Shown in pieces: positions 1 through 64,000 of a DNA stretch of 64,000 nt. The DNA is taken from NCBI GenBank assembly GCA_938049385.1, contig CALIBQ010000007.1:1-64000 (forward strand), written 5' to 3'. Both the position numbers and the translations under genes were made by a program. The stretch comes from an uncultured Anaerolineae bacterium. Its GTDB lineage: Bacteria; Chloroflexota; Anaerolineae; JACIWP01. Under the pieces are notes generated by a model. It saw nothing but the letters and a program-made list of their open reading frames with translations, was not told the DNA's origin and searched no databases. Every line of letters starts with the position of its first letter. Position 1 is the first letter of the stretch.

Positions 1-1
1 G

Positions 2-121
2 CGTGTGCAGCAGGAGGTAGAGGCCTGGGCGAAGACCCGCAATGCGGCGCAGGCCACCGTCGAATGGCGCTTTACCACGACCGATGCTCGGCTTAAGTTC
101 CATCGCCTATATCATCAATAA
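2..121 (+). mobile_element. IS630-family transposase, C-terminal fragment (5' end outside window)
   Basis: An open frame runs in from the left edge and stops at TAA 119-121. It encodes about 39 residues ending in WRFTTTDARLKFHRLYHQ, preceded by EVEAWAKTRN. The W-x-F-T-T-x-D-A-R-x-K-x-x-R-L-Y pattern is the typical extreme C-terminus of IS630/Tc1-mariner-type DDE transposases. The catalytic domain lies left of the window. Only a few bases separate the stop from the interrupted PA14 gene, so the right end of the element should lie at about 105-130; members of this family insert at TA, and TA-rich sequence (taataattatt) is present there. I cannot see the left end or the inverted repeat pair. Confidence 0.72.
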
Positions 122-126
122 TTATT

Positions 127-1278
127 GTGGTGAAGTACTACGCCTTCGGCACCAACTCCGACGACGGCTCGTACCTCTTCATTGACGGCCAGATGATCGT
201 GGACAACGGCGGCCATCACGGCGATGTCTACCGGGAAGGAATGATCCAGCTTGCGGAAGGCTTCCATGACATCATCCTGCGCTACTTCTAGGTGGACGGC
301 GGACGCAAGATTGAGCTGTGGTGGACGCCGCCCGGCGGCGCGCATGAGCTGGTGCCGGCGCACTACCTGCGCCCGCCCGGCGTCTCCCTGGAGGAACTGC
401 CGGCCCTGCCGACCGCGCCGGTCATCCCAGCCGCCGGCGCGGTCCCGCCAGTGGCCGGCGTAGAGCTGATAGCGAGCTGGGGCGGTGAGGGAAGCGCCCC
501 CGGACAGTTCCGCACGCCTCGCGGCGCGGCGGTGGACGCCCAGGGCCGCGTGTATGTGGCTGACGCCGGCAACGGCCGGGTGCAGGTCTTCTCCGCCCAG
601 GGAGATTTCATCGGAGCCTGGACGCAGGCCGGCGAGCCTCTGCGCGAGCCGTTTGACATCGCGGTGGCACCGGACGGCCGGGTGTACGTGCTGGATGCCA
701 CCCGCCAGGTCATCGCCCGCTACAGCCCGGAGGGGATGTTCGAGAAGGAGTTCGGCGGGGAGCTGGCTATGTACGGCCCGCGCGGCATTGGTGTGGACCT
801 GGCCGGCAGTATCTACGTGGCGGACACCGGCGGCTCGCGGGTGCTGAAGCTTTCCCCGGAGGGCGAACTGCTGGCCGTGGTGGCCGGCTTCGGCGCCGGC
901 CCAGGCCAGGTCAACCAGCCCACCGACGCGGCGGTGGATTCCTTCGGCCGCATATATATCGCCGATGTGCTGAACATGCGCCTGCAGGTGCTGGATTCCG
1001 CCGGCGGTTATCTGGGCGAATGGCCGATCTCGGGTGCCAATACCACCGACAGCCCGCACCTGGCGGTGGATGCCTTCGGCCGGCTCTTCCTCACCGACCC
1101 CGAGGCGCACATTGTGCTGGTGTACGACGGCCAGGGCAACCGCCTAGGCCAGTGGGGCGGCGAGGGGACAGCGCCGGGGCAGTTCCGCAAGGCGGTGGGG
1201 GTTGCGGCCGGCCCCGATGGCCTCGTTGCCGTCACGGATGTGTACAACCACCGCGTCCAGACCTTCCAGGTGCGGTAA
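127..1278 (+). pseudogene. PA14-NHL repeat protein remnant: 5' truncated at the IS, with in-frame amber stop at 289-291
   Basis: The frame beginning near 127 encodes the second half of a PA14 carbohydrate-binding domain (KYYAFGTNSDDGSYLFIDG) and hits TAG at 289-291, exactly where PA14 domains read RYFQ. The same frame then continues the domain (GGRKIELWWTPPGG, ELVPAHYLRP) without a shift. From about 470 a six-bladed NHL-type beta-propeller follows, with repeats of the form GxAPGQFRxPRGAAVDAxGRVYVAD. The N-terminus is missing, apparently removed by the adjacent IS630-like insertion. A GTG at 292 could restart translation but has no Shine-Dalgarno sequence. The protein was presumably extracytoplasmic and glycan-binding. 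Probably a pseudogene; a miscalled CAG->TAG is the alternative for the stop but would not explain the lost 5' end. Confidence 0.75.
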
Positions 1279-1291
1279 GGGGAGCGGATGC

Positions 1292-4132
1292 ATGGCCAGG
1301 CGCAGGGCGAAGGGGCAGGTGGTCGCGCCATTGCTGGCCCTGCTGTTGGGCGTGTTGGCTCAGACGTTCCTGCTGAAGGATCGCTCCTATGCGCCGGCGG
1401 CCGGCGCGTTCTTCGTCCTGGGAGGCCTGCTGGCGGCACTGGCCGGCGGTGGGCCGCAGACTATCTCCGCGAGAGAGACGCCAGTTTCACCGGTACACCG
1501 GTCTCGCGCTGGCATGACAGCCGGCATCCTGCTGACGCTATGCGGCGCGGCGGCCTTGGGCTGGGCCGGCTGGCAGTGCTTCTGGCGTTGGGATGCCGTG
1601 CGGCGCGTCTGGGGATGGTATCTGGCCGGCAGTATCATCGCCTTGGCTGGCATGGCGCTCTGGGATGGGTATCGCCCTCTGGATGGCCTCCGCCGCACCT
1701 GCCAGACGCGTCGGCACTGGGCCGGCGAGGCCGCGGCGGTGGCCTTGGTCATGATGCTGGCCTTCGCCGTGACCCTGGCCGGCCTGGGGTATTTCCCGCC
1801 GGCCGGCGGCATTTCCTGGAACGACGAGGCCCAGGTAGGCAAAGACGCCTACGGCGTCCTGCATCACAACGGCTTGCCCTGGCAGTACCCCACCAGCGTG
1901 TATCCGGTGGTCCTGTCATTCCTTCTTCTCGGCCCCACCACTTCCGCTCTCCGCCTGCCCTTTGCACTCATGGGCGCGCTGCTGTGTCTGCCCTTTTACT
2001 TCCTGGCTCGGCGTCTGCTGGGGCCGGCGCCGGCGCTGGCGGCCGCGTTCCTCTTGGCTGTATCCCGCTACCGCATCGCGCTCTCCCGGCTGGCCCTGCC
2101 GATGGTGCCAGACCTGCTGTGCACCCTCGTTGTGCTGGCCTGCCTGGCGCGTGCGCTCCATACCCGGGGGAAGGCCCCCTATTTCACCGCCGGCCTGGCC
2201 TTGGCGCTGGGCCTGTACAGCCACGCCTCGTTCAAGCTGGTGCCGCTGTTCGCAGTGGTGCTGATGGGCAGTGACGCTGTCCGCCAACTGAGGGAGGTGC
2301 GGCACATGCCCTCCGCCGGCCGCCGAACGGCCCTCTGGCAGTCTCTACGCGGTCATTTGCCCGGTCTGCTGGTCTTTGTGCTATCGCTGGCTGTCTTCGC
2401 CGCGCCGTATCTCGGATTTGTCTACCGGGAGCCGCAGGTCGCGCTGACGGAACGATTTACCTCCATTTTACCGGTCCTGTTCCAGCCATCCACATCGTCG
2501 GCCCAGGCACTGGTTCCCCGCCTCGTCCGCGCGCTCCTGTTTTATAACCTGGAGGGTGAGAGCTGGCCGGCGGCCAACCTGCCGGGGACGCCGGCGTTGG
2601 ACCCCGTCACCGGTGTCCTCTTCGCCCTGGGCCTCATCACGGCACTGGCCGGCATCTGGCGCGGCCTGAACGTCCTGCTGGTGACATGGTTTCTGGGTAC
2701 ACTCATCGGCGGGGGCGTACTGCCGGCCGATTTCCGGAGTCACCGCATCGCCCTGGCACTGCCGGCGGCCTACCTGCTGGCCGGCCTGTTCGTGCAGAAG
2801 CTGTGGAATATCCGACCGGGCATGGCACCGAGCTGGCGCCGCCTGACCGCCGGCCTGCTGGGGGTGCTCCTGCTCCTGGCCGCCGGCAGTAACCTGGGTC
2901 TCTTCTTCGGCCGGCAGATCCATGATCCACGCACGAGGGCGGAGTTCGACCGCGATATCAGTGCCCTGGCGAGCACGCTGGCCGGCTTTCAAGGCCAACG
3001 TTATATCTACCTGATGGCAAACTTCCCATTCTACGACCCCGGGCAGGATTTCGCTTGGCTGGCCGGCGAGCCGCCCGGCCGGCGCATCATGTCCCTGGCC
3101 GAAGCGCTCCCCAGTCGCGAGGAGACTCCGCTGAGCCTTGTTTATGCCGCCTGCGGGCCGTATGACGGAGAGGCCTTGGCCGCGGCGGTGCGGGCATTTT
3201 ACCCGGGCGCCGAGGAACGGCGCCTGAAAAGCCCGTATGGGCGCTATTCCTGCCGGCTCCTGCTGGTGAACCCGGAAGATGTCGCGGCGCGCCGCGGCTT
3301 GATCCTGCGTGTTTCTTTTGATGGCAGTTCCACAAACCTGAACATGCAGGTGCCGGCATTGGAAGCGGAACTAGGGGCCGGCGGTATTCCCCCTTCTCCG
3401 CCTTTTCGGGTACAATGGACGGGCGCGCTGTATGCCCCGGCATTTGATGTGTATGCCCTCCGGACCGAGGACAGTGTCATGATGGATATCCGGGTGGACG
3501 GCCAGCCGGCTAATGACACGCCCCTGCGCCTGGCGGAAGGCTGGCACAGCTTACAAGTACAGGGAGAGGTGCCGGGGTTCCCCATAGACGCGTCCCTATG
3601 GTGGCGGCGCGGTGAAGGGGAGTGGGAGAAGGTGCCGCCGGCCTATCTGGATGTGGATGCTGGCGCCCGCGGTCTCCTGGCCTCGTATTACGAATGTGAT
3701 GACAACGGGCTGATCGGGGAACTTGTCTGGCAGAGGGTGGAGCCGCTGATCGCCCTGCAAACGGTGCCTAGTGAATGGGAAGGCGCGCCGGCGAAGGTCC
3801 TGGCCGGCCGGCCTTACTGTGCGGTGTACGAGGGCTGGCTGATGGCGGATGAAGCCGGCAAGTACGGCTTTCGCGCTGCGGCCCAAGCCGGGGCGGTGCG
3901 TCTTCTGCTGGACGGTCGGCCGGTGCTGGAAGACGGTGGCCAGCCTTGGGCCAAAACGTTTGTGGAGGAAGAGGCAGAGTTAGGCGCGGGGCCGCATGCC
4001 CTGCGCCTGGAATTCCGCCGGCGGGAGGGGGAATTCAGCGGCCTGGTGCTGTACTGGAGGCCGCCGGCGGGGGAGTGGGAGCCGGTACCACCAGCCGCCT
4101 TATCCCACACGCAGGAGATGAAGCGGAATTAA
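1292..4132 (+). CDS. GT39-like polytopic membrane glycosyltransferase with C-terminal PA14 domain
   Basis: 946 residues from ATG 1292, chosen because GGGGAG lies 7 bp upstream and a hydrophobic segment begins at about residue 10. Residues 1-570 contain about 12 membrane segments. An early extracytoplasmic loop holds WNDEAQ (176-181), the acidic position typical of GT-C/PMT-ArnT enzymes, which transfer sugar from a polyprenyl-phosphate donor on the outer face of the membrane. A soluble region follows (570-780), then a PA14 domain (about 790-940: LLASYYECDD, YEGWLMADEAGKYGF, LYWRPPAGEWEPVP). The upstream remnant also contains a PA14 domain, so the two genes may have served the same surface glycan. 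Acceptor and donor cannot be read from sequence. The stop lies 30 bp before sucC. Confidence 0.82.
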   Translation: MARRRAKGQVVAPLLALLLGVLAQTFLLKDRSYAPAAGAFFVLGGLLAALAGGGPQTISARETPVSPVHRSRAGMTAGILLTLCGAAALGWAGWQCFWRWDAVRRVWGWYLAGSIIALAGMALWDGYRPLDGLRRTCQTRRHWAGEAAAVALVMMLAFAVTLAGLGYFPPAGGISWNDEAQVGKDAYGVLHHNGLPWQYPTSVYPVVLSFLLLGPTTSALRLPFALMGALLCLPFYFLARRLLGPAPALAAAFLLAVSRYRIALSRLALPMVPDLLCTLVVLACLARALHTRGKAPYFTAGLALALGLYSHASFKLVPLFAVVLMGSDAVRQLREVRHMPSAGRRTALWQSLRGHLPGLLVFVLSLAVFAAPYLGFVYREPQVALTERFTSILPVLFQPSTSSAQALVPRLVRALLFYNLEGESWPAANLPGTPALDPVTGVLFALGLITALAGIWRGLNVLLVTWFLGTLIGGGVLPADFRSHRIALALPAAYLLAGLFVQKLWNIRPGMAPSWRRLTAGLLGVLLLLAAGSNLGLFFGRQIHDPRTRAEFDRDISALASTLAGFQGQRYIYLMANFPFYDPGQDFAWLAGEPPGRRIMSLAEALPSREETPLSLVYAACGPYDGEALAAAVRAFYPGAEERRLKSPYGRYSCRLLLVNPEDVAARRGLILRVSFDGSSTNLNMQVPALEAELGAGGIPPSPPFRVQWTGALYAPAFDVYALRTEDSVMMDIRVDGQPANDTPLRLAEGWHSLQVQGEVPGFPIDASLWWRRGEGEWEKVPPAYLDVDAGARGLLASYYECDDNGLIGELVWQRVEPLIALQTVPSEWEGAPAKVLAGRPYCAVYEGWLMADEAGKYGFRAAAQAGAVRLLLDGRPVLEDGGQPWAKTFVEEEAELGAGPHALRLEFRRREGEFSGLVLYWRPPAGEWEPVPPAALSHTQEMKRN

Positions 4133-4162
4133 TGCAGTGAGATAACGGCAAGGAGGCCTGTT

Positions 4163-5317
4163 ATGAATTTGTATGAGTTCCAGTCGAAGCAGATTTTCGC
4201 CAAGCACGGCATCCCAATTCCGAAAGGGGAGCTGGCGCAGACGCCGGAAGAAGCCGAGGAAATCGCCGCCCGGCTGGGGGGCCGGGTGGTGGTGAAGGCG
4301 CAGGTGCTGGCGGGCGGGCGCGGTAAGGCCGGCGGCATCCGCCTGGCGGAAACGCCGGCGGAGGCCCGCGCCGCGGCGGAAGCCATCCTGGGCATGCAGA
4401 TCAAGGGACTGACGGTGCGGCGGGTGCTGGTGGACCAGGCCGCCGACATCGCGCAGGAGCTGTACCTGGGCATCGTGCTGGACCGTGCCGGCCGCCGGCT
4501 GGTGCTGATGGCATCCGCGGCCGGCGGGGTGGATATTGAAGAGGTTGCGGCGGCCGCGCCGGAGAAAATCGCCCGCGCGGAGATTGACCCTCTGCTCGGC
4601 CTCCAGCCCTATCAGATGCGCCAGGTGGCCTGCGATATTGAGCTGGACCGCGCTCTGCTGACTCAGTTCACCCGCATTGGGCTGGGGCTGTACGAGGCGC
4701 TGATGCGCTCCGATGCGACCCTGGCGGAGATCAACCCACTGGCAGTGACGGCCGGCGGGGAACTGCTGGCGTTGGACGGCAAAATGGTGGTGGACGACAA
4801 CGGCCTGTACCGTCAGCCCGAGCTGGCACGGGCGCGGGAAATGCTGGAGGAGTCGCCAGCGGAGCGGGAAGCCCGCCAGTACGGCCTGAGCTACGTCAAG
4901 CTGGACGGCTATATCGGTTGTATGGTGAACGGCGCCGGCCTGGCCATGGCGACCATGGACATGACCAAGCTGTTCGGGGGCGCGCCGGCGAACTTCCTGG
5001 ACATCGGCGGCGGGGCACGCGCCGACCGGGTGGCGGCGGCCCTGCGCATCATCCTGGCCGATCCCAATGTGCGCGCCGTTCTCATCAACATTTTCGGCGG
5101 GATCACCCGCTGTGACGAGGTGGCGCGCGGCATCCTGGAGGCTTTCGCACAAGTGCCGTCGAAGGTGCCGGTGGTAGTGCGCCTGATTGGGACGAATGAG
5201 GAAGAGGGCCGGCGTCTGCTGGCCGAGGCCAATTTCATCACCGCACGCACGCTGAGCGAGGCCGCCCGCCGCGCGGTGGAAGCGGCGCAGGCCGGCACAG
5301 CCGCGCCGGCGGTATAA
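4163..5317 (+). CDS. sucC: Succinyl-CoA synthetase (ADP-forming) beta subunit
   Basis: 384 residues, the normal family length (E. coli 388). It starts [18 protein letters not shown], with AAGGAGG 6 bp before ATG. The N-terminal ATP-grasp fold includes [17 protein letters not shown]; the C-terminal ligase domain includes [17 protein letters not shown] and [14 protein letters not shown], the grip around the phosphohistidine loop of the alpha subunit. With SucD it interconverts succinyl-CoA, ADP and phosphate with succinate, CoA and ATP. It is 14 bp upstream of sucD and shares the region with a 2-oxoacid:ferredoxin oxidoreductase, so its substrate is probably the succinyl-CoA made there. Confidence 0.97.
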
Positions 5318-5331
5318 GGGGGAGGTGGGCC

Positions 5332-6198
5332 ATGAGCATCCTGCTGGATAATCGCTCGCGCGTGGTCGTGCAGGGGATCACCGGTCGCGAGGGTTCTTTC
5401 CACACCCTGCAGATGGTGGAGTACGGCACCCAGGTGGTGGCCGGCGTGACGCCAGGCAAGGGCGGAGAATGGCTGGAGGGCATCCCCATTTTCGATACAG
5501 TGGCCGCGGCGGTGGAAGCGACCGGCGCGGATACCTCAGCGATTTTCGTGCCGGCCCCGTATGCCGCTGATGCGATTATGGAAGCGGCCGCGGCCGGCAT
5601 TCAGCTCATCGTGTGCATCACCGAGGGCATCCCAGCCCTGGATATGCTCAAGGTGGTCGCTTTCGTGCGCTCCCGCGGAGCGCGCCTCATCGGCCCCAAC
5701 TGCCCCGGCCTTATTACCCCAGGGCAGGCTAAGGTAGGCATTATGCCGGGCCATATCCACCGGCCCGGGCCGGTGGGGGTAGTATCCCGGAGCGGCACGC
5801 TGACGTATGAGGTGGTCTATTCGCTCACTCAGCGCGGCATCGGACAGTCCACCGCGGTGGGCATCGGCGGGGACATGATTATCGGCAGTAGTTTCGTGGA
5901 CATCCTGGAGCTGTTCGAGCGTGACCCGTATACGGATATAGTGGTGATGATCGGCGAGATCGGCGGGAACGAGGAGGAGATTGCGGCAGAGTATGTCGCC
6001 GGCCACATGACCAAACCGGTGGTGGCGTTCATCGCCGGCCTGACGGCCCCGGAGGGCAAGCGCATGGGCCATGCCGGCGCCATTATCGCTGGCCGCTCCG
6101 GCGGCGCAAAGGAGAAGATCGCCCGCCTGAAAGAAGCCGGCGTGCGCGTGGCGGAGCATCCGGAGCAGATCGCGGATATAGTGGCGGGGATGCTGTAG
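5332..6198 (+). CDS. sucD: Succinyl-CoA synthetase alpha subunit
   Basis: 288 residues, full length. It has an N-terminal CoA-binding Rossmann fold ([15 protein letters not shown]) and a C-terminal flavodoxin-like ligase domain. The transiently phosphorylated histidine is in GHAGAIIAG (His247; E. coli His246). IGPNCPGLI and [14 protein letters not shown] are also family hallmarks. ATG 5332 follows GGGGGAGG. Translated with sucC (14 bp apart). A recognisable promoter separates it from the kor genes, so the two sets may be transcribed both together and independently. Confidence 0.97.
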
Positions 6199-6219
6199 GC
6201 CGGCGGGACATTCCCTGGA

Positions 6220-6247
6220 TTGACGAGAGGGCTGGAAATGTTACAAT
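6220..6247 (+). promoter_or_regulatory. Sigma-70-type promoter for the kor operon
   Basis: TTGACG (6220-6225), 16-bp spacer, TACAAT (6242-6247). It lies between sucD and korD and leaves a leader of about 80 nt that ends in AAAGGAGG about 10 nt before the korD ATG. Confidence 0.65.
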
Positions 6248-6336
6248 ATGCACGTGCAGACTCGCGATGGGCAGTGCCGGCGAGAACCTGGACGGTATCT
6301 CAGCGTTGAGCGACTTCCAAAGGAGGAACACCCGAG

Positions 6337-6654
6337 ATGCAAGCTGGAGAAGAATCACAAGCTGTCGAGGAGGCCCCGCCCGAGACGACCAAGCCGCGGC
6401 CGAAGCGGCGGGGCAAGGTCACGGTCTTTGACAACTGGTGCAAGGGCTGTGGGCTGTGCGTGGCCTTCTGCCCGCGCAAAGTGTTCGAATTGGGACCGGA
6501 GGGCCATCCAGTGGTAGTGCATGAGGAGCGGTGCACAGCCTGCAATTGGTGTGTCTATCACTGCCCGGACTTTGCCATTGTGGTCGAGCTGGTGGAGGAT
6601 GGGGAGCAGGAGCGAAAAACCGGTCAGGCTGTGGGAGGTAGGGTGCGCAGATGA
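6337..6654 (+). CDS. korD: 2-oxoacid:ferredoxin oxidoreductase delta subunit (2x[4Fe-4S] ferredoxin)
   Basis: 105 residues. After a basic, proline-rich start of about 30 residues it carries two cluster motifs, CKGCGLCVAFCPRKVF and CTACNWCVYHCPDFAI, each C-x2-C-x2-C-x3-C-P. It is the small electron-relay subunit that accepts electrons from the thiamine/[4Fe-4S] catalytic core. ATG 6337 follows AAAGGAGGAACACCCGAG. The stop overlaps the korA start (ATGA). The KorD rather than PorD assignment rests on the sucCD neighbours and the D-A-B-C gene order used by 2-oxoglutarate enzymes. Confidence 0.9.
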   Translation: MQAGEESQAVEEAPPETTKPRPKRRGKVTVFDNWCKGCGLCVAFCPRKVFELGPEGHPVVVHEERCTACNWCVYHCPDFAIVVELVEDGEQERKTGQAVGGRVRR

Positions 6655-7769
6655 GAACAGCATTTCTGCAAGGCAATGAAGCATGCGCTTATGGGGCGCT
6701 GGCCGCCGGCTGTCGCTTCTTCGCCGGCTATCCCATTACCCCTTCCACCACCATCGCAGAGACCATGGCCCGGGAGCTTCCCAAGGTGGGCGGCGTCTTT
6801 ATCCAGATGGAAGACGAGATCGCCAGCCTGGCGGCGGTGTTGGGTGCCTCGGTGGGCGGACTGAAGGCCATGACCGCCACCAGCGGCCCGGGCTTTTCCC
6901 TGATGCAGGAGCACATCGGCTATGCGGTCATGGCCGAGATTCCCTGCGTTATCGTGGATGTACAGCGCCTTGGCCCTTCCACCGGCCAGCCCACCAGCCC
7001 CTCCCAGGGGGACGTCATGCAGGCGCGCTGGGGCACGCACGGCGATCATCCCATCATCGCGCTGTCCCCCACCTCGGTGCGCGAGTGCTTTGACCTGACC
7101 GTGACGGCGTTCAACCTTTCGGAAAAATACCGCACACCGGTCATCCTGCTGATGGACGCGGTGGTGGGCCACATGCGGGAAAAGGTCAGCCTACCGGCCC
7201 CCGAGGAGCTGGAGGTCATCGACCGCGCCCGGCCCAACGTGCCGCCGGAGTGGTACTTCCCCTATGAGGAGACCGCCTCCGATGTGCCGCCCATGGCCAA
7301 TTTCGGCGACGGTTTCCGCTATCACATCACCGGGCTGATGCACGACCGCGCCGGCTTCCCCACCCAGCGGCTGGACGAGATCAACGCCTGGCTAACGCGC
7401 ATTTTCCGCAAGATTGACGCCCACGTGGATGACATCGCCATTACCGAGGCCATCAACGTGGAGCACGCCCGCACACTGGTCATCGCCTATGGGTGCACGG
7501 CGCGCGCCGCCAAGGAGGCCGTCTACATGTGCCGGCGGCATCGCGTCGGCCTGCTCATCCTGAAGACGCTGTGGCCCTTCCCCAAGGACCAGGTCCTGGT
7601 GGCGGCGCACGAGGCCCAGCGTGTGGTCGTGCCGGAGATGAACATGGGGCAGATCGCCCTAGAGGTGGAGCGGCTGGTCGGGCGCTCCAAGGTACGGCGG
7701 GTACGTCGGGCGGATGGGGAGATGATCACCCCCCAGGAGATCCGCGCCGCTATTGAGTATAAGGAATAA
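6651..7769 (+). CDS. korA: 2-oxoacid (2-oxoglutarate):ferredoxin oxidoreductase alpha subunit
   Basis: 372 residues, normal length. It begins FLQGNEACAYGALAAGCRFFAGYPITPSTTIAE, split here by the phrase GYPITPSTTIAE that defines domain I of this family. EDEIASLAAVLGAS and TSGPGFSLMQEHIGYA are also conserved. Domain II (from about residue 245, LVIAYGCTARAAKEAV) binds CoA in related enzymes. With KorB it decarboxylates 2-oxoglutarate to succinyl-CoA and reduces ferredoxin, or runs in reverse. ATG overlaps the korD stop, indicating translational coupling. Confidence 0.94.
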   Translation: MRTAFLQGNEACAYGALAAGCRFFAGYPITPSTTIAETMARELPKVGGVFIQMEDEIASLAAVLGASVGGLKAMTATSGPGFSLMQEHIGYAVMAEIPCVIVDVQRLGPSTGQPTSPSQGDVMQARWGTHGDHPIIALSPTSVRECFDLTVTAFNLSEKYRTPVILLMDAVVGHMREKVSLPAPEELEVIDRARPNVPPEWYFPYEETASDVPPMANFGDGFRYHITGLMHDRAGFPTQRLDEINAWLTRIFRKIDAHVDDIAITEAINVEHARTLVIAYGCTARAAKEAVYMCRRHRVGLLILKTLWPFPKDQVLVAAHEAQRVVVPEMNMGQIALEVERLVGRSKVRRVRRADGEMITPQEIRAAIEYKE

Positions 7770-7782
7770 GGGGTAGAGCGAT

Positions 7783-8619
7783 ATGGCAACACAGCGCCAA
7801 TTGATATACGACTACCTGCGCCATAAGAAGAAGTTCCCGAACATCTGGTGCGCCGGCTGTGGCATCGGCATCGTCATGGGCGCCATCATCCGCGCCGTGG
7901 ACGACCTTGGCTATGACAAGAACCAGGTGGCCATGATCTCCGGCATCGGGTGCAGTGGCCGCATGCCGGTCTACCTGGACTTTTACACCATGCACACCAC
8001 CCACGGCCGTGCCCTCTCCTTCGCCACCGGGCTGAAGCTGGCGCGGCCGGAACTGAAGATCATCGTGGTCATGGGGGATGGGGACGCGCTGGCCATTGGC
8101 GGCAACCATTTCATCCACACCGCCCGCCGCAATATTGACCTGACGGCCATCGTCATCAACAACGCTACCTACGGCATGACCGGCGGCCAGTACTCCCCCA
8201 CCACGCCCCAGCATATGCTGGCCACCACCGCTCCCTACGGCAATATCGAGCAGGACTTCCCCATCTGCGAGCTGGCGCAGGTGTGCGGCGCGGCCTTCGT
8301 GGCGCGCAGTACGGTGTATCATGTGGAAGAACTGCAGGGCTATATTGAGCAGGGGCTGGAGAAGAAGGGCTTCGCGCTGATTGAGGCGGTGAGCTACTGC
8401 CATACTACATACGGCCGGCTCAACCGCCTGGGCTCCGCAGTGGACATGATGCGCGCCCTCAAGGAGAACAGCATCACCCGGCAAGCCGCGGAGAAGCTCC
8501 CGCCCGAGGAACTCCAGGGGAAGATCGTGCGCGGCATCTTTGTGGACCGCGAGGTGCCGGAATACACCGAGCTGTATCAGAAGATCATCGAGCGGGCGCA
8601 GTCGGGAGGCAAAGCGTGA
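7783..8619 (+). CDS. korB: 2-oxoacid (2-oxoglutarate):ferredoxin oxidoreductase beta subunit, TPP-binding
   Basis: 278 residues. It contains the cluster/TPP motif IWCAGCGIGIVMGA, a second conserved Cys in GIGCSGRMPVY, and the TPP Mg-binding motif GDGDALAIGGNHFIH followed by NNATYGMTGGQYSPTT. Only the minimal cysteine set is present and no ferredoxin domain is fused, which matches the presence of a separate KorD. It lies 13 bp after korA; its last codon overlaps the korC GTG start. Confidence 0.95.
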   Translation: MATQRQLIYDYLRHKKKFPNIWCAGCGIGIVMGAIIRAVDDLGYDKNQVAMISGIGCSGRMPVYLDFYTMHTTHGRALSFATGLKLARPELKIIVVMGDGDALAIGGNHFIHTARRNIDLTAIVINNATYGMTGGQYSPTTPQHMLATTAPYGNIEQDFPICELAQVCGAAFVARSTVYHVEELQGYIEQGLEKKGFALIEAVSYCHTTYGRLNRLGSAVDMMRALKENSITRQAAEKLPPEELQGKIVRGIFVDREVPEYTELYQKIIERAQSGGKA

Positions 8620-9215
8620 AGAAAGAGACCACCAAGCCAGGTATTGGACGTTACGAGGTGCGTCTCGCCGGCAAAGGCGGCCAGGGCATGATCTTAGCCG
8701 GCCGCATCCTGGCGGAGGCCGTAGCGCTGTACGATGGGCGCAACGCCGTGCAGACCCAGGATTACGGCCCGGAAGCGCGCGGCGGCGCCTCCAAATCGGA
8801 GGTCATCATCTCCGACGGCGAAATATATTACCCCAAGGTGATGAACGCGGACCTGCTGGTTTGCATGAGCCAGGAAGCCAGCGACCGCTATTATTACGAC
8901 CTGAAACGGGATGGCCTGCTCATCATTGATTCCACCAACGTGGATCGCTCCCCCACGACACGGGTGGTCGCCGTGCCCATCACCGAGCTGGCCGTTAAGG
9001 CTACCGGCCGAGAGATCACGGCGGCCATGGTGGCGCTGGGCCTGATTTGCGGCCTGACGAAAATCGTGTCCGAGGAGGCGCTGGAAAAGGCTATCCGCTC
9101 CCTGGTGCCCAAAGGGACGGAGGAGCTGAACGTCAAGGCCATGCATGCCGGCCTGGAAGAAGCCAAGCGTCTCCTGGAAGCCGGCCTGCCGATCTCCCTC
9201 CCCAGGGAGCTGTGA
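8616..9215 (+). CDS. korC: 2-oxoacid:ferredoxin oxidoreductase gamma subunit
   Basis: 199 residues from GTG 8616, which overlaps the korB stop (GTGA). The family start is present: VRLAGKGGQGMILAGRILAEA, read as RLAGKGGQGMILAG, then QTQDYGPEARGGASKSEVI. This subunit closes the alpha/beta/gamma/delta complex near the CoA site. Last gene of the kor operon; a CCA-adding enzyme gene begins 20 bp later on the same strand and may be cotranscribed. Confidence 0.94.
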   Translation: MKKETTKPGIGRYEVRLAGKGGQGMILAGRILAEAVALYDGRNAVQTQDYGPEARGGASKSEVIISDGEIYYPKVMNADLLVCMSQEASDRYYYDLKRDGLLIIDSTNVDRSPTTRVVAVPITELAVKATGREITAAMVALGLICGLTKIVSEEALEKAIRSLVPKGTEELNVKAMHAGLEEAKRLLEAGLPISLPREL

Positions 9216-9235
9216 TACACAGGTTCGGTGAACAT

Positions 9236-10924
9236 ATGCCAGAGGATGAGGCGGCATTCTCCGATAAGGAGAGGATGTACTGGTCGGCGCTTCAAGGCAG
9301 TCGGGTGGTGGGCGTGGGGCGGAACCCGGAGGAGGCCTATCGGGCCGCCAGAGGCCGCCGGCCCAAGGAGGAACCGACCGCGCTGGTGCCGGCCGATGCC
9401 GGCCCGGATGTCGTGAACCAGTGGCCCGAACGCCTGCAGGAGCTGTTTCGCCAGCATGATTGGGCGGCGCGCGCCCGCGAGCTCCTCTGCTCCGAGCCAG
9501 TTGGCGCGCACCTCGTTGGCGGCTGTGTGCGCGACCTTATGCTGGGCCGGCCTATCCACGACCTTGACATCGTCATCTCCGACGACGCTGTGGAGTGGGG
9601 CCGGCGGCTGGCTGACCGGCTGCGCGCCGGCTTCTACGTCCTGGATGCGGCGCGCCGCTTCGCCCGCGTGGTCGTCCAGCGCGCGGATGGCGCTCGCGTC
9701 TTCCTGGACCTGTCCCGTATGGAGGGCGATACGATACAGGCGGACCTGGCGCGGCGCGATTTCACCATCAACGCCGCGGCGGTGGAGCTGTGCACTGGGC
9801 GGCTCGTGGACCCCTTTGACGGCGAGGGGGATATCCGCCGGCGCATCCTGCGCCTCGTTACCCCACAGGCTGTAGCCAATGACCCCATCCGCGCGGTGCG
9901 GGCGGTGCGTCTGGCGGTCGAGCTGGGATTCTCCATGGATGCGCCCCTGCTGGAGGCCATCCGGCGCGATGCCGGCAAGCTGGCGGAGAACTCCCCCGAG
10001 CGCATTCAGCAGGAACTGCACCGCATGCTGGCCCTGCCCCATTCCGCCGAGGCCCTGCGCCGCTTGTCCGCGCTGGAGCTGTGGCAGTACACCATTCCGG
10101 AGCTTAATGCACTGGCCGGCGTGACCCAATCGGCGCCTCATCAGCTTGACGTGTGGGATCACTCCCTGCTGACGGTGGCGCGGCTGGAGGAACTTCTGCG
10201 CGCCATCGGCCTGCCGGCACAGGAAAGCGGCCGGCGGATGTCCGAGGAATGGGCGTTCCTCGAACCTTATCGGCCGGCACTGCACCAGTACCTGGCGCAG
10301 GAGCTGGCCGAGGAGCGGCCCCGTTGGCAGGCGCTGAAATGGGCGGCCCTCCTGCACGACATCGCCAAGCCAGCAACGCGCCGCGTGGACGAGCTGGGGC
10401 GCGTGCGCTTCCTCGGCCATGAGCGCAAGGGCGCGGTCATAGCGGAGGAAATCATGCGCCGGCTCCATTTCTCTCAGCGCGAGATATCCTACGTCGCCGC
10501 CTGTGCGGCTCATCACCTGCGCCCGCTCCTGCTGTCCCGCGAGAGCGAACTGACGCCCCGCGCCCAGTACCGCTTCTTCCGGGACCTGGGGGATGCGGCC
10601 CTGGGAGTCTGTCTCCTGTCGCTGGCGGATATTGCGGCGTGCCGGCCGGGCCAGCCGCCGGCGGAGGTCTGGGAATCCCTGCAGAGGGTCGTGCGTGCCC
10701 TGCTGGAATTCTTCGTCCGCACCGGCGGGCTAGAGGGTCTGCCGCGCCTGGTGACCGGCGAGGATCTGATCCAGCGCTTTGGGCTGGCCCCCGGCCCGCT
10801 CATCGGCAAGTGGCTGGAGCGAGTGCGTGAGGAACAGGCGGCCGGCACATTCACCACGCGCGACGAAGCCCTGCGCTGGCTCGAAGGGATGGTACCGGGA
10901 AGAGAAGGAAAGATCAGCTCATGA
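9236..10924 (+). CDS. cca: CCA-tRNA nucleotidyltransferase/poly(A) polymerase with HD domain and DUF5678-like N-terminus
   Basis: 562 residues from ATG 9236. The nucleotidyltransferase core starts at about residue 95 with HLVGGCVRDLMLGRPIHDLDIV, cited here as GGCVRD and DLDIV, the metal-binding acidic pair. RRDFTINAAAVEL and DPIRAVRAVRLAVELGF are the RNA/base-selection motifs. The HD phosphohydrolase domain follows (AALLHDIAKP, GHERKGAVIAEEI). The first 60 residues (YWSALQGSRVVGVGRNPEEAY, read in two parts) resemble DUF5678, a short domain often found alone. An alternative start at 9275 is preceded directly by AAGGAGAGG. It adds or repairs the tRNA 3' CCA; the tRNA gene in this window encodes no CCA. 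Confidence 0.9.
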   Translation: MPEDEAAFSDKERMYWSALQGSRVVGVGRNPEEAYRAARGRRPKEEPTALVPADAGPDVVNQWPERLQELFRQHDWAARARELLCSEPVGAHLVGGCVRDLMLGRPIHDLDIVISDDAVEWGRRLADRLRAGFYVLDAARRFARVVVQRADGARVFLDLSRMEGDTIQADLARRDFTINAAAVELCTGRLVDPFDGEGDIRRRILRLVTPQAVANDPIRAVRAVRLAVELGFSMDAPLLEAIRRDAGKLAENSPERIQQELHRMLALPHSAEALRRLSALELWQYTIPELNALAGVTQSAPHQLDVWDHSLLTVARLEELLRAIGLPAQESGRRMSEEWAFLEPYRPALHQYLAQELAEERPRWQALKWAALLHDIAKPATRRVDELGRVRFLGHERKGAVIAEEIMRRLHFSQREISYVAACAAHHLRPLLLSRESELTPRAQYRFFRDLGDAALGVCLLSLADIAACRPGQPPAEVWESLQRVVRALLEFFVRTGGLEGLPRLVTGEDLIQRFGLAPGPLIGKWLERVREEQAAGTFTTRDEALRWLEGMVPGREGKISS

Positions 10925-11988
10925 GCGCTTCTGAGGAACGCGTGTGTCCCTACCTGGGCGCAATGAACGGCCCAGACACGTACTGGCCCCAGCCATCGCC
11001 GGCCAACCGCTGTTATGCCTTCCCCGCACCGACCCCCATCACGGAGGATGAGCAGGAGCGGCTGTGTCTGAGCGGGGAATTTGGCCGCTGTCCGCGCCTG
11101 CAGGCGGCACAGATGGCCTATGGACAGCGCTATCCGGCGCCGGCGGCGCGCCCCTGGGCATATGGCTGGCCGTGGCAAAGCCGGCCTATGGCAGTGGTCG
11201 TGGGCGGCCTCATTACAATGGGGATACTGCTGGTCTGTGCCTGGGCGTTGGTGGCCTATCAGACGCGCGGCTTTCGGCCGGCCAGCGCCTTCGCCACCTC
11301 TACCCCCGCGCCGGCACTGACCGCTACTGCACCAGCAGGGACGCCGATCAGCTCGCCGACCATGCCGGCGCTCCCGACCGATACACCGACCATACCACCC
11401 ACGGACACGCCCCTCCCCAGCCCAACTTTCACGGTGGTGATGATCCCGACGGTGCCTTTGGAGACCCCGACACCCTGGCCAACGCCGACGCCGTTCCCCA
11501 CCCCAGTGCCGCGCCCGACCAGCACGCCGCGCCCGACCTTCACCCGCCCGCCGACCTTTACCCCGCGGCCGACCTATACCGCCAGCCCGACGCGCACTGT
11601 CACGCCCACCCGCACCCCGACGGTGGTGCAGTACGCCGTCCAGTTGATTGCCAGCGCCACGTCGGCACAGGTGCAGGCCGGCCAGACCGCCACCTTTAAC
11701 GTCACGGTGCGCAACATGGCGACGGTCCCTGATAATGTGGTGCTCCAGCTCTTCCCGGCGGTGATGTCGGGATGGAGCGTGCGGCTCATCGTGGATGGGG
11801 CAGATAAAGGCGCGGGGCCGGTGACCGTCGCCCTGGCCGCCAGCGGGACCAAGACGGTGAGCGTAACCTTCACGGTGCCGGCCGATGCCGCGGTCGGCTC
11901 CGCCGGCGAGGCCTACCTCAGCGCCGCATCCCAAAGCTCCGCCGCGGCGCAGGCATCCCTTTCCCTGACGGTCAGCGTTAAGGAGTAG
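10921..11988 (+). CDS. Single-pass membrane protein: Cys-rich N-terminus, P/T stalk, C-terminal beta-sandwich
   Basis: 355 residues; the ATG overlaps the cca stop (ATGA). The cytoplasmic N-terminus has spaced cysteines ([26 protein letters not shown]), a layout seen in other Chloroflexota membrane proteins but of unknown function. One membrane helix lies at about residues 82-105. A Thr/Pro stalk follows (about 118-232, [17 protein letters not shown] and similar). The C-terminal domain (about 238-355) looks like a NEW3/CARDB-type Ig-like sandwich ([20 protein letters not shown]). Probably a surface or periplasmic binding module. Function unknown. Confidence 0.72.
11341..11633 (+). repeat. Thr/Pro-coding low-complexity tract
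   Basis: Repeated ACN-CCN codons encoding the stalk of the preceding protein. The same kind of tract recurs at about 29620-29700, 48180-48370, 48775-48975, 49255-49430, 50000-50110, 52370-52520, 53100-53210, 55310-55520 and 56110-56310. These are coding repeats, not CRISPR. Confidence 0.8.
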
Positions 11989-11993
11989 GCCGT

Positions 11994-12734
11994 ATGGTGA
12001 TTGTGGCGCGCGGCCTGGAACTGCACGTCGCGGTTGCCAAAGTGGCGAAGTACGCCGCCGGCGAGAGCGGCGATACGGTAGAGGTCATCGAGCGGCCGCA
12101 CGGCGGGTTATCCCTGGTGCTGGCCGACGGACAGAGCAGTGGGCGGGCGGCCAAGCTGATCAGCAATATCGCCGCCCGCAAGATCATTTCCCTGCTGGCA
12201 GACGGCGTGCGGGACGGCGCGGCGGCGCGCGCCGCCCACGACTACCTGCGCACCCTACGGCAGGGAAAGGTTTCGGCAGAGGTCAGCATTGCCTCGGTGG
12301 ACCTGACCACCGGCACGCTGGTCATTTCGCGCAACACACAGTGCCCAGCGGTTATTATCTGGCGCGCCCCGGCCGACGATTTCGCGGTCACCCTGCTGGA
12401 TGATCCCAGCGAACCGATCGGTATTCACCCCCGCACCAAGCCGGTCATCAGCGAGCTTCAGCTCGAAGTTGGGCTGTTTGCCCTGCTGTTCAGCGACGGC
12501 CTGCTGGCCGCCGGCCGGCGGAAGGGCCTTTCCTTCGACATCCCCGCTTTCGCCTGCGCGCATCTGCGCCAGGATTCCGCCAGCGCCGAAACCCTGGCCG
12601 AGGCGCTCATCTCCGAGGCTATTGCCCTGGATGACGGCCGGCCGGCCGATGACATCAGCGCGGCGGTGCTGGCGGTGTACCCCCATGCCGGCGCCGTACA
12701 AATCCGCAAAATGAGCGTGCGCTTCCCATTTTGA
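11994..12734 (+). CDS. SpoIIE/PP2C-type serine phosphatase
   Basis: 246 residues; starts 5 bp after the stalked membrane protein. It is a compact SpoIIE-like PP2C fold: the metal-binding stretch [20 protein letters not shown], the middle strand [35 protein letters not shown], and [12 protein letters not shown] near the end. Such proteins dephosphorylate anti-anti-sigma factors or other phosphoserine targets. There is no sensor or HAMP domain, so it probably acts with a separate partner, possibly the membrane protein just upstream. No anti-sigma antagonist gene is next to it. Confidence 0.82.
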
Positions 12735-12736
12735 TG

Positions 12737-12747
12737 TATAATATAAT
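12737..12747 (+). promoter_or_regulatory. Two overlapping -10-like boxes upstream of the kinase/Mth938 fusion
   Basis: The stretch contains TATAAT twice (12737-12742 and 12742-12747) immediately after the phosphatase stop. I see no convincing -35. It leaves a leader of about 65 nt with CAGGAGGG at 12801-12808. Confidence 0.4.
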
Positions 12748-12813
12748 TAAATGGACATGGCAGTCCGCCAGGTGTGAAAGCCCACAAACCTGTCGTTGTA
12801 CAGGAGGGCATGA

Positions 12814-13614
12814 TTGGCGATGAGCCATGGAGAAGCAACCTCTGCGCGGAAAGCCCAGGCCCCGCTGATTGCGGTGGTAGGGGTGTGTGCCTCCGGCAAG
12901 ACCACCCTGGTGGAGGGTCTGCGCGCCCTGGGCTACAATGCCCGACAAGTGGGGCAGGAGCATTCGTACGTGCCTTACATGTGGCAGCGCATCACACGGC
13001 CGGATATTCTCATTTACTTGCATGCCAGCTATGAGGTGGTGGCCCGCCGGCGCGAGGTGGATTACGACGCGGCCTACTGGCAGGAGCAGGAGCGCCGGCT
13101 GGCTCACGCCGCCATGCACGCCCATCTGATGATTGATACCGATGCGCTGACACCGGAGGAGGTGCTGGCCAGGGCAGTGGCCTTTCTGGAATCGCGGAGC
13201 GTCCAGTGTCTGGCTCCGGAGGGTTCGCCGGATGCGCCGGCGAAAGGAGGGTCTCTCGCCATGCATCTCATCGAGGGATACGAGTTCGGCCGAATCCTGA
13301 TTGACGGCAAGACCTATCGGGCGGACCTGCTCATCCTTCCGGACGGCATCCATCCAGATTGGTGGCGGCAGGAAGGGCACGCTCTGGCGGTGGTGGACCT
13401 GTGGGAGCTGACCCAATGCGACCCACTGCCGGAGGCGCTGGTAGTGGGCACCGGCTCTCACGGCCGTATGACGGTCCTGCCCGAGACAGAACAGTGGTTG
13501 AAAGAGAAGGGGATCGAACTGCGGGCACTGCCTACCGCCGAGGCCTGCAAGGTCTACAATGCCCTGGTGGAGAAGGGGGTGCGCGCCGCGGCCGCCCTGC
13601 ACCTGACCTGCTGA
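12814..13614 (+). CDS. P-loop NTPase/kinase fused to an Mth938 (DUF498/NDUFAF3-like) domain
   Basis: 266 residues from TTG 12814 (6 nt after GGAGG); ATG 12820 is the alternative. Residues 8-130 form a small kinase-like P-loop domain: IAVVGVCASGKTTLVEGLR (Walker A GVCASGKT) and a late acidic stretch LMIDTD. Residues 150-266 are an Mth938-type domain (IEGYEFGRILIDGKTY, ALVVGTGSHGRMTVLPE, ALPTAEACKVYNALVE). Between them lie AAAGGAGGG (13244-13252) and an in-frame ATG at 13261, so the second domain may also be made as a separate 117-residue protein. The kinase substrate is unknown. Mth938 homologues in mitochondria are complex I assembly factors, but that role is not implied here. Confidence 0.8.
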   Translation: MAMSHGEATSARKAQAPLIAVVGVCASGKTTLVEGLRALGYNARQVGQEHSYVPYMWQRITRPDILIYLHASYEVVARRREVDYDAAYWQEQERRLAHAAMHAHLMIDTDALTPEEVLARAVAFLESRSVQCLAPEGSPDAPAKGGSLAMHLIEGYEFGRILIDGKTYRADLLILPDGIHPDWWRQEGHALAVVDLWELTQCDPLPEALVVGTGSHGRMTVLPETEQWLKEKGIELRALPTAEACKVYNALVEKGVRAAAALHLTC

Positions 13615-13645
13615 GGCGCCGGCCGCCGGGTCCTGGACGCGCAAA

Positions 13646-13673
13646 GGCCTCCCGCGATTTCTCCCGGGAGGCC
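13646..13673. terminator. Hairpin between convergent genes
   Basis: GGCCTCCCG, 10-nt loop, CGGGAGGCC: a perfect 9-bp stem between the stops of the plus-strand fusion gene and the minus-strand LGFP-like gene. No U-tract on either side. Confidence 0.6.
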
Positions 13674-13704
13674 CAGCACAATCCCTTCCTATCCGCCGGC
13701 AGGA

Positions 13705-15309
13705 TCAGTACATGTCGAAATAACGCCGCCAGGTGCCGTTGCTAAAGAGCACGTAAATGTCTTTGCGGTCGTTCTCCAGCATCAAGCCGCGCTGGAAGGT
13801 CTGCACCGGTGCGTTGAAGCCCCGTTCGGGTTCCAATCCCCAACCGAAGGGGCCGGTCGGCCCGCCCAACCGCTCCCGCCAGAGCTTGCCGAAGCCGCGA
13901 ATTGGCTCATAGAGGCCGGCCGGCGGGCGGTACCCCCAGCTCGCCGGGTCGCGCCAGGATTCCCAGGTGTCCGGGTAGGCCTGCCAGGTGCCGTCGTTCT
14001 TGAGCGCGTAGATGATGCGGTTGTCCTGGCGCCAGAAGAGGATGCCGCCCTGCAGTTTCTGCTCGGCACAGGGCACGCTGTGCTGTTCCTCGATGCCCAT
14101 GCCCAGGCCGTCGCGCACCACCGGGTTATCGCGCCAGACCTTGCCGAACCCCATAATAGGCTCCCACGTCGCCTGGTGCGCCGGCGGGCCGTGATACACC
14201 GCTTCTCCCAGCAATGCGAGCTGAACCTTCCAGGGATCCGGGTTCTCCGGATGCCATTCCATCTTGGCCCGCTGGAACCACTGGACGATGCGGCCGCCTT
14301 CCATCATCGCCTCGGTGATGGGATAGCCGAAGATGTCCAGGCCGCCGCGCTTGTCAAAGAAGTCCAGGAAGGCCTCGGTAACCACATGGCCGGTGGCGGC
14401 GAAGTAGCGCGCCCGGGGGTTCCAGGGAGTCACCCAGTTGTGCACCGGTGGGTCCGCCGGCCCATATACCTCACTGCCCAGCAGTCCCAACTGCACCTTG
14501 TATGGGTCCGGATTCTCCGGATGCCATTCGAAGCGCGCCCGCTGGAAGTACTGGACGGTGCGGCTCCCTTCCGTGAACTCTTCCGAAATAGGATAGCCGA
14601 AGATATCCAGGCCGCCGCGCCTCTCCCAGAAGTCCAGGAAAGCGCCCTTGACGGCATGGCCCGTCTCCGGGAAGTAACGGGAGCGCACCGCCGGCGTCAC
14701 CGGTATGGTGCCCGGCCACTTCGGCTGGCGGTTCAGCCATTCCCACCCCAGGTCTCCCAGGCGCACCGCCGTGGTCCCAGGGTGCAGTTCCATGCGCGCC
14801 CGCTGGAAGTACTGGATGGTGATGCCGCCCTCTACCAGGAAGGGTTCGGTGATGGGATAGCCGAAGACCGTCAGGCCGCCGTAGCGGTCGAAGAACTGGA
14901 GGAAGGCGCCGGTGACGGTATGGCCCGTCTCGGGGAAGTAGCGCAGGTTCCAGGGCCAGGGCCTGGGGGGCGCCGGCACGGGCGGGTCCGCCGGCCCATG
15001 AATCTGATAGCCCAGCAGTCCCAACTGCACCTTATAGGGATCAGGGTTCTCCGGATGCCACTCGAAGCGCGCCCGCTGGAAGTACTGCACGCTGAAACCA
15101 TTCTCCAGGAACTCATCGGTGAGGGGATAGCCGAAGATCGCCAGCCCACCGTAGCGGTTGAAGAAGTCGAGGAAGGCGCCCCGCACCGTACGGCCGGTCT
15201 CCGGGAAATAGCGGGCGCCGGCGGCCAGGGTGGGAGAGCCTGCCGGCAGGGCCAGAGCCATCCCTAGAAACAAGACCACGAACAACCAGAGTATCTTGCG
15301 TTTGCGCAT
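13705..15309 (-). CDS. Secreted protein with four LGFP-like repeats and a C-terminal Trp/Gly-rich domain
   Basis: 534 residues from ATG 15309 (MRKRKILWLFVVLFLG), a clear signal peptide of about 30 residues. Four repeats of 75-90 residues begin near residues 33, 123, 211 and 299. Each has RYFPETGxxVxGAFLDFF, then RYGGLxIFGYPxTxxF, QYFQRARFEWHPENPDP and KVQLGLLG. The pattern YGxxIFGYPxTxEF is LGFP-repeat-like; LGFP repeats are thought to bind cell-wall material. The last 140 residues (IRGFGKLWRE, FGWGLEPERGF, QTFQRGLMLENDRKDIYV) recur at the end of the beta-propeller lipoprotein at 19.7-22.3 kb. Monocistronic, with its own strong promoter. Confidence 0.8.
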   Translation of the reverse strand: MRKRKILWLFVVLFLGMALALPAGSPTLAAGARYFPETGRTVRGAFLDFFNRYGGLAIFGYPLTDEFLENGFSVQYFQRARFEWHPENPDPYKVQLGLLGYQIHGPADPPVPAPPRPWPWNLRYFPETGHTVTGAFLQFFDRYGGLTVFGYPITEPFLVEGGITIQYFQRARMELHPGTTAVRLGDLGWEWLNRQPKWPGTIPVTPAVRSRYFPETGHAVKGAFLDFWERRGGLDIFGYPISEEFTEGSRTVQYFQRARFEWHPENPDPYKVQLGLLGSEVYGPADPPVHNWVTPWNPRARYFAATGHVVTEAFLDFFDKRGGLDIFGYPITEAMMEGGRIVQWFQRAKMEWHPENPDPWKVQLALLGEAVYHGPPAHQATWEPIMGFGKVWRDNPVVRDGLGMGIEEQHSVPCAEQKLQGGILFWRQDNRIIYALKNDGTWQAYPDTWESWRDPASWGYRPPAGLYEPIRGFGKLWRERLGGPTGPFGWGLEPERGFNAPVQTFQRGLMLENDRKDIYVLFSNGTWRRYFDMY

Positions 15310-15395
15310 ACTGTTAGCCTCCCCGACGCCTCTGCCGGCGTCCGTGACGCGCACCCTGCCCGAAACAGGACCACTGCCAAAACCTTACATAACTA

Positions 15396-15424
15396 ATTAT
15401 AGCAGGTTCCTCACAGAATTGCAA
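15396..15424 (-). promoter_or_regulatory. Promoter for the LGFP-like gene
   Basis: Read on the minus strand: TTGCAA (15424-15419), 17-bp spacer, TATAAT (15401-15396). The leader is about 80 nt. The surrounding 120 bp are unusually AT-rich for this window. Confidence 0.72.
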
Positions 15425-15456
15425 GCATTTTGTAAGGTTCGAACAGCGGTTTTCCC

Positions 15457-15485
15457 TTGCTTTCGACGATAAAATATGCTACATT
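15457..15485 (+). promoter_or_regulatory. Promoter for the receiver-ParA gene
   Basis: TTGCTT (15457-15462), 17-bp spacer, TACATT (15480-15485), divergent from the promoter of the LGFP-like gene and about 50 nt upstream of ATG 15544. Confidence 0.5.
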
Positions 15486-15543
15486 AGAGTAACAAAATTA
15501 AAGACGTACGAGCAGTTCATTTTGTTCATTGCAGGAAGCGCTT

Positions 15544-16674
15544 ATGGCACAACGCATACTCGTGGTGGACGATGATGTCAACGCACTGCGGCTGATCGCC
15601 TACGCCCTGCATCGTGAGGGTTTTGAGACGCTGACCGCCAAAAGCGGCCCGGAGGCGCTCCAGATTCTTTTGGAAACGCCGGTGGACCTGGTCATCCTCG
15701 ACATCATGATGCCGGAGATGGACGGTTATGAGGTATGCCGGCGCATTCGGGAACAGCCGGCGACCGCCCGTCTGCCCGTTATCATGCTCACCGCCAAATC
15801 CCAAGTCGAGGACAAGGTGCGCGGCTTCCAGGTGGGTGCCGATGACTACGTGACGAAACCGGTCCTGCCGGCGGAGCTGATCGCCCGGGTGAAGGCGCTC
15901 CTGGCGCGCGCATCCTATATTGCTCAGCCGGCGGCCAGCCAGCGCGGCAATGTCATCACCTTCCTGGGTGCCAAAGGCGGTGTGGGGACCTCTACGCTGG
16001 TGGTTAATGTGGGCATTGCCCTGACCGAACGCAAAAAATCGGTCATCCTCTTCGATGCCAATTATCATACTGGCACCATTACCATGCAGTTGGGACTGCG
16101 CCCAGGCCCCGGCTTGTCGGCCCTGCTGAAGGAAGCGGCCGGCATTTCCCCCAAAGCGGTGACCAGCGCGCTGGTGCCGCACGTCTCCGGCATGCGGGTC
16201 TTCCCCACCGTGTCCCGGGAAGAGCTGGTAGGCGTTACCATCCCGCCGGCCCGGACGCATCAGATTCTCGAGGAGCTGGAACAACAGGCCGACTTCGTCT
16301 TGGTAGATGCCGGCTCCTGCTTCACGCCTCACAGCAGTGTCAGCATCTCGCGCAGCCGGCGCGTCGTGGTGGTCACCGAATCGGACCCGCTGGCGCTGGA
16401 AGCGGCTCAGCAGACCATCTCCGCCCTGATGAAAATGGATCTGCACGGTGCCATGGTGGATGTGGTGCTGGTGAACCGCACCCGTTCAGCGACAGTGGTA
16501 TCCCGCACCGAGGCCGAGCAGTTCCTCGGGATGCCGCTGGCCGGCTATATCATCCCGGCCCCCGAGATGTGCTTCCAGGCCAACCGCAACCGCATCCCCA
16601 TTATGCTGGCACAGCCGGGCAACCTGACGGTGGAGCAGATTCGGGAACTGGCCGATTACCTGGCGCGCGGCTGA
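15544..16674 (+). CDS. Response-regulator receiver fused to a CpaE/ParA-like ATPase
   Basis: 376 residues; ATG 15544 is chosen because AGGAAG lies 7 nt upstream and the receiver fold starts at once (RILVVDDDVNALRLIAYAL). The phosphoacceptor is Asp53 (LVILDIMMPEMDG) and the switch Lys is in DDYVTKP. From about residue 138 a ParA/MinD domain begins with the deviant Walker A FLGAKGGVGTSTLVVN, then LFDANYHTGTITMQLGL. This architecture is CpaE/TadZ-like, the polar localisation factor of Flp/Tad pili, but no tad genes are in the window. The signature second Lys of ParA (KGGxGKT) is replaced: GVGTST has Thr in place of Lys, so ATP hydrolysis may be impaired. Confidence 0.85.
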   Translation: MAQRILVVDDDVNALRLIAYALHREGFETLTAKSGPEALQILLETPVDLVILDIMMPEMDGYEVCRRIREQPATARLPVIMLTAKSQVEDKVRGFQVGADDYVTKPVLPAELIARVKALLARASYIAQPAASQRGNVITFLGAKGGVGTSTLVVNVGIALTERKKSVILFDANYHTGTITMQLGLRPGPGLSALLKEAAGISPKAVTSALVPHVSGMRVFPTVSREELVGVTIPPARTHQILEELEQQADFVLVDAGSCFTPHSSVSISRSRRVVVVTESDPLALEAAQQTISALMKMDLHGAMVDVVLVNRTRSATVVSRTEAEQFLGMPLAGYIIPAPEMCFQANRNRIPIMLAQPGNLTVEQIRELADYLARG

Positions 16675-16678
16675 TACA

Positions 16679-17464
16679 ATGCAGGGGAAAATGTCCCAGA
16701 CACAGGATGCATTGACTCAAGCGGCAGTGAGGCTGTTGGTAAACAGCCGGCGGGCGGTGGCGCTGACCGGCGCCGGCATCAGCACCCCTTCGGGTATCCC
16801 CGATTTCCGCAGTCCGTCTTCCGGCCTTTGGAGCCGGGTCAACCCCATGGTGGTCGCGTCCACATGGGGGTTCCGCGCCAACCCGCAGGCGTTCTACGAA
16901 TGGATCGCGCCGCTGGCGGAGCAGATGCTCACCGCCTTACCCAACCCGGCCCACCTCGCCCTGGCGGAGCTGGAGGGGCTGGGCAAACTCCACGCGGTCA
17001 TCACCCAGAACATTGACAGCCTGCATCAGCGCGCCGGCTCCCAGCGGGTGCTGGAACTGCACGGCCATGCACGGCAGGCCGTCTGTGTGCGGTGTCAGCA
17101 TGAGGTCCCTGCTGACCAGGTGCTGGAACAGTGGCGGATCACCCAGCAGGTCCCCCGATGTCCGGAATGCGGCGGGGTGCTGAAGCCGGCAGTGGTGCTC
17201 TTCGGCGATCTACTGCCCCGCGATGTCTGGCGGGCGGCGGAGAACGAGGCCCGACACTGCGATGTGATGCTCATCGCCGGCTCATCCCTGGAGGTTGCGC
17301 CGGCTTCGGACCTGCCGCTGATGGCCTATCATGCCGGCGCCCGACTCATCCTGATCAATTACCAGCCCACACCGCTAGATCACCTGATGGAAGTGGCGCT
17401 GTATGCCGATGTGGCGGAGGTCCTGCCGGCCATCGCCGCCGGCGTGCGGGACGCGATAAGATAG
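16679..17464 (+). CDS. cobB: Sir2-family NAD-dependent protein deacylase
   Basis: 261 residues. It shows the sirtuin motifs in order: ALTGAGISTPSGIPDFRS (NAD binding), QNIDSLHQRAGS, LHGHA (catalytic His), a zinc ribbon CVRCQ...CPECGG, VVLFGDLLP, GSSLEVAPASDLP and LILINYQPTP. It removes acetyl or other acyl groups from lysines using NAD. There is no Ala-Tyr-Arg desuccinylase signature I can confirm. It starts 5 bp after the receiver-ParA stop, so the two are probably cotranscribed. ATG 16691 is a possible shorter start. Confidence 0.94.
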   Translation: MQGKMSQTQDALTQAAVRLLVNSRRAVALTGAGISTPSGIPDFRSPSSGLWSRVNPMVVASTWGFRANPQAFYEWIAPLAEQMLTALPNPAHLALAELEGLGKLHAVITQNIDSLHQRAGSQRVLELHGHARQAVCVRCQHEVPADQVLEQWRITQQVPRCPECGGVLKPAVVLFGDLLPRDVWRAAENEARHCDVMLIAGSSLEVAPASDLPLMAYHAGARLILINYQPTPLDHLMEVALYADVAEVLPAIAAGVRDAIR

Positions 17465-17487
17465 GGGCGCAGTGTCACTGCGCCCCT
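17463..17487. terminator. Near-perfect palindromic hairpin at the sirtuin stop
   Basis: AGGGGCGCAGTG-T-CACTGCGCCCCT, 12-bp arms, overlapping the sirtuin stop codon. First of two tandem hairpins between convergent genes. Confidence 0.65.
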
Positions 17488-17504
17488 GGATATGCATGTG
17501 CGAA

Positions 17505-17527
17505 GGGGCCCACGCTCTGTGGGCCCC
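17505..17527. terminator. Second intergenic hairpin
   Basis: GGGGCCCAC-gctct-GTGGGCCCC, 9-bp stem followed on the plus strand by ATTTGTATT. Likely a bidirectional terminator for the sirtuin and the minus-strand FG-GAP gene. Confidence 0.65.
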
Positions 17528-17551
17528 ATTTGTATTCCGGAACGAGCTCAA

Positions 17552-19528
17552 TCAGCGGTTGCGGACCACCAGCGGCAGAGCACCCACGCGGTCCACCAGG
17601 GACAGAGTGATGTCGCAGTAACCCAGCCGGTTGATGACGCCGGCCCCACCGTCCACGATGACGGTGGCGCGGTAGGTGCCCAGCGTCAGGCCGGCAGTAT
17701 CAAAGGCCAGGTAGATATCCGCCGGCGTTGTCCCATGGGTGGGATAGATGGTCAGCCACTCCACGGCGGAGAGCAAGACCTTCTTCCCGCTGACCACCGC
17801 TTCCAGCCCCTGATCGGTAACGCGGACACTCTCCACCTGATTGGCCTGCGCCTGCAGGGCATCCCACTGGTCCTTGAAGATAACGGTGGCATACCAGTGG
17901 ATGCCGCCGGCGCCGCCGCCGGCCTGGGTTACCCGCAGAGCACGCTGTGGGATGGCACGCCCAGGCTTGGAGACGATGTTGATGGTGTTGGGAGTGACCT
18001 GCATGGTGGGCGCAACCACGGTCACGGTTACCGGCACAGTGACCGGGCTGTTGGCCACGCCGGCGCCCGCGCTGACGACGATATTGGTGGTCAGAGTGCC
18101 GGCGGACACCCGCTCCGCTACCACCGCCACGTTAATGGTGCCGGGGGTCTGCCCGGAAGTGGGCCAGATGGAGAGCCAGTCCACCTGCGGGTTCAACTGC
18201 GCCGTCCAGGAGATAGGATCGCTGGTGGTGGTATTGGTGACGGTGAGGGTCTGGGCCGGCGGCGCGGAGCTCCCATACTCCATCTGGAAGGTCAGCGAGG
18301 TCGGGGAGACCTCTAGCCGCGGGCCGGTGATGATGCCGGTGCCGCCGTCCACATCCCCGGTAGCGAACACCGCCCGGTACGAGCCGCTCTTCGACCAAAT
18401 GATCGCGGTGGAGGTGCCTGGGGTGCCGGGCCGATAGGCGCGCACCAGGTTGTCCTTGAGGATGAGCACATCACTGCGGCCGTCCGCATCTATATCGCCG
18501 GAGCGGATATCTGTCCAGCCCTCGCCGATGACCTCGTTCAGGCTGATGGCGGTTCCGTAGCGATCCACCGCGAAGAGGCCGGCGTGCGGCGGCGGCACAT
18601 TGCGCAGGAGCGCGACCTCATCCGCGCCGTCGCTGTCATAGTCGGCCATGCTCAACCAGCGGAAGGCGGTGCCGAAGCCTGTGGAGTAGATGGATTCCAG
18701 TCCCTGCCCCACACCCCGCACGCGGAAGATGACCATGTTGGTGCCCTGGACCGAACTGATGTTGCGCACCGCGGCGATGTCGTCCAAGCCGTTATTATCG
18801 ACGTCGCCGGCGGCGATGCGTTCAAAGTAGTAGCCGAACGAGTCCTGGGCAATGACCTGGCCGGTCTGGGCGTTCAGCACCAGGATGAGGCCCTGGGTGG
18901 TAGGCACCTGCTGACGGGTGAGGGCAAGCTCCGCGCGACCGTCGCCGATGAAATTGCCGGCGGCCATGTCCGCCCACTGCGCGCCGAACTCCATGTCCTG
19001 GATCAGGGTCCACTGGGTGCCGGCGGGATTACCGTCATAGACCAGCAGGCGCGCCTTAGCAGTGGCGGTGTTGTCGTCGCGCAGGAGCATCAGCTCGTCC
19101 CGTCCATCCAAGTCAATATCGGCCGCAACCGCCTTGACCCAGTTGAAGCCGGCCAGCACCTGCTCAAAGGAGACCTTAGTGCCGGCCGTCGGGAAGGGGT
19201 CGTAAATCTTGGCCCGCGACCCGCCGAGCGCCACAATCTCATCATCGCCATCGCCGTTGAAATCGCCAGTGGTGACGAAGTTCCATCCCCCCTCAGGAGA
19301 GGTCCAGGTGGCGGGGTCTGTGCCGCTGGAATGGAAGGGGTCCTCAACCTGGATGTAGCCGTCGCTGCGGATCAACACCACCTCGTCATCATGGGCGACC
19401 GCCGCAATGCCGGGTGGGATAGTGATATCTTCTGTTTCTCCTTGGCCCATCGCCGGCGGCACCAACGCCATGAGCACGAGCAGTGCCAGCAGGCCGAGCG
19501 TCGCTACCAGTCTTGCGGATTTTCGCAT
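17552..19528 (-). CDS. Secreted FG-GAP/VCBS repeat protein with two C-terminal Ig-like (BACON-type) domains and LPL tail
   Basis: 658 residues from ATG 19528 (GGAGG 7 nt upstream); signal peptide MRKSARLVATLGLLALLVLM. Residues about 40-390 hold at least six FG-GAP blades with calcium-binding loops (DFNGDGDDEIV, DIDLDGRDELML, DVDNNGLDDIAAV, DYDSDGADEVALL, DIDADGRSDVLIL). Two beta-sandwich domains follow; the first (LEVSPTSLTFQMEYGSSAPP, VDWLSIWPTSGQTPGTINV) matches the BACON-type pattern of mucin or glycan-associated proteins. The protein ends GALPLVVRNR, a tail related to those of the exoproteins at 52 and 54.9 kb. Probably a surface adhesin or scaffold; function unproven. Confidence 0.82.
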   Translation of the reverse strand: MRKSARLVATLGLLALLVLMALVPPAMGQGETEDITIPPGIAAVAHDDEVVLIRSDGYIQVEDPFHSSGTDPATWTSPEGGWNFVTTGDFNGDGDDEIVALGGSRAKIYDPFPTAGTKVSFEQVLAGFNWVKAVAADIDLDGRDELMLLRDDNTATAKARLLVYDGNPAGTQWTLIQDMEFGAQWADMAAGNFIGDGRAELALTRQQVPTTQGLILVLNAQTGQVIAQDSFGYYFERIAAGDVDNNGLDDIAAVRNISSVQGTNMVIFRVRGVGQGLESIYSTGFGTAFRWLSMADYDSDGADEVALLRNVPPPHAGLFAVDRYGTAISLNEVIGEGWTDIRSGDIDADGRSDVLILKDNLVRAYRPGTPGTSTAIIWSKSGSYRAVFATGDVDGGTGIITGPRLEVSPTSLTFQMEYGSSAPPAQTLTVTNTTTSDPISWTAQLNPQVDWLSIWPTSGQTPGTINVAVVAERVSAGTLTTNIVVSAGAGVANSPVTVPVTVTVVAPTMQVTPNTINIVSKPGRAIPQRALRVTQAGGGAGGIHWYATVIFKDQWDALQAQANQVESVRVTDQGLEAVVSGKKVLLSAVEWLTIYPTHGTTPADIYLAFDTAGLTLGTYRATVIVDGGAGVINRLGYCDITLSLVDRVGALPLVVRNR

Positions 19529-19642
19529 TTTGTACCCTCCAGATTTGGTGATACTTGGGCTTTCCGTTCGAACTCCATAAGCAGTACAGCAGGGGCGGGC
19601 ATCCACGATGCCGTAGACAGGCCCGGCGATGGCATCGGCCAG

Positions 19643-19671
19643 ATTATAACACAGTGAGCACGGTACGGCAA
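19643..19671 (-). promoter_or_regulatory. Promoter for the FG-GAP protein
   Basis: Minus strand: TTGCCG (19671-19666), 17-bp spacer, TATAAT (19648-19643); leader about 110 nt. Confidence 0.62.
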
Positions 19672-19700
19672 ACCTTTCCGCTCGCTGGCCTCCATCCGTG

Positions 19701-22328
19701 CTATCTGAGCAACAGCATCTGCCAGGTGCCGTCAAAGAAGATGGCGAACGCCTGCCCCCGGTCATTGCGCCAGGCCAGGCCCCGCTCAAAGGGCTGGAAC
19801 ACGGCGCGGTAGCCGCGCTCCTGTTCCAGGGCCCAACCCAGCCGGCCGCGCACCTCGGAGTATGTGCACCAGACCAGGCCGAAGCCGCGCTTGGGCTGGA
19901 CCATACCGGCCGGCGCCTGCGCCTGACAGGAGTATTCCTCCGGCCCGATCCACGCGTCCGCCACCGCCATATAGCCGCCGTCGCCCCACAGCACGTATAT
20001 CTGCCGCACATCCCCGTGCCAGAACATCAAGCCGTGCTGGAAAGGCTGTTCCGCCATGTCAATCTCTGCTTCAGCCTCGCTCGGACAACCGAGCGAGGAT
20101 GTGTCGAAGGTGCTGAGGGCAGATGCGGCGGTCCGTGTGCAGGGCGTCGGCGTTGGCGCCAGCGTGGGGACTGCCGGGGTGCTGACGGCGGGAGCGGCCG
20201 GCGGCAGGGTCAGCGTCGGCCAGGGGGACGGCGTGGGCGTGGCGGTCGGCGCTGGCGGCGCGGCTGTTGGTGCATCCTGCAGTACCAGCACCTTGCCCTG
20301 GATGCCCACCGCCGCGTAGACGCGCCGGCTGACCGGGTCGGCGGTGATATTGGCCGGCGGCTCTGGGAGCATGATGCGCGCCACCTCGTCCAACGTGCGG
20401 GCGTCCAGCACCAGCAGTTCACCGCGAGCAGTGCGTCCCTCCCCTGCGGCGGGGATTTCGCCGGCGATGAACAGATGATGGGTGGCCGGCACATAGGCGA
20501 TGTCCACCGGCACAGCCTCCAGCCGGCGCTCGGACAGGTGGGTCAGGGAATCCAAGTCATCCACGTACAGGCGGTAGCTGGAGAAATGGACGGCCGTGGA
20601 GTACAGCCGCCGGCCTTCCACATCCAGCCAGATCGAAGTCGTACTGACCCCTCCCAGGTAGCCGGGCAACTGCTCCCCGGTGCGCAGGTCCAGGACATAG
20701 ATGACCATACCGCCGTTGGAGCCGGGGATACCGTTGAAGGCCGCCATGAAGGCGCGCTGTTGGACCGGGTCCACCCAGGTCTCCACCGGCTCCACCGGCA
20801 TAAGCCACGTAGAGAGGGGTGTGATGCTGAGTGCGGAGACCGCCTGCAGGGAGCCGGCATGGATGACGCGCGTGCCGGCATACACCCTTTCCCGTGCCGC
20901 ATCCACCGCGACCGCCGGCGGCGCATGAAGCAGCGCGTCGCTCAGCGGCACCATTTGGGCGGAGACGACGTCCGGGTCCACCACGGTCAGGGAGCGGCCG
21001 GCTTGGCTGGTGACGTACAATGTCCCTCGCACCGGGTCCAGCGCCATGTCGGAAGGGCTGAGCAGGTCCAGCAGGTGGTGGGACTGCAGATTGGCGTCAA
21101 TATACTGAACGGCGCCGGCCGCCGGCAGTGCCACGTATACACGCTGCCGGACGCTGTCCACTTCCATATCGCTGGGGATCAAAGCAGTGGGAACCCAGCC
21201 GGTTGGCGAGCCGGTGTCCAGGTCAATGATCACCACGTTGTGGTCGGCCCAGTTGGCGGCGAAGAGCCGCCGGCCGCTGTCGTCCAGGGCCAGCGCGGTG
21301 GTGCCGTTCCCCACGGGGAACGTGCGCACGGCCTGCAGGGTCGCGGCATCCACTTCCCACACCGCCCCGTCCAAGGAGCAGGCCACATACAGCCGGCCGG
21401 TAGTGGGATGGACCAGCGCCTGCCGTGGGTCCTGTCCGATGGCCGCTTTTCCCAACACTGCGCCCGTGTTGGTGTCAAAGGCCGCTATCCATGAAGTGCT
21501 CGTGGATCCGTCATAGTCATTGACGTACCAACGTCCCCGCTTCTCATCCACAGCCAGCGTCTGATAGGATTGGGTGTACTGGTCTATGACGATGTCGCTG
21601 GTGGCCAGGTCAACGCCCAGCACGCGCCGGAACCCTACAGCGAGAAGGATGTTGCGCGAGGCGTCTATACTCATGGAATAGGCGTAGAAGTCCTCGGGCG
21701 TCTGGAAAGAGCTGAGCACACTGCCCGCCGGCATCTGCCATACATCAATGCGGCTCAGGCCGGAATAGCCCACGTACAGCCGGTCGCCGGCGGCTAGCAG
21801 AGCCGTCGGGGGCGCCGGCAGGGGCCACATTTTCACCAAGACGTCATTCTCTATCAGATAGAGCTGGTTCGGCGATTCGCTGGCGGCATACAGCCGGCGC
21901 GCCGCCGGCGACGCCGTCAGCGCCGCCGGATAGCCCTGCAGGGGGATGCCGCCGACCACACGGTTGTCCTGCGCGATCAGCAGGACCGGGTCCTGCCGGC
22001 ACAGGATATACAATTTGTCGTCCATCCAGCTCAGCGCCACCGGTTCGCGCCCGAAGGCCGGCTGGTCGCTCAGCCGCACCTCCTCCAGCAGTACCACCCC
22101 GCTGGCCGGCGTGGGCGAGGCCGACGGCAGTGCGGAGTCCAGGGTGGCAGTGGGGAGTGGAGGAGACGACGTGAAAGTGGGTGTGAGAGCCGGTGTTGGA
22201 GTGCTGGTGGGGGCCGGGGTCGGACTAGCGGGGGCACCTGGCCGACAGCCGGCCAAGCCGATCACAGCGGTAACCAGCATAACGCTGAGGACCGTTTGCC
22301 CCAACCATTTCCCAAAGGAAGTGCTCAT
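19701..22328 (-). CDS. Beta-propeller lipoprotein with C-terminal domain shared with the LGFP-like protein
   Basis: 875 residues from ATG 22328. The signal peptide ends in a lipobox (VIGLAGC), so the mature N-terminal Cys is probably lipidated. A short Thr/Pro region follows (PTPAPTSTPTPALTPTF). The body is a long YVTN/YncE-type propeller: DDKLYILCRQDPVLLIAQDN, AARRLYAASESPNQLYLIEN, TTGRLYVACSLDGAVWEVDA, DDSGRRLFAANWADHNVVII, and similar blades to about residue 690. After a second Thr/Pro linker comes a 110-residue domain (FQHGLMFWHGDVRQIYVLWG, KRGFGLVWCTY, FERGLAWRNDRGQAFAIFFD) also found at the end of the protein at 13.7 kb. Surface-attached; the ligand is unknown. Confidence 0.82.
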   Translation of the reverse strand: MSTSFGKWLGQTVLSVMLVTAVIGLAGCRPGAPASPTPAPTSTPTPALTPTFTSSPPLPTATLDSALPSASPTPASGVVLLEEVRLSDQPAFGREPVALSWMDDKLYILCRQDPVLLIAQDNRVVGGIPLQGYPAALTASPAARRLYAASESPNQLYLIENDVLVKMWPLPAPPTALLAAGDRLYVGYSGLSRIDVWQMPAGSVLSSFQTPEDFYAYSMSIDASRNILLAVGFRRVLGVDLATSDIVIDQYTQSYQTLAVDEKRGRWYVNDYDGSTSTSWIAAFDTNTGAVLGKAAIGQDPRQALVHPTTGRLYVACSLDGAVWEVDAATLQAVRTFPVGNGTTALALDDSGRRLFAANWADHNVVIIDLDTGSPTGWVPTALIPSDMEVDSVRQRVYVALPAAGAVQYIDANLQSHHLLDLLSPSDMALDPVRGTLYVTSQAGRSLTVVDPDVVSAQMVPLSDALLHAPPAVAVDAARERVYAGTRVIHAGSLQAVSALSITPLSTWLMPVEPVETWVDPVQQRAFMAAFNGIPGSNGGMVIYVLDLRTGEQLPGYLGGVSTTSIWLDVEGRRLYSTAVHFSSYRLYVDDLDSLTHLSERRLEAVPVDIAYVPATHHLFIAGEIPAAGEGRTARGELLVLDARTLDEVARIMLPEPPANITADPVSRRVYAAVGIQGKVLVLQDAPTAAPPAPTATPTPSPWPTLTLPPAAPAVSTPAVPTLAPTPTPCTRTAASALSTFDTSSLGCPSEAEAEIDMAEQPFQHGLMFWHGDVRQIYVLWGDGGYMAVADAWIGPEEYSCQAQAPAGMVQPKRGFGLVWCTYSEVRGRLGWALEQERGYRAVFQPFERGLAWRNDRGQAFAIFFDGTWQMLLLR

Positions 22329-22388
22329 TGTTGCGCTCCATAGTTCGTTTCCGGCGCACGGTGCGGTCTGAGTGCGGCAGGCTCGCTC

Positions 22389-22417
22389 TTGCGCGTCGAT
22401 TCGTTCGGTGCTATCAT
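22389..22417 (+). promoter_or_regulatory. Promoter for the histidine kinase
   Basis: TTGCGC (22389-22394), 17-bp spacer, TATCAT (22412-22417). Its -10 overlaps the -10 of a minus-strand promoter. Confidence 0.6.
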
Positions 22418-22441
22418 GCCGGCAAAGCTGGCGGTTGTCAA
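22413..22441 (-). promoter_or_regulatory. Promoter for the beta-propeller lipoprotein
   Basis: Minus strand: TTGACA (22441-22436), 17-bp spacer, CATGAT (22418-22413). Face-to-face with, and sharing the -10 region of, the kinase promoter. Confidence 0.6.
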
Positions 22442-22477
22442 CTTGCATCCTGGAAGCTCAGCCGAGGGAGCGGACCG

Positions 22478-23698
22478 ATGGTAGAGAACAGCCGGGACTT
22501 GGTCATCGCCGGCCTCCTGCGCCGGCTCGCCCGCATGCAGCAGCTCCTCATCGTGGCGCGCATCCTGAACGAGACGCTGGACCTGGAGACACTTCTGCGC
22601 TACATCGTGGAGACGGCTACCGACCTGACCGGGACGGAGGCCGGCTCGGTGCTCCTGCTGGACAGCAAGGGCGAACATCTGCGCTTTGCCGCGGCCACCA
22701 ATATTAAGCCCAGCGCCCTGCGGGAGCTGAGCGTGCCCATGGAGAACAGCGTGGCCGGCTGGGTGCTCAGCACCGGCAAGGCGATGATTATCCCCGACGT
22801 TCATCAGAGCCAGTTCTTTTATGTGGGCGTGGATGAAGTGCTGGGGTTTCACACGCGCTCCATCATGGCAGTGCCCCTGGAAATCCACGAACGCCGCATC
22901 GGCGTGCTGGAAGTGGTCAATAAAATCGGCGACCGCCCTTTTACCGATGATGACATGGAATCGCTGATGATCCTGGGGTCGCTGGCGGCGGTTTCCATTG
23001 AGAACGCCCGCTTGTTCCAACAGAGTGACCTCATCTCGGATGTCGTGCATGAGCTTCGCACGCCGCTGACCTCGATCATCGGCTACAGCAAGATGCTGTT
23101 GATGATGGACAATGTGCCGGCGGCTATGCAGAAACAGTTCCTGGGAACCATCCACCGCGAGGCCAGCCGGCTGGGAGACATGGTCAATAACTACCTCGAC
23201 CTGGCGCGCCTGGAGTCGGGACGTGCGCAACTGCATCGGGAGAATGTGGACCTGAACGAGGTGGCGCTCGAAGCGGCGGAGCTGATGCGCCCGCAAGCGG
23301 CGGAGCGGGATATCGCGCTGACGCTGGAGCTGTGTGCGCCGGCCTGCCCAGCCCATGTGGATAAGGCCCGCCTGCACCAGGTGCTGGCCAACCTGCTGAG
23401 CAACGCCATCAAGTACAACCGCCCGGGTGGAAAGGTGCACCTGACGGTGGCGCCGGCCGGCGACCAGGCCCATATCCGCGTGCAGGATACCGGCGAGGGC
23501 ATTCCCCCGGATATCCTCCCGCATATCTTCGATAAATTCTTCCGCGGCGAGGAGAAGGAGGGCCAGGTCAAAGGCACCGGCCTGGGCCTTTCCATCGCCA
23601 AGCAAATCGTCGAAATGCACGGCGGCTCCATCGAGGTGCAGAGTGTACCCGGTGAGGGAAGCACCTTCACCGTGGTACTGCCTCTAGAGACGTCCTGA
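22478..23698 (+). CDS. GAF-domain sensor histidine kinase
   Basis: 406 residues from ATG 22478 (GAGGGAG upstream). There is no membrane segment. A GAF domain spans about residues 30-175 (ETATDLTGTEAGSVLLLD, VPMENSVAGWVLSTGKAMII, RSIMAVPLEIHERRIGVLEV). The HisKA box is VVHELRTPLTSIIGYSKML with His191; the HATPase domain has the N box NLLSNAIKYN, G1 DTGEGIPPDIL and G2 GTGLGLSIAKQIVE. A soluble sensor, so an internal ligand or partner is expected. No response regulator gene is adjacent; the receiver-ParA protein 6 kb away is the only receiver in the window. It is divergent from the lipoprotein gene and shares its promoter region. Confidence 0.92.
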   Translation: MVENSRDLVIAGLLRRLARMQQLLIVARILNETLDLETLLRYIVETATDLTGTEAGSVLLLDSKGEHLRFAAATNIKPSALRELSVPMENSVAGWVLSTGKAMIIPDVHQSQFFYVGVDEVLGFHTRSIMAVPLEIHERRIGVLEVVNKIGDRPFTDDDMESLMILGSLAAVSIENARLFQQSDLISDVVHELRTPLTSIIGYSKMLLMMDNVPAAMQKQFLGTIHREASRLGDMVNNYLDLARLESGRAQLHRENVDLNEVALEAAELMRPQAAERDIALTLELCAPACPAHVDKARLHQVLANLLSNAIKYNRPGGKVHLTVAPAGDQAHIRVQDTGEGIPPDILPHIFDKFFRGEEKEGQVKGTGLGLSIAKQIVEMHGGSIEVQSVPGEGSTFTVVLPLETS

Positions 23699-23720
23699 GC
23701 CGGCGGAACGTTCCCGCAGA

Positions 23721-24686
23721 TCATGCGTCCGTGATGCGCAGAAGGATTTTCAGCGCCCCGCGCCGGCCGGCATGGGCGAAGGCCTGCTCCGCCTGCGCCA
23801 GCGGGTACACCGCCTCGATGAGTGCTTCGACCCCGACCTGCCGGCGCGCCAGCAGGCGCAGTGCCGGCTCGAACGGCCCACAGCGCGACCCGATCACCTG
23901 CACCTCTTTCACCACCGCCTCGCTCAGGTTCAGCGGATGGGCGCCGGCAAACGTGCTTTTGAGGATAATCGCGCCCTGGGGCCGCACCAGCCGCAGAGCT
24001 TCCGAGAAGCCTTCCGGCCGGCCGGTGCACTCGATGACGACATCCGCAAAATGTTCCAGCCCCCCAGCATCTTCGATGGTGGTGATGCCCCGTCCGCGCA
24101 GAATGTGCCAGCGCTCAGGATGCCGGCCGATGACGAACACCTCGGGGCCGGCCAGCGCCGCCGCCTGGGCAACCAGCAAGCCCAGCTTCCCATCCCCAAG
24201 GACAAGGACCCGGTCAGCCGGCCCAATGGCGCCCGTCTCGAGGACCTGCAGGGCGGTGGCCAGCGGCTCTGTGAAAACCGCCACCTCGTCCGGCAGGCCG
24301 TCCGGCACGAGGTGCAGGTTCTCCGCCGGCAGGGTCAGGTACTCGGCGAAGGCGCCGTTGTGTCCGCGCAGACCCAGCACCCGCCGCTGGAGGCAGTGCT
24401 TGCGCAGGCCGCGCCGGCACATGGCGCATTCCCCGCAGGCGATGTTGATCTCCCCCACCACCCGCCGGCCGACCCACTCGGCATGCGGATGCACCGTAAC
24501 CACGCCGACGAACTCGTGGCCGGGAATGCCGCGGAAGCCGCTCACATAGCCGCGCAGGAGCTCAATATCGGTAGCGCAGATGCCGGCGGTGCGCACCTGT
24601 ACCAGCGCCTCCCCGTCAGCGGGGACAGGCATTGGTAGGTCATCCCGCACATAGAGTATGCCGGCTTCGAGATAAACGCCCCGCAT
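23721..24686 (-). CDS. Zinc-dependent medium-chain dehydrogenase (threonine/sorbitol dehydrogenase-like)
   Basis: 321 residues from ATG 24686. The catalytic zinc ligands are in GICATDIELLRGY (Cys) and PGHEFVGVV (His-Glu). The structural zinc lobe is CGECAMCRRGLRKHC (C-x2-C-x2-C-x7-C). The Rossmann motif is VLGDGKLGLLVAQ. It oxidises a secondary alcohol with NAD(P); the substrate is not determinable. A little shorter than the usual 340-350 residues, but both domains are present. Last gene of the secD-secF-thiI run, 10 bp after the small membrane protein. Confidence 0.9.
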   Translation of the reverse strand: MRGVYLEAGILYVRDDLPMPVPADGEALVQVRTAGICATDIELLRGYVSGFRGIPGHEFVGVVTVHPHAEWVGRRVVGEINIACGECAMCRRGLRKHCLQRRVLGLRGHNGAFAEYLTLPAENLHLVPDGLPDEVAVFTEPLATALQVLETGAIGPADRVLVLGDGKLGLLVAQAAALAGPEVFVIGRHPERWHILRGRGITTIEDAGGLEHFADVVIECTGRPEGFSEALRLVRPQGAIILKSTFAGAHPLNLSEAVVKEVQVIGSRCGPFEPALRLLARRQVGVEALIEAVYPLAQAEQAFAHAGRRGALKILLRITDA

Positions 24687-24696
24687 GCGATCTTCC

Positions 24697-25323
24697 TCAG
24701 CGTTTGATGCCGATAAGGGTGATCTGTCCCTGGGTGATGGATATGTCGGAGACACACATGGGCGGGTCCTGGCGGTAGGCTTCGCTCCACTGATCGAGCT
24801 GGTCCTGGAACTGCTGTTTGACGAACGCCGGCGCCGGCAATGGCCCGACCAGGACCTGGGTGATCTCCACATCCAGCCAGCAGTCGGCGGCGGAAATCCG
24901 TCCTGCGGCGGTAACAGGCACCTCCAGGCCGTTCATGTCTGCCCGGCCGGTGATGCGCACCTGGCCGGGGAGGAGCTGGAGGTTTTCCAGTTGATAGCCC
25001 TGTGCCGGCGCGCTGGCCAGCCCAGCCAGCAGTTCCTCTTCCAGCGCCTGTTCGCTCATGGTTACCTGTAGAAGCTGGCCGACCTTGGCTTCGACCCAGG
25101 CCTCTTCCAGCTCCGCCGGCTCCGGGTCCACCAGGGTGATGGGTGGGTAGGGGCCGGCGGTGATGCGCACCGCAGGGGTTCGGGGGACGAGTGGTGTTGG
25201 TGTGGAAAGGCCTGCCCGCTCCCGCACCTGCTGTAACAGCCACCAGCTCCCCGCCATGGCAAGCAGGCTGAACAGCAGTACTGCCGCCAGCAGTCCAATG
25301 AGACAGCCTCTTCTGCTTTTCAC
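24697..25323 (-). CDS. Membrane-anchored protein of unknown function
   Basis: 208 residues from GTG 25323, whose last two bases begin the thiI stop (GTGA), implying coupled translation. An N-terminal signal anchor (CLIGLLAAVLLFSLLAMAG) is followed by a P/T-rich spacer and a soluble domain (VTMSEQALEEELLAGLA, LENLQLLPGQVRITGRADM, DVEITQVLVGPLPAPAFVKQ). The alternation of short amphipathic strands, with an LQLLPGQVxxxG turn, is reminiscent of lipid-binding YpmS/DUF2993-like proteins, but I cannot assign it. Extracytoplasmic. Confidence 0.68.
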   Translation of the reverse strand: MKSRRGCLIGLLAAVLLFSLLAMAGSWWLLQQVRERAGLSTPTPLVPRTPAVRITAGPYPPITLVDPEPAELEEAWVEAKVGQLLQVTMSEQALEEELLAGLASAPAQGYQLENLQLLPGQVRITGRADMNGLEVPVTAAGRISAADCWLDVEITQVLVGPLPAPAFVKQQFQDQLDQWSEAYRQDPPMCVSDISITQGQITLIGIKR

Positions 25324-26444
25324 GCGGTCACTCCATTTTCTTCTAGCTGGGCCAGGAGCTCCTTGAATTTCCCCAGCGAGGCGCGTGTGATAGGCTCTGC
25401 CGGCAGATATCGGCACGGCGCCGAGGCGCGGGTAGACACATCGAACGTGCCGATCTTACGGGCCAACGCGGTGATCTCGGTCTTGTCCATGCCGATAAGC
25501 GGCCGCAGGATGGGCTTCTCAATGCCCCAGGAGATGACCTCGATATTGTCCAGCGTCTGGCTGGCCACCTGCCCCAGCGAATCCCCCATGACGATGGCCT
25601 GCGCGTCCAGCTCCTTGGCGATGCGCACAGCTTCCTGGAGCATAAGCCGCTTGCAGAAGACACAGGTCCAGCGGCCGGCGCCCAACTGATACAGCTTGCG
25701 CAGGGTTGGCTCCAGGACTTCGGCATGGGAACGCACGATGGGGCGCATTTCCCACCCGTAGGAATACTGGGCCAGTATCTCGCAGTTCTCCAGCGCTTTC
25801 TCGGTCTCCACCGTCCCTTGGGTGAAGTGCAGTGGGATAACGCCGCATCCCCGCTTCAGCATCATCCAGGCCGCCACCGGCGAATCAATGCCGCCCGAGA
25901 TCAGGGCCACCACGCGCCCGGAGACAGGGATAGGCAGACCACCCGGGCCGGCCAGAATGTCGCTGAACATGAGCACGCGGTCGCGGCGCACCTCGATGCC
26001 CAGGATGAAATCCGCCGGCCCCTTCAGCTTGACCGTCGGGCCAAAGGCCTCTTTCACCGCGCCTCCCACCTGCTGATTGATCTCCGGCGAGGTCAGCGGG
26101 AAGCTTTTATCGGCGCGGCGCGCTTCGGTGCGGAAGGTGTGCTGAGGCCCCAGCCCGAACTGGCCGGCCATGCGCAGGGCCTCGGCCTTCATGGCCTCCA
26201 CGTCCCGGGCCACTTCAGCCACCTGGCTGATGGAAACGATGCCGAACACCCGCTGTAACACGGGCAGGACGGCCTCGGGCTGGTCAGTTTCCACGTAGAT
26301 GCGACGGTCCTCTTCGCGGACCTGGCCGGCGATGCCGTTTTTGCGCAGGGCAGCGCGGATGTTGCGCCGGAGCTGGCGCGTGAACGTGCGCAGGTTCCTC
26401 CCCTTCAGCGCGATTTCCCCATATCGTACCATTAACAGTGCCAT
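25320..26444 (-). CDS. thiI: tRNA 4-thiouridine synthase/thiazole sulfur transferase, no rhodanese domain
   Basis: 374 residues. It has an N-terminal ferredoxin-like/THUMP region (LLMVRYGEIALKGRNLRTF) and a PP-loop ATPase domain with ALISGGIDSPVAAWMMLKRG (SGGIDS). CVFCKRLMLQEA holds a paired Cys. It adenylates U8 of tRNA for thiolation. It ends shortly after the ATPase domain without the C-terminal rhodanese domain of the E. coli enzyme, as in most Gram-positives and archaea, so sulfur must come from a separate donor. The stop overlaps the downstream GTG start. Confidence 0.93.
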   Translation of the reverse strand: MALLMVRYGEIALKGRNLRTFTRQLRRNIRAALRKNGIAGQVREEDRRIYVETDQPEAVLPVLQRVFGIVSISQVAEVARDVEAMKAEALRMAGQFGLGPQHTFRTEARRADKSFPLTSPEINQQVGGAVKEAFGPTVKLKGPADFILGIEVRRDRVLMFSDILAGPGGLPIPVSGRVVALISGGIDSPVAAWMMLKRGCGVIPLHFTQGTVETEKALENCEILAQYSYGWEMRPIVRSHAEVLEPTLRKLYQLGAGRWTCVFCKRLMLQEAVRIAKELDAQAIVMGDSLGQVASQTLDNIEVISWGIEKPILRPLIGMDKTEITALARKIGTFDVSTRASAPCRYLPAEPITRASLGKFKELLAQLEENGVTA

Positions 26445-26475
26445 AGCCTACTCTCATTCCTTCCAGATAGATAAA

Positions 26476-26498
26476 GGGGGCCAGTAGTGCTGGCCCCC
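26476..26498 (-). terminator. Terminator between secF and thiI
   Basis: GGGGGCCAG-tagtg-CTGGCCCCC, a 9-bp stem followed on the minus strand by TTTAT. Located in the 89-bp gap after the secF stop. Confidence 0.65.
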
Positions 26499-26533
26499 AT
26501 GATAGCGACAATGTCTGGCCGTCCGCGGATGGT

Positions 26534-27472
26534 TCAGGCGGTCGCCCGTCTGCCGGTCAGCCGGCGGAAGAGCCGGCCGAAATCTCCCTGCTCCCAGGAG
26601 ACCAGCAGAGGCACCGCATTGAAGATGGACGAGTAGGTGCCGCTGACCATGCCCACCAGCAGGACGGATGCGAACTGCTTCATCGTCTGGCCGCCGAAGA
26701 GCAGGATGGCGATGAGCACAAAGATGGCATTCAACTGGGTGGCCAGGGAGCGGTGTAGGGTCTCCAGCAGACTGCGGTTGACCACTACCTCGAAAGGCTC
26801 GCCGCGCCGTTTGGGGATGTTCTCGCGGATGCGGTCGAAGACCACGATGGTATCCTGCACGGAGAAGCCGATGACGGTCAGGATGGCAGTCAGGAAGAGG
26901 GCATCCACCTCCCAGCCGGCGATGAGGCCCATCAGGGCGAAGAAGCCGGATGCCACCAGCACATCGTGCACCATGGCGGCGATGGCGCAGACGCCGTAGC
27001 GGAAGGCATTGGGCACGCGGCGGAAGGCCAGGATGATGAAGACCAGGATGACGATGGCCGCGGCGACCGTGGCGATGAAGGCGGTGCGGGTAACGATGGC
27101 GCCAATGGTGGGGCCAACCAGCTCATAACGCAGTTCTTCCGCCTGCCCGAACTTGGCGAACAGCGCCTGTGCGATCTGGGTCTTTACCTCCGGTTCCAGC
27201 GGCTTACAGCGAATCAGGGCGGTGTAACCGTCAGTGGTGGTCTGCACTGTGGTGTCGCTGTAGCCTTGGTCCACGAAGACCTGGCGCACCTCCGCCGGCG
27301 TCACCGGTTGGGGGAAGCGCAGTTCCCATAAGGTGCCGCCGGTGAAGTCAATGCTCAGACGGAAGATGGTGCCGACCTGCGTCAGCGAGATGATCATGGC
27401 GATGATGCCCAGGCTGATGAGCACACCCGAAAGGATGAAATACCATTTTCGTTTTCCGACGATGTCAAACAT
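26534..27472 (-). CDS. secF: Protein translocase subunit SecF
   Basis: 312 residues with six predicted membrane helices. The family features are visible: IDFTGGTLWELRF in the first periplasmic part, ATVAAAIVILVFIILAFR (TM2), the TM4 motif FLTAILTVIGFSVQDTIVVF followed by DRIRENIPKRR, and RSLATQLNAIFVLIAILLFG. With SecD it uses the proton-motive force to finish preprotein export, which suits a genome with so many secreted proteins. It lies 54 bp downstream of secD. Confidence 0.96.
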   Translation of the reverse strand: MFDIVGKRKWYFILSGVLISLGIIAMIISLTQVGTIFRLSIDFTGGTLWELRFPQPVTPAEVRQVFVDQGYSDTTVQTTTDGYTALIRCKPLEPEVKTQIAQALFAKFGQAEELRYELVGPTIGAIVTRTAFIATVAAAIVILVFIILAFRRVPNAFRYGVCAIAAMVHDVLVASGFFALMGLIAGWEVDALFLTAILTVIGFSVQDTIVVFDRIRENIPKRRGEPFEVVVNRSLLETLHRSLATQLNAIFVLIAILLFGGQTMKQFASVLLVGMVSGTYSSIFNAVPLLVSWEQGDFGRLFRRLTGRRATA

Positions 27473-27526
27473 GGAGCCTCCCTGCGAACATGTCCATGGA
27501 TTCTTGCGTTTCTTCCATCCGCCGGC

Positions 27527-28966
<1,440 letters not shown>

Positions 28967-29066
28967 GTACCAGCGATCCTCCCCGAAAAGTGCCGCGCGG
29001 CAGTTTTCTCTTAACACACAAAGGCCGGCGCTGGCCGGCAGTGCGCCCGTAAGCGCAACATAACCC

Positions 29067-29095
29067 ATTGTAATCCCTTCAGCATCATTTGTCAA
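29067..29095 (-). promoter_or_regulatory. Promoter for secDF-thiI
   Basis: Minus strand: TTGACA (29095-29090), 17-bp spacer, TACAAT (29072-29067). Leader about 95 nt. Confidence 0.75.
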
Positions 29096-29162
29096 AACAA
29101 CCGCCATCCCGGACGGCCGGCGGCCGTACGCCCTTTCTACCGCCAGGCGAGATATCGGGTTT

Positions 29163-29191
29163 TTGTATCTTGCCCCAATTTGTGCTACACT
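29163..29191 (+). promoter_or_regulatory. Promoter for the secreted Ig-like protein
   Basis: TTGTAT (29163-29168), 17-bp spacer, TACACT (29186-29191), divergent from the secD promoter. Confidence 0.6.
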
Positions 29192-29223
29192 ATGATGTCT
29201 GAAACTTTCAGCGAGGGGAATCT

Positions 29224-29970
29224 ATGCAGCGGATCACAGCGCTGGCGTTGGTAATACTGCTGGTGGTGGTCGTATCGGCCGGCCTCCTGGGAAGCGCCTA
29301 CGCCGCGCCTCCCTACCAGGGGCTGGCGGTCATCACGTCGCCCCAGAGCCTGACCACGGTGCGCGGCGCAGTGGTCATCGAGGGCAGTGCCTCCCATCCC
29401 GAGTTCTGGAAATACGAGGTGCACTACGCATCTGAGCCCAATCCCACCAACTGGGTGCTGATCGGGAGCGTGCACGAGACGCCGGTGGTCAACGGCCGGC
29501 TCGAAGTGTGGGACACCACGCTAGTGCCGGACGGCACATACAGCCTGCGCCTGCGGGTGGCGCGGCGCGACGGCAACTACGACGAATACTACGTGCGGCA
29601 GTTGACCGTCGCCAACACGCGTCCCACCGAGACCCCCACGCCGGCGGAGACGCCCACGCCCACCATCACGCCGACGCCGATCCCGCCGACCCCGACCGTG
29701 GTGATCGAACAGCCGAAGCGCATCACGCCGCCGGCCAGCCCCAGCCCCGGCGTGACAGCCGCTGTGCCGCAGGCCACCCCGACGCCGGCCGCGACGGCGG
29801 CCTTCAACCCCAAGGTGCTTGGGGATGCCTTCTGCCTGGGGAGCAAGATTGCTTTCGCCGCATTCGCCGTGCTGGGCGGGCTGGCCCTGATGCGCTACAT
29901 CCTGCGCGCCCTGGTGCGCGCCGCGGCTCGCGGCCTACGCCGCCAACCCAGAGATGAGGATGACGAGTGA
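29224..29970 (+). CDS. Secreted/anchored protein with one Ig-like domain, P/T stalk and C-terminal membrane helix
   Basis: 248 residues; GAGGGG precedes the ATG. The N-terminal signal peptide (ALALVILLVVVVSAGLLG) is followed by an Ig-like domain (residues about 36-130: GLAVITSPQSLTTVRGAVVI, YEVHYASEPNPTNWVLIGS, DTTLVPDGTYSLRLRVARRD). A Thr/Pro stalk covers about 135-190, then a hydrophobic helix (KIAFAAFAVLGGLALMRYIL) and a basic end RRQPRDEDDE. This places the Ig domain outside the cell on a stalk. Function unknown; similar domains end penicillin-binding proteins in some Chloroflexota (from memory, unchecked). Confidence 0.75.
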   Translation: MQRITALALVILLVVVVSAGLLGSAYAAPPYQGLAVITSPQSLTTVRGAVVIEGSASHPEFWKYEVHYASEPNPTNWVLIGSVHETPVVNGRLEVWDTTLVPDGTYSLRLRVARRDGNYDEYYVRQLTVANTRPTETPTPAETPTPTITPTPIPPTPTVVIEQPKRITPPASPSPGVTAAVPQATPTPAATAAFNPKVLGDAFCLGSKIAFAAFAVLGGLALMRYILRALVRAAARGLRRQPRDEDDE

Positions 29971-30001
29971 CGTGCGCCGGCCCATTTCATCCTACACCGC
30001 T

Positions 30002-30036
30002 GTCATGGGGCTAGTCGTCGCGATTAGCCCCGTGAC
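30002..30036 (+). terminator. Hairpin downstream of the Ig-like gene
   Basis: GTCATGGGGCTA ... TAGCCCCGTGAC, 12-bp stem with one G-T pair, followed by ATTCGTAA. Precedes pth by 14 bp, so it may attenuate rather than end transcription. Confidence 0.5.
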
Positions 30037-30050
30037 ATTCGTAAGGCAGC

Positions 30051-30659
30051 ATGCAGATATCCATGGAATGGAAGGTGATTGTCGGATTGGGCAACCCAGG
30101 CGCGCGCTACGCGCGCAGCCGCCATAACGTCGGCTTTCACTGCGTGGATGCGCTGGCCGGCGCCCACGGCCTGACGTTTTCCATGGAGCCGCGCCTGCAT
30201 GCCCAGATCGCCCAGGGCACCATCGCCGGCGTGCCGGTACTGCTCGCCAAGCCTATGACCTACATGAATCTGAGCGGCAAGGCGGTGCGGGCGGTCCTGC
30301 ATTACTACCGCCGCACGCCGGCGGACCTGCTGGTGATCTACGACGACCTGGACCTGCCGCTGGGGAAGGCCCGCATGCGGCCGGCCGGCGGAAGCGGCGG
30401 CCATAAAGGCATGCAGTCTATTATCCAATCGCTGGGCACCGAAGAGTTTGCCCGACTGCGCATCGGCATCGGCCGGCCGAGCGCCGGCGACCCTGCCGAC
30501 TACGTCCTGCAGGATTTCACGACGGACGAGTCCATCGAAATTGCTCGGGCCGTTGACCGGGCCTTGGAGGCCATCCGGCTCTGGCTTCAGGGCAACCTGG
30601 ATGCGGCCATGAATCATATCAACCGCCCGATGGAGGGCCAGCGGATAGAGAGAAGTTGA
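30051..30659 (+). CDS. pth: Peptidyl-tRNA hydrolase
   Basis: 202 residues (ATG 30063, giving MEWKVIVGLGNPG, is an equally good start). Family motifs: GLGNPGARYARSRHNVGF with the catalytic His in RHNVGF, KPMTYMNLSGKAV, DDLDLPLGKARMRPAGGSGG and HKGMQSIIQSLGT. It releases peptides from tRNAs after abortive translation. The last bases overlap the TTG start of mfd (TTGA); this pth-mfd pairing is common in bacteria. Confidence 0.96.
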   Translation: MQISMEWKVIVGLGNPGARYARSRHNVGFHCVDALAGAHGLTFSMEPRLHAQIAQGTIAGVPVLLAKPMTYMNLSGKAVRAVLHYYRRTPADLLVIYDDLDLPLGKARMRPAGGSGGHKGMQSIIQSLGTEEFARLRIGIGRPSAGDPADYVLQDFTTDESIEIARAVDRALEAIRLWLQGNLDAAMNHINRPMEGQRIERS

Positions 30660-33600
30660 AGCTCAGCGGTTTACTGGAACTTCTGCGCGAGCGGCCGGCC
30701 TATCAGGCCCTGCTCGACGCCTTACAAGCGGATATCCCAGGCTGGCGCGGCCAGACGCGGCCGCTCCAACTGCTCAAGAGCGCCCGCCCTTACCTGATCG
30801 CCGCCCTGGCACAGCACCTGCGGCGCCCTATCCTCATCGTGACGGGCCGGCCCCAGCGCGCCGCGCAACTGCACACCCATCTGCGGCAGTGGCTGCCGGC
30901 ATCCGAGGTGCACCTCTTCAGCGCCGCTGACCCCCTCCCTTATGAGAAGGTCCCCTGGGGCGGGGAGACCATCTTCCAGCGCCTGAATGCCCTGGCGGCC
31001 CTGGCGCCCTACTTCACCAGCTCCCCAACGCCGGCCGCCAATGAGGAGCCTCCCATCGTCGTGACCTCGGCGCGCGCCCTGCTCAGCCTGACCATCCCCC
31101 GCCGGGAGTTCATCCTGGGCCTGCGCGTCCTGCGCCAGGGCCAGCAGGTCAACCTGGTCAAACTGCTGGAGAGCCTGGTCGCCATGGGCTATCAGCCGGC
31201 GCAGTTGGTCGAGGAACCGGGAACCTTCAGCCGGCGCGGCGGTATTATTGACTTTTTCCCGCCCACCGAACGCTGGCCGGTGCGCATGGAGCTGTTCGGC
31301 GATGAGATCGATTCCCTGCGCCAGTTCGACCCATCCACCCAACGCTCCATGCAGGCCATCCCATCTGTAACGCTGGTGCCGGCCAACGAGGCCTTGCCCA
31401 AATTCGGGCCGCAGGCCGCTGAACGGCTCGAGCATCTCGCGCTGGAGGCCTGCCAGACGGTGGCCGCGGCGGACTTCCGCCGCGATATCGAGCGGTTGGC
31501 CGCCGGCGAGACCTTCAAAGGCATCGAATTCTACCTGCCCTACCTGTACTCCCAACCTGGGCGCCTGCTCGATTACCTGCCGGACGCCGGCCTGCTCATC
31601 GTCGAGGATATGGCCGAGCTGGACGAGGCCGCCCGGGAGTTCATGAAGCAGGCCGAGGACAACCGCCAGACCGTCCTGCGCACCGGTGACCTGCCGCCCG
31701 ACTTCGCCGCCACCCACTGGGATTGGGCGGAGGAGAAAGAGCGCATCACCGCCCGGGCCGACCTGGACCTGGGCTACGGCCTGGAGGCGGAGGAGGAATC
31801 CCTGCCGCCGCTGGCCGAGCTGTTCACGCCGGCGCCTCACTACGGCGGCCGGCTCAAGCAGATCGTGAGCGAAAGCGATGAGATGGCGCGCGCTGGCGAG
31901 CGCGTGGTCATCGTCAGCCGGCAGTCGCGCCGGCTGGCCGAGCTGTTCCTGGAAGCCGGCCGGCCCATCGCCGAGGTCGAGGAAATCGCCCAGCCCCCGG
32001 CCCCGGGCACCATCACCCTCCTGCGCGGGGTGCTGTCCGAAGGATGGACGCTGGACCATGTTTGGCCGGCGGAGGCCGAGGCGCCCGCCGGCCCGGCCAC
32101 GGTGTTGCTGACCGACACCGAGCTGTTCGGCTGGTCCAAGCCAGAGAGCCGTCAGCGCCGGCGTGCTCGCGGCCTCTCCCCCGAAGCCTTCTTCTCCGAT
32201 GTGTCCCCCGGCGATTATGTGGTGCATGTGGAGCACGGCATCGGCATTTATCGCGGTCTGGTGCGCATGACGGTGGACGGCATCGAGCGGGAATACCTGC
32301 AGGTGGATTATGCCGCCGGCGACCGTCTGTTCGTTCCGGTGCACCAGGCAGACCGTCTGGCGCGCTATGTCGGTCCGGAGGGGGGCACCCCGCCGCTCAG
32401 CCGGCTGGGTACCGGTGAATGGGAGCAGACCAAGGCCCGCGCCCAGAAAGCGGTGCAGGACCTGGCGCGCGAACTGCTGGAGCTGTACGCCGCACGCGCC
32501 GCCGCCCAGGGCCATGCCTTCCAGCCCGATACCCCCTGGCAGGCAGAGATGGAAGAGGCCTTCCCCTATACGGAAACGCCGGACCAGTTAATGGCCATCG
32601 AAGAGGTGAAGGCCGATATGGAGCGGCCGCTCCCCATGGATCGCCTCATCTGCGGCGATGTGGGCTACGGCAAGACCGAGGTCGCCCTGCGCTCCGCCTT
32701 CAAGGCCGTGATGGACGGCAAGCAGGTGGCGGTGCTGGTGCCCACCACAGTGCTGGCGCAGCAGCATTACAAGCGCTTTCAGGAGCGCCTGGCGGCCTTC
32801 CCGGTCATCGTCGAGATGCTCTCACGCTTCCGCTCCAAGCAGGAGCAGGAGCGCATCCTGCAGGACCTGGCCGCCGGCAAGATTGACATCATCATCGGCA
32901 CCCACCGCCTGCTCCAGAAAGACGTGAAGTTCAAAGACCTGGGACTGGTCATCATTGACGAGGAACAGCGCTTCGGCGTGACCCACAAGGAGCGCCTTAA
33001 ACAACTGCGCAAGGAAGTGGACGTGCTGACGCTCACCGCCACACCCATCCCGCGCACTCTGCATATGTCGCTGGTCGGCCTGCGCGACATGAGCACCATT
33101 GACACGCCGCCGGAGGAGCGCCTGCCCATCAAGACGATCCTGGCCCCCTACGATGACAATCTGGTGCGGCAGGCCATCCTGCGGGAGCTGGAGCGGGGCG
33201 GTCAGGTGTACTTCGTACACAACCGCGTGCAGGGCATCGAAATCATCGCTCGCAAGCTCCAGAAGCTGGTGCCGGAGGCCACCTTCGCCATCGCCCATGG
33301 GCAGATGCCGGAGAAAGAGCTGGCGCAGGTGATGTGGGACTTCGCCAACGGGGAATACGATGTGCTGGTGTGCACCACCATTATCGAGAGCGGCATTGAC
33401 ATCCCCAACGTCAACACCATCATCATTCATCGGGCGGATACCTTCGGCCTGGCCCAGTTGTATCAACTGCGCGGGCGGGTGGGGCGCGGCGCGGCGCGCG
33501 CCTATGCCTACCTGCTGTATGACAAGCATCATCCGTTAAGCCCGGTGGCGCGCCGCCGGCTGGAAGCCATCGCGGAGGCCACCGAGCTGGGTGCCGGCTT

Positions 33601-34252
33601 CCGCATCGCCCTGGAGGACCTGGAAATCCGCGGCGCCGGCGAAATACTGGGCGCGCGCCAGCACGGTCACATCGCCGCCATCGGCCTGGATATGTACTCC
33701 CGGCTCCTCTCGCAGGCCATCCAGGAACTGCGCGAGGGCAAGACGCCAGAGGAGGAAGGACGGAAAAAGAAGCCGGGTGCCGGCTGGCGCCGGCCTCAGC
33801 TCCCCAGCACCATCGGTGCCGATCAGCCGCTGGTGCTCATTGACCTGCCGCTGGTGGCGTATATTCCGGAAAGTTATATTCAGGAAGAGTCCCTGCGCCT
33901 GCAGATGTACCGCCGGCTGGCAGAGCTGACTACCCACGCCGAGATAGATGAACTGGCGGCGGAACTGCGGGACCGCTTCGGCCCCCTGCCGGCGGAGCTG
34001 GAGAACCTCTTCTACCAACTGCACGTGCGGGCCGACGCCCTGCAGTTAGGCATCGAGGCCATCGTGCGGGAAAATAACAGCCTGGTGATCCGCTGTATCG
34101 GCTTGGAACTGATTGACCGCGAAGCGCTCCAGCAGAGGCTGGGGAGCAGTGCCAAGGTAGCGCGCCGGCATATCGCCATCCCGCTGGACGAGCAGGGTTT
34201 CTGGCGAGAGGTGCTGGCCAAGGTGCTGGGAGAACTGGCGGTAGCTACTTGA
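30656..34252 (+). CDS. mfd: Transcription-repair coupling factor
   Basis: 1198 residues from TTG 30656, overlapping the pth stop. The N-terminal UvrB-homology part includes [20 protein letters not shown]. The RNA-polymerase interaction domain is [19 protein letters not shown]. The RecG-like translocase has [19 protein letters not shown] (Walker A), [18 protein letters not shown] (DEEQ) and [10 protein letters not shown] (motif VI). The C-terminal TRCF domain starts near residue 1050. It pushes stalled RNA polymerase off DNA lesions and recruits UvrA. Full length compared with E. coli (1148). Confidence 0.97.
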
Positions 34253-34262
34253 GGCGCGGGTT

Positions 34263-35096
34263 TCAGAGGTCGCGGCGTTGGAACAGCCGCACGGCGGCGG
34301 CCAGGATGACCAGGACGTACAGGAAGGTATAGATCACCATGGCTGGGCTGGGCGCGCTGCCGGCTCCAAAGGGAGACATGCCGAACTCCCGCACGAAGCT
34401 TGGCTGCATCAGATACGCGGCGCGCTTCCACATCGCCTCGGCCGGCACCAACAGGCTCACAACGATGCCCACCTGCACCGCGGAGGCATTCTGGAAAATC
34501 GCCCCGAACTCCTCCATCCAGCCGGCGGCGAAGGCCAGGCCGTACAGCATCAGCACCACTACACCGTTCGCCAGCGCCGCCAGATAGGTGCTCCCCAACA
34601 GTGATAGGGTCATCACCACCGTGCCGCACAGGATCATCAGCGCTGTCCCCTGCACGATGTTGGGCGGGATGTGCCGGGCGATGAGCCAGGTGATGAGCGA
34701 CAGGCCGGCGCAGAGGAACAGGATGAACAGGCTCAGCATCGCCAGCAGGCCCAACCACTTACCTACCACGATCTCCCACCGGCGCAGGGGTTTGGTCACT
34801 ATGGTGTGAATGGTGCCCGAGGATATCTCGCCGGAGAGGGTATCCACAGAGATAATGACCGCCAGCATAACGCCCAGGAAGTTGATGGCATAAAGCCCCA
34901 TCAGCGCGAAGCCGTTAGCGGCGCCGATGGCTTGGGTGCTGAGTGGGCCGGCAAAGCGCGCCATATCCTGGTACATCAAGTAATAGCCCAGGGCGAACAC
35001 GCCCAGAAACAGCAGGCCCAGCAGTGCCCCGATCCATACCAGCCGGCGCTGGCGAGCCTCGTGAAAGGTCATCTCCGCAATCAGCCAGATTTTCAT
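34263..35096 (-). CDS. ABC transporter permease (ABC-2 type)
   Basis: 277 residues from ATG 35096, overlapping the ATPase stop (ATGA). About six membrane helices (WIGALLGLLFLGVFALGYYL, AINFLGVMLAVIISVDTL, MLSLFILFLCAGLSLITWL, ALMILCGTVVMTLSLLGST). The conserved ABC-2 phrase SGEISSGTIHTIVTKPLRRW lies after TM2. It forms the membrane channel for the ATPase encoded just upstream. Substrate unknown. Last gene of the sigma/anti-sigma/ABC operon. Confidence 0.88.
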   Translation of the reverse strand: MKIWLIAEMTFHEARQRRLVWIGALLGLLFLGVFALGYYLMYQDMARFAGPLSTQAIGAANGFALMGLYAINFLGVMLAVIISVDTLSGEISSGTIHTIVTKPLRRWEIVVGKWLGLLAMLSLFILFLCAGLSLITWLIARHIPPNIVQGTALMILCGTVVMTLSLLGSTYLAALANGVVVLMLYGLAFAAGWMEEFGAIFQNASAVQVGIVVSLLVPAEAMWKRAAYLMQPSFVREFGMSPFGAGSAPSPAMVIYTFLYVLVILAAAVRLFQRRDL

Positions 35097-36001
35097 CGCT
35101 CGCCTTCCACAATCTGGACGAACAGGTCTTCCAGCGGGCGGCGGCACGGCGTGAGAGCATACAGCCGCGCACCGTTCTCTACCAGCCAGGACGCAATGGC
35201 CGGCAGTGCTTCCTCCTTCGCCGCCTCCAGGAGCACCCGGTCATTCCCCTCCTGCCGCACGACGCGCCCCCAGCGCGCCAGGCCGGCGGTAAGCTCCGGC
35301 GTCAGCCCCTGGGCGCGTATTTCCACCTGCAGGGTCCCGCCGGCCAGCTCTTCCAGCGTGCCGACGCGTACCAGCTCCCCCTGGCGGATGATGCCCACCC
35401 GGTCGCAGACCGCCTCCACCTCGCCCAGCATATGGGAGTTCAGGAAAACGGTCACGCCGGCATCCCGCAGTTGGCGGATGATTTCCCGCACTTCCCGCCG
35501 GCCCAGCGGGTCCAGACCGGAGGTCGGTTCATCCAGGAAAACGACCCTTGGGTGATTGAGCAGGGCCTGCGCCAGCCCGAGGCGCTGGAGCATGCCCTTG
35601 GAAAATTTGGCCAGCCGCGTGCGCTCCCAGCCGGCCAGCCCCACCCGCTCTAGAAGCTCCGGGATGCGCCGGCGGCGCTCCTCCGCCGGCATGCTGTACA
35701 TACGAGCGTGATAGTCCAGAAAGTCCGCGGCAGTGAGCCAGGGATGGAAGCGGAAATGCTCCGGCAGAAAGCCGATATGGGCCATAGCGGCCGGGTCCCC
35801 CGGCCGGCGCCCCAGGACAAAGGCCTGGCCGGCGCTTGGCCGGACCAGGCCCAACAGCATTTTAACGGTGGTGGTTTTGCCGGCGCCGTTGGCCCCCAGG
35901 AACCCGAACACCTCGCCCTGGCGGACCTGCAGGTTCAGGTCTGCCACCGCCACAGTGCGCCCGTATTCTTTGCGTAGGGAGATCGCCTCAATGGCCCACA
36001 T
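35093..36001 (-). CDS. ABC transporter ATP-binding protein
   Basis: 302 residues. Walker A GANGAGKTTTVKMLLGL, Q-loop IGFLPEHFRF, a signature degenerate from LSGGQ (FSKGMLQRLGLAQAL), Walker B VVFLDEPTSGLDP and switch His in VFLNSHMLGEVE. The last 80 residues are an extra domain typical of drug/lipid ABC-2 exporters (DrrA/CcmA-like). It lies 12 bp after the anti-sigma gene, suggesting the ECF system controls or senses this exporter. Confidence 0.93.
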   Translation of the reverse strand: MWAIEAISLRKEYGRTVAVADLNLQVRQGEVFGFLGANGAGKTTTVKMLLGLVRPSAGQAFVLGRRPGDPAAMAHIGFLPEHFRFHPWLTAADFLDYHARMYSMPAEERRRRIPELLERVGLAGWERTRLAKFSKGMLQRLGLAQALLNHPRVVFLDEPTSGLDPLGRREVREIIRQLRDAGVTVFLNSHMLGEVEAVCDRVGIIRQGELVRVGTLEELAGGTLQVEIRAQGLTPELTAGLARWGRVVRQEGNDRVLLEAAKEEALPAIASWLVENGARLYALTPCRRPLEDLFVQIVEGER

Positions 36002-36013
36002 AACTTACAAGCC

Positions 36014-37093
36014 TCAGCGCAGGGATTCGGCAATATGCACCAGCTCGGACCCCCTCAATCTGCCGGCCACCATGTATATCACATCGTCCTTCTGCCACAG
36101 CAGGGTGCGCATGGGTTCGCCGGCTTCCTCCGCCACTTCTTCCAGCAGGACACCAGCAGACCCATCCACCGATACTTCGCGGAACGCGGCCAGGTTGGTC
36201 GGCACAGGGATGACCAGCGTGCAGGTCCAGTCCACACTGCCGGCCAGCCGGCGGGCTTCCTCCGCCGGAACGCCCAGGGCACGCAGGGCCGCCTCACCGA
36301 ACACTGCCGGGTCGACTGCCGGCTCCACTGCGGCGGTGGGATTGAGGACCTGATAGACGGCGAAGCGCGTCTCAGTGCCGCCCTCTGCCGGCAGGCGGTA
36401 TTCCTGAAGCACGACGCTCGGGATGTCCACCTCGACGGTCAGCTTCTCCACGTTCGGCAGGGCGATATCGGTCACCCCTAGCAGTTCCAGGACACTCTGG
36501 GCCTTGTCGCGCTCCACCTCATAGCGGATAGCCGGCCCCGCCGCCACGCTGAATTCCTTCCGGACAGCGCCGTCCGGCAGATAACCGGGCACCCGTACGC
36601 GAAAGCCGGCCAGGCGCGAGGCTTCGTTCGCATCTTTGACCCGCACCGGGTCACTCGGCTCCCGCAGGAAAGTCGGCTCTCCCAGGAAGCCCTGTTCCAT
36701 CAGCGCCTCGAGACTCTCCAGCTTGCCCTGCTGGGCTTCCCACTGTTCCGGCGATATGGGGATGATGGTGATTTTCTGGAGCCGGAAGATGCCCAGAAAA
36801 TCCGCGGCTGCCTGCCGCACGGAAGCAAAGCTGAACAACACAGCTAACAGGACGACCACGATGATACCGGCGGCTGCCGGCATCCACCATCGTGGCCTTG
36901 CGGTACTGCGATTCATTATCCACCTCCTTGCAAGTGGATTATATGTCGTTCCAGGCCTGCTCGCCAATGTACGGCGCATTTGTACTAATGCGGCCGGCAC
37001 GTCCGGCTCCTCGGCCGGCGGGGGATTCAGCACGTCCAGCCGTGCCAGGATGCGCCGCTCATCCAGGGGTCCGCGCCTTTCACGTTCCGGCAT
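36014..37093 (-). CDS. Membrane-bound anti-sigma factor, DUF4367-like
   Basis: 359 residues from ATG 37093 (AAAGGAGGG upstream), overlapping the sigma gene by 14 bp. The short cytoplasmic N-terminus (DERRILARLDVL) lacks a zinc-finger HxxxCxxC motif. One membrane helix (AAAGIIVVVLLAVLFSFAS) is followed by an extracytoplasmic domain ending in LLWQKDDVIYMVAGRL and LVHIAESL, the DUF4367 signature. A second start at 36916 has AAGGAGGTGG just upstream and would give a 300-residue protein lacking most of the sigma-binding tail. It presumably holds the sigma factor inactive until an envelope signal. Confidence 0.78.
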   Translation of the reverse strand: MPERERRGPLDERRILARLDVLNPPPAEEPDVPAALVQMRRTLASRPGTTYNPLARRWIMNRSTARPRWWMPAAAGIIVVVLLAVLFSFASVRQAAADFLGIFRLQKITIIPISPEQWEAQQGKLESLEALMEQGFLGEPTFLREPSDPVRVKDANEASRLAGFRVRVPGYLPDGAVRKEFSVAAGPAIRYEVERDKAQSVLELLGVTDIALPNVEKLTVEVDIPSVVLQEYRLPAEGGTETRFAVYQVLNPTAAVEPAVDPAVFGEAALRALGVPAEEARRLAGSVDWTCTLVIPVPTNLAAFREVSVDGSAGVLLEEVAEEAGEPMRTLLWQKDDVIYMVAGRLRGSELVHIAESLR

Positions 37094-37661
37094 GGTCTGC
37101 CCTCCTTTCTTCCTCCATCAACATCCGCTCATACACTTTCTGGAAAGCCTCCGCCGCTCGCGTCAGGATAGTACCGACCGAGCCTGGCGCGATGCCCAGG
37201 ACATCCGCGACCTCCCGATAGCTCAGGCCGGCATGGCGCAGTAACAGGGCCTGCGCCTGCACCGGCTTTAGGCATGCCAGCACCTTTCGTACCCGCTCCT
37301 GCTCGGCGCGATGCTCCACATACTCGTCTGGGCTAGCCAATGACTGCGCCTCGTGTGCTTCGATAGAGAGGCGTTGGTTGCGCCGTTCACGCCGGCCGTT
37401 CTCCCTCAGCCAGTTGAAGGCCAGATGCGTCGCCACGCGGAACAGCCAGGCGCGCACGTTGTGCTCACGCTGGGGCGGGAAGCGCTGTTGATACAGCCGC
37501 AGGAAAGTCTCCTGCGCCAGGTCCTCCGCCGCCGGCCCAGAGCCCACGATGCGGTACACATAGCGGTATATTTCGGCGTAACAGCGCCGGAAAATCCCCT
37601 CAAAGACGTCCTCGTCCCAGGGAGCACCGGGCGCCGGCAAAGGCTCAAGGCTCGCGTTCAT
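37080..37661 (-). CDS. ECF-type RNA polymerase sigma factor
   Basis: 193 residues. Region 2: FEGIFRRCYAEIYRYVYRIV, AEDLAQETFLRLYQ and VRAWLFRVATHLAFNWLRE. Region 4: LLRHAGLSYREVADVLGIAP then SVGTILTRA, the helix-turn-helix that contacts -35 DNA. A normal ECF length with a linker carrying many acidic residues. It directs transcription of an envelope-stress or resistance regulon and probably its own operon. Only a weak AT-rich stretch (TTTAATATATAG, minus strand, about 37685) precedes it. Confidence 0.93.
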   Translation of the reverse strand: MNASLEPLPAPGAPWDEDVFEGIFRRCYAEIYRYVYRIVGSGPAAEDLAQETFLRLYQQRFPPQREHNVRAWLFRVATHLAFNWLRENGRRERRNQRLSIEAHEAQSLASPDEYVEHRAEQERVRKVLACLKPVQAQALLLRHAGLSYREVADVLGIAPGSVGTILTRAAEAFQKVYERMLMEEERRADHAGT

Positions 37662-37731
37662 CTTTCTCGCGCCCCTTTTCTATATATTAAACACCACGGA
37701 GGGCTGGGTTATGACACGGATAGGGGAAGCT

Positions 37732-37762
37732 CGCCGGCCGGGCACATTCAGCCCGGCCGGCG
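37732..37762 (-). terminator. Terminator after the AOR operon
   Basis: CGCCGGCCGGGC-acattca-GCCCGGCCGGCG, a perfect 12-bp stem, 12 bp beyond the last gene of the ferredoxin-AOR operon. No U-tract. Confidence 0.65.
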
Positions 37763-37774
37763 GGGGAAGCTGGC

Positions 37775-38002
37775 TTATCCGCCGGCGATGAGGTGGATAA
37801 CCCGCACCTCTGCCTCAGGCGGGACCGGGAAGGTGTCGAACTCCTCTTTGGGGACAATTCGCCCATTCACCGTCACGATGATCAGGGAGTAGGTGAAGTT
37901 GCACAGGCGCAGGACATCACGCACTGTCATGCCCTGGGTCCAGGGTAGCTCGCGAGTCCCGTTGACGACGATGGTAGGTGACTGGCCGGCCACTACGGTC
38001 AT
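37775..38002 (-). CDS. MoaD/ThiS-like sulfur-carrier protein
   Basis: 75 residues from ATG 38002, chosen because the longer frame overlaps the AOR gene. A beta-grasp protein: IVVNGTRELPWTQGMTVRDV, IIVTVNGRIVPKEEF, and EAEVRVIHLIAGG with the C-terminal Gly-Gly on which thiocarboxylate is formed. Directly after an aldehyde:ferredoxin oxidoreductase, it is likely dedicated to the dithiolene sulfur of the tungsten/molybdenum pyranopterin. No E1-like activating enzyme is nearby. Thiamine ThiS cannot be excluded by sequence alone. Confidence 0.83.
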   Translation of the reverse strand: MTVVAGQSPTIVVNGTRELPWTQGMTVRDVLRLCNFTYSLIIVTVNGRIVPKEEFDTFPVPPEAEVRVIHLIAGG

Positions 38003-38009
38003 GGACACT

Positions 38010-40172
38010 TCATCCACCTGCGCGTCGGACAATCTCCACCACGTCAGGATAGTCAATGCCCAGGCGTTGGAGCGTCTCCACCTTCGGGACGCCGTTACGG
38101 GTCCAGCCGCGGCGGGCATAGACGGCGTCCATCAGCTCCTCATACTGCTTCTCGCGATAGGCCCGCAGGGCGGCCACCTTCTCCGGTGTGCTCATCTTCT
38201 CCACATCATATCCCAGCGCCTTCAACTGCTTGTCGTAGCGTTCGGCGCGCGACTCGTACTCCTCTACGGTCACCGGACCTTGCGCCCGATAGGGGATTTT
38301 GTCGTGCTCGCGCGTGCCGAAACCCATACGCAGGTTGAAGACGCGCTGGAAGTTATAGACCCGCTCTGACATCAACAGCAGGTCTTCGGAGGTAACCTGG
38401 CGGCCGGTCACGGCGGAGAAGATTTCGACATAGTTGCGGACGTGTTCAGGGATCTTTGTCGGCTCATCCGTCAGGGCGTTATCGGGCGGGACAATGTCGT
38501 TCCACGGGAGCTTGCACAAACCGCACAGGCCGAACCACGTGCGCCAGATCGGGAAGTAGTGCAGGGCCTCTGCTTTATCCTCCATGGTGGGAATCTGGTT
38601 GTTCACCATGTCCATGAAAATGAGCCAAGCCTCATCGTGCTGGGGGCCTTTGGAGGCCATGCCGTAGCCGGCCTGCTGGGCAAGCGACTCTTTGGGCATG
38701 TACTGGGAGAACTCCAGCCCCTTGGCTTCCATGCCGATATCCTGCAGGATCTTCGGGTCGGCACCGTACTGCTCGACGAAGATCTTCTTCATGCGGCGCA
38801 CGCCCTGGCCGATGATGGTGCCAAAGCCCTCGCCGCGGCCCATCTGGTGAATGACCTCGATGGCGGCTTCGGCATTGCCGAAGCGGAGGTCCAGCCCGCC
38901 GGTAGCGCGCTTGTCGATGATGCCCATCTCGTAGCATTCCATGGCAAAGGCTATGGAGGTGCCTATGGAGATGGTATCCAGGGCATAGGTATCGCAGTAG
39001 AAGTTGGCTTCGAGAATATAATCGGGGTCGAAGATGCCGCAGTTGGCGCCCAGGCCGGCGGCATTCTCATATTCCGGGCCATCCACGATGACCTTCTGCC
39101 CTTTGTACGGCCCGGTGCGCAGGGTAAAGCCATCCACCGCGTGGGAGCAGGAGAGGGTACAGCCGTACCAACATCCGTCTGGCACCCCTTGGGTGAAGCG
39201 GGCGTCCCAGACCCGGACGTCGATCTTGTGGCCGTCGGGGTGCGAGCCGTAGCGGAAGTTGTGGACGGGTAGGAGATCGTAATCGTTCATGATGCCGACC
39301 AGGTAGGCTGTGCCGTGCCGGCGCATGCCGCACTGCTGGTCGTCGTAATCATGAATTTCCTTGTGCATTTTGGTACCGACACGCTGGAGGCGGGCCAGAT
39401 CTGCCGGCCCATTGGAATCGGCCTTCAGGTCAGAGAACTTGACCACCAGCGCCTTGATGCGCTTGTCGCGGAAGACGGTGCCGATGCCGCCGCGGCCGGC
39501 CTGTTTGACGCGCGCTGCCCGCCGGCGCAGATCGTACCAGCTAAAGTTGAGACAGCCGAAGCGCGTATGTTCTGCGCCGGAGCCGGCGGTTACCGTGGAA
39601 ATGGCGCGGCGGGCGTGGTGGTCGTCGCCGCCGTACATCTGCACCAAGATGTCGGTGAGCAAATGGGTATCCACTGGTTCCAGCGGCGCTTCCTCGATGG
39701 TGATGCGGCCGGTGTCGCCGTCGATGAAGATAATGACGTCCTTCTCGGCCTTGCCTTGGATTTCGAGGGCATCCCAGCCGGCGAACTTGAGGTACGGCCC
39801 GAAATAGCCGCCGACGTTGCAGTCCATGACCGAGTCGGTCAACGGGGAGAGGCTGACCACTAATGACTTGCCCGTGCCGGGGTAGGTGGTGATGCCGCCG
39901 ATGGGGCCGGCGGAGATGATGATCTCGTTCTCCGGGTCGTTCCATTTGGTGGTATCGCGAATGCCGTGCCACAACAGCCACAGGCCGAAGCCTTTGCCGC
40001 CGGTGAACTTCTCTTTCATTTCCTCGCTCACCGGCTTGCTGGCAATGGTGCTGTCGGAGAGGTTGATGTAGAGGGTGCGGTTGGTGTAGCCGCGCTGGAC
40101 AGGATATCTCTCATAGGTGAATTCGGCCAGCAAACGATGGGCCGCTTTCATTTCTTCAATGTGATGGGACAT
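38010..40172 (-). CDS. aor: Aldehyde:ferredoxin oxidoreductase (tungsten/molybdenum pyranopterin)
   Basis: 720 residues, somewhat longer than the archaeal enzymes (about 605). N-terminal family phrases RTLYINLSDSTI, KFTGGKGFGLWLL and PGTGKSLVVSLSPLTDSVMD. Cluster ligands CWYGCTLSC (C-x3-C-x3-C), and the last Cys is probably in WFGLCGLCKLPWND. It oxidises aldehydes, or related substrates, to carboxylates and reduces ferredoxin. AAAGGAGG lies 11 nt before ATG. The ferredoxin gene ends at the base next to this start, indicating a tight functional pair. The 115 extra residues make the benzoyl-CoA-reductase-associated or other AOR subfamilies possible. Confidence 0.92.
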   Translation of the reverse strand: MSHHIEEMKAAHRLLAEFTYERYPVQRGYTNRTLYINLSDSTIASKPVSEEMKEKFTGGKGFGLWLLWHGIRDTTKWNDPENEIIISAGPIGGITTYPGTGKSLVVSLSPLTDSVMDCNVGGYFGPYLKFAGWDALEIQGKAEKDVIIFIDGDTGRITIEEAPLEPVDTHLLTDILVQMYGGDDHHARRAISTVTAGSGAEHTRFGCLNFSWYDLRRRAARVKQAGRGGIGTVFRDKRIKALVVKFSDLKADSNGPADLARLQRVGTKMHKEIHDYDDQQCGMRRHGTAYLVGIMNDYDLLPVHNFRYGSHPDGHKIDVRVWDARFTQGVPDGCWYGCTLSCSHAVDGFTLRTGPYKGQKVIVDGPEYENAAGLGANCGIFDPDYILEANFYCDTYALDTISIGTSIAFAMECYEMGIIDKRATGGLDLRFGNAEAAIEVIHQMGRGEGFGTIIGQGVRRMKKIFVEQYGADPKILQDIGMEAKGLEFSQYMPKESLAQQAGYGMASKGPQHDEAWLIFMDMVNNQIPTMEDKAEALHYFPIWRTWFGLCGLCKLPWNDIVPPDNALTDEPTKIPEHVRNYVEIFSAVTGRQVTSEDLLLMSERVYNFQRVFNLRMGFGTREHDKIPYRAQGPVTVEEYESRAERYDKQLKALGYDVEKMSTPEKVAALRAYREKQYEELMDAVYARRGWTRNGVPKVETLQRLGIDYPDVVEIVRRAGG

Positions 40173-40616
40173 TTAGATCGCCTCCTTTTGCAACCAGGTA
40201 TCAGTGACCGAGGCCGGCGCTTCCGCGACCTCGGCGATGTACAGTGCATCTTCCGGGCAGACCTCCACGCACTTGCCGCAGGCCACACATTTGAAGGGTT
40301 CGGTGTAATCGGGGTGGTAGAACATGGCCTGGTTGGGACAGAATCCCACGCAGGAAAGACAGCCCACGCAGAGGGACTTGTTGAGCTGGACGACGCCGTT
40401 CTTGGCGCGCTTCAGCGCCACGGTGGGGCAGACGTCAATACAGGCGCCGTTCTGGTTGCAGACCACGATGCGGAAGGGCTGGCCCTCTTTGGCCGGCGGG
40501 AAGATGCGGATGCGGGATTTCTCCTTGTCATCCACTTTGAACCAGGTGCGGGCGCACTCAATCTCGCAGGCGCCGCAGCCCGTACAGCGTTCCGGTCGCG
40601 TTGCCAGGATTTTCAT
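40173..40616 (-). CDS. Four-cluster ferredoxin-like electron-transfer subunit of the AOR
   Basis: 147 residues. Cysteine motifs: CTGCGACEIECARTW, CNQNGACIDVCP, CVGCLSCVGFCPNQA and CVACGKCVEVCPEDA, predicting up to four [4Fe-4S] clusters as in AorA/HycB-type polyferredoxins. First gene of the three-gene operon and immediately adjacent to the AOR catalytic subunit, so it is the likely electron acceptor or relay. Confidence 0.92.
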   Translation of the reverse strand: MKILATRPERCTGCGACEIECARTWFKVDDKEKSRIRIFPPAKEGQPFRIVVCNQNGACIDVCPTVALKRAKNGVVQLNKSLCVGCLSCVGFCPNQAMFYHPDYTEPFKCVACGKCVEVCPEDALYIAEVAEAPASVTDTWLQKEAI

Positions 40617-40700
40617 CGCCTATCCCCCCCTTTAATTATGGAGACAGGAACGGCGTAGCTCCGTCCTGTCCCATGAGATGGCCGTAAGCGAGGTAAGCAT

Positions 40701-40729
40701 AGTATAACATGGGCCGGCGAGCGGGGCAA
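40701..40729 (-). promoter_or_regulatory. Promoter for the ferredoxin-AOR operon
   Basis: Minus strand: TTGCCC (40729-40724), 17-bp spacer, TATACT (40706-40701). Leader about 80 nt. Confidence 0.62.
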
Positions 40730-40839
40730 ATGGGCTTTGGAGGCCGGCTGTCGCCCGAGCCGCAGTTGCGAAGGGCATGATCATGATGTGTTGGATATTG
40801 GCACGCAGAACGGCAAGGTTTTGGGCAGGCCGGCGGCAC

Positions 40840-40867
40840 TTGACTTTCGTTATCAGACGTGTAGAAT
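40840..40867 (+). promoter_or_regulatory. Promoter for tRNA-Leu
   Basis: TTGACT (40840-40845), 16-bp spacer, TAGAAT (40862-40867), with the tRNA starting 15 bp after the -10. Confidence 0.65.
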
Positions 40868-40881
40868 AGAGACGAGAGCTT

Positions 40882-40964
40882 GGGGCGGTGGCGGAACGGC
40901 AGACGCAGCGGACTTAAAATCCGCTGGACGCGAGTCCGTGTGGGTTCGAATCCCACCCGCCCTA
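40882..40964 (+). tRNA. tRNA-Leu, anticodon UAA
   Basis: 83 nt folding as a class II tRNA. Acceptor GGGGCGG pairs with CCGCCCT (a terminal G-U pair), D-stem GCG/CGC, anticodon stem GCGGA/TCCGC with loop CTTAAAA (anticodon TAA at 40915-40917), a long variable arm (about 40925-40938) and T-arm GTGGG-TTCGAAT-CCCAC. Discriminator A40964. CCA is not encoded. The last 3 nt overlap the stop codon of the minus-strand gene that follows. Confidence 0.93.
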
Positions 40965-41330
40965 CTCGTGATACTCGTCTTCTACCGGAATGTCCAGGTC
41001 GCCTACCTCTTTCGTGGTCACCCGCACCAGCAGTTGATGCCGGCCGGCCGTCAGCCGCGTCCCCTTCACCCAGACCTGGGCCTCCTCATTCAAATTGAAA
41101 ATGAAGGGCGTCTGCGGCGTGATGCGCACCGCCGGCCGTTGATTCTCCCCCCGACCAATGGCGATCCGCTCCACCGCAATCTCCTGTCCATCCAGCACTA
41201 CGGACCGCACATGGGTGATGGTCCCCGGCGCCAGCGTGTTCTTGATGGTCAGCGAGAAACCATCATCGGTAGAACGCAGGCTGTCCTTCACGTACAGCTT
41301 CTTCAGCAGAAAGGCCGGCACTTTTGGCAT
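40962..41330 (-). CDS. Small DUF6379/C-glycoside deglycosidase beta-like protein
   Basis: 122 residues from ATG 41330, 6 nt after AGGAGG (the adjacent ATG 41333 is too close). No signal peptide. A beta-rich sequence: SLRSTDDGFSLTIKNTLAPG, VLDGQEIAVERIAIGRGENQ, FNLNEEAQVWVKGTRLTAGR, TTKEVGDLDIPVEDEY. The phrase FSLTIKNTLAPGTIT plus DGxxI resembles DUF6379, the small subunit of C-glycoside-cleaving enzymes, but no alpha subunit is nearby. Treat the name as tentative. The stop codon overlaps tRNA-Leu. Confidence 0.6.
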   Translation of the reverse strand: MPKVPAFLLKKLYVKDSLRSTDDGFSLTIKNTLAPGTITHVRSVVLDGQEIAVERIAIGRGENQRPAVRITPQTPFIFNLNEEAQVWVKGTRLTAGRHQLLVRVTTKEVGDLDIPVEDEYHE

Positions 41331-41369
41331 CATGGGCCTCCTGGATATATGTTCCGGTTGGCTGTTACC

Positions 41370-41398
41370 AGTATAGCACAAACGAATGTTTCGGCCAA
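41370..41398 (-). promoter_or_regulatory. Promoter for the DUF6379-like gene
   Basis: Minus strand: TTGGCC (41398-41393), 17-bp spacer, TATACT (41375-41370). Confidence 0.5.
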
Positions 41399-41408
41399 AA
41401 TGTCCTGC

Positions 41409-41436
41409 TTGATACCTGCTCTCATGCGGGTATAAT
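41409..41436 (+). promoter_or_regulatory. Promoter for the CDGSH gene
   Basis: TTGATA (41409-41414), 16-bp spacer, TATAAT (41431-41436); near consensus. Confidence 0.72.
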
Positions 41437-41493
41437 TGCTTCCAGGGGTCTCTCTATCCCATAATAGTTGCCGAGACGCCCAGAGGTCGAGCA

Positions 41494-42189
41494 ATGCCAC
41501 CATCTAACGAGAGAAAGATTATCGTACTGCCGGACGGTCCATATAAGGTGGTGGGCGGCGTGCCGCTTTGCCGCAAGACGCAGATCGTCTCCGAATATGG
41601 GGAGCCGCTGACCTGGCGCAAGGATGAGGATATCCCCGTTCCCGAGACCTACCTGCTTTGCCGGTGCGGCCAATCGGCGCGCAAGCCCTTCTGCGACGGC
41701 ACCCATGCCCGCGCCGGCTTCGATGGAACCGAGCGGGCCGCTACCACTCCTACTGCCAGCCGGCAAATCGTCCTCCCCGGCACTCATATTGTCGTCAAGT
41801 ACGACGGCTACCTCTGTATGAGTTCCGGGTTCTGCGCCACCCGCAATACCAATATCTTCTTTTTGTTGGAAGAATCAGCGGAGCCGCAGGTGCGCTCGCT
41901 CATCATGGCGATGATCGAGCGCTGTCCCTCCGGCGCCTACGCGTATTCTATCGAAGAGGATGGGCCGGACATCGAGCCGGACCTGCCCCAGCAGATCGCG
42001 CTGACCACTGAAATCACCTCCGCCGGCCCCATCGAAGGCCCGCTGTGGGTCACCGGCTGTCTGCCAGTGGAGCGCGCCGATGGCAAACCTTTCGAAACCC
42101 GCAACCGCGTCACCCTCTGCCACTGCGGCCGCTCTTCCATTAAGCCATTATGCGATGGCACCCACCGCCATCTGCCGCCGCACCGATGA
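41494..42189 (+). CDS. Double CDGSH iron-sulfur protein with a central Fer4_19-like domain
   Basis: 231 residues. Two CDGSH motifs of the C-x-C-x2-S-x3-P-x-C-D-G-T-H type: CRCGQSARKPFCDGTH (about residues 54-69) and CHCGRSSIKPLCDGTH (about 209-224), each binding a [2Fe-2S] cluster through three Cys and one His. Between them, YLCMSSGFCATRNTNIFF and MIERCPSGAYAYS have the Cys spacing of the divergent mono-cluster Fer4_19 domain. The protein could therefore carry three clusters. Role: electron transfer or redox sensing; partners unknown. Followed after 48 bp by a 2-hydroxyacid dehydrogenase. Confidence 0.87.
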   Translation: MPPSNERKIIVLPDGPYKVVGGVPLCRKTQIVSEYGEPLTWRKDEDIPVPETYLLCRCGQSARKPFCDGTHARAGFDGTERAATTPTASRQIVLPGTHIVVKYDGYLCMSSGFCATRNTNIFFLLEESAEPQVRSLIMAMIERCPSGAYAYSIEEDGPDIEPDLPQQIALTTEITSAGPIEGPLWVTGCLPVERADGKPFETRNRVTLCHCGRSSIKPLCDGTHRHLPPHR

Positions 42190-42205
42190 CACAGAAAGGA
42201 GTGGT

Positions 42206-42271
42206 ATGAAATGTTCGGTCGGAAAGGAGGATAGGCTATGGGTAAGCCCAGGGTATTCGTGGCTCGCGTGA
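42206..42271 (+). CDS. Possible 21-residue leader peptide overlapping the dehydrogenase start
   Basis: AAAGGAG precedes ATG 42206, which opens a short frame ([15 protein letters not shown]...) ending at 42271, 33 bp inside the dehydrogenase gene and out of frame with it. A good ribosome site is the only support. It may be a translational coupling device or chance. Confidence 0.25.
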
Positions 42272-43239
42272 TCCCAGAAGAAGGGTTAGCTCTGATCCGC
42301 GAAACCTGCGACGCGGATATCTGGCCGGCGGAGCTCCCGCCGGCGCGCCAGGAGCTCCTGTCGCGGGTGCGCGGCGTCGAGGGCATCCTCTCCCTCCTCA
42401 CCGATGCCATTGATGCCGAGGTGATGGATGCCGCCGGCCCACAGCTCCGTGTCATCAGCAACCTCGCGGTGGGCGTGGATAACATTGACTTGGATGAGGC
42501 GACCCGTCGCAAGATTCCCGTCGGGCACACCCCGGGTGTGCTGACTGAGACCACGGCGGACCTGGCATTTGCCCTCATGCTGGCGGCGGCACGCCGCATC
42601 GTCGAAGGGGCGCGCTACGTGCAGGCCGGCCGCTGGAAAACCTGGGGGCCGATGCTCCTGCTCGGCCAGGATGTCGCCGGCGCTGCACTGGGCATCATCG
42701 GTTTCGGGCGCATCGGCAAGGCAGTGGCCCGCCGCGCCCGCGGCTTTGATATGCGCATCCTCTACTACGACCCCTACTGCCGGGAAGACCCCGCCGCGCA
42801 GGAGCTGGGCGCCCAGTGCGTGGACCTGGAAACGCTCCTGCGGGAATCGGACTTCATCACCATCCATGTCCCGCTCACGCCGCAGACGCGCCATATGATT
42901 GACGACCGGGCCTTCTCCCTGATGAAGCCCACTGCCGTGCTGGTGAACACGGCGCGCGGCCCCATTGTGGACCCGGAGGCGTTGTACCGGGCGCTGAAAG
43001 ATCACCGCATTTTCGCCGCGGCCCTGGACGTGACCGAGCCGGAGCCCCTGCCGGCGGACAGCCCCTTGCTCACGCTTGACAATCTCATTGTTGTGCCGCA
43101 TATTGGAAGCGCCAGCGTGGCCACACGGGGCAAGATGGCCCGCATGGCGGCGGAAAACCTGCTGGCCGGCCTGCGCGGGGAGCGCCTCCCATACTGCGCC
43201 AACCCGCAGGTATACGAGGCCGGCATGCCGTCAGCATAA
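42238..43239 (+). CDS. D-2-hydroxyacid dehydrogenase (glyoxylate/hydroxypyruvate reductase-like)
   Basis: 333 residues from ATG 42238, 8 nt after AAAGGAGG. The NAD motif is [17 protein letters not shown]. Catalytic residues: Arg in [10 protein letters not shown], Glu in DVTEPEPL and His in [26 protein letters not shown] is typical of the GyaR/GRHPR branch, and the chain ends without an ACT domain, so 3-phosphoglycerate dehydrogenase is less likely. It reduces glyoxylate or hydroxypyruvate, or a similar 2-oxoacid, with NAD(P)H. Confidence 0.93.
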
Positions 43240-43266
43240 ATACCCGCCGGCTCCGAGGACCAGCCT

Positions 43267-44066
43267 GTGCCGATCATTACCCTGATCACCGATTTCGGGG
43301 AACGCGACGGCTACGTGGGAGCGATGAAAGGGGTTATCCTGGGCATCGCACCCGGCGCCGCCCTGGTGGACATCTCTCACGATATCCCGCCCCAGGATAT
43401 CCCCTCGGCCGCCTTTGTCTTATGGAGCACCTACCGCTTTTTCCCGCCGGACACCGTTCACCTGGTCGTGGTGGACCCTGGGGTGGGGACACAGCGCCGG
43501 CCCATCGCCGTGGAGACCCGGCACGGCCGTTTCGTCGCGCCGGATAACGGCGTGCTGGGCTATGTCCTGGATGAGGAACGGGAATGGCAGGCGGTGCACC
43601 TGGCCGAACAGCGCTTCTGGCGTCCGGAGGTCAGCATGACCTTCCACGGCCGGGACATTTTCGCCCCGGCCGCCGCGCACCTGGCCGCCGGCGTCCCCCT
43701 GCATGAGCTGGGGCCGGCCATCACCAACCCGGTGCCGATGCCGTTCCCCCGTGTTCGCCGGCTGGATGGTGCCCGCTGTCTGGCGCGCCTGGTGTATATT
43801 GACCGTTTCGGCAACTGCGTGACCAATCTGCCGGCTGACTACCCCTTGGGCGGCCGGCCGACTCCTGGGGACCGGCCCTCTCCGCCCAACTGGGCGATCA
43901 CCTCATCCGCGGCCTGTACCCCACCTACGCCGCGGTCGCGCCCGGACATCCACTGCTGTTGGTGGGGTCCAGCGGGTTGGTTGAGATCGCCGTGCGGGAA
44001 GGGAATGCCGCGGAGCACTTTCATACGCACGTCGGCGATGAGGTGGAGTTTTGCGCCGGCGCATAA
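43267..44066 (+). pseudogene. SAM hydrolase/hydroxide adenosyltransferase (DUF62), frameshifted near 43835-43865
   Basis: The frame from GTG 43267 encodes the N-terminal catalytic domain (PIITLITDFGERDGYVGAMK, VVVDPGVGTQRRPIAVE, RFVAPDNGVLGYV, FHGRDIFAPAAAHLA) and the start of the C-terminal domain (YIDRFGNCVTNLPADYPL). It then turns into non-homologous sequence, while the -1 frame continues the family C-terminus (LGDHLIRGLYPTYAAVAPG, LLLVGSSGLVEIAVREGNAA, VGDEVEFCAGA) to TAA 44064-44066. A single base change in length in the accccttggg region would restore a normal protein of about 266 residues. Sequencing error or recent inactivation; no slippery motif of the usual kind is evident. Confidence 0.85.
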
Positions 44067-44099
44067 CCATATCAGACATATCAGAAAGGGAGATATACC

Positions 44100-45383
44100 G
44101 TGGAACAATTCGTCATCGAAGGTGGCCATCCTCTGAAAGGCACGGTTCGCATCAGCGGCAATAAGAACGCCGCCCTGCCGCTCCTGGCGGCCAGCCTGCT
44201 CACCGATGAGGAAGTCATCCTGGAAAACATGCCCGACATCCTGGATGTCCGGGCCATGATCCAACTCATTTCCGATCTAGGGGTGGAGGTCCATTGGATC
44301 GGCGACGGCATGGTATCGGTGCGCGCCCGAGAAGTGCGCAAGGCGGATCTCTCGCCGGATCTCTGCCGGCAGATTCGCGCTTCCATCCTACTGGCCGGCC
44401 CCATGCTGGCACGCTGTGGCCAGGTGGACCTGCCCCTGCCCGGCGGCGATGTCATCGGCCGGCGGCGGGTAGACACCCACCTGCTCGCACTCAAGTCCTT
44501 GGGGGCGGATATCCGCGTGGACGGGGGCTATTCCATGCGCGTCCAGCACCTCGCCGGCCAGGATATCCTCCTGGACGAGGCCAGCGTCACCGCCACGGAG
44601 AACGCCCTCATGGCGGCAGTGCTGGCGAAGGGCACCACGATCATCCGCAATGCCGCCTGCGAGCCGCACGTCCAGGACCTGGCGCGCTTCCTCAATGCCA
44701 TGGGGGCGCAGATCGAGGGCATCGGCTCCAACACCCTTATCGTTCACGGCGTGGACCATCTGCACGGCGCACGCTATCGCATTTCCCCCGATTACATCGA
44801 GACGGGGAGCTTTATCGGCCTGGCGGCGGTCACTCGGAGTGAAATCCTGATCCAGGACGCCGGCCCGGAGTTCATGCGCATGATCTTGCTTAAGTTCCGC
44901 CGGCTGGGGGTTGAAGTGGAAATCCGCGGCCAGGACATCTTCGTGCCGGCGGACCAGCCCCTCGAAGTCATCTGCGACGTGGACGGCGCCGTGCCCAAAA
45001 TTGACGATGCCCCCTGGCCCAACTTCCCGGCAGACCTGATGAGCATCGCCCTCGTGGTGGCCACCCAAAGCAAAGGCACGGTGCTCATTCACGAGAAAAT
45101 GTTCGAGAGCCGGCTGTACTTCGTGGATAAGCTGATCGCCATGGGGGCACAGATCATCCTCTGCGACCCGCATCGGGCTGTGGTGGTGGGGCCGACGCGC
45201 CTGCACGGTGAGCAATTGGAAAGCCCCGATATTCGTGCCGGCATGGCCCTGCTCATCGCCAGCCTGTGCGCTCGCGGGCAGAGCGTCATCCGCAACATCG
45301 GCCAGATTGACCGAGGCTACGAGCGGGTGGACGAGAAACTGCGGGCGCTGGGAGCGCGCATTGAGCGGGTGCGCATCCCATAG
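44100..45383 (+). CDS. murA: UDP-N-acetylglucosamine 1-carboxyvinyltransferase with Asp at the catalytic-loop Cys position
   Basis: 427 residues from GTG 44100 (AAAGGGAG upstream). MurA motifs: [20 protein letters not shown] with the catalytic Lys, [46 protein letters not shown] and [13 protein letters not shown]. It makes the first committed step of peptidoglycan synthesis from PEP and UDP-GlcNAc. Residue 117 in the PGG[C/D]xIG loop is Asp, where E. coli has Cys115, the residue alkylated by fosfomycin. An Asp here is known to confer natural fosfomycin resistance (for example M. tuberculosis). Confidence 0.95.
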
Positions 45384-45395
45384 CGGACGCGAACG

Positions 45396-45419
45396 GGCCG
45401 GCGGATGGCTCCGCCGGCC
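45396..45419. terminator. Hairpin between convergent murA and the coiled-coil membrane gene
   Basis: GGCCGGCGGA-tggc-TCCGCCGGCC, a perfect 10-bp stem with a 4-nt loop, 12 bp after the murA stop. Confidence 0.7.
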
Positions 45420-45433
45420 TCGCCATATATCCC

Positions 45434-46531
45434 CTATTCCCCTTTACCGCCGACCTTGTTCAAAATCGGCCGCAGTCCGATGACCTCCATCAGCTTGTCC
45501 AGCAGTTCAAAGATGAATTTCTGCCGGAAGCCGCACAGACACGCCAGCGCAGAGGGGAACCAGCTCGACGAAACCGTCTGAATGTTGATGCTCATGGCCA
45601 GCATACCGCTGACAACAATAAGGTAAATGAAGGCGCCCAGCATCGCCCCCATGATGGGCTGGACCACGTACCACATATTGTACTGGCGGTCGAAGTCCTG
45701 CTGTTCCGCCACGTGCCAGTACAAGCTGTACAGCGCCCCAACGACGCCGCCGATGCCGCCCCAGATCATCGTATCCCAGAAGGGGAGGATATCACGCATG
45801 TTGAGCGCCTCGGTGACATGGGTCAAACTGCCGGCCCAGGCGGCCAGCGGCCGGTCGAATGCCAGCACCAGGACAAAGGCGATGAAGAACAGGAACTCAT
45901 AGCCCAGGATGATGGTGCCGTAGAAGGCGGCCCAACGCCGGCTTTCCTCCTTGCGGCGGAGCAACCCCTGCGCCTGCATGGTCAGCTTCTCGGCCTCTGT
46001 AAAGCCGTCCGGCCCCCGCAGTAGGGCGGCGCGCGCCTGCTGGAGCAGGTTCGCCACATCCTCCAGCGTCTCGTGTCGCGCTCCCACCTCGCGTGTCATC
46101 TGTTGGTAGAGGGCATCAATATGTTTTGTCAGGCTCTGGAGCCTAGCTTGGAGCTGTTCGTCCGCGGCCGGCGCGGACGCCGTCGGCATCACGGGTTCCA
46201 CACCAGCGGCCGGCGCCGCTCCTTTGGTCACCTCGACCCGCGCGGCGGCAGGTGCGGTCGCTGTCGTGGATGCTCCGCCGGCCGGCGCGGCCGGCACTGC
46301 CCCCGGTTGAGAGGGATTCGGGATATTCGGGATAGATGAAGCTACTGCGGACACCGCGGCGGGGGAGAAAGCCGCCGGCCGCTCCTCCGGCTCCATGGCC
46401 GCAAGTTCCTCTCCCAACAGCCTCTGCAGTTCCCAATCAAGGTCAAACCGATCGCTCGAAGCGGCCTTCGCTGGCTGGCTCGGCATGTCATCCCACTGCT
46501 TGACGGTGACCACCTTCGTGCGCTCGACCAT
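45434..46531 (-). CDS. Coiled-coil membrane protein of unknown function
   Basis: 365 residues from ATG 46531 (GGGAGG 10 nt upstream; an ATG at 46549 is possible). Residues 1-120 are an Ala/Pro-rich, probably disordered cytoplasmic region. A coiled coil follows (LQARLQSLTKHIDALYQQMT, about 125-170), then hydrophobic segments (ILGYEFLFFIAFVLVLAF, WGGIGGVVGALYSLYWHVA, IMGAMLGAFIYLIVVSGML). The last part has SSWFPSALACLCGFRQKFIF then ELLDKLMEVI. The layout suggests an oligomeric scaffold or channel. I do not recognise a family. Confidence 0.68.
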   Translation of the reverse strand: MVERTKVVTVKQWDDMPSQPAKAASSDRFDLDWELQRLLGEELAAMEPEERPAAFSPAAVSAVASSIPNIPNPSQPGAVPAAPAGGASTTATAPAAARVEVTKGAAPAAGVEPVMPTASAPAADEQLQARLQSLTKHIDALYQQMTREVGARHETLEDVANLLQQARAALLRGPDGFTEAEKLTMQAQGLLRRKEESRRWAAFYGTIILGYEFLFFIAFVLVLAFDRPLAAWAGSLTHVTEALNMRDILPFWDTMIWGGIGGVVGALYSLYWHVAEQQDFDRQYNMWYVVQPIMGAMLGAFIYLIVVSGMLAMSINIQTVSSSWFPSALACLCGFRQKFIFELLDKLMEVIGLRPILNKVGGKGE

Positions 46532-46582
46532 GGATTGCTTTCCTCCCATGCAAGGGTTGCGTACTTGTCCATGTCAGAGTCC

Positions 46583-46611
46583 ATTATAGCACAGCGCGCA
46601 GGTGAAGTACA
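46583..46611 (-). promoter_or_regulatory. Candidate promoter for the coiled-coil membrane gene
   Basis: Minus strand: TATAAT at 46588-46583 with a weak TGTACT 17 bp upstream (46611-46606). Confidence 0.42.
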
Positions 46612-46673
46612 GGGGATTATGCCTGAGGGAGGGCTTTTCAATATTAAATCCGCCGGCCGGCGCGGAAAGAGAA

Positions 46674-46703
46674 TGGGGGCAGGCTCACTATCCTGCCCCC
46701 ATC
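46674..46703 (-). terminator. Terminator of the sugar-phosphate transferase gene
   Basis: ATGGGGGCAGG-8 nt-CCTGCCCCCAT, an 11-bp perfect stem located 30 bp beyond the stop. Confidence 0.68.
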
Positions 46704-46732
46704 TCTGCCCTGCTGGAGCGAAGGCGGAAAGA

Positions 46733-47485
46733 TTACCGGGCGCTGCGGGTGGACAGCACGACGGGAACGGTGCGCAGTAAGATGCTGATATCCAGCCAGA
46801 AGGAGCGCTTTTCAATATACTCGATGTCCAGCCGCACAATCTCGTCGAAGCGCAGGCTACTGCGGCCGTTAATCTGGGCGTAGCCGGTGATGCCGGGCAG
46901 AACTTCCAGCCGCCGGCGGTGCCATTCCTTGTACAAATCCACCTCATAGTAAATGGACGGCCGGGGGCCAACCAGGGACATGTCCCCTTTCAGAACGTTG
47001 AACAATTGGGGCAATTCATCCAAGCTGGTAGCCCGCAGGAACTTCCCCACCCGGGTAACATTGTTGCCGTTGTTGGGCTTATAAATGGGCGCATCACCCT
47101 GCGTGAGTTCTTCCAAGCTCTCGCCGTTGATATAGGCTTCGGCGAAGCGGCGGTGGGCGCGGTCGTTATCCGGGTCCACGCGCATGGAGCGGAACTTGTA
47201 GAAGTTGAAGATGCGGCCGTGCCGGCCGACGCGCTGTTGGACGAAGATGGCCGGCCCGGGCGAGTCCAGTTTGATCGCCACGGCGATCACCAGCATGAGT
47301 GGGGCGAAGAGGATCAATGCAGTGCCGGCGACCAGTACGTCCAGCAGGCGCTTGGCGATTTCATAGGTCTGCACAGAGACGATAGCGCGCCTGGTTGGAA
47401 AAGCCGGCGCCATCAGCCGGGATTGTTCCACTGCCATCATCGCACCTCGGTTCCACAATGTAGGTTGAACGCGTTGGCCCAGCAT
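46733..47485 (-). CDS. Initiating polyprenyl-phosphate sugar-phosphate transferase (WcaJ/RfbP-type)
   Basis: 250 residues from ATG 47485, 6 nt after AGGAG; ATG 47440 or 47437 is possible. It has one membrane helix ([20 protein letters not shown]) and the catalytic domain: [49 protein letters not shown] and [15 protein letters not shown]. This is the short PglC/WcaJ-core form. It loads the first sugar-1-phosphate onto undecaprenyl phosphate and so starts a capsule or exopolysaccharide repeat unit. It probably works with the glycosyltransferases at 59-64 kb. Confidence 0.92.
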
Positions 47486-47521
47486 GGGAAACTCCTGATC
47501 CCGCTTCTCCAGCCCACTTAC

Positions 47522-47549
47522 AGTATACGCGCGCCAGGTGAAAATACAA
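47522..47549 (-). promoter_or_regulatory. Promoter for the sugar-phosphate transferase
   Basis: Minus strand: TTGTAT (47549-47544), 16-bp spacer, TATACT (47527-47522), about 30 nt before ATG 47485. Confidence 0.55.
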
Positions 47550-47609
47550 TGAAAACACCTGACGCGCTGTATGACAATTTGTTCATGTACGCCCATATCG
47601 GGCGGGGGA

Positions 47610-50600
47610 TCAGGGCGCCGTCCAGTAGCGTATGGTCAGCTTCGGCCTCAGTTCGACGGGGGAGCCTTCTGAGGCTATGAAGTCGTGCTGGACATTGGCG
47701 CTCACCGGCGTTCCGGGACAGCGGATGATCAGGCCGTAATTAGGTTTGGTGCCGGCCACCCACTCCTGCACCATGCGGGTAATGTCCCAGGAGAACCAGG
47801 TGTTCTCCCCCTCGATAAAGACCAGGTCGGTGGGGGCGGCATCGCGGTCATCCGGGGGCAGGTTACAGCCGCCGCTGCCCCACATAACGCCCGCGCGGGC
47901 GTAGACCCACGACGCCTCCGCCGGCACCCATTCGCGCCGTACGGCGTAACTGCCGGCCCAGGTGCCGGCGGGGTTGAAGACATCGGTCGCGAACAGTTCC
48001 AACCGAGCTTCCACGATATGCGCGTTCGCCGGGATGGCGCTTACGTCAAAGCGGAAAAGCATGGACATGCGGTCGCGGTCCCCACCGCGGAAGGTCAGCA
48101 AGGGTTGCCCCTCATAATTGGCTGTGCCGTCCCACGTGCTGATCCAGGTATCCTGCGCGCCGCTGTACCCGCCGCCGCCCTGCTGGAGGACCACGGTGGT
48201 TGGGATGGGTGTGGCCGCCAGCGTGGGCGTCGGTGAAGGGGTGAAGGTATGGGTAACGGTCGGCGTCGGCGTGGGAATGGGATAAAGGCGGATGATGAGC
48301 GGCAGGAGCACGTTCCCCGGCGTCGCAGTAGGCGTCGGTGTGGCCGTGGCGGTGCGGGTCGGCGTCGGCGTGGGGAACGGGCCGGCCGGACAGGTGATGT
48401 TGAGCAGATACGGGCCGGGCGCCGGCGTCCCGAAGCCGCTGAACGTGTCCACTACAATATAATAGGTCTTGGGCGGTGCATCCCGCAGGGTTACAAAAGT
48501 ATCCCCAAACCCGCCGTCCACACAGTTGGCGCCGTAGGGCGCATCTAGCACGAAGACATCCACCTCGGTGGGCGCCACGTAGGATAGCGTCACGGTGATA
48601 TCTTGGGTGACGCTGGTGGTGAGAATATACACCTGCTCTGGGCCGGCCTCTGGCCAGCTTGGGATGCAGGAGTAGGTATCCACGCGCGCCGGCGCGCCGC
48701 GCGTGTCCCCCTGGTACGAGACGCCGCAGGCGGCCGGCACTGCCCCGCTCAGGTCCAGCATACCCGGCGGTAAGGGCGTGTTCGTCGGCGTGGCTGTGGG
48801 CACCTGCGTGCCAGTAACCGTCGGCGTCGGGGTCAGGGTATGTGTGCCGGTCGGGGTGATAGTCGGCGTACGGGTAGGCGTGCCGGTGTGCGTCGGCGTG
48901 CTGGTGATGGTCGGTGTCGGTGTAATGGTCGGTGTGCTGGTAGCCGTGCGCGTGGGGGTGGGCGTCGGCGCCGGCACCCAGTCGCCGAAATTGACCGTCA
49001 CCGTCCAGTTGGCGATGACCGTGACCCACCACTCATCCAGGGTGGTGGACTGGAAGCCGGGCGGGTTGGTCTCCGAGACGATATATACGCCGGGGGTGAG
49101 ACCCGAAAAGCGGTAGGCGCCGTTGGAAGCCGTACCCAGGTCTGCAGGAGCGTGCCGAAGCGGTCTTTAAGGGTAACGGTTGCTCCTGGGAGGCCAGGCT
49201 CGCCTTCATCCTTAATGCCGTTGCCGTTGAGGTCGTTCCAGACCGTGCCGGCGATAATACCGGTGGTAGGCGTAGGCGTGATGGTCGGCGTGGCGGTGGC
49301 GGTAGCCGTCGCCGTGGCGGTGGCACTGGGAGTAGGCGTCACCGACGGCGTGGGTGTACGCGTCGGAGTACCTGTCGCCGTGGGCGTCGCGGTGGCCGTC
49401 GGCGTGGCGGTCGGCGTCGCCGTCGGAGGCGGCGGCAGATACGAGACGCACAGGCGCGGCCGGAAGCTGGTGGTCCAGAACTCCGAGCTGAGCAGGTTGT
49501 ACTGCAAGGTAACCGGACCGGTGGCGATGAGGATCAGGCCGTGGTTATTGGCCGGATTGGCTACCCAGTCGCGCGCCATGTCGGTGACGTTGAACTCCAC
49601 CCAAATACCCTCGCCGTCCAGCAGACGCGTATCAGTGCTGGTGCCCAGACGGTCGGTGCCGATGCCGTTACAGCCAGGCACTGACCAAGGCACTCCTGTG
49701 CGGGCGATCCGCCATGTCACCTCGCTCTCTACCCACTCTTTCAGCACCTGATACGAGGAGACGTAAACGGGATAAGGCTTATCGCGCTGGCTGGCATACA
49801 CAGAAAGCCGCGCATCCACCACATAGCGGTCTGAGGGAATGCTGGAGACATCAAACTTCAGCAGGCTGGCGATGGCGCCGTCGGACTTCAGACGGATAAA
49901 TACGTCATTGCCGCCGTTCAGGTCGGGGGTATAGCCGGAGATGTTGGCATCAATGCTCCCTGTGTACCCGCCGTCCCCCTGCCGGAAGCAGACGGTGGTG
50001 GGGATAGGGGTCGGTGTCGGCGTGTTGGTAATGGTAGGTGTCGGAGTAGGGGTCGGCGGCGTGCCGGTCGGCGTCGGCGTGTTGGTCGCCGTGGGCGTGG
50101 GGGTCGGTTCGGTCAGCCGCTTCAGGATGACGAAGTGGAGAATCTCGTCGCCGTCGCCGTTGCTGTTGATGCGAAAATCGTTGCCGCCCGGCTGGCGGTT
50201 GGCGAAGTGCGCATCTTCCAGGGTGAAGGTCTGGGTCTTCCAGGTATTGGTGTTCGCCTTGGTGACGGTGCCGGCGCTTTTCGTAATTCCGTCGGCCGAA
50301 TCGTATTCCAGGGTCCAGGTATCCGTGCCGCGATCGAAATAGGTGATGGTTACCGAGACGACATTGGAACCGCCGAAGAGGTAGCGGTCATCCACATCGA
50401 AGTACATGAAGGGGTTGCCGGAGGCCTGGTCGGTGCGCCGGCATATCCAGCCCTCTTTCGTGGTGCCCAGGAAAGATTGGCCAGCCTCCACGTTGGGGTT
50501 CTGAATCTGATAGGGTCCGGTGCCGGCCGGCCGCCAGGTCAGCGGCACCGTGCGCCCGCCGGGCGCACCGTTGTCCTGCTCCATGAAGAAGCGGTAGTTC

Positions 50601-51754
50601 CCCCACTGGGGATAGTAGGTGTAGCCGCTCTCGCGCAGTGCCACCCATACATCCGGCGTGTCGTGCACATCCCTGCCCAGATGCGCGTTGGCGAAGCGCA
50701 GGATGGGCCAGATAGAGGTGCCGCCCGAGACATCTTTCAGCACGTTCTCGTCCAGCGTGAGGTAATCGGCGTGCTTGTCCAGGGCATTCAGCATGGCCCA
50801 GTACAGCAGGGTGTCATCCGGCAGGTAAAAGCGGTAGGTCTCAAAGCCGATAGGCACCGTATCGGAGTAGCTGACAGCCGGGTCGTCCAGGAAGGAGCGG
50901 TACTGCGGATGGGATGGGTCATCCCGCCGCAAGGCCTTATCGCGGTCTGGGATCAGGCCGTCCCCCTTGAAACCGACGTAGAGAGTCGCGGCATAGTCGG
51001 CGATGTGCACGCGCTCGGAGTCACTGCGGAAGCGCGGGTAGTGCTGGGTCATCAGGGGCTTGTTCGGGAAGGCCTGGCGGTACCAGGTGATGATGTTTTT
51101 GACTACCTGCTCCCAGGCCCCCTGGTCGCCGTAGCCGGCAGAGATGAGGCAGGCATCGAAATAGTCGGGCGCCGGCTGATTCTCACCGTAGGCGCCGGTA
51201 CTCACCTCCACCCAGGCCACGCGCGGGTCATTGTTGTAGCGCGCCCCGAAGGCCATGATGAGGTTGCGGAAGTTGGTCTGGAACTCCGAGGACCAGTAGT
51301 TCGGGATGGCGTGCGGGTTGCCGTAATAGTCCGTGCAGACGATGGTGGGGATCCAGGAGGGCGAAACGTTGCCGCCGCTGACGCCCTCATAGGAATTAAT
51401 GGCCAGCCCGACCGGCTTGCCGAGCGCAGCTTCCTGCTCGATCCAGGTGTCAACGCGGCTCCAGTCGTAGTAACCATAAGAGGTCTCAATACGCTTCCAC
51501 TGGAAGGCGTAGTGGCCGCCCACAACCACGCCGGGGTAATCGCTGGGGCGCAGATGGGTGCTGTCCAGGAAGACGTATATGCCCGGGTTCGTGATCGGCG
51601 GAGGGGTGACCGCCGGCATCACGTCTTGGGCTTCGTTGAGACGAGGGGAAAGCGCCTCACGGTTATAGATGGCGCGGCCGGCCTGGGCGCCGCCGGCCGC
51701 TAGCAAGATGAGGATCCCTGCCATCAGCAACACGATTCCCAAACGCAGGCGCAT
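47610..51754 (-). pseudogene. Giant secreted GH-like/DNRLRE/SdrD-B protein (paralog 1), frameshifted at about 49131-49136
   Basis: From ATG 51754 (GGAAGGG upstream) with a signal peptide. Order: TIM-barrel-like domain (about residues 45-400; SYDWSRVDTW-type start, VSTGAYGENQPAP, PIGFETYRFYL), a carbohydrate-binding-like domain to about 590, Thr/Pro linker, DNRLRE domain (CFRQGDGGYTGSIDANISGY, LKFDVSSIPSDRYVVDARLS), linker, SdrD-B domain (GTVWNDLNGNGIKDEGEPGL). At the end of SdrD-B the frame breaks: LQTWV is followed by nonsense, while the next frame reads [20 protein letters not shown]. One missing base explains this. The restored chain continues through linkers, a pre-peptidase-C-like domain, LLPLIIRLY and a second DNRLRE domain; about 1380 residues in all. 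Confidence 0.8.
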
Positions 51755-51803
51755 TTCCGGTCCCTTCCTTTCCACCGCGAGCAGGCTCCATCAGGGCACT
51801 GCC

Positions 51804-51832
51804 ATTATACGAACGAACCTTGCGAACGTCAA
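51804..51832 (-). promoter_or_regulatory. Promoter for paralog 1
   Basis: Minus strand: TTGACG (51832-51827), 17-bp spacer, TATAAT (51809-51804). Confidence 0.72.
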
Positions 51833-51851
51833 TGGTAAGAAGAAGGTGTTG

Positions 51852-51909
51852 AAAAAATCTCGAGGCACCCCATCCCCCAGCCTCTTCCCCGCAGGCAGGG
51901 AAGGGGTGC
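51852..51909 (-). terminator. Hairpin plus T-run after paralog 2; REP-like sequence
   Basis: GCACCCCATCCC (51865-51876) pairs with GGGAAGGGGTGC (51898-51909) with one mismatch; an alternative GAGGC/GCCTC stem lies inside. On the minus strand a run of six T (51857-51852) follows. The CCCCATCCCCCAGCCTCTTC text resembles C-rich intergenic repeats common in filamentous phototrophs and relatives. Confidence 0.55.
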
Positions 51910-51977
51910 AATCCCGGACACAGCGGCGCTGTGCCTCTATCCGCCACTGGTTTTATATGACTACCATATCCGCCGGC

Positions 51978-54857
51978 CTAATCCTTCCACAACAGCGGGA
52001 TGAAGCAACGCGCCGGCAGGACCGCGCCCGGCGTGCCAGTCCGGGTAGGTGTCGGAGTCACCGTCCCAGGCATCCAAGCGCCGAAATCAATGGTCACCGT
52101 CCAGTTGGCCATCACCGCCACGATCCAGCTCTCCGCCGTGGTGGCCTGAAAGCCCGGAGGGAAGGATACGCTCAGCACATAGTTCGCCGGCGCAAGCCCG
52201 GCAAACTCATACCGTCCAGTGCTATCCGTAATAATACTGCCCACTATGTGGTAAGCCATGTCCCGCAGGGTCACCGTCGCGCCGGGCAGGCCCGGCTCGC
52301 CGGCCTGCCGCGTGCCGTCGCCGTCCAGGTCATACCACACCACGCCGCGAATGGTGCCGGCCGCCGGCGTGGCGGTGGCGGTGCTGGTAACGCTCGGCGT
52401 AACGGTCAGCGGAGGGGTCTCCGTGGGCAGCACCGTCGCAGTAGGTGTCTCCGTAGGTGTCGACGTGGAGGTCGGCGGCTCCGTCGGTGTGGGTGTCAGG
52501 GTTTCCGTAGGCGTCGGCGTGGGGGCCGCCGGCAGATGGGCCACGCACAACCGAGGCCGGTAGGCCGCCTGGGAGAAATCGGAGCTGTAGAACGTGAACG
52601 TGGTGGCGACCGGGCCGGCGCCCAGCAGGATCAGCCCGTGGTTTTGCTCCGGGTGCTGAACCCAGGTGCCGGCCGGCGCGGTCACGTTGAAATGCACCCA
52701 TACCCGCTCCGCATCCAGGCTCTGCACATCATAGGTCACCGAAGAGCGGTCCACCCCCGGTTTGCTACAGCCCGGCTGTGCCCAGGGGTCGCCGGCGCGT
52801 GCCTGCTCCCAGGTTACCTCTTCCTCCACCCAGGGCCGCAGGACCTGGTAGGGCGAGGCGTAGAAGGGATAGGTCTTATCGCGGGTGACTGCGTAGATGC
52901 TTAGCGTGGCGCTGACGACCTGATGGCCGGCGGGGATGCTGGACAGGTCGAACCGCAGTAAGCTCTCATAGACACCGTCCGATTTCAGCCGCAGATAGGC
53001 GTCGTGTCCCAGGTTCGCGGCCGGCGAATAGGCGGAAATGCTGGCGTCCGCCGCGCCGGTGTACCCGTTCTCTCCTTGGCGGAAGCAAGTCACCGTCGGC
53101 ACTGGGGTGGCGGTGGGAGACGGAGTTGGGGGTGGGGTAGGTGTCCCGGTCACCGGCGTGCCCGTCTCGGTAGGCGTCGGTGGGACCGTCGGGGTGCTCG
53201 TCGGGGCTGGCGCGTAGTGCGTCAACTGCACGAAGTGGATGATCTCGTCGCCGTCCCCTTCGCAGGAGATGCGGAAGTCGGCCCGTCCGCCGGCCAGCCC
53301 GTTCTGGAAGTTGGCGTCGGGCAGGTAGAAGGTCTTCTGCACCCAGCGGTCGGTGCCGGTCTTGACGATGGGTGGGCCGGCGAACTTGATGCCCGTGTCC
53401 GAATCATACTCCAGCCGCCAGGTGTCCGGGCCACTGCCGAAAATATGGTCATAATACGTCACGGTCAGCGAGACCGGATGCGTCGCGCCGAACAGATAGC
53501 GATCGTCAATGTCGAAGTACATCGAGGTATTACCGCTGGCCTGGTCGGTGCGGCGGGTGATCCAGCTCTCCCAATCACTGCTGTTCAGGTACGGGACATC
53601 GCCCTCGACCGGCGCGGCCTCCCGAATCTGGTAGGGTGGGCAGTTGGTCTGCGGCTGGATATGGCAGACCGGCCGATAGGTGATGGCTACGGTGCGGCCG
53701 CCAGGGATGTCATCGCGCTGGTACAGATAGAATGAGTAGTTGCCACGCTTGGGGTAATAGGTGTAGCCGGATTCGCGCAGAGCCACCCATACGCTGGGGG
53801 TATCGTAGGGCGTGCGGCCGATATGGCGCTGGGTGAACTGCAAGATCGGCCACAGGCGAGTGCCGCCGGCGGTGTCCAACAGCACATCCTCCGACAGCGC
53901 GATGTAATCGGCGTGGCTGTCCAGCGCGCTGAGCATCGCCCAGTAGACCTTGGCATCATCGCCCAGATAAAAGCGGTAGGACTCAAAGCCGATGGGCAGG
54001 GTGTCGGAATAACTGATGATGGGGTCTTCCAGGAACGAGAGATAGCCGTAGGAGTAATAGGGGTCTCGGCAGACCATCTTGTCGCGATCGGCCATTAACC
54101 CATTGCCCTTGAACCCGACGCCGCGCATAGCGGCATAATTGGCGATCTCGCGACGTTCGTACTCATGGCCGCGCACGAAGATGGGATAATGCTGGGTCAT
54201 CAGGGGCTTGTTCGGGAAGGCCTCGCGGTAATAGCCGATGATGTTGTTCACCACCTGGATCCAATCCTCGCTGGTATAGCCCAGCGAGGCCAGGCACTGG
54301 TCCATGGCATCATCAATGCCCGGCTGATTCTCGCCGTCGCGCCCGGTGCTGATCTGCACCCATTCGACGCGCGGGTCATTGTTGTAGCGCGCCCCGAAGG
54401 CGCGGATCAGGTTGTGGAAGCCCTGCTGGAACTCGGTGGACCAGTAGTTGGGGACGATCTTACCGCCGCAGAGGATGACCGGTATCCACGCCGGCGCCAT
54501 GTTCCCGCCGGACGTACAGCTATCCACCCCCAACGCCACCACCCGGCCCTGGGCCGCCTCGCCGGCGATCCAGCTATCCACCGCCGACCAGTCATACACT
54601 CCCGGCGCCTTCTCGATATCTTTCCAGGCAAAGGTCATATGTCCACCGGTGAGCAGGCCCGGATAGGTGGAGGAGGGAACATGCCGGCCGTGAAAAAGGT
54701 AGATGCCCGGATTGCGCACCATCGCCTTGGGCGCGGAGGGACCACCGCCCGTGCCGGCCGGCTCCTCCGCCCAGACGTGCACGCGGCCGGCGAGCAGACT
54801 GCCGGCGGCTAGCCCCAGCAGTGCCATCAAGAGCACGACGGGGAATAGTCGTTTCAT
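51978..54857 (-). CDS. Giant secreted GH-like/DNRLRE/SdrD-B protein (paralog 2), intact
   Basis: 959 residues; AGGAGAGAGG precedes the ATG. Signal peptide MKRLFPVVLLMALLGLAAG. Residues 50-400 are the TIM-barrel-like domain: GGHMTFAWKDIEKAPGVYDW, VQISTGRDGENQPGIDD and LPIGFESYRFYLGDD. In clan-A glycosidases the acid/base Glu ends strand 4 and the nucleophile ends strand 7; the two conserved Glu (GENQP, GFESY) fit that spacing. Residues 400-590 resemble a CBM (MYFDIDDRYLFG, DTWRLEYDSD). Then a Thr/Pro linker, DNRLRE (CFRQGENGYTGAADASISAY), a linker, SdrD-B (GVVWYDLDGDGTRQAGEPGL) and the tail ARCFIPLLWKD. Predicted extracellular polysaccharide-active or binding protein; activity unproven. Confidence 0.82.
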   Translation of the reverse strand: MKRLFPVVLLMALLGLAAGSLLAGRVHVWAEEPAGTGGGPSAPKAMVRNPGIYLFHGRHVPSSTYPGLLTGGHMTFAWKDIEKAPGVYDWSAVDSWIAGEAAQGRVVALGVDSCTSGGNMAPAWIPVILCGGKIVPNYWSTEFQQGFHNLIRAFGARYNNDPRVEWVQISTGRDGENQPGIDDAMDQCLASLGYTSEDWIQVVNNIIGYYREAFPNKPLMTQHYPIFVRGHEYERREIANYAAMRGVGFKGNGLMADRDKMVCRDPYYSYGYLSFLEDPIISYSDTLPIGFESYRFYLGDDAKVYWAMLSALDSHADYIALSEDVLLDTAGGTRLWPILQFTQRHIGRTPYDTPSVWVALRESGYTYYPKRGNYSFYLYQRDDIPGGRTVAITYRPVCHIQPQTNCPPYQIREAAPVEGDVPYLNSSDWESWITRRTDQASGNTSMYFDIDDRYLFGATHPVSLTVTYYDHIFGSGPDTWRLEYDSDTGIKFAGPPIVKTGTDRWVQKTFYLPDANFQNGLAGGRADFRISCEGDGDEIIHFVQLTHYAPAPTSTPTVPPTPTETGTPVTGTPTPPPTPSPTATPVPTVTCFRQGENGYTGAADASISAYSPAANLGHDAYLRLKSDGVYESLLRFDLSSIPAGHQVVSATLSIYAVTRDKTYPFYASPYQVLRPWVEEEVTWEQARAGDPWAQPGCSKPGVDRSSVTYDVQSLDAERVWVHFNVTAPAGTWVQHPEQNHGLILLGAGPVATTFTFYSSDFSQAAYRPRLCVAHLPAAPTPTPTETLTPTPTEPPTSTSTPTETPTATVLPTETPPLTVTPSVTSTATATPAAGTIRGVVWYDLDGDGTRQAGEPGLPGATVTLRDMAYHIVGSIITDSTGRYEFAGLAPANYVLSVSFPPGFQATTAESWIVAVMANWTVTIDFGAWMPGTVTPTPTRTGTPGAVLPARCFIPLLWKD

Positions 54858-54881
54858 GTTCTCGGCCTCTCTCCTATGGAA

Positions 54882-54912
54882 AGCCTGGCCAGGGAGTGAA
54901 CCTGGCCAGGCT
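54882..54912 (-). terminator. Hairpin between paralog 2 and the preceding exoprotein
   Basis: AGCCTGGCCAGG-gagtgaa-CCTGGCCAGGCT, a perfect 12-bp stem, 24 bp beyond the stop of the upstream minus-strand gene. Confidence 0.7.
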
Positions 54913-54935
54913 CATGCGAACTGGCTACCGCAGGA

Positions 54936-56728
54936 CTAATAACGCTTCAGCAGGATGGGCAAGACGGCCTGCCTGGGCAGGGTAGGAGTGGGTGTGATGG
55001 TCGGCGTCGGTGTGTCCGCCAGCCGGTCGCCGAAGTTGATGATGTGTATCATGCCGGCGACCACCGGCACCATATAGTTGCTGGGTGTGGTCGAGACGTA
55101 GCCGGGCGGATCAATCTCGATCAGCGCATAATTGCCCGGCGCCAGATTCTCGAACCGATAGAACCCATCCAGCAGGGTCGTGTACGAGCTGACCAGGCTC
55201 CCCTCGCGGTACAGGTTCAGCACGGCGTTGGGCAGAGGTGGCTCGCCCAGGTCCGGCTGGCCGTTGCGGTTGATGTCATGCCAGACGATTCCCTGGATGC
55301 CGCCGGTGGTGGGCGTCGCCGTGGAGGTGCGGGTCGGCGTGGCGGTCGCAGTGCCGGTAGCCGTCGGCGTGCGGGTTGCCGTGCCGGTCGGCGTGATGGT
55401 GGGCGTATGGGTCGGAGTGCCGGTGGCAGCCGTCTTGCATGCGGAACGTTCATCACCCTCAACGATGTGATGGTGGGCGTATGGGTCGGAGTGCCGGTGG
55501 CAGTCGGTGTCGGGGTTGGCGGCGGGATGATGTACGCCAGACAGAGCTGAGGGCGGTAGGCCTGCACGGTGGACTCGGACGATGAGAAGGTGTACAGGGC
55601 GGTCCTCTCCTGACAGCGGTAGGGCTTGACCACCACGCCGTAATTCTCCCCGGGACTGCCGGCCCAGTGCTGGGCCGATTCGCTGACATCGAGGTCAATC
55701 CAATAGTCATTGTCTTTGGTGGGGTCATAACAGCTCAGCACATCGTCCGGCGTGCCGCTCCGGTCCACCCCCACGCCGTTGACGCCCGGCACCGCCCAGC
55801 CAACACCGGTCAGGGCGGAGTTCCAGGTTGCCTGGTCCTCGGCCCAGGGCCGCAGGACCCGATAGGTATGCAGGGTGATGGGAACATTGGTCGGGTTGGT
55901 AGATTCCCGGAAAAGCTTGAGGGTGGCGCTGATGACCTGGGAGCCGGCCGGCAGTTTCCCCGTCAAATCAAACTTCGTGAGGATGCTGGTGTTATCCTCC
56001 GTCTTGGCGTACAGCTTGATGCCGTTGCCGTAATTCGTCGTAGGGAAGGCGATGTCCAGATAGGTGTCAATGTGGCCCGTGTAGCCGCCTAATCCCTGCT
56101 GTAAGCAGATCACCGTGGGGGCCGGCGTGGCCGTCGGGGTGGGCGTCGGCCCGGTGGTCGGCGTCGAGGTTGCCGTCGGCGTGGGCGTTGATGTGGGAGT
56201 TGGCGTCGATGTAGCGCCAGTGGGCGTCGCCGTCGGTGTGGCGCTGGGCGTGAAGGTCCGCGTCGGCGTAGGCGAGACGGTGAAGGTCGGGGTCGGTGTA
56301 GGCGGCGCGGTGGCGGTCAGGTTCAGCTCCGTGGAGCTCGCGGACTGCCACACCCCGGTTTGGTTAGCGTTGACGTTGTTCTCCCATGGGCCAATGCGGA
56401 AATACACTGTATCCCCTGGGTAGGCGCCGTCTTTGCCCGGCTGCGCGTCGTCATCGCCGCGCACATTAATGGTGTACACCGAGGTCTGTGGGCCGGGGGG
56501 CGCCGGCGTGAACGTATACGCTGTCCCGCAGATGACCGGTGTCGTACCGTCCAGCACGTAGGCCGTGATGAGCGTTCCGTCAGGCACGCGCACACCGTTC
56601 ACCAGCACGGTGCCGTAAAAGGTATGCGGGGGCGGCGGGGCGGCGAGGGCCAGGCCGGCCGCGGTGACCACCAGTATCAGGCTGAGAAGCACGGCCCGGG
56701 CGAATAAACACGGTGTCCCAGTTCGCAT
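54936..56728 (-). pseudogene. Secreted DNRLRE/SdrD-B protein, frameshifted by a 74-bp duplication
   Basis: From ATG 56728 (GGGAGG upstream) with a signal peptide. The N-terminal domain (FYGTVLVNGVRVPDGTLITA, YTINVRGDDDAQPGKDG, DTVYFRIGPWENN) differs from the GH-like paralogs and looks like a small Ig-like module. Then a Thr/Pro linker, a DNRLRE domain (CLQQGLGGYTGHIDTYLDIA, VISATLKLFRES) and another linker. There the frame is lost after HTPTIT. The SdrD-B domain continues in another frame (LNLYREGSLVSSYTTLLDGF, FENLAPGNYALIEIDPPG) and ends QAVLPILLKRY. Removing exactly 74 bp (one 37-bp repeat plus the 37 bp between copies) makes one open frame of about 572 residues. Confidence 0.82.
55393..55503. 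repeat. 37-bp direct repeat flanking a 37-bp insert (74-bp period)
   Basis: Identical 37-mers at 55393-55429 and 55467-55503, separated by 37 bp of unrelated sequence (55430-55466). The 74-bp offset is 2 mod 3 and accounts exactly for the frame change in the host gene. Confidence 0.9.
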
Positions 56729-56750
56729 GATGTCTTCCTCCCTTGCCGCC

Positions 56751-59006
56751 TCAGTTCGTCACGGTGAGTGTGCAGTTCTGGTTCACGTAAATCCAGTAGC
56801 CGTAGCCCGGGCGCATTTCCTGCAGGGTGTTGGCCCAGGACGGGACGGACACGTCGTAGCTCTTCCAAGAGCTACTGCCGGCATCATACTCAAAGACCTT
56901 GGTGTACTTGCCGGCGATGGACGTCAGCGCGCTGCTAACGGGCAAGGAGTTGGCGCGCGGGAAGCCCACCAGGTTGGCGCCGGTATACAGCGGGATGTCG
57001 GTGCTGGAAGCCAGGGTGCCGGTCACCGGCAGGGTCGCCGGCTGGTTCATGTAGATCCAGAAGCCCATGCTGGGGTCCAGGTTCTGCAGGGTGTTGGCCC
57101 AAGAGGGCACGCTGACGTCGTAGCTCTTCCACTCCTTGGCGGCGTTGTCGAAGGCGAAGACCTTGGTGTACTTGCCGGCGATGGGCGCCAGCACGTCCTG
57201 TACGGCGGTGCTGGCCGGCTGAACCGGGAACGAGACCAGGTTCGGCCCCGACTGCAAGGCCACCGTATGCACCACCTGGCTAGAGGAGCGCTTGGCCAGC
57301 ATCACCATGTGGATGTACTCGTTGCCATCGCCGTTGCAGTTGATGCGGAAATCGCTCAGGCCCAGTAAGCCGTTGGCCATGCGGGCGTCGTCAATGTAAA
57401 AGGTGTGCTTCTTCCAGGTGTTGGTGTTGGTCTTGGTGACCGTGCCGGCGGACTTCATGACGCCGCCCGGCCCGTCGTACTCCAGGGACCAGGTGTCGGT
57501 GCCGCGGTCGAAATACGTAACCGTGATCGAGACGGCGTTGGTCCCGCCGTACAGATAGTTGTCATCCACCTTGAACCACATGTATGGGTTGCCGGAGGCC
57601 TGGTCCGTGCGGCGGGTGATCCAGCCCTCTTTGGTGCCAGAAAGGAACGTCTGGTTGGTCTCCACCTGGGTATTCTGAATCTGATATGGGGCACTTCCAT
57701 TAGGACGATACGTGGTCGCTTTGGTGCGGCCGCCGGGGATGCTGTCATCCTGGTAGAGGAAGAAGTTGTAATTCCCGTACTGCGGATAATACGTGTAGCC
57801 GGTCTCGCGCAGTGCTACCCAGATTTCCGGCGTGTTGTTGACGTTCTTCCCCAAATAGCGCTGGGCGAAGCGGAGCGATTCCTGCCGGACAGCGTTGCCA
57901 TCCGTGAAGGTGTCTTGGTCCATGACCAGGTAATCGGACCGTTTGTCCAGGGCGTTCAGCACCGCCCAGTACTGCAAGATAGGGTCTGTCAGGTAGAATT
58001 GATAGGTCTCGAAGCCGATGGGCACAGTGGTCGAGTACGAGATGGCCGGGTCGTCGAGGAATGCCAGGTAGAAACTGCTGGCTGGGTCGTCGCGGCGGGT
58101 AGCCTTGTCGCGGTCGGGGATGAGGCCGTTGCCTTTGAAGCCGATGCCCTTGGGGCCGGCATATTGGGCAATGGTGCGGCGCTCCGAGTCATGCAGATGC
58201 ACCGGGTAGTGCTGGATGACCAGCGGCTTGCTGGGGAACGCGGCCAGGTAGTAGTCGGAGATGTTCTTCATATACGTCTCCCACTGGTACTGCCCCAGAC
58301 CATCCGCCTGGACGCAGGCTTCCAGCACATTGCCCGGATTATACTGCACGGGCTGGTTTTCCCCGTCCACGCCGGTGCTGACTTCGATAAACTCGACGCG
58401 GGAGTCGTTGTTGTACCTGGCACCGAAGGCGTTGATAAGGGCACGATATTCCGATTGGAAGGTGGAGTAGTGATAGCGGGGGATTTTGAACTCCCGGCCG
58501 GCGGAATCAACGCAGGTGACGGTTGGGAGCCAGCCGGGGGCCACGTATCCCTTCACTGCCGGGTTATAACTGCTAGCGCCCACATAGGCGATGATCTCCA
58601 GCGCCACTGGCTTGCCCAGCGCCGACTGGGCGGCGATCCAGTTATCTACCACGCTCCAGTCGTAGACATGATAGCTCTTCTCGATATCCTTCCAGTTGAA
58701 GCTCATATGGCCGCCAGTGAAGAGGCCGGGGTAATCTGCCGGGTTGATGTTGCGGAAATCATAAAACACGTAGACGCCCGGCCGGGTGACCTGGTTTTTC
58801 CAGGCGGCGCTCACGCCCGCCGGCTCTATCTCCTGCCCCTCCGTGCCCAGCGGGAGCAACCCGGGCAGGGGATTTTCCTCCGGGGCGGCCGGCGGAGTCG
58901 GGGGTTCATCGCCGCTCTGGATGCGCGGGCCGGCGAAAACCGTCGCGCCAATGACCAGAAACACACTGAGCACAATGACCAGTGGGACAAGCAACCTTCG
59001 TCTCAT
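56751..59006 (-). CDS. Secreted GH-like protein (paralog 3) with duplicated NLVSFP-type C-terminal domains
   Basis: 751 residues. Signal peptide (LLVPLVIVLSVFLVIGATVF), then the same TIM-barrel-like domain as paralogs 1 and 2 (GGHMSFNWKDIEKSYHVYDW, VSTGVDGENQPVQYN, VPIGFETYQFYLTD) and the CBM-like region (MWFKVDDNYLYGGTNAVSIT). Instead of DNRLRE it ends with two tandem 75-residue units (about 595-670 and 675-751). Each has GxNLVxFP, IAGKYTKVFxxD, WKSYDVSVPSWANTLQ and MGFWIYMNQ or YGYWIYVNQ. It has no Thr/Pro linker and no LPL tail, so its attachment probably differs. 22 bp separate it from the following exoprotein gene; cotranscription is likely. Confidence 0.83.
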   Translation of the reverse strand: MRRRLLVPLVIVLSVFLVIGATVFAGPRIQSGDEPPTPPAAPEENPLPGLLPLGTEGQEIEPAGVSAAWKNQVTRPGVYVFYDFRNINPADYPGLFTGGHMSFNWKDIEKSYHVYDWSVVDNWIAAQSALGKPVALEIIAYVGASSYNPAVKGYVAPGWLPTVTCVDSAGREFKIPRYHYSTFQSEYRALINAFGARYNNDSRVEFIEVSTGVDGENQPVQYNPGNVLEACVQADGLGQYQWETYMKNISDYYLAAFPSKPLVIQHYPVHLHDSERRTIAQYAGPKGIGFKGNGLIPDRDKATRRDDPASSFYLAFLDDPAISYSTTVPIGFETYQFYLTDPILQYWAVLNALDKRSDYLVMDQDTFTDGNAVRQESLRFAQRYLGKNVNNTPEIWVALRETGYTYYPQYGNYNFFLYQDDSIPGGRTKATTYRPNGSAPYQIQNTQVETNQTFLSGTKEGWITRRTDQASGNPYMWFKVDDNYLYGGTNAVSITVTYFDRGTDTWSLEYDGPGGVMKSAGTVTKTNTNTWKKHTFYIDDARMANGLLGLSDFRINCNGDGNEYIHMVMLAKRSSSQVVHTVALQSGPNLVSFPVQPASTAVQDVLAPIAGKYTKVFAFDNAAKEWKSYDVSVPSWANTLQNLDPSMGFWIYMNQPATLPVTGTLASSTDIPLYTGANLVGFPRANSLPVSSALTSIAGKYTKVFEYDAGSSSWKSYDVSVPSWANTLQEMRPGYGYWIYVNQNCTLTVTN

Positions 59007-59042
59007 TTTCCTTTGTCACCTCCGCAACGCACAATGGCTTTA

Positions 59043-59071
59043 TATGTAACACAGGGGGCGGAGACTCACAA
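59043..59071 (-). promoter_or_regulatory. Promoter for the paralog 3 operon
   Basis: Minus strand: TTGTGA (59071-59066), 17-bp spacer, TACATA (59048-59043); about 35 nt before ATG 59006. Confidence 0.5.
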
Positions 59072-59119
59072 ATCCAGTCCGAGCGAGCATCGGAAGGGTG
59101 AGCAACCGTTTCATCACTT

Positions 59120-59200
59120 GGCGGCTGAAGCCACGGCAACAACTGCAAAGCCTGCCTGCGCAGGCCGACTTCCCACGCCGCAGCCGCAGTTTCAACTGCC
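59120..59200. repeat. Imperfect palindromic intergenic repeat (REP-like)
   Basis: An 81-bp element with outer arms GGCGGCTGAAGCC and CGCAGTTTCAACTGCC and a central GCCTGCGCAGGC palindrome (59155-59166 region). This arrangement (sugar-like arms around AAGTCGGCCTGCGCAGGC) matches, from memory, dispersed repeats in Chloroflexota and cyanobacteria. The 348-bp gap 59007-59354 otherwise contains only the promoter of the paralog 3 operon and no gene I can support. Confidence 0.55.
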
Positions 59201-59354
59201 AGGTGAATTTTTCCCAACGGCCTCGGCCGGCGCAGGACGCCGGCATCGTGCCGACACATTCCGCCTGCATTTTCTCACGCCAATATAGACGAGAAAACGG
59301 GGCGCCCGTTACGGATGCGTCCCGTCCTCTTCGGAGAAAAAGGCCGGCACGGCA

Positions 59355-60357
59355 TTACAGATGCACCACCTCATGCCGCAGGCCGGATTCCACCAGCTTC
59401 TGTGCCAGGAAGACCGCCCGCAGGCCCTCCTCCCCGCCGATGGCCGGCGGCTTGTCCTCGCGGATCGCCTCCACAAAGGACTCCAGTTCCGCCTTCAGCG
59501 GCTCCTTGCGCTTGATCTCGTACTTGATGGTGCGCCCCTCGCTCACCCCCATCAGCGCCACCGCGCTCTCCCAGTTGTCGCTGAAAAAGCTGTTCTCGTG
59601 CAGGTACAGCTCCTGGGTCAGGTAATTGACGCGGAACATGCCGCGCTCGCCGATGACCGACAGCTCGCGAATCTTAGTGGGGGTCAGCCAGTTGATGTCC
59701 AGCACGCCCACCACGCCGTTGTCCAGTTTGACCACACCGGACAGCAGGTCCTCGTGCTGGGTGTGGATTTCCCGCTCCGTCTCGGCGTAGAGGCTGACCA
59801 CATGGGCATTGGCCAGGTATTCCATGATATTCAGCTCGTGGGTCGCCAGGTCAAAGACCACGCCGACATCTTCTACTCGCGGCGGGAAGGGGCCGACGCG
59901 GCGGGCATGGAGCTGGAACATGCGGCCCAGCCGGCCGGCATCCAGCTCCACCTTCAACTGCAGGATGGCCGGGTTAAAGCGCTCGATGTGGCCGACGCCC
60001 AAGCTTGACGCCGGCGGTGCGCGCCGCGTCAATGATGGCCTGGGCATCTTCCACACTGCCGGCCAGCGGCTTCTCTACGAACAGGTGCACGCCGCGCGCC
60101 GCCGCCTCCTCCGCTACCTCGCGGTGCAGTCGCGTCGGCACCGCGATGGTCACCAGGTCCAGCGGCTCCATGTCCAGCATGGCGCGGTAGTCGGCGTAGG
60201 CGCGCACGCCGTAGATATTGGCCACCCGCACCGCGGCGGCCTGGTCCACATCCGCCACGGCGATCAACTGCACATCTTCCATTTCCGCATAGACGCGGGC
60301 ATGGTTGCGTCCCATGCTCCCGACACCTATCACCGCGGCCCGCAGTAATTTGCTCAT
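59355..60357 (-). pseudogene. Gfo/Idh/MocA oxidoreductase (WlbA/WbpB-like), frameshifted at about 59998-60004
   Basis: The frame from ATG 60357 encodes the NAD-binding half (LRAAVIGVGSMGRNHARVYA, VADVDQAAAVRVANIYGV, TRLHREVAEEAAARGVHLFV, EKPLAGSVEDAQ) up to GVKLG, then fails. The next frame takes over with LGVGHIERFNPAILQLKVE, FDLATHELNIMEYL and the C-terminal sheet to TAG at 59355. EKP is the family catalytic Lys, and GHIERFNPA is normally continuous with GVKLxVG. One extra T in aagcttgggc explains the break; the restored length is about 333 residues. With the aminotransferase and acetyltransferase upstream it would oxidise C3 of a UDP-GlcNAc-derived uronic acid. Confidence 0.87.
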
Positions 60358-61424
60358 AGGATTTCGTTCACCGCCTCCACGATTTGAGAGAGTTCCTGGG
60401 GCGTCAGGGCCGGATGCACCGGCAGGGAAAGCACTTCCCGGCAGGCCTGTTCCGTTGCCGGCAGTATAGCACGATATCCCAATTCGCGGTAATACGGCTG
60501 TTGGTGCACCGCCAGCGGGTAATAGACCCGGCTGGCAATGCCGCGCGCCGCCAGGCCGGCGGCCAGCTCGTCGCGCCGGCCGTCCGGCACCCGCACGGTG
60601 TACTGATGAAAGACGTGTCGGTAGCCGGCCGGCACATAGGGGACGATCACCCCGCGCAGGTGGGCGCTCAGGTACGCCGCGTTGGCGATGCGGCGGGCGT
60701 TGAAATCGGCCAGCCGGCGCAACTGCACCAACCCGATGGCCGCCTGGATGTCGGTCATGCGGAAATTATACCCCTCTGCCTCGTGCAGGTACTGCTCGCT
60801 CATGCCGTGGTTGCGGATGAGCCGACAGCGCTGAGCGATATCATCGTCGTTCGTGGTAATCATACCCCCTTCGGCGGTGGTCATGTTCTTGGAAGGGTAA
60901 AAGGAGAAACAGCCGGTGCCGAAACTGCCGGCCATGCGCTCGCCGACAGCCGCGCCGTGTGCCTGGCAGGCGTCCTCGATGACCACCAGGCTATGGCGCG
61001 CGGCGATGTCCATGATAGCCGGCATGTCCGCCATCAAGCCGTACAAATGCACCGGCAGGATGGCGCGCGTGCGCGGCGTGATCGCATCTTCCACCTGGTT
61101 CGGGTCCACGGTGAAGGTGCGCGGGTCAATGTCCACGAAGACTGGCCGCGCCCCCACGAAGCGGATGGCGTTGGCGCTGGCGATAAAGGTGAAGGCGGTG
61201 GTGATGACCTCGTCGCCGGCGCCGATGCCGTGCGCCATCAGCGCCGTCTGTAGGGCGGTCGTCCCCGAAGACGTGGCGATGGCATGGCGCACGCCGCAGA
61301 ATTCCGCGAAGGCCTGCTCGAACTCCTGCACGCGCCGGCCTTGCACCAGCATGCCGGAATCCAGCACCTCCAGCACGGCCTGACGCTCCTCTTCCCCCAA
61401 CAGCGGTTTCGAAATCGGGATCAT
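60354..61424 (-). CDS. DegT/DnrJ/EryC1/StrS sugar aminotransferase (WlbE/WbpE-like)
   Basis: 356 residues. PLP fold type I: ATSSGTTALQTALMAHGIG, TTAFTFIASANAIRFVGARP, VIEDACQAHGAAV (Asp to the pyridine N) and the Schiff-base Lys in FSFYPSKNMTTAEGGMI. It transfers an amino group, usually from glutamate, to a 3-keto nucleotide sugar. The stop overlaps the oxidoreductase start (ATGA), so the two act in sequence. Confidence 0.94.
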   Translation of the reverse strand: MIPISKPLLGEEERQAVLEVLDSGMLVQGRRVQEFEQAFAEFCGVRHAIATSSGTTALQTALMAHGIGAGDEVITTAFTFIASANAIRFVGARPVFVDIDPRTFTVDPNQVEDAITPRTRAILPVHLYGLMADMPAIMDIAARHSLVVIEDACQAHGAAVGERMAGSFGTGCFSFYPSKNMTTAEGGMITTNDDDIAQRCRLIRNHGMSEQYLHEAEGYNFRMTDIQAAIGLVQLRRLADFNARRIANAAYLSAHLRGVIVPYVPAGYRHVFHQYTVRVPDGRRDELAAGLAARGIASRVYYPLAVHQQPYYRELGYRAILPATEQACREVLSLPVHPALTPQELSQIVEAVNEIL

Positions 61425-61448
61425 TCCCTGGCTCCATAGGGTGAGATA

Positions 61449-62045
61449 TTAGCGGCGGAAATCCACAAACCGAGGCCCCTGGGGCGTAGGGCGGTAGTGA
61501 CGGTGGCACTCGCGGCAGGTCCAGCCGTCGGCATCCGGGAACAGCGGCCGGCCGCAGATGCAGGCGAAATCCCACTGCCGCGCCGGGTTGCCCAGCACAA
61601 TAGCGTGGTCCAGCACGTCGCGCGTCACCACCGCGCCGGCGCCTACTATGGCAAAGCGGCCGATGGTCACGCCCGGCAGGATGACCGCGCCGGCGCCGAT
61701 GGATGCGCCTTCCTTGACCAGCGTCGGCGTGACCACCCAATCATCCGCACCTTTCAGTGCGCCCTCCGGCGTGATGGCACGAGGATAGCGGTCATTGGTG
61801 AAGACCACATGCGGCCCGATGAACACCCCGTCCTCGATGGTCACGCCGTAGTAAATGGATGCGTAGTTCTGGATCTTCACCCGGTTGCCGATGTAAACGT
61901 GATGGTCCACATAGACGCCCTTGCCCAGGATGCACTGCTCCCCGATGCGGGCGCCCTCCCGCACCTGGACGTGGTGCCATATTTGGGTTCCTTCGCCGAT
62001 GATAGCATCCGGGGAAACGTCTGCGGTGGGGTGGATTCGAATCAT
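61449..62045 (-). CDS. Left-handed beta-helix N-acetyltransferase (WlbB/WbpD-like) with C-terminal zinc ribbon
   Basis: 198 residues. Hexapeptide repeats run from the start (IHPTADVSPDAIIGEGTQIW, GARIGEQCILGKGVYVDHHV, EGASIGAGAVILPGVTIGRF). The catalytic region VVFTNDRYPRA matches the WlbB His/Asn loop. The last 45 residues contain a zinc ribbon (CICGRPLF...CREC), an add-on seen in some homologues. It acetylates the 3-amino group of the UDP-sugar made by the oxidoreductase and aminotransferase. Confidence 0.93.
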   Translation of the reverse strand: MIRIHPTADVSPDAIIGEGTQIWHHVQVREGARIGEQCILGKGVYVDHHVYIGNRVKIQNYASIYYGVTIEDGVFIGPHVVFTNDRYPRAITPEGALKGADDWVVTPTLVKEGASIGAGAVILPGVTIGRFAIVGAGAVVTRDVLDHAIVLGNPARQWDFACICGRPLFPDADGWTCRECHRHYRPTPQGPRFVDFRR

Positions 62046-62539
62046 GCCCTCTCCTCCTTTCGCGGGCTGGCCGGCCGCCGGCGCCGGCGCATATGTTCCT
62101 GGATAATGCGCGGGATATCGCAGGGTGGACAGGTATAGGGTACGGGGGTGAACTGCAGGGCCATCTCAATATACTCCTCCAGCCGGCGCAAATCCCGACA
62201 CCACAGCAGATGGCCGGCTTCCGCCAGGGTGCTCAGCAGGTCCTCCTGATGATGGTCATAGCGGTCCGGGTTGGCGACGGCCAGGAGCCGCCGGCCGCGT
62301 CCGATGACCTCCACCGCCGTCCCCAGCCCGCCGTGGGCGATGACCAGCTCGGCGCGCTCGTAATACGGGTCGAGCGCCGGCGCGAAGCGGAAATAGGCCG
62401 CATGCCGGGGGATATAGCGTCCTTCCCCGATCTGCATCTCCACCGTATAGCCTGCCAGCCGGCCGCCGGGCGCGCAGAGCTGGTCCACCGCTTCCACCAG
62501 CGCATCAAAGTCTGTACTGCCCACGGTCACGAAAATCAT
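62042..62539 (-). CDS. ALG13/PssE-like glycosyltransferase subunit
   Basis: 165 residues. MIFVTVGSTDFDALVEAVDQ at the start and ERAELVIAHGGLGTAVEVIG in the donor-binding site are typical of the C-terminal GT-B half found in ALG13/PssE/EpsF. DRYDHHQEDLLSTLAEAGH matches the UDP-GlcNAc-binding loop. It needs a membrane-associated partner, encoded directly upstream. The stop overlaps the acetyltransferase start (ATGA). Confidence 0.9.
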   Translation of the reverse strand: MIFVTVGSTDFDALVEAVDQLCAPGGRLAGYTVEMQIGEGRYIPRHAAYFRFAPALDPYYERAELVIAHGGLGTAVEVIGRGRRLLAVANPDRYDHHQEDLLSTLAEAGHLLWCRDLRRLEEYIEMALQFTPVPYTCPPCDIPRIIQEHMRRRRRPASPRKEERA

Positions 62540-62540
62540 C

Positions 62541-63038
62541 TCAACACAGCCTTCCCGCGTAGATGGCCCAGGGACAGCGCTCCTGCAGTTGCGGCCACTG
62601 GACGAAGAAAAGCGTTGCCAGGTAGCACATCAGCTTCCCCGTGAGGGAAAGCTGGTGGACCCGCGAGCCGGTCTCGATGAAGATGACCTCCTTGCCCAGC
62701 AGTCTGGCCCAGAGGGCAAAGGGGACCGCCAGCGCCGGCCCGCTGGTCAACAGCGCGTCCGGCCGGAAATCGAGCATTACCCACAGGGCCTCAAAAGTGG
62801 TCCGCAACAGCTTCAGGCCGGCGCGCCAGGCCGGGTCATCCTTCCCCCGCGGCCGCGTCACGCGATAGAGCGGGCCGGTCAGGCGAATCTTGTGCTCCGA
62901 GAGCGGGTCCTGCCGCGTCACCACATAGCCGTAGGCGAACTCCGGCCCCAGCATATCCACCAGGATCAATATCTCCTTGGTATGCCCGCCCTCCCCTAAG
63001 AGGACCAGCATGCGCTGTGGGCGCTCCTCAGCGGCCAT
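62541..63038 (-). CDS. ALG14/PssD-like membrane-associated glycosyltransferase subunit
   Basis: 165 residues from ATG 63038, overlapping the GT4 gene by 11 bp. MLVLLGEGGHTKEILILVDM (the GGH phosphate loop), PDALLTSGPALAVPFALWAR, EVIFIETGSRVHQLSLTGKL and FFVQWPQLQERCPWAIYAG are the ALG14/PssD landmarks. It supplies the acceptor-binding and membrane half for the ALG13-like subunit. Together they add one sugar to the lipid-linked intermediate. Confidence 0.91.
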   Translation of the reverse strand: MAAEERPQRMLVLLGEGGHTKEILILVDMLGPEFAYGYVVTRQDPLSEHKIRLTGPLYRVTRPRGKDDPAWRAGLKLLRTTFEALWVMLDFRPDALLTSGPALAVPFALWARLLGKEVIFIETGSRVHQLSLTGKLMCYLATLFFVQWPQLQERCPWAIYAGRLC

Positions 63039-63981
63039 GGCGGTCCAGCACCTCCGCGTACACGGCATGCACGCGTTTCGCGACGGCGTCCAGGGAGAGA
63101 TGCTCCACGCGCCGGCGGCCGTCGGTGCGCCGGCCGAACGCCAGCGCCATCGCCAGCTTCTCCGCGATGTCGTCCACATCCTGCCGGCATATATAACACC
63201 CTTCCGTGTCTCCTATCACGTCAGCCACATCCCCCACATCGGTGGAGACAATGGGCAGGCCGCAGGCCATAGCCTCCTTAATCACCATCGGCGAGCCTTC
63301 ATAATCGGAAGTCAGTATCAGGGCATCGCAGGCGTTCATGTACAGCGGGATGCGTTGATGGGGCTGGCCGGCGGCGATGACCAGCTCCACCGAGCCGGGC
63401 CAGCGCCGGCGCAGGGCCTCCACGCCGGCCTGTGCCAGGTCCAGGCGCTTCTCGGGGCGCGGCTCGCCGGCGAAGAGCACCAATTTCGTCCCCAAGGGCA
63501 GGCCAAGGGCACGCCGGGCCTCATCTTGCGGCATCGGCCGGAAGAGCGCCAGGTCAATGCCGCAGGGGATGACCGCCGGCCGGCCAGGCAGACGGCGCGC
63601 CATAGCCGGCGAGGTTACAATGGTCGCCTGTGCCAGCCGGGACGCCAGGCGCGACAGCGGCGCCGTCCAGCCGGCCAACACCTCGATGCCGTGATGGGTC
63701 AGCACCACCGGCAGGCGCCACTGTGCGGCGGCGATCAGCCCGCAAAAGACATAGTGGGCGTGGATCAGGTCGTAGGAAGCGCCGGCCAGACGCCGGCGCA
63801 GGAGGAACGGCCCGCGCGCGTAGTTCCATTTGCTTTCCCGCGGGTTGATAAAGAGCACGTCCATGTCCAGGCCGCGCTGGCGCAAAGCCTCGACCTGATT
63901 CGCCACAAAGGTGCCAAAGGCCGGATATTGGGGCGTCGGGTACATATTGGTCAGGACCAACACCCGCAGGCGTCTGGTCAT
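63028..63981 (-). CDS. Family 4 glycosyltransferase
   Basis: 317 residues from ATG 63981, near the right edge; a little short for GT4 (usually 350-400) but both Rossmann halves are present. N-terminal VLVLTNMYPTPQYPAFGTFV, middle VIPCGIDLALFRP, donor site VLFAGEPRPEKRLDLA, and EGSPMVIKEAMACGLPIVST with the E-x7-E motif. It transfers a nucleotide-sugar residue to the growing surface polysaccharide. The operon promoter must lie beyond 64000. Confidence 0.92.
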   Translation of the reverse strand: MTRRLRVLVLTNMYPTPQYPAFGTFVANQVEALRQRGLDMDVLFINPRESKWNYARGPFLLRRRLAGASYDLIHAHYVFCGLIAAAQWRLPVVLTHHGIEVLAGWTAPLSRLASRLAQATIVTSPAMARRLPGRPAVIPCGIDLALFRPMPQDEARRALGLPLGTKLVLFAGEPRPEKRLDLAQAGVEALRRRWPGSVELVIAAGQPHQRIPLYMNACDALILTSDYEGSPMVIKEAMACGLPIVSTDVGDVADVIGDTEGCYICRQDVDDIAEKLAMALAFGRRTDGRRRVEHLSLDAVAKRVHAVYAEVLDRHGR

Positions 63982-64000
63982 GGACTGCGGCCCCCTGAGG

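Follow-up and report, generated by a model that had tools for sequence, protein, structure and literature searches.

A single open reading frame in the 64,000-nt stretch of Anaerolineae DNA analysed here (hereafter the window) joins a small P-loop kinase-like domain to a DUF498/Mth938 domain, and most probably goes back to two neighbouring genes that one inserted G brought into one frame, with the start signal of the second gene left in place. We put the probability of this explanation as a whole (ancestrally separate genes, a real one-G fusion, a retained DUF498 start and synthesis of both products) at roughly 0.78; its inferred parts are the reality of the insertion and the production of both proteins. 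The initial annotation had proposed a P-loop kinase-Mth938 fusion at 12814-13614, and the uninterrupted frame (12814-13614, + strand, 266 aa, from the ORF listing of the window), the PF04430 match and the P-loop fold bear it out. The in-frame ATG at 13261 and the preceding AAAGGAGGG, which it had placed at the domain border, are likewise present. Translation of the kinase part could start at TTG 12814 or ATG 12820. Below, congeners are the two other species of the genus (genomes G001 and G002), which share ~87-89% DNA identity with the window in this region. The features of the locus are as follows.

11994-12734, + strand: gene of a SpoIIE/PP2C-type phosphatase, the upstream operon partner of the kinase (PF07228, E 6.9e-17)
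12802-12808, + strand: AGGAGGG, ribosome-binding site of the kinase (from the sequence; kept in both congeners)
12853-13206, + strand: P-loop kinase-like domain with GVCASGKT, QEHSYVPYMW, RRR and RRLAHA (profile match, AlphaFold2, Foldseek)
13207-13260, + strand: linker rich in Pro, Gly, Ala and Ser (alignment with G001 and G002)
13243-13251, + strand: AAAGGAGGG, Shine-Dalgarno (SD) sequence of DUF498 with an extra G (congener alignment, predicted pairing)
13261-13614, + strand: DUF498/Mth938 domain with its ancestral ATG at 13261-13263, predicted free product of 117 aa (PF04430; separate ORF in G002)
26534-27472 and 27527-29107, − strand: SecF and SecD, the usual downstream operon partners (PF02355, PF22599, PF21760)

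The C-terminal domain (residues 153-263) covers the complete PF04430 profile (positions 1-109 of 109, E 7e-25 to 9.2e-26) and scores 87.6 bits against a curated cut-off of 33, which places it in the DUF498/Mth938 family over its whole length. By sequence it matches the solved structures of MTH938 (1IHN) and human C11orf67/AAMDC (2AB1), and it differs from this family in being fused to a P-loop domain. To our knowledge, no function has been established for the family in bacteria. For the N-terminal ~125 residues, profile searches gave only sub-threshold matches to AAA_18 and AAA_16, and no named kinase family exceeded its cut-off (AAA_18, 26.1 bits versus 29.4). Searched against PDB sequences, the kinase domain alone found weak matches, and its profile weak and mixed P-loop matches. 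Joint alignments that combined fused with single-domain proteins (A4, A5) came out misaligned, and the structure model accordingly covers the kinase domain. AlphaFold2 folds this domain confidently as a P-loop domain (pLDDT 89.4), for which Foldseek returned the RapZ N-terminal domain as best match, followed by dephospho-CoA and shikimate kinases (E 2e-4, TM up to 0.70 to RapZ). The domain thus combines a Walker A P-loop with a kinase-like fold, and the P-loop residues G21, C23, G26 and K27 are invariant across 45 sequences. It has the P-loop and the overall fold in common with small P-loop kinases (shikimate kinase, dephospho-CoA kinase) and the RapZ N-terminal domain, but is only ~125 aa long, carries a QEHSxVPxMW motif specific to its own family and has no NCBIfam match in the profile search. 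We describe it as a small P-loop kinase-like protein with putative phosphotransfer activity. Its family occurs in 63 of 400 Chloroflexota genomes (profile search, E ≤ 1e-5), with over 500 relatives across the genome collection.

The origin of the fusion can be read from its relatives. In both congeners, kinase and DUF498 are separate ORFs in different frames with 40 nt in common; the kinase ORF of G002 extends to L003:1977, past the first base of the DUF498 ORF (L003:1938-2291). Where the window reads AAAGGAGGG, the congeners read AAAGGAGG. The single extra G, which makes GGG of GG at 13249-13251 (context AAAGGAGGGTC in the window, AAAGGAGG-TC in the congeners), fuses the two frames. SD core, ATG and flanks are otherwise conserved, so the site is kept in all three species of the genus, and alignment with G001 and G002 shows that the linker contains what used to be the 3' end of the kinase gene, together with the 5' leader of DUF498. 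Outside the genus, the two genes of the outgroup G026 are co-oriented, with a stop and 27 nt between them, and those of G060 overlap by 4 nt. Their separation in the congeners, G026 and G060 shows that the pair started out as two genes, and what was called an 'internal ribosome site' is simply the downstream gene's normal ribosome-binding site. Its SD and ATG exist as initially annotated, but they did not evolve within a gene; the novelty is the fusion. The comparison with relatives suggested at that stage thus yielded separate neighbouring genes in G001, G002, G026 and G060, as well as an SD core and ATG identical in both congeners. Among 298 genomes of the class, only that of the window carries kinase and DUF498 in one uninterrupted frame.

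We envisage that the kinase-like and DUF498/Mth938 genes were ancestrally separate, translationally coupled operon genes, the ends of which would, within the genus, have come to share 40 nt in different frames. Insertion of a G in the DUF498 SD of the window's species (AAAGGAGG to AAAGGAGGG) would then have abolished the kinase stop and created one frame. Ribosomes arriving from the kinase start (12814 or 12820) would produce the kinase-linker-DUF498 fusion; as the original SD and ATG persist, those entering at 13261 most probably continue to make free DUF498. Such a fusion is probably young; it would be either functional or neutral, and may be neutral.

The fusion is known from one metagenome-assembled genome of 85 contigs, and the extra G is absent from both congeners and the joined frame from every other genome, all of which would fit a sequencing or assembly error in a locus that in reality holds two separate overlapping genes. 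We consider such an error unlikely. The window and G002 differ by 15 indels per 1364 aligned non-coding nt, so that a genuine one-base indel within ~50 nt of spacer is nothing unusual; the change lies in just such a short, unconstrained spacer, and the step from GG to GGG involves no long homopolymer. Across the ~43 kb of shared coding sequence that the error estimate spans, no other uncompensated mid-gene frameshift was found, and a few off-frame stretches at ORF ends most plausibly reflect uncertainty about where the ORFs start or end. Indel rate and the lack of further frameshifts together argue for a real, recent mutation, which the sequence comparison clearly favours over an assembly error.

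With the extra G taken as real, the question is whether one or two products are made. The 16S rRNA of the window's genome ends in GGATCACCTCCTTT, and ATG 13261 has the strongest predicted anti-SD pairing (-12.1 kcal/mol) among 122 in-frame internal ATGs from 16 window genes; a pairing of this strength is found for 12 of the 2078 ATGs on both strands of the window. The insertion lengthens the distance between SD and ATG from 9 to 10 nt, and the predicted pairing in the congeners is -12.8 kcal/mol. As the same SD and ATG start a separate gene in both congeners, the internal signal is more than a chance occurrence. Internal AUGs with a strong SD are normally used. The open frame, and a linker that would allow the two domains to fold independently, would also be seen if the full-length protein were the sole product and the SD-like stretch a relic; we regard this as quite improbable, given an SD core and ATG unchanged from the congeners, the similar pairing energies and the usual fate of internal AUGs with a comparable SD. 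SD-like sequences stimulate frameshifting and a strong one lies inside the 40-nt overlap, but the idea that programmed frameshifting yields the fusion in the congeners as well, and that the window has hard-wired it, was rejected as hardly credible, as inspection of the overlap revealed no slippery heptamer of the X XXY YYZ type and the two genes are ordinary neighbours in G026 and G060.

A retained DUF498 start thus agrees best with these data: from its sequence, the old signal probably still works, and both the fusion and free DUF498 are most likely made. An SD with an in-frame start codon at the domain border is also what dual-product genes have, and genes that yield a full-length and a C-terminal product from one frame, by an in-frame internal start, are already known, among them those of SpaO/SpaO-short (PMC13059759), the two-polypeptide phage endolysins (PMC9430671) and Cas11b (PMC11899642). 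Like those genes, the fused gene uses one frame and one stop codon and has an in-frame ATG behind an SD where the domains meet, but it is a very recent fusion of two genes that are separate in sister species, and its products are predicted. The dual-product gene initially suggested is therefore plausible and its internal site conserved, but the fused arrangement itself is confined to the window's genome among the 298 of the class.

A second fusion of DUF498 was found in another family of the class, where an RNase_H_2 (YprB-like) exonuclease is fused in frame to DUF498 in 6/6 genomes searched, at the following loci.

L192:1264-2961, L194:1884-3590 and L193:2755-4479: RNase_H_2-DUF498 fusions
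L213, L215 and L217: further RNase_H_2-DUF498 fusions

Elsewhere in the class this exonuclease is mostly standalone, and its fusion arose independently of that with the kinase. All six have a purine-rich, SD-like stretch and an invariant in-frame ATG at the DUF498 start, with predicted pairing (-8.7 to -12.9 kcal/mol) above that of any other internal AUG examined within the respective gene. The purine stretch is kept even in the two fusions that encode GEEG or GRGE instead of GEGG, which may hint at selection on the SD itself. A synonymous-codon null gave p = 0.009 for one genome but was not significant for the remaining five (p 0.29-0.60), since any Gly-Glu-Gly-Gly peptide is likely to be encoded by a stretch of this kind; the parallel case hence draws on where the stretches lie and on their repetition, rather than on codon statistics. 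The recurrence of SD-like stretch and ATG means that keeping a free DUF498 start may recur. We tentatively propose, at somewhat less than even odds, that DUF498 has been fused at least twice in the class to unrelated upstream genes, each time keeping SD and ATG because free DUF498 is still needed.

The kinase belongs to a conserved Chloroflexota operon of the order PP2C(SpoIIE)-[TrkA]-P-loop kinase-SecD-SecF, compiled from loci L050-L069 and L110-L189 plus window positions 11994-13614. The 99 kinase loci include some duplicated between two collections and do not contain G002. A same-strand SpoIIE/PP2C phosphatase precedes the kinase in 94/99, a TrkA-type protein is encoded upstream in 46/99, and downstream follow SecD (72/99), SecF (68/99) and DUF498 (7/99). 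With G002 added and a duplicate G001 record removed, DUF498 follows the kinase in seven distinct genomes. The pair is thus not an orphan, its members being operon neighbours in several relatives; G026 and G060 have the order kinase, DUF498, SecD, SecF, and the window's SecDF (26534..29107, − strand) lies 13 kb from kinase-DUF498. A further gene separates kinase and DUF498 in G008 (L052:6892-7989), where it encodes a GAF-HD protein, and in G075 (L053:6933-8018), where the copy was matched to that of L052 by blastp only. G060 also has genes for an 875-aa pentapeptide-repeat protein and a Sortilin-Vps10-like protein between PP2C and kinase (L050:6885-10687). Gene order suggests a common membrane role, with kinase and phosphatase as opposing partners. 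We know of no described function for this operon, and our literature search found no paper treating both NDUFAF3, a DUF498-type protein, and SecF.

These results draw attention to an operon (PP2C, TrkA, P-loop kinase, SecDF) that is common among Chloroflexota but uncharacterised, and the position of DUF498 beside SecDF in two of the genomes offers a clue to what Mth938-type proteins do. The related genomes display the stages of a gene fusion, from a 27-nt gap over overlaps of 4 and 40 nt to one frame, the last step being the change of a single base, and illustrate how gene fusion can create an internal ribosome site at no cost.
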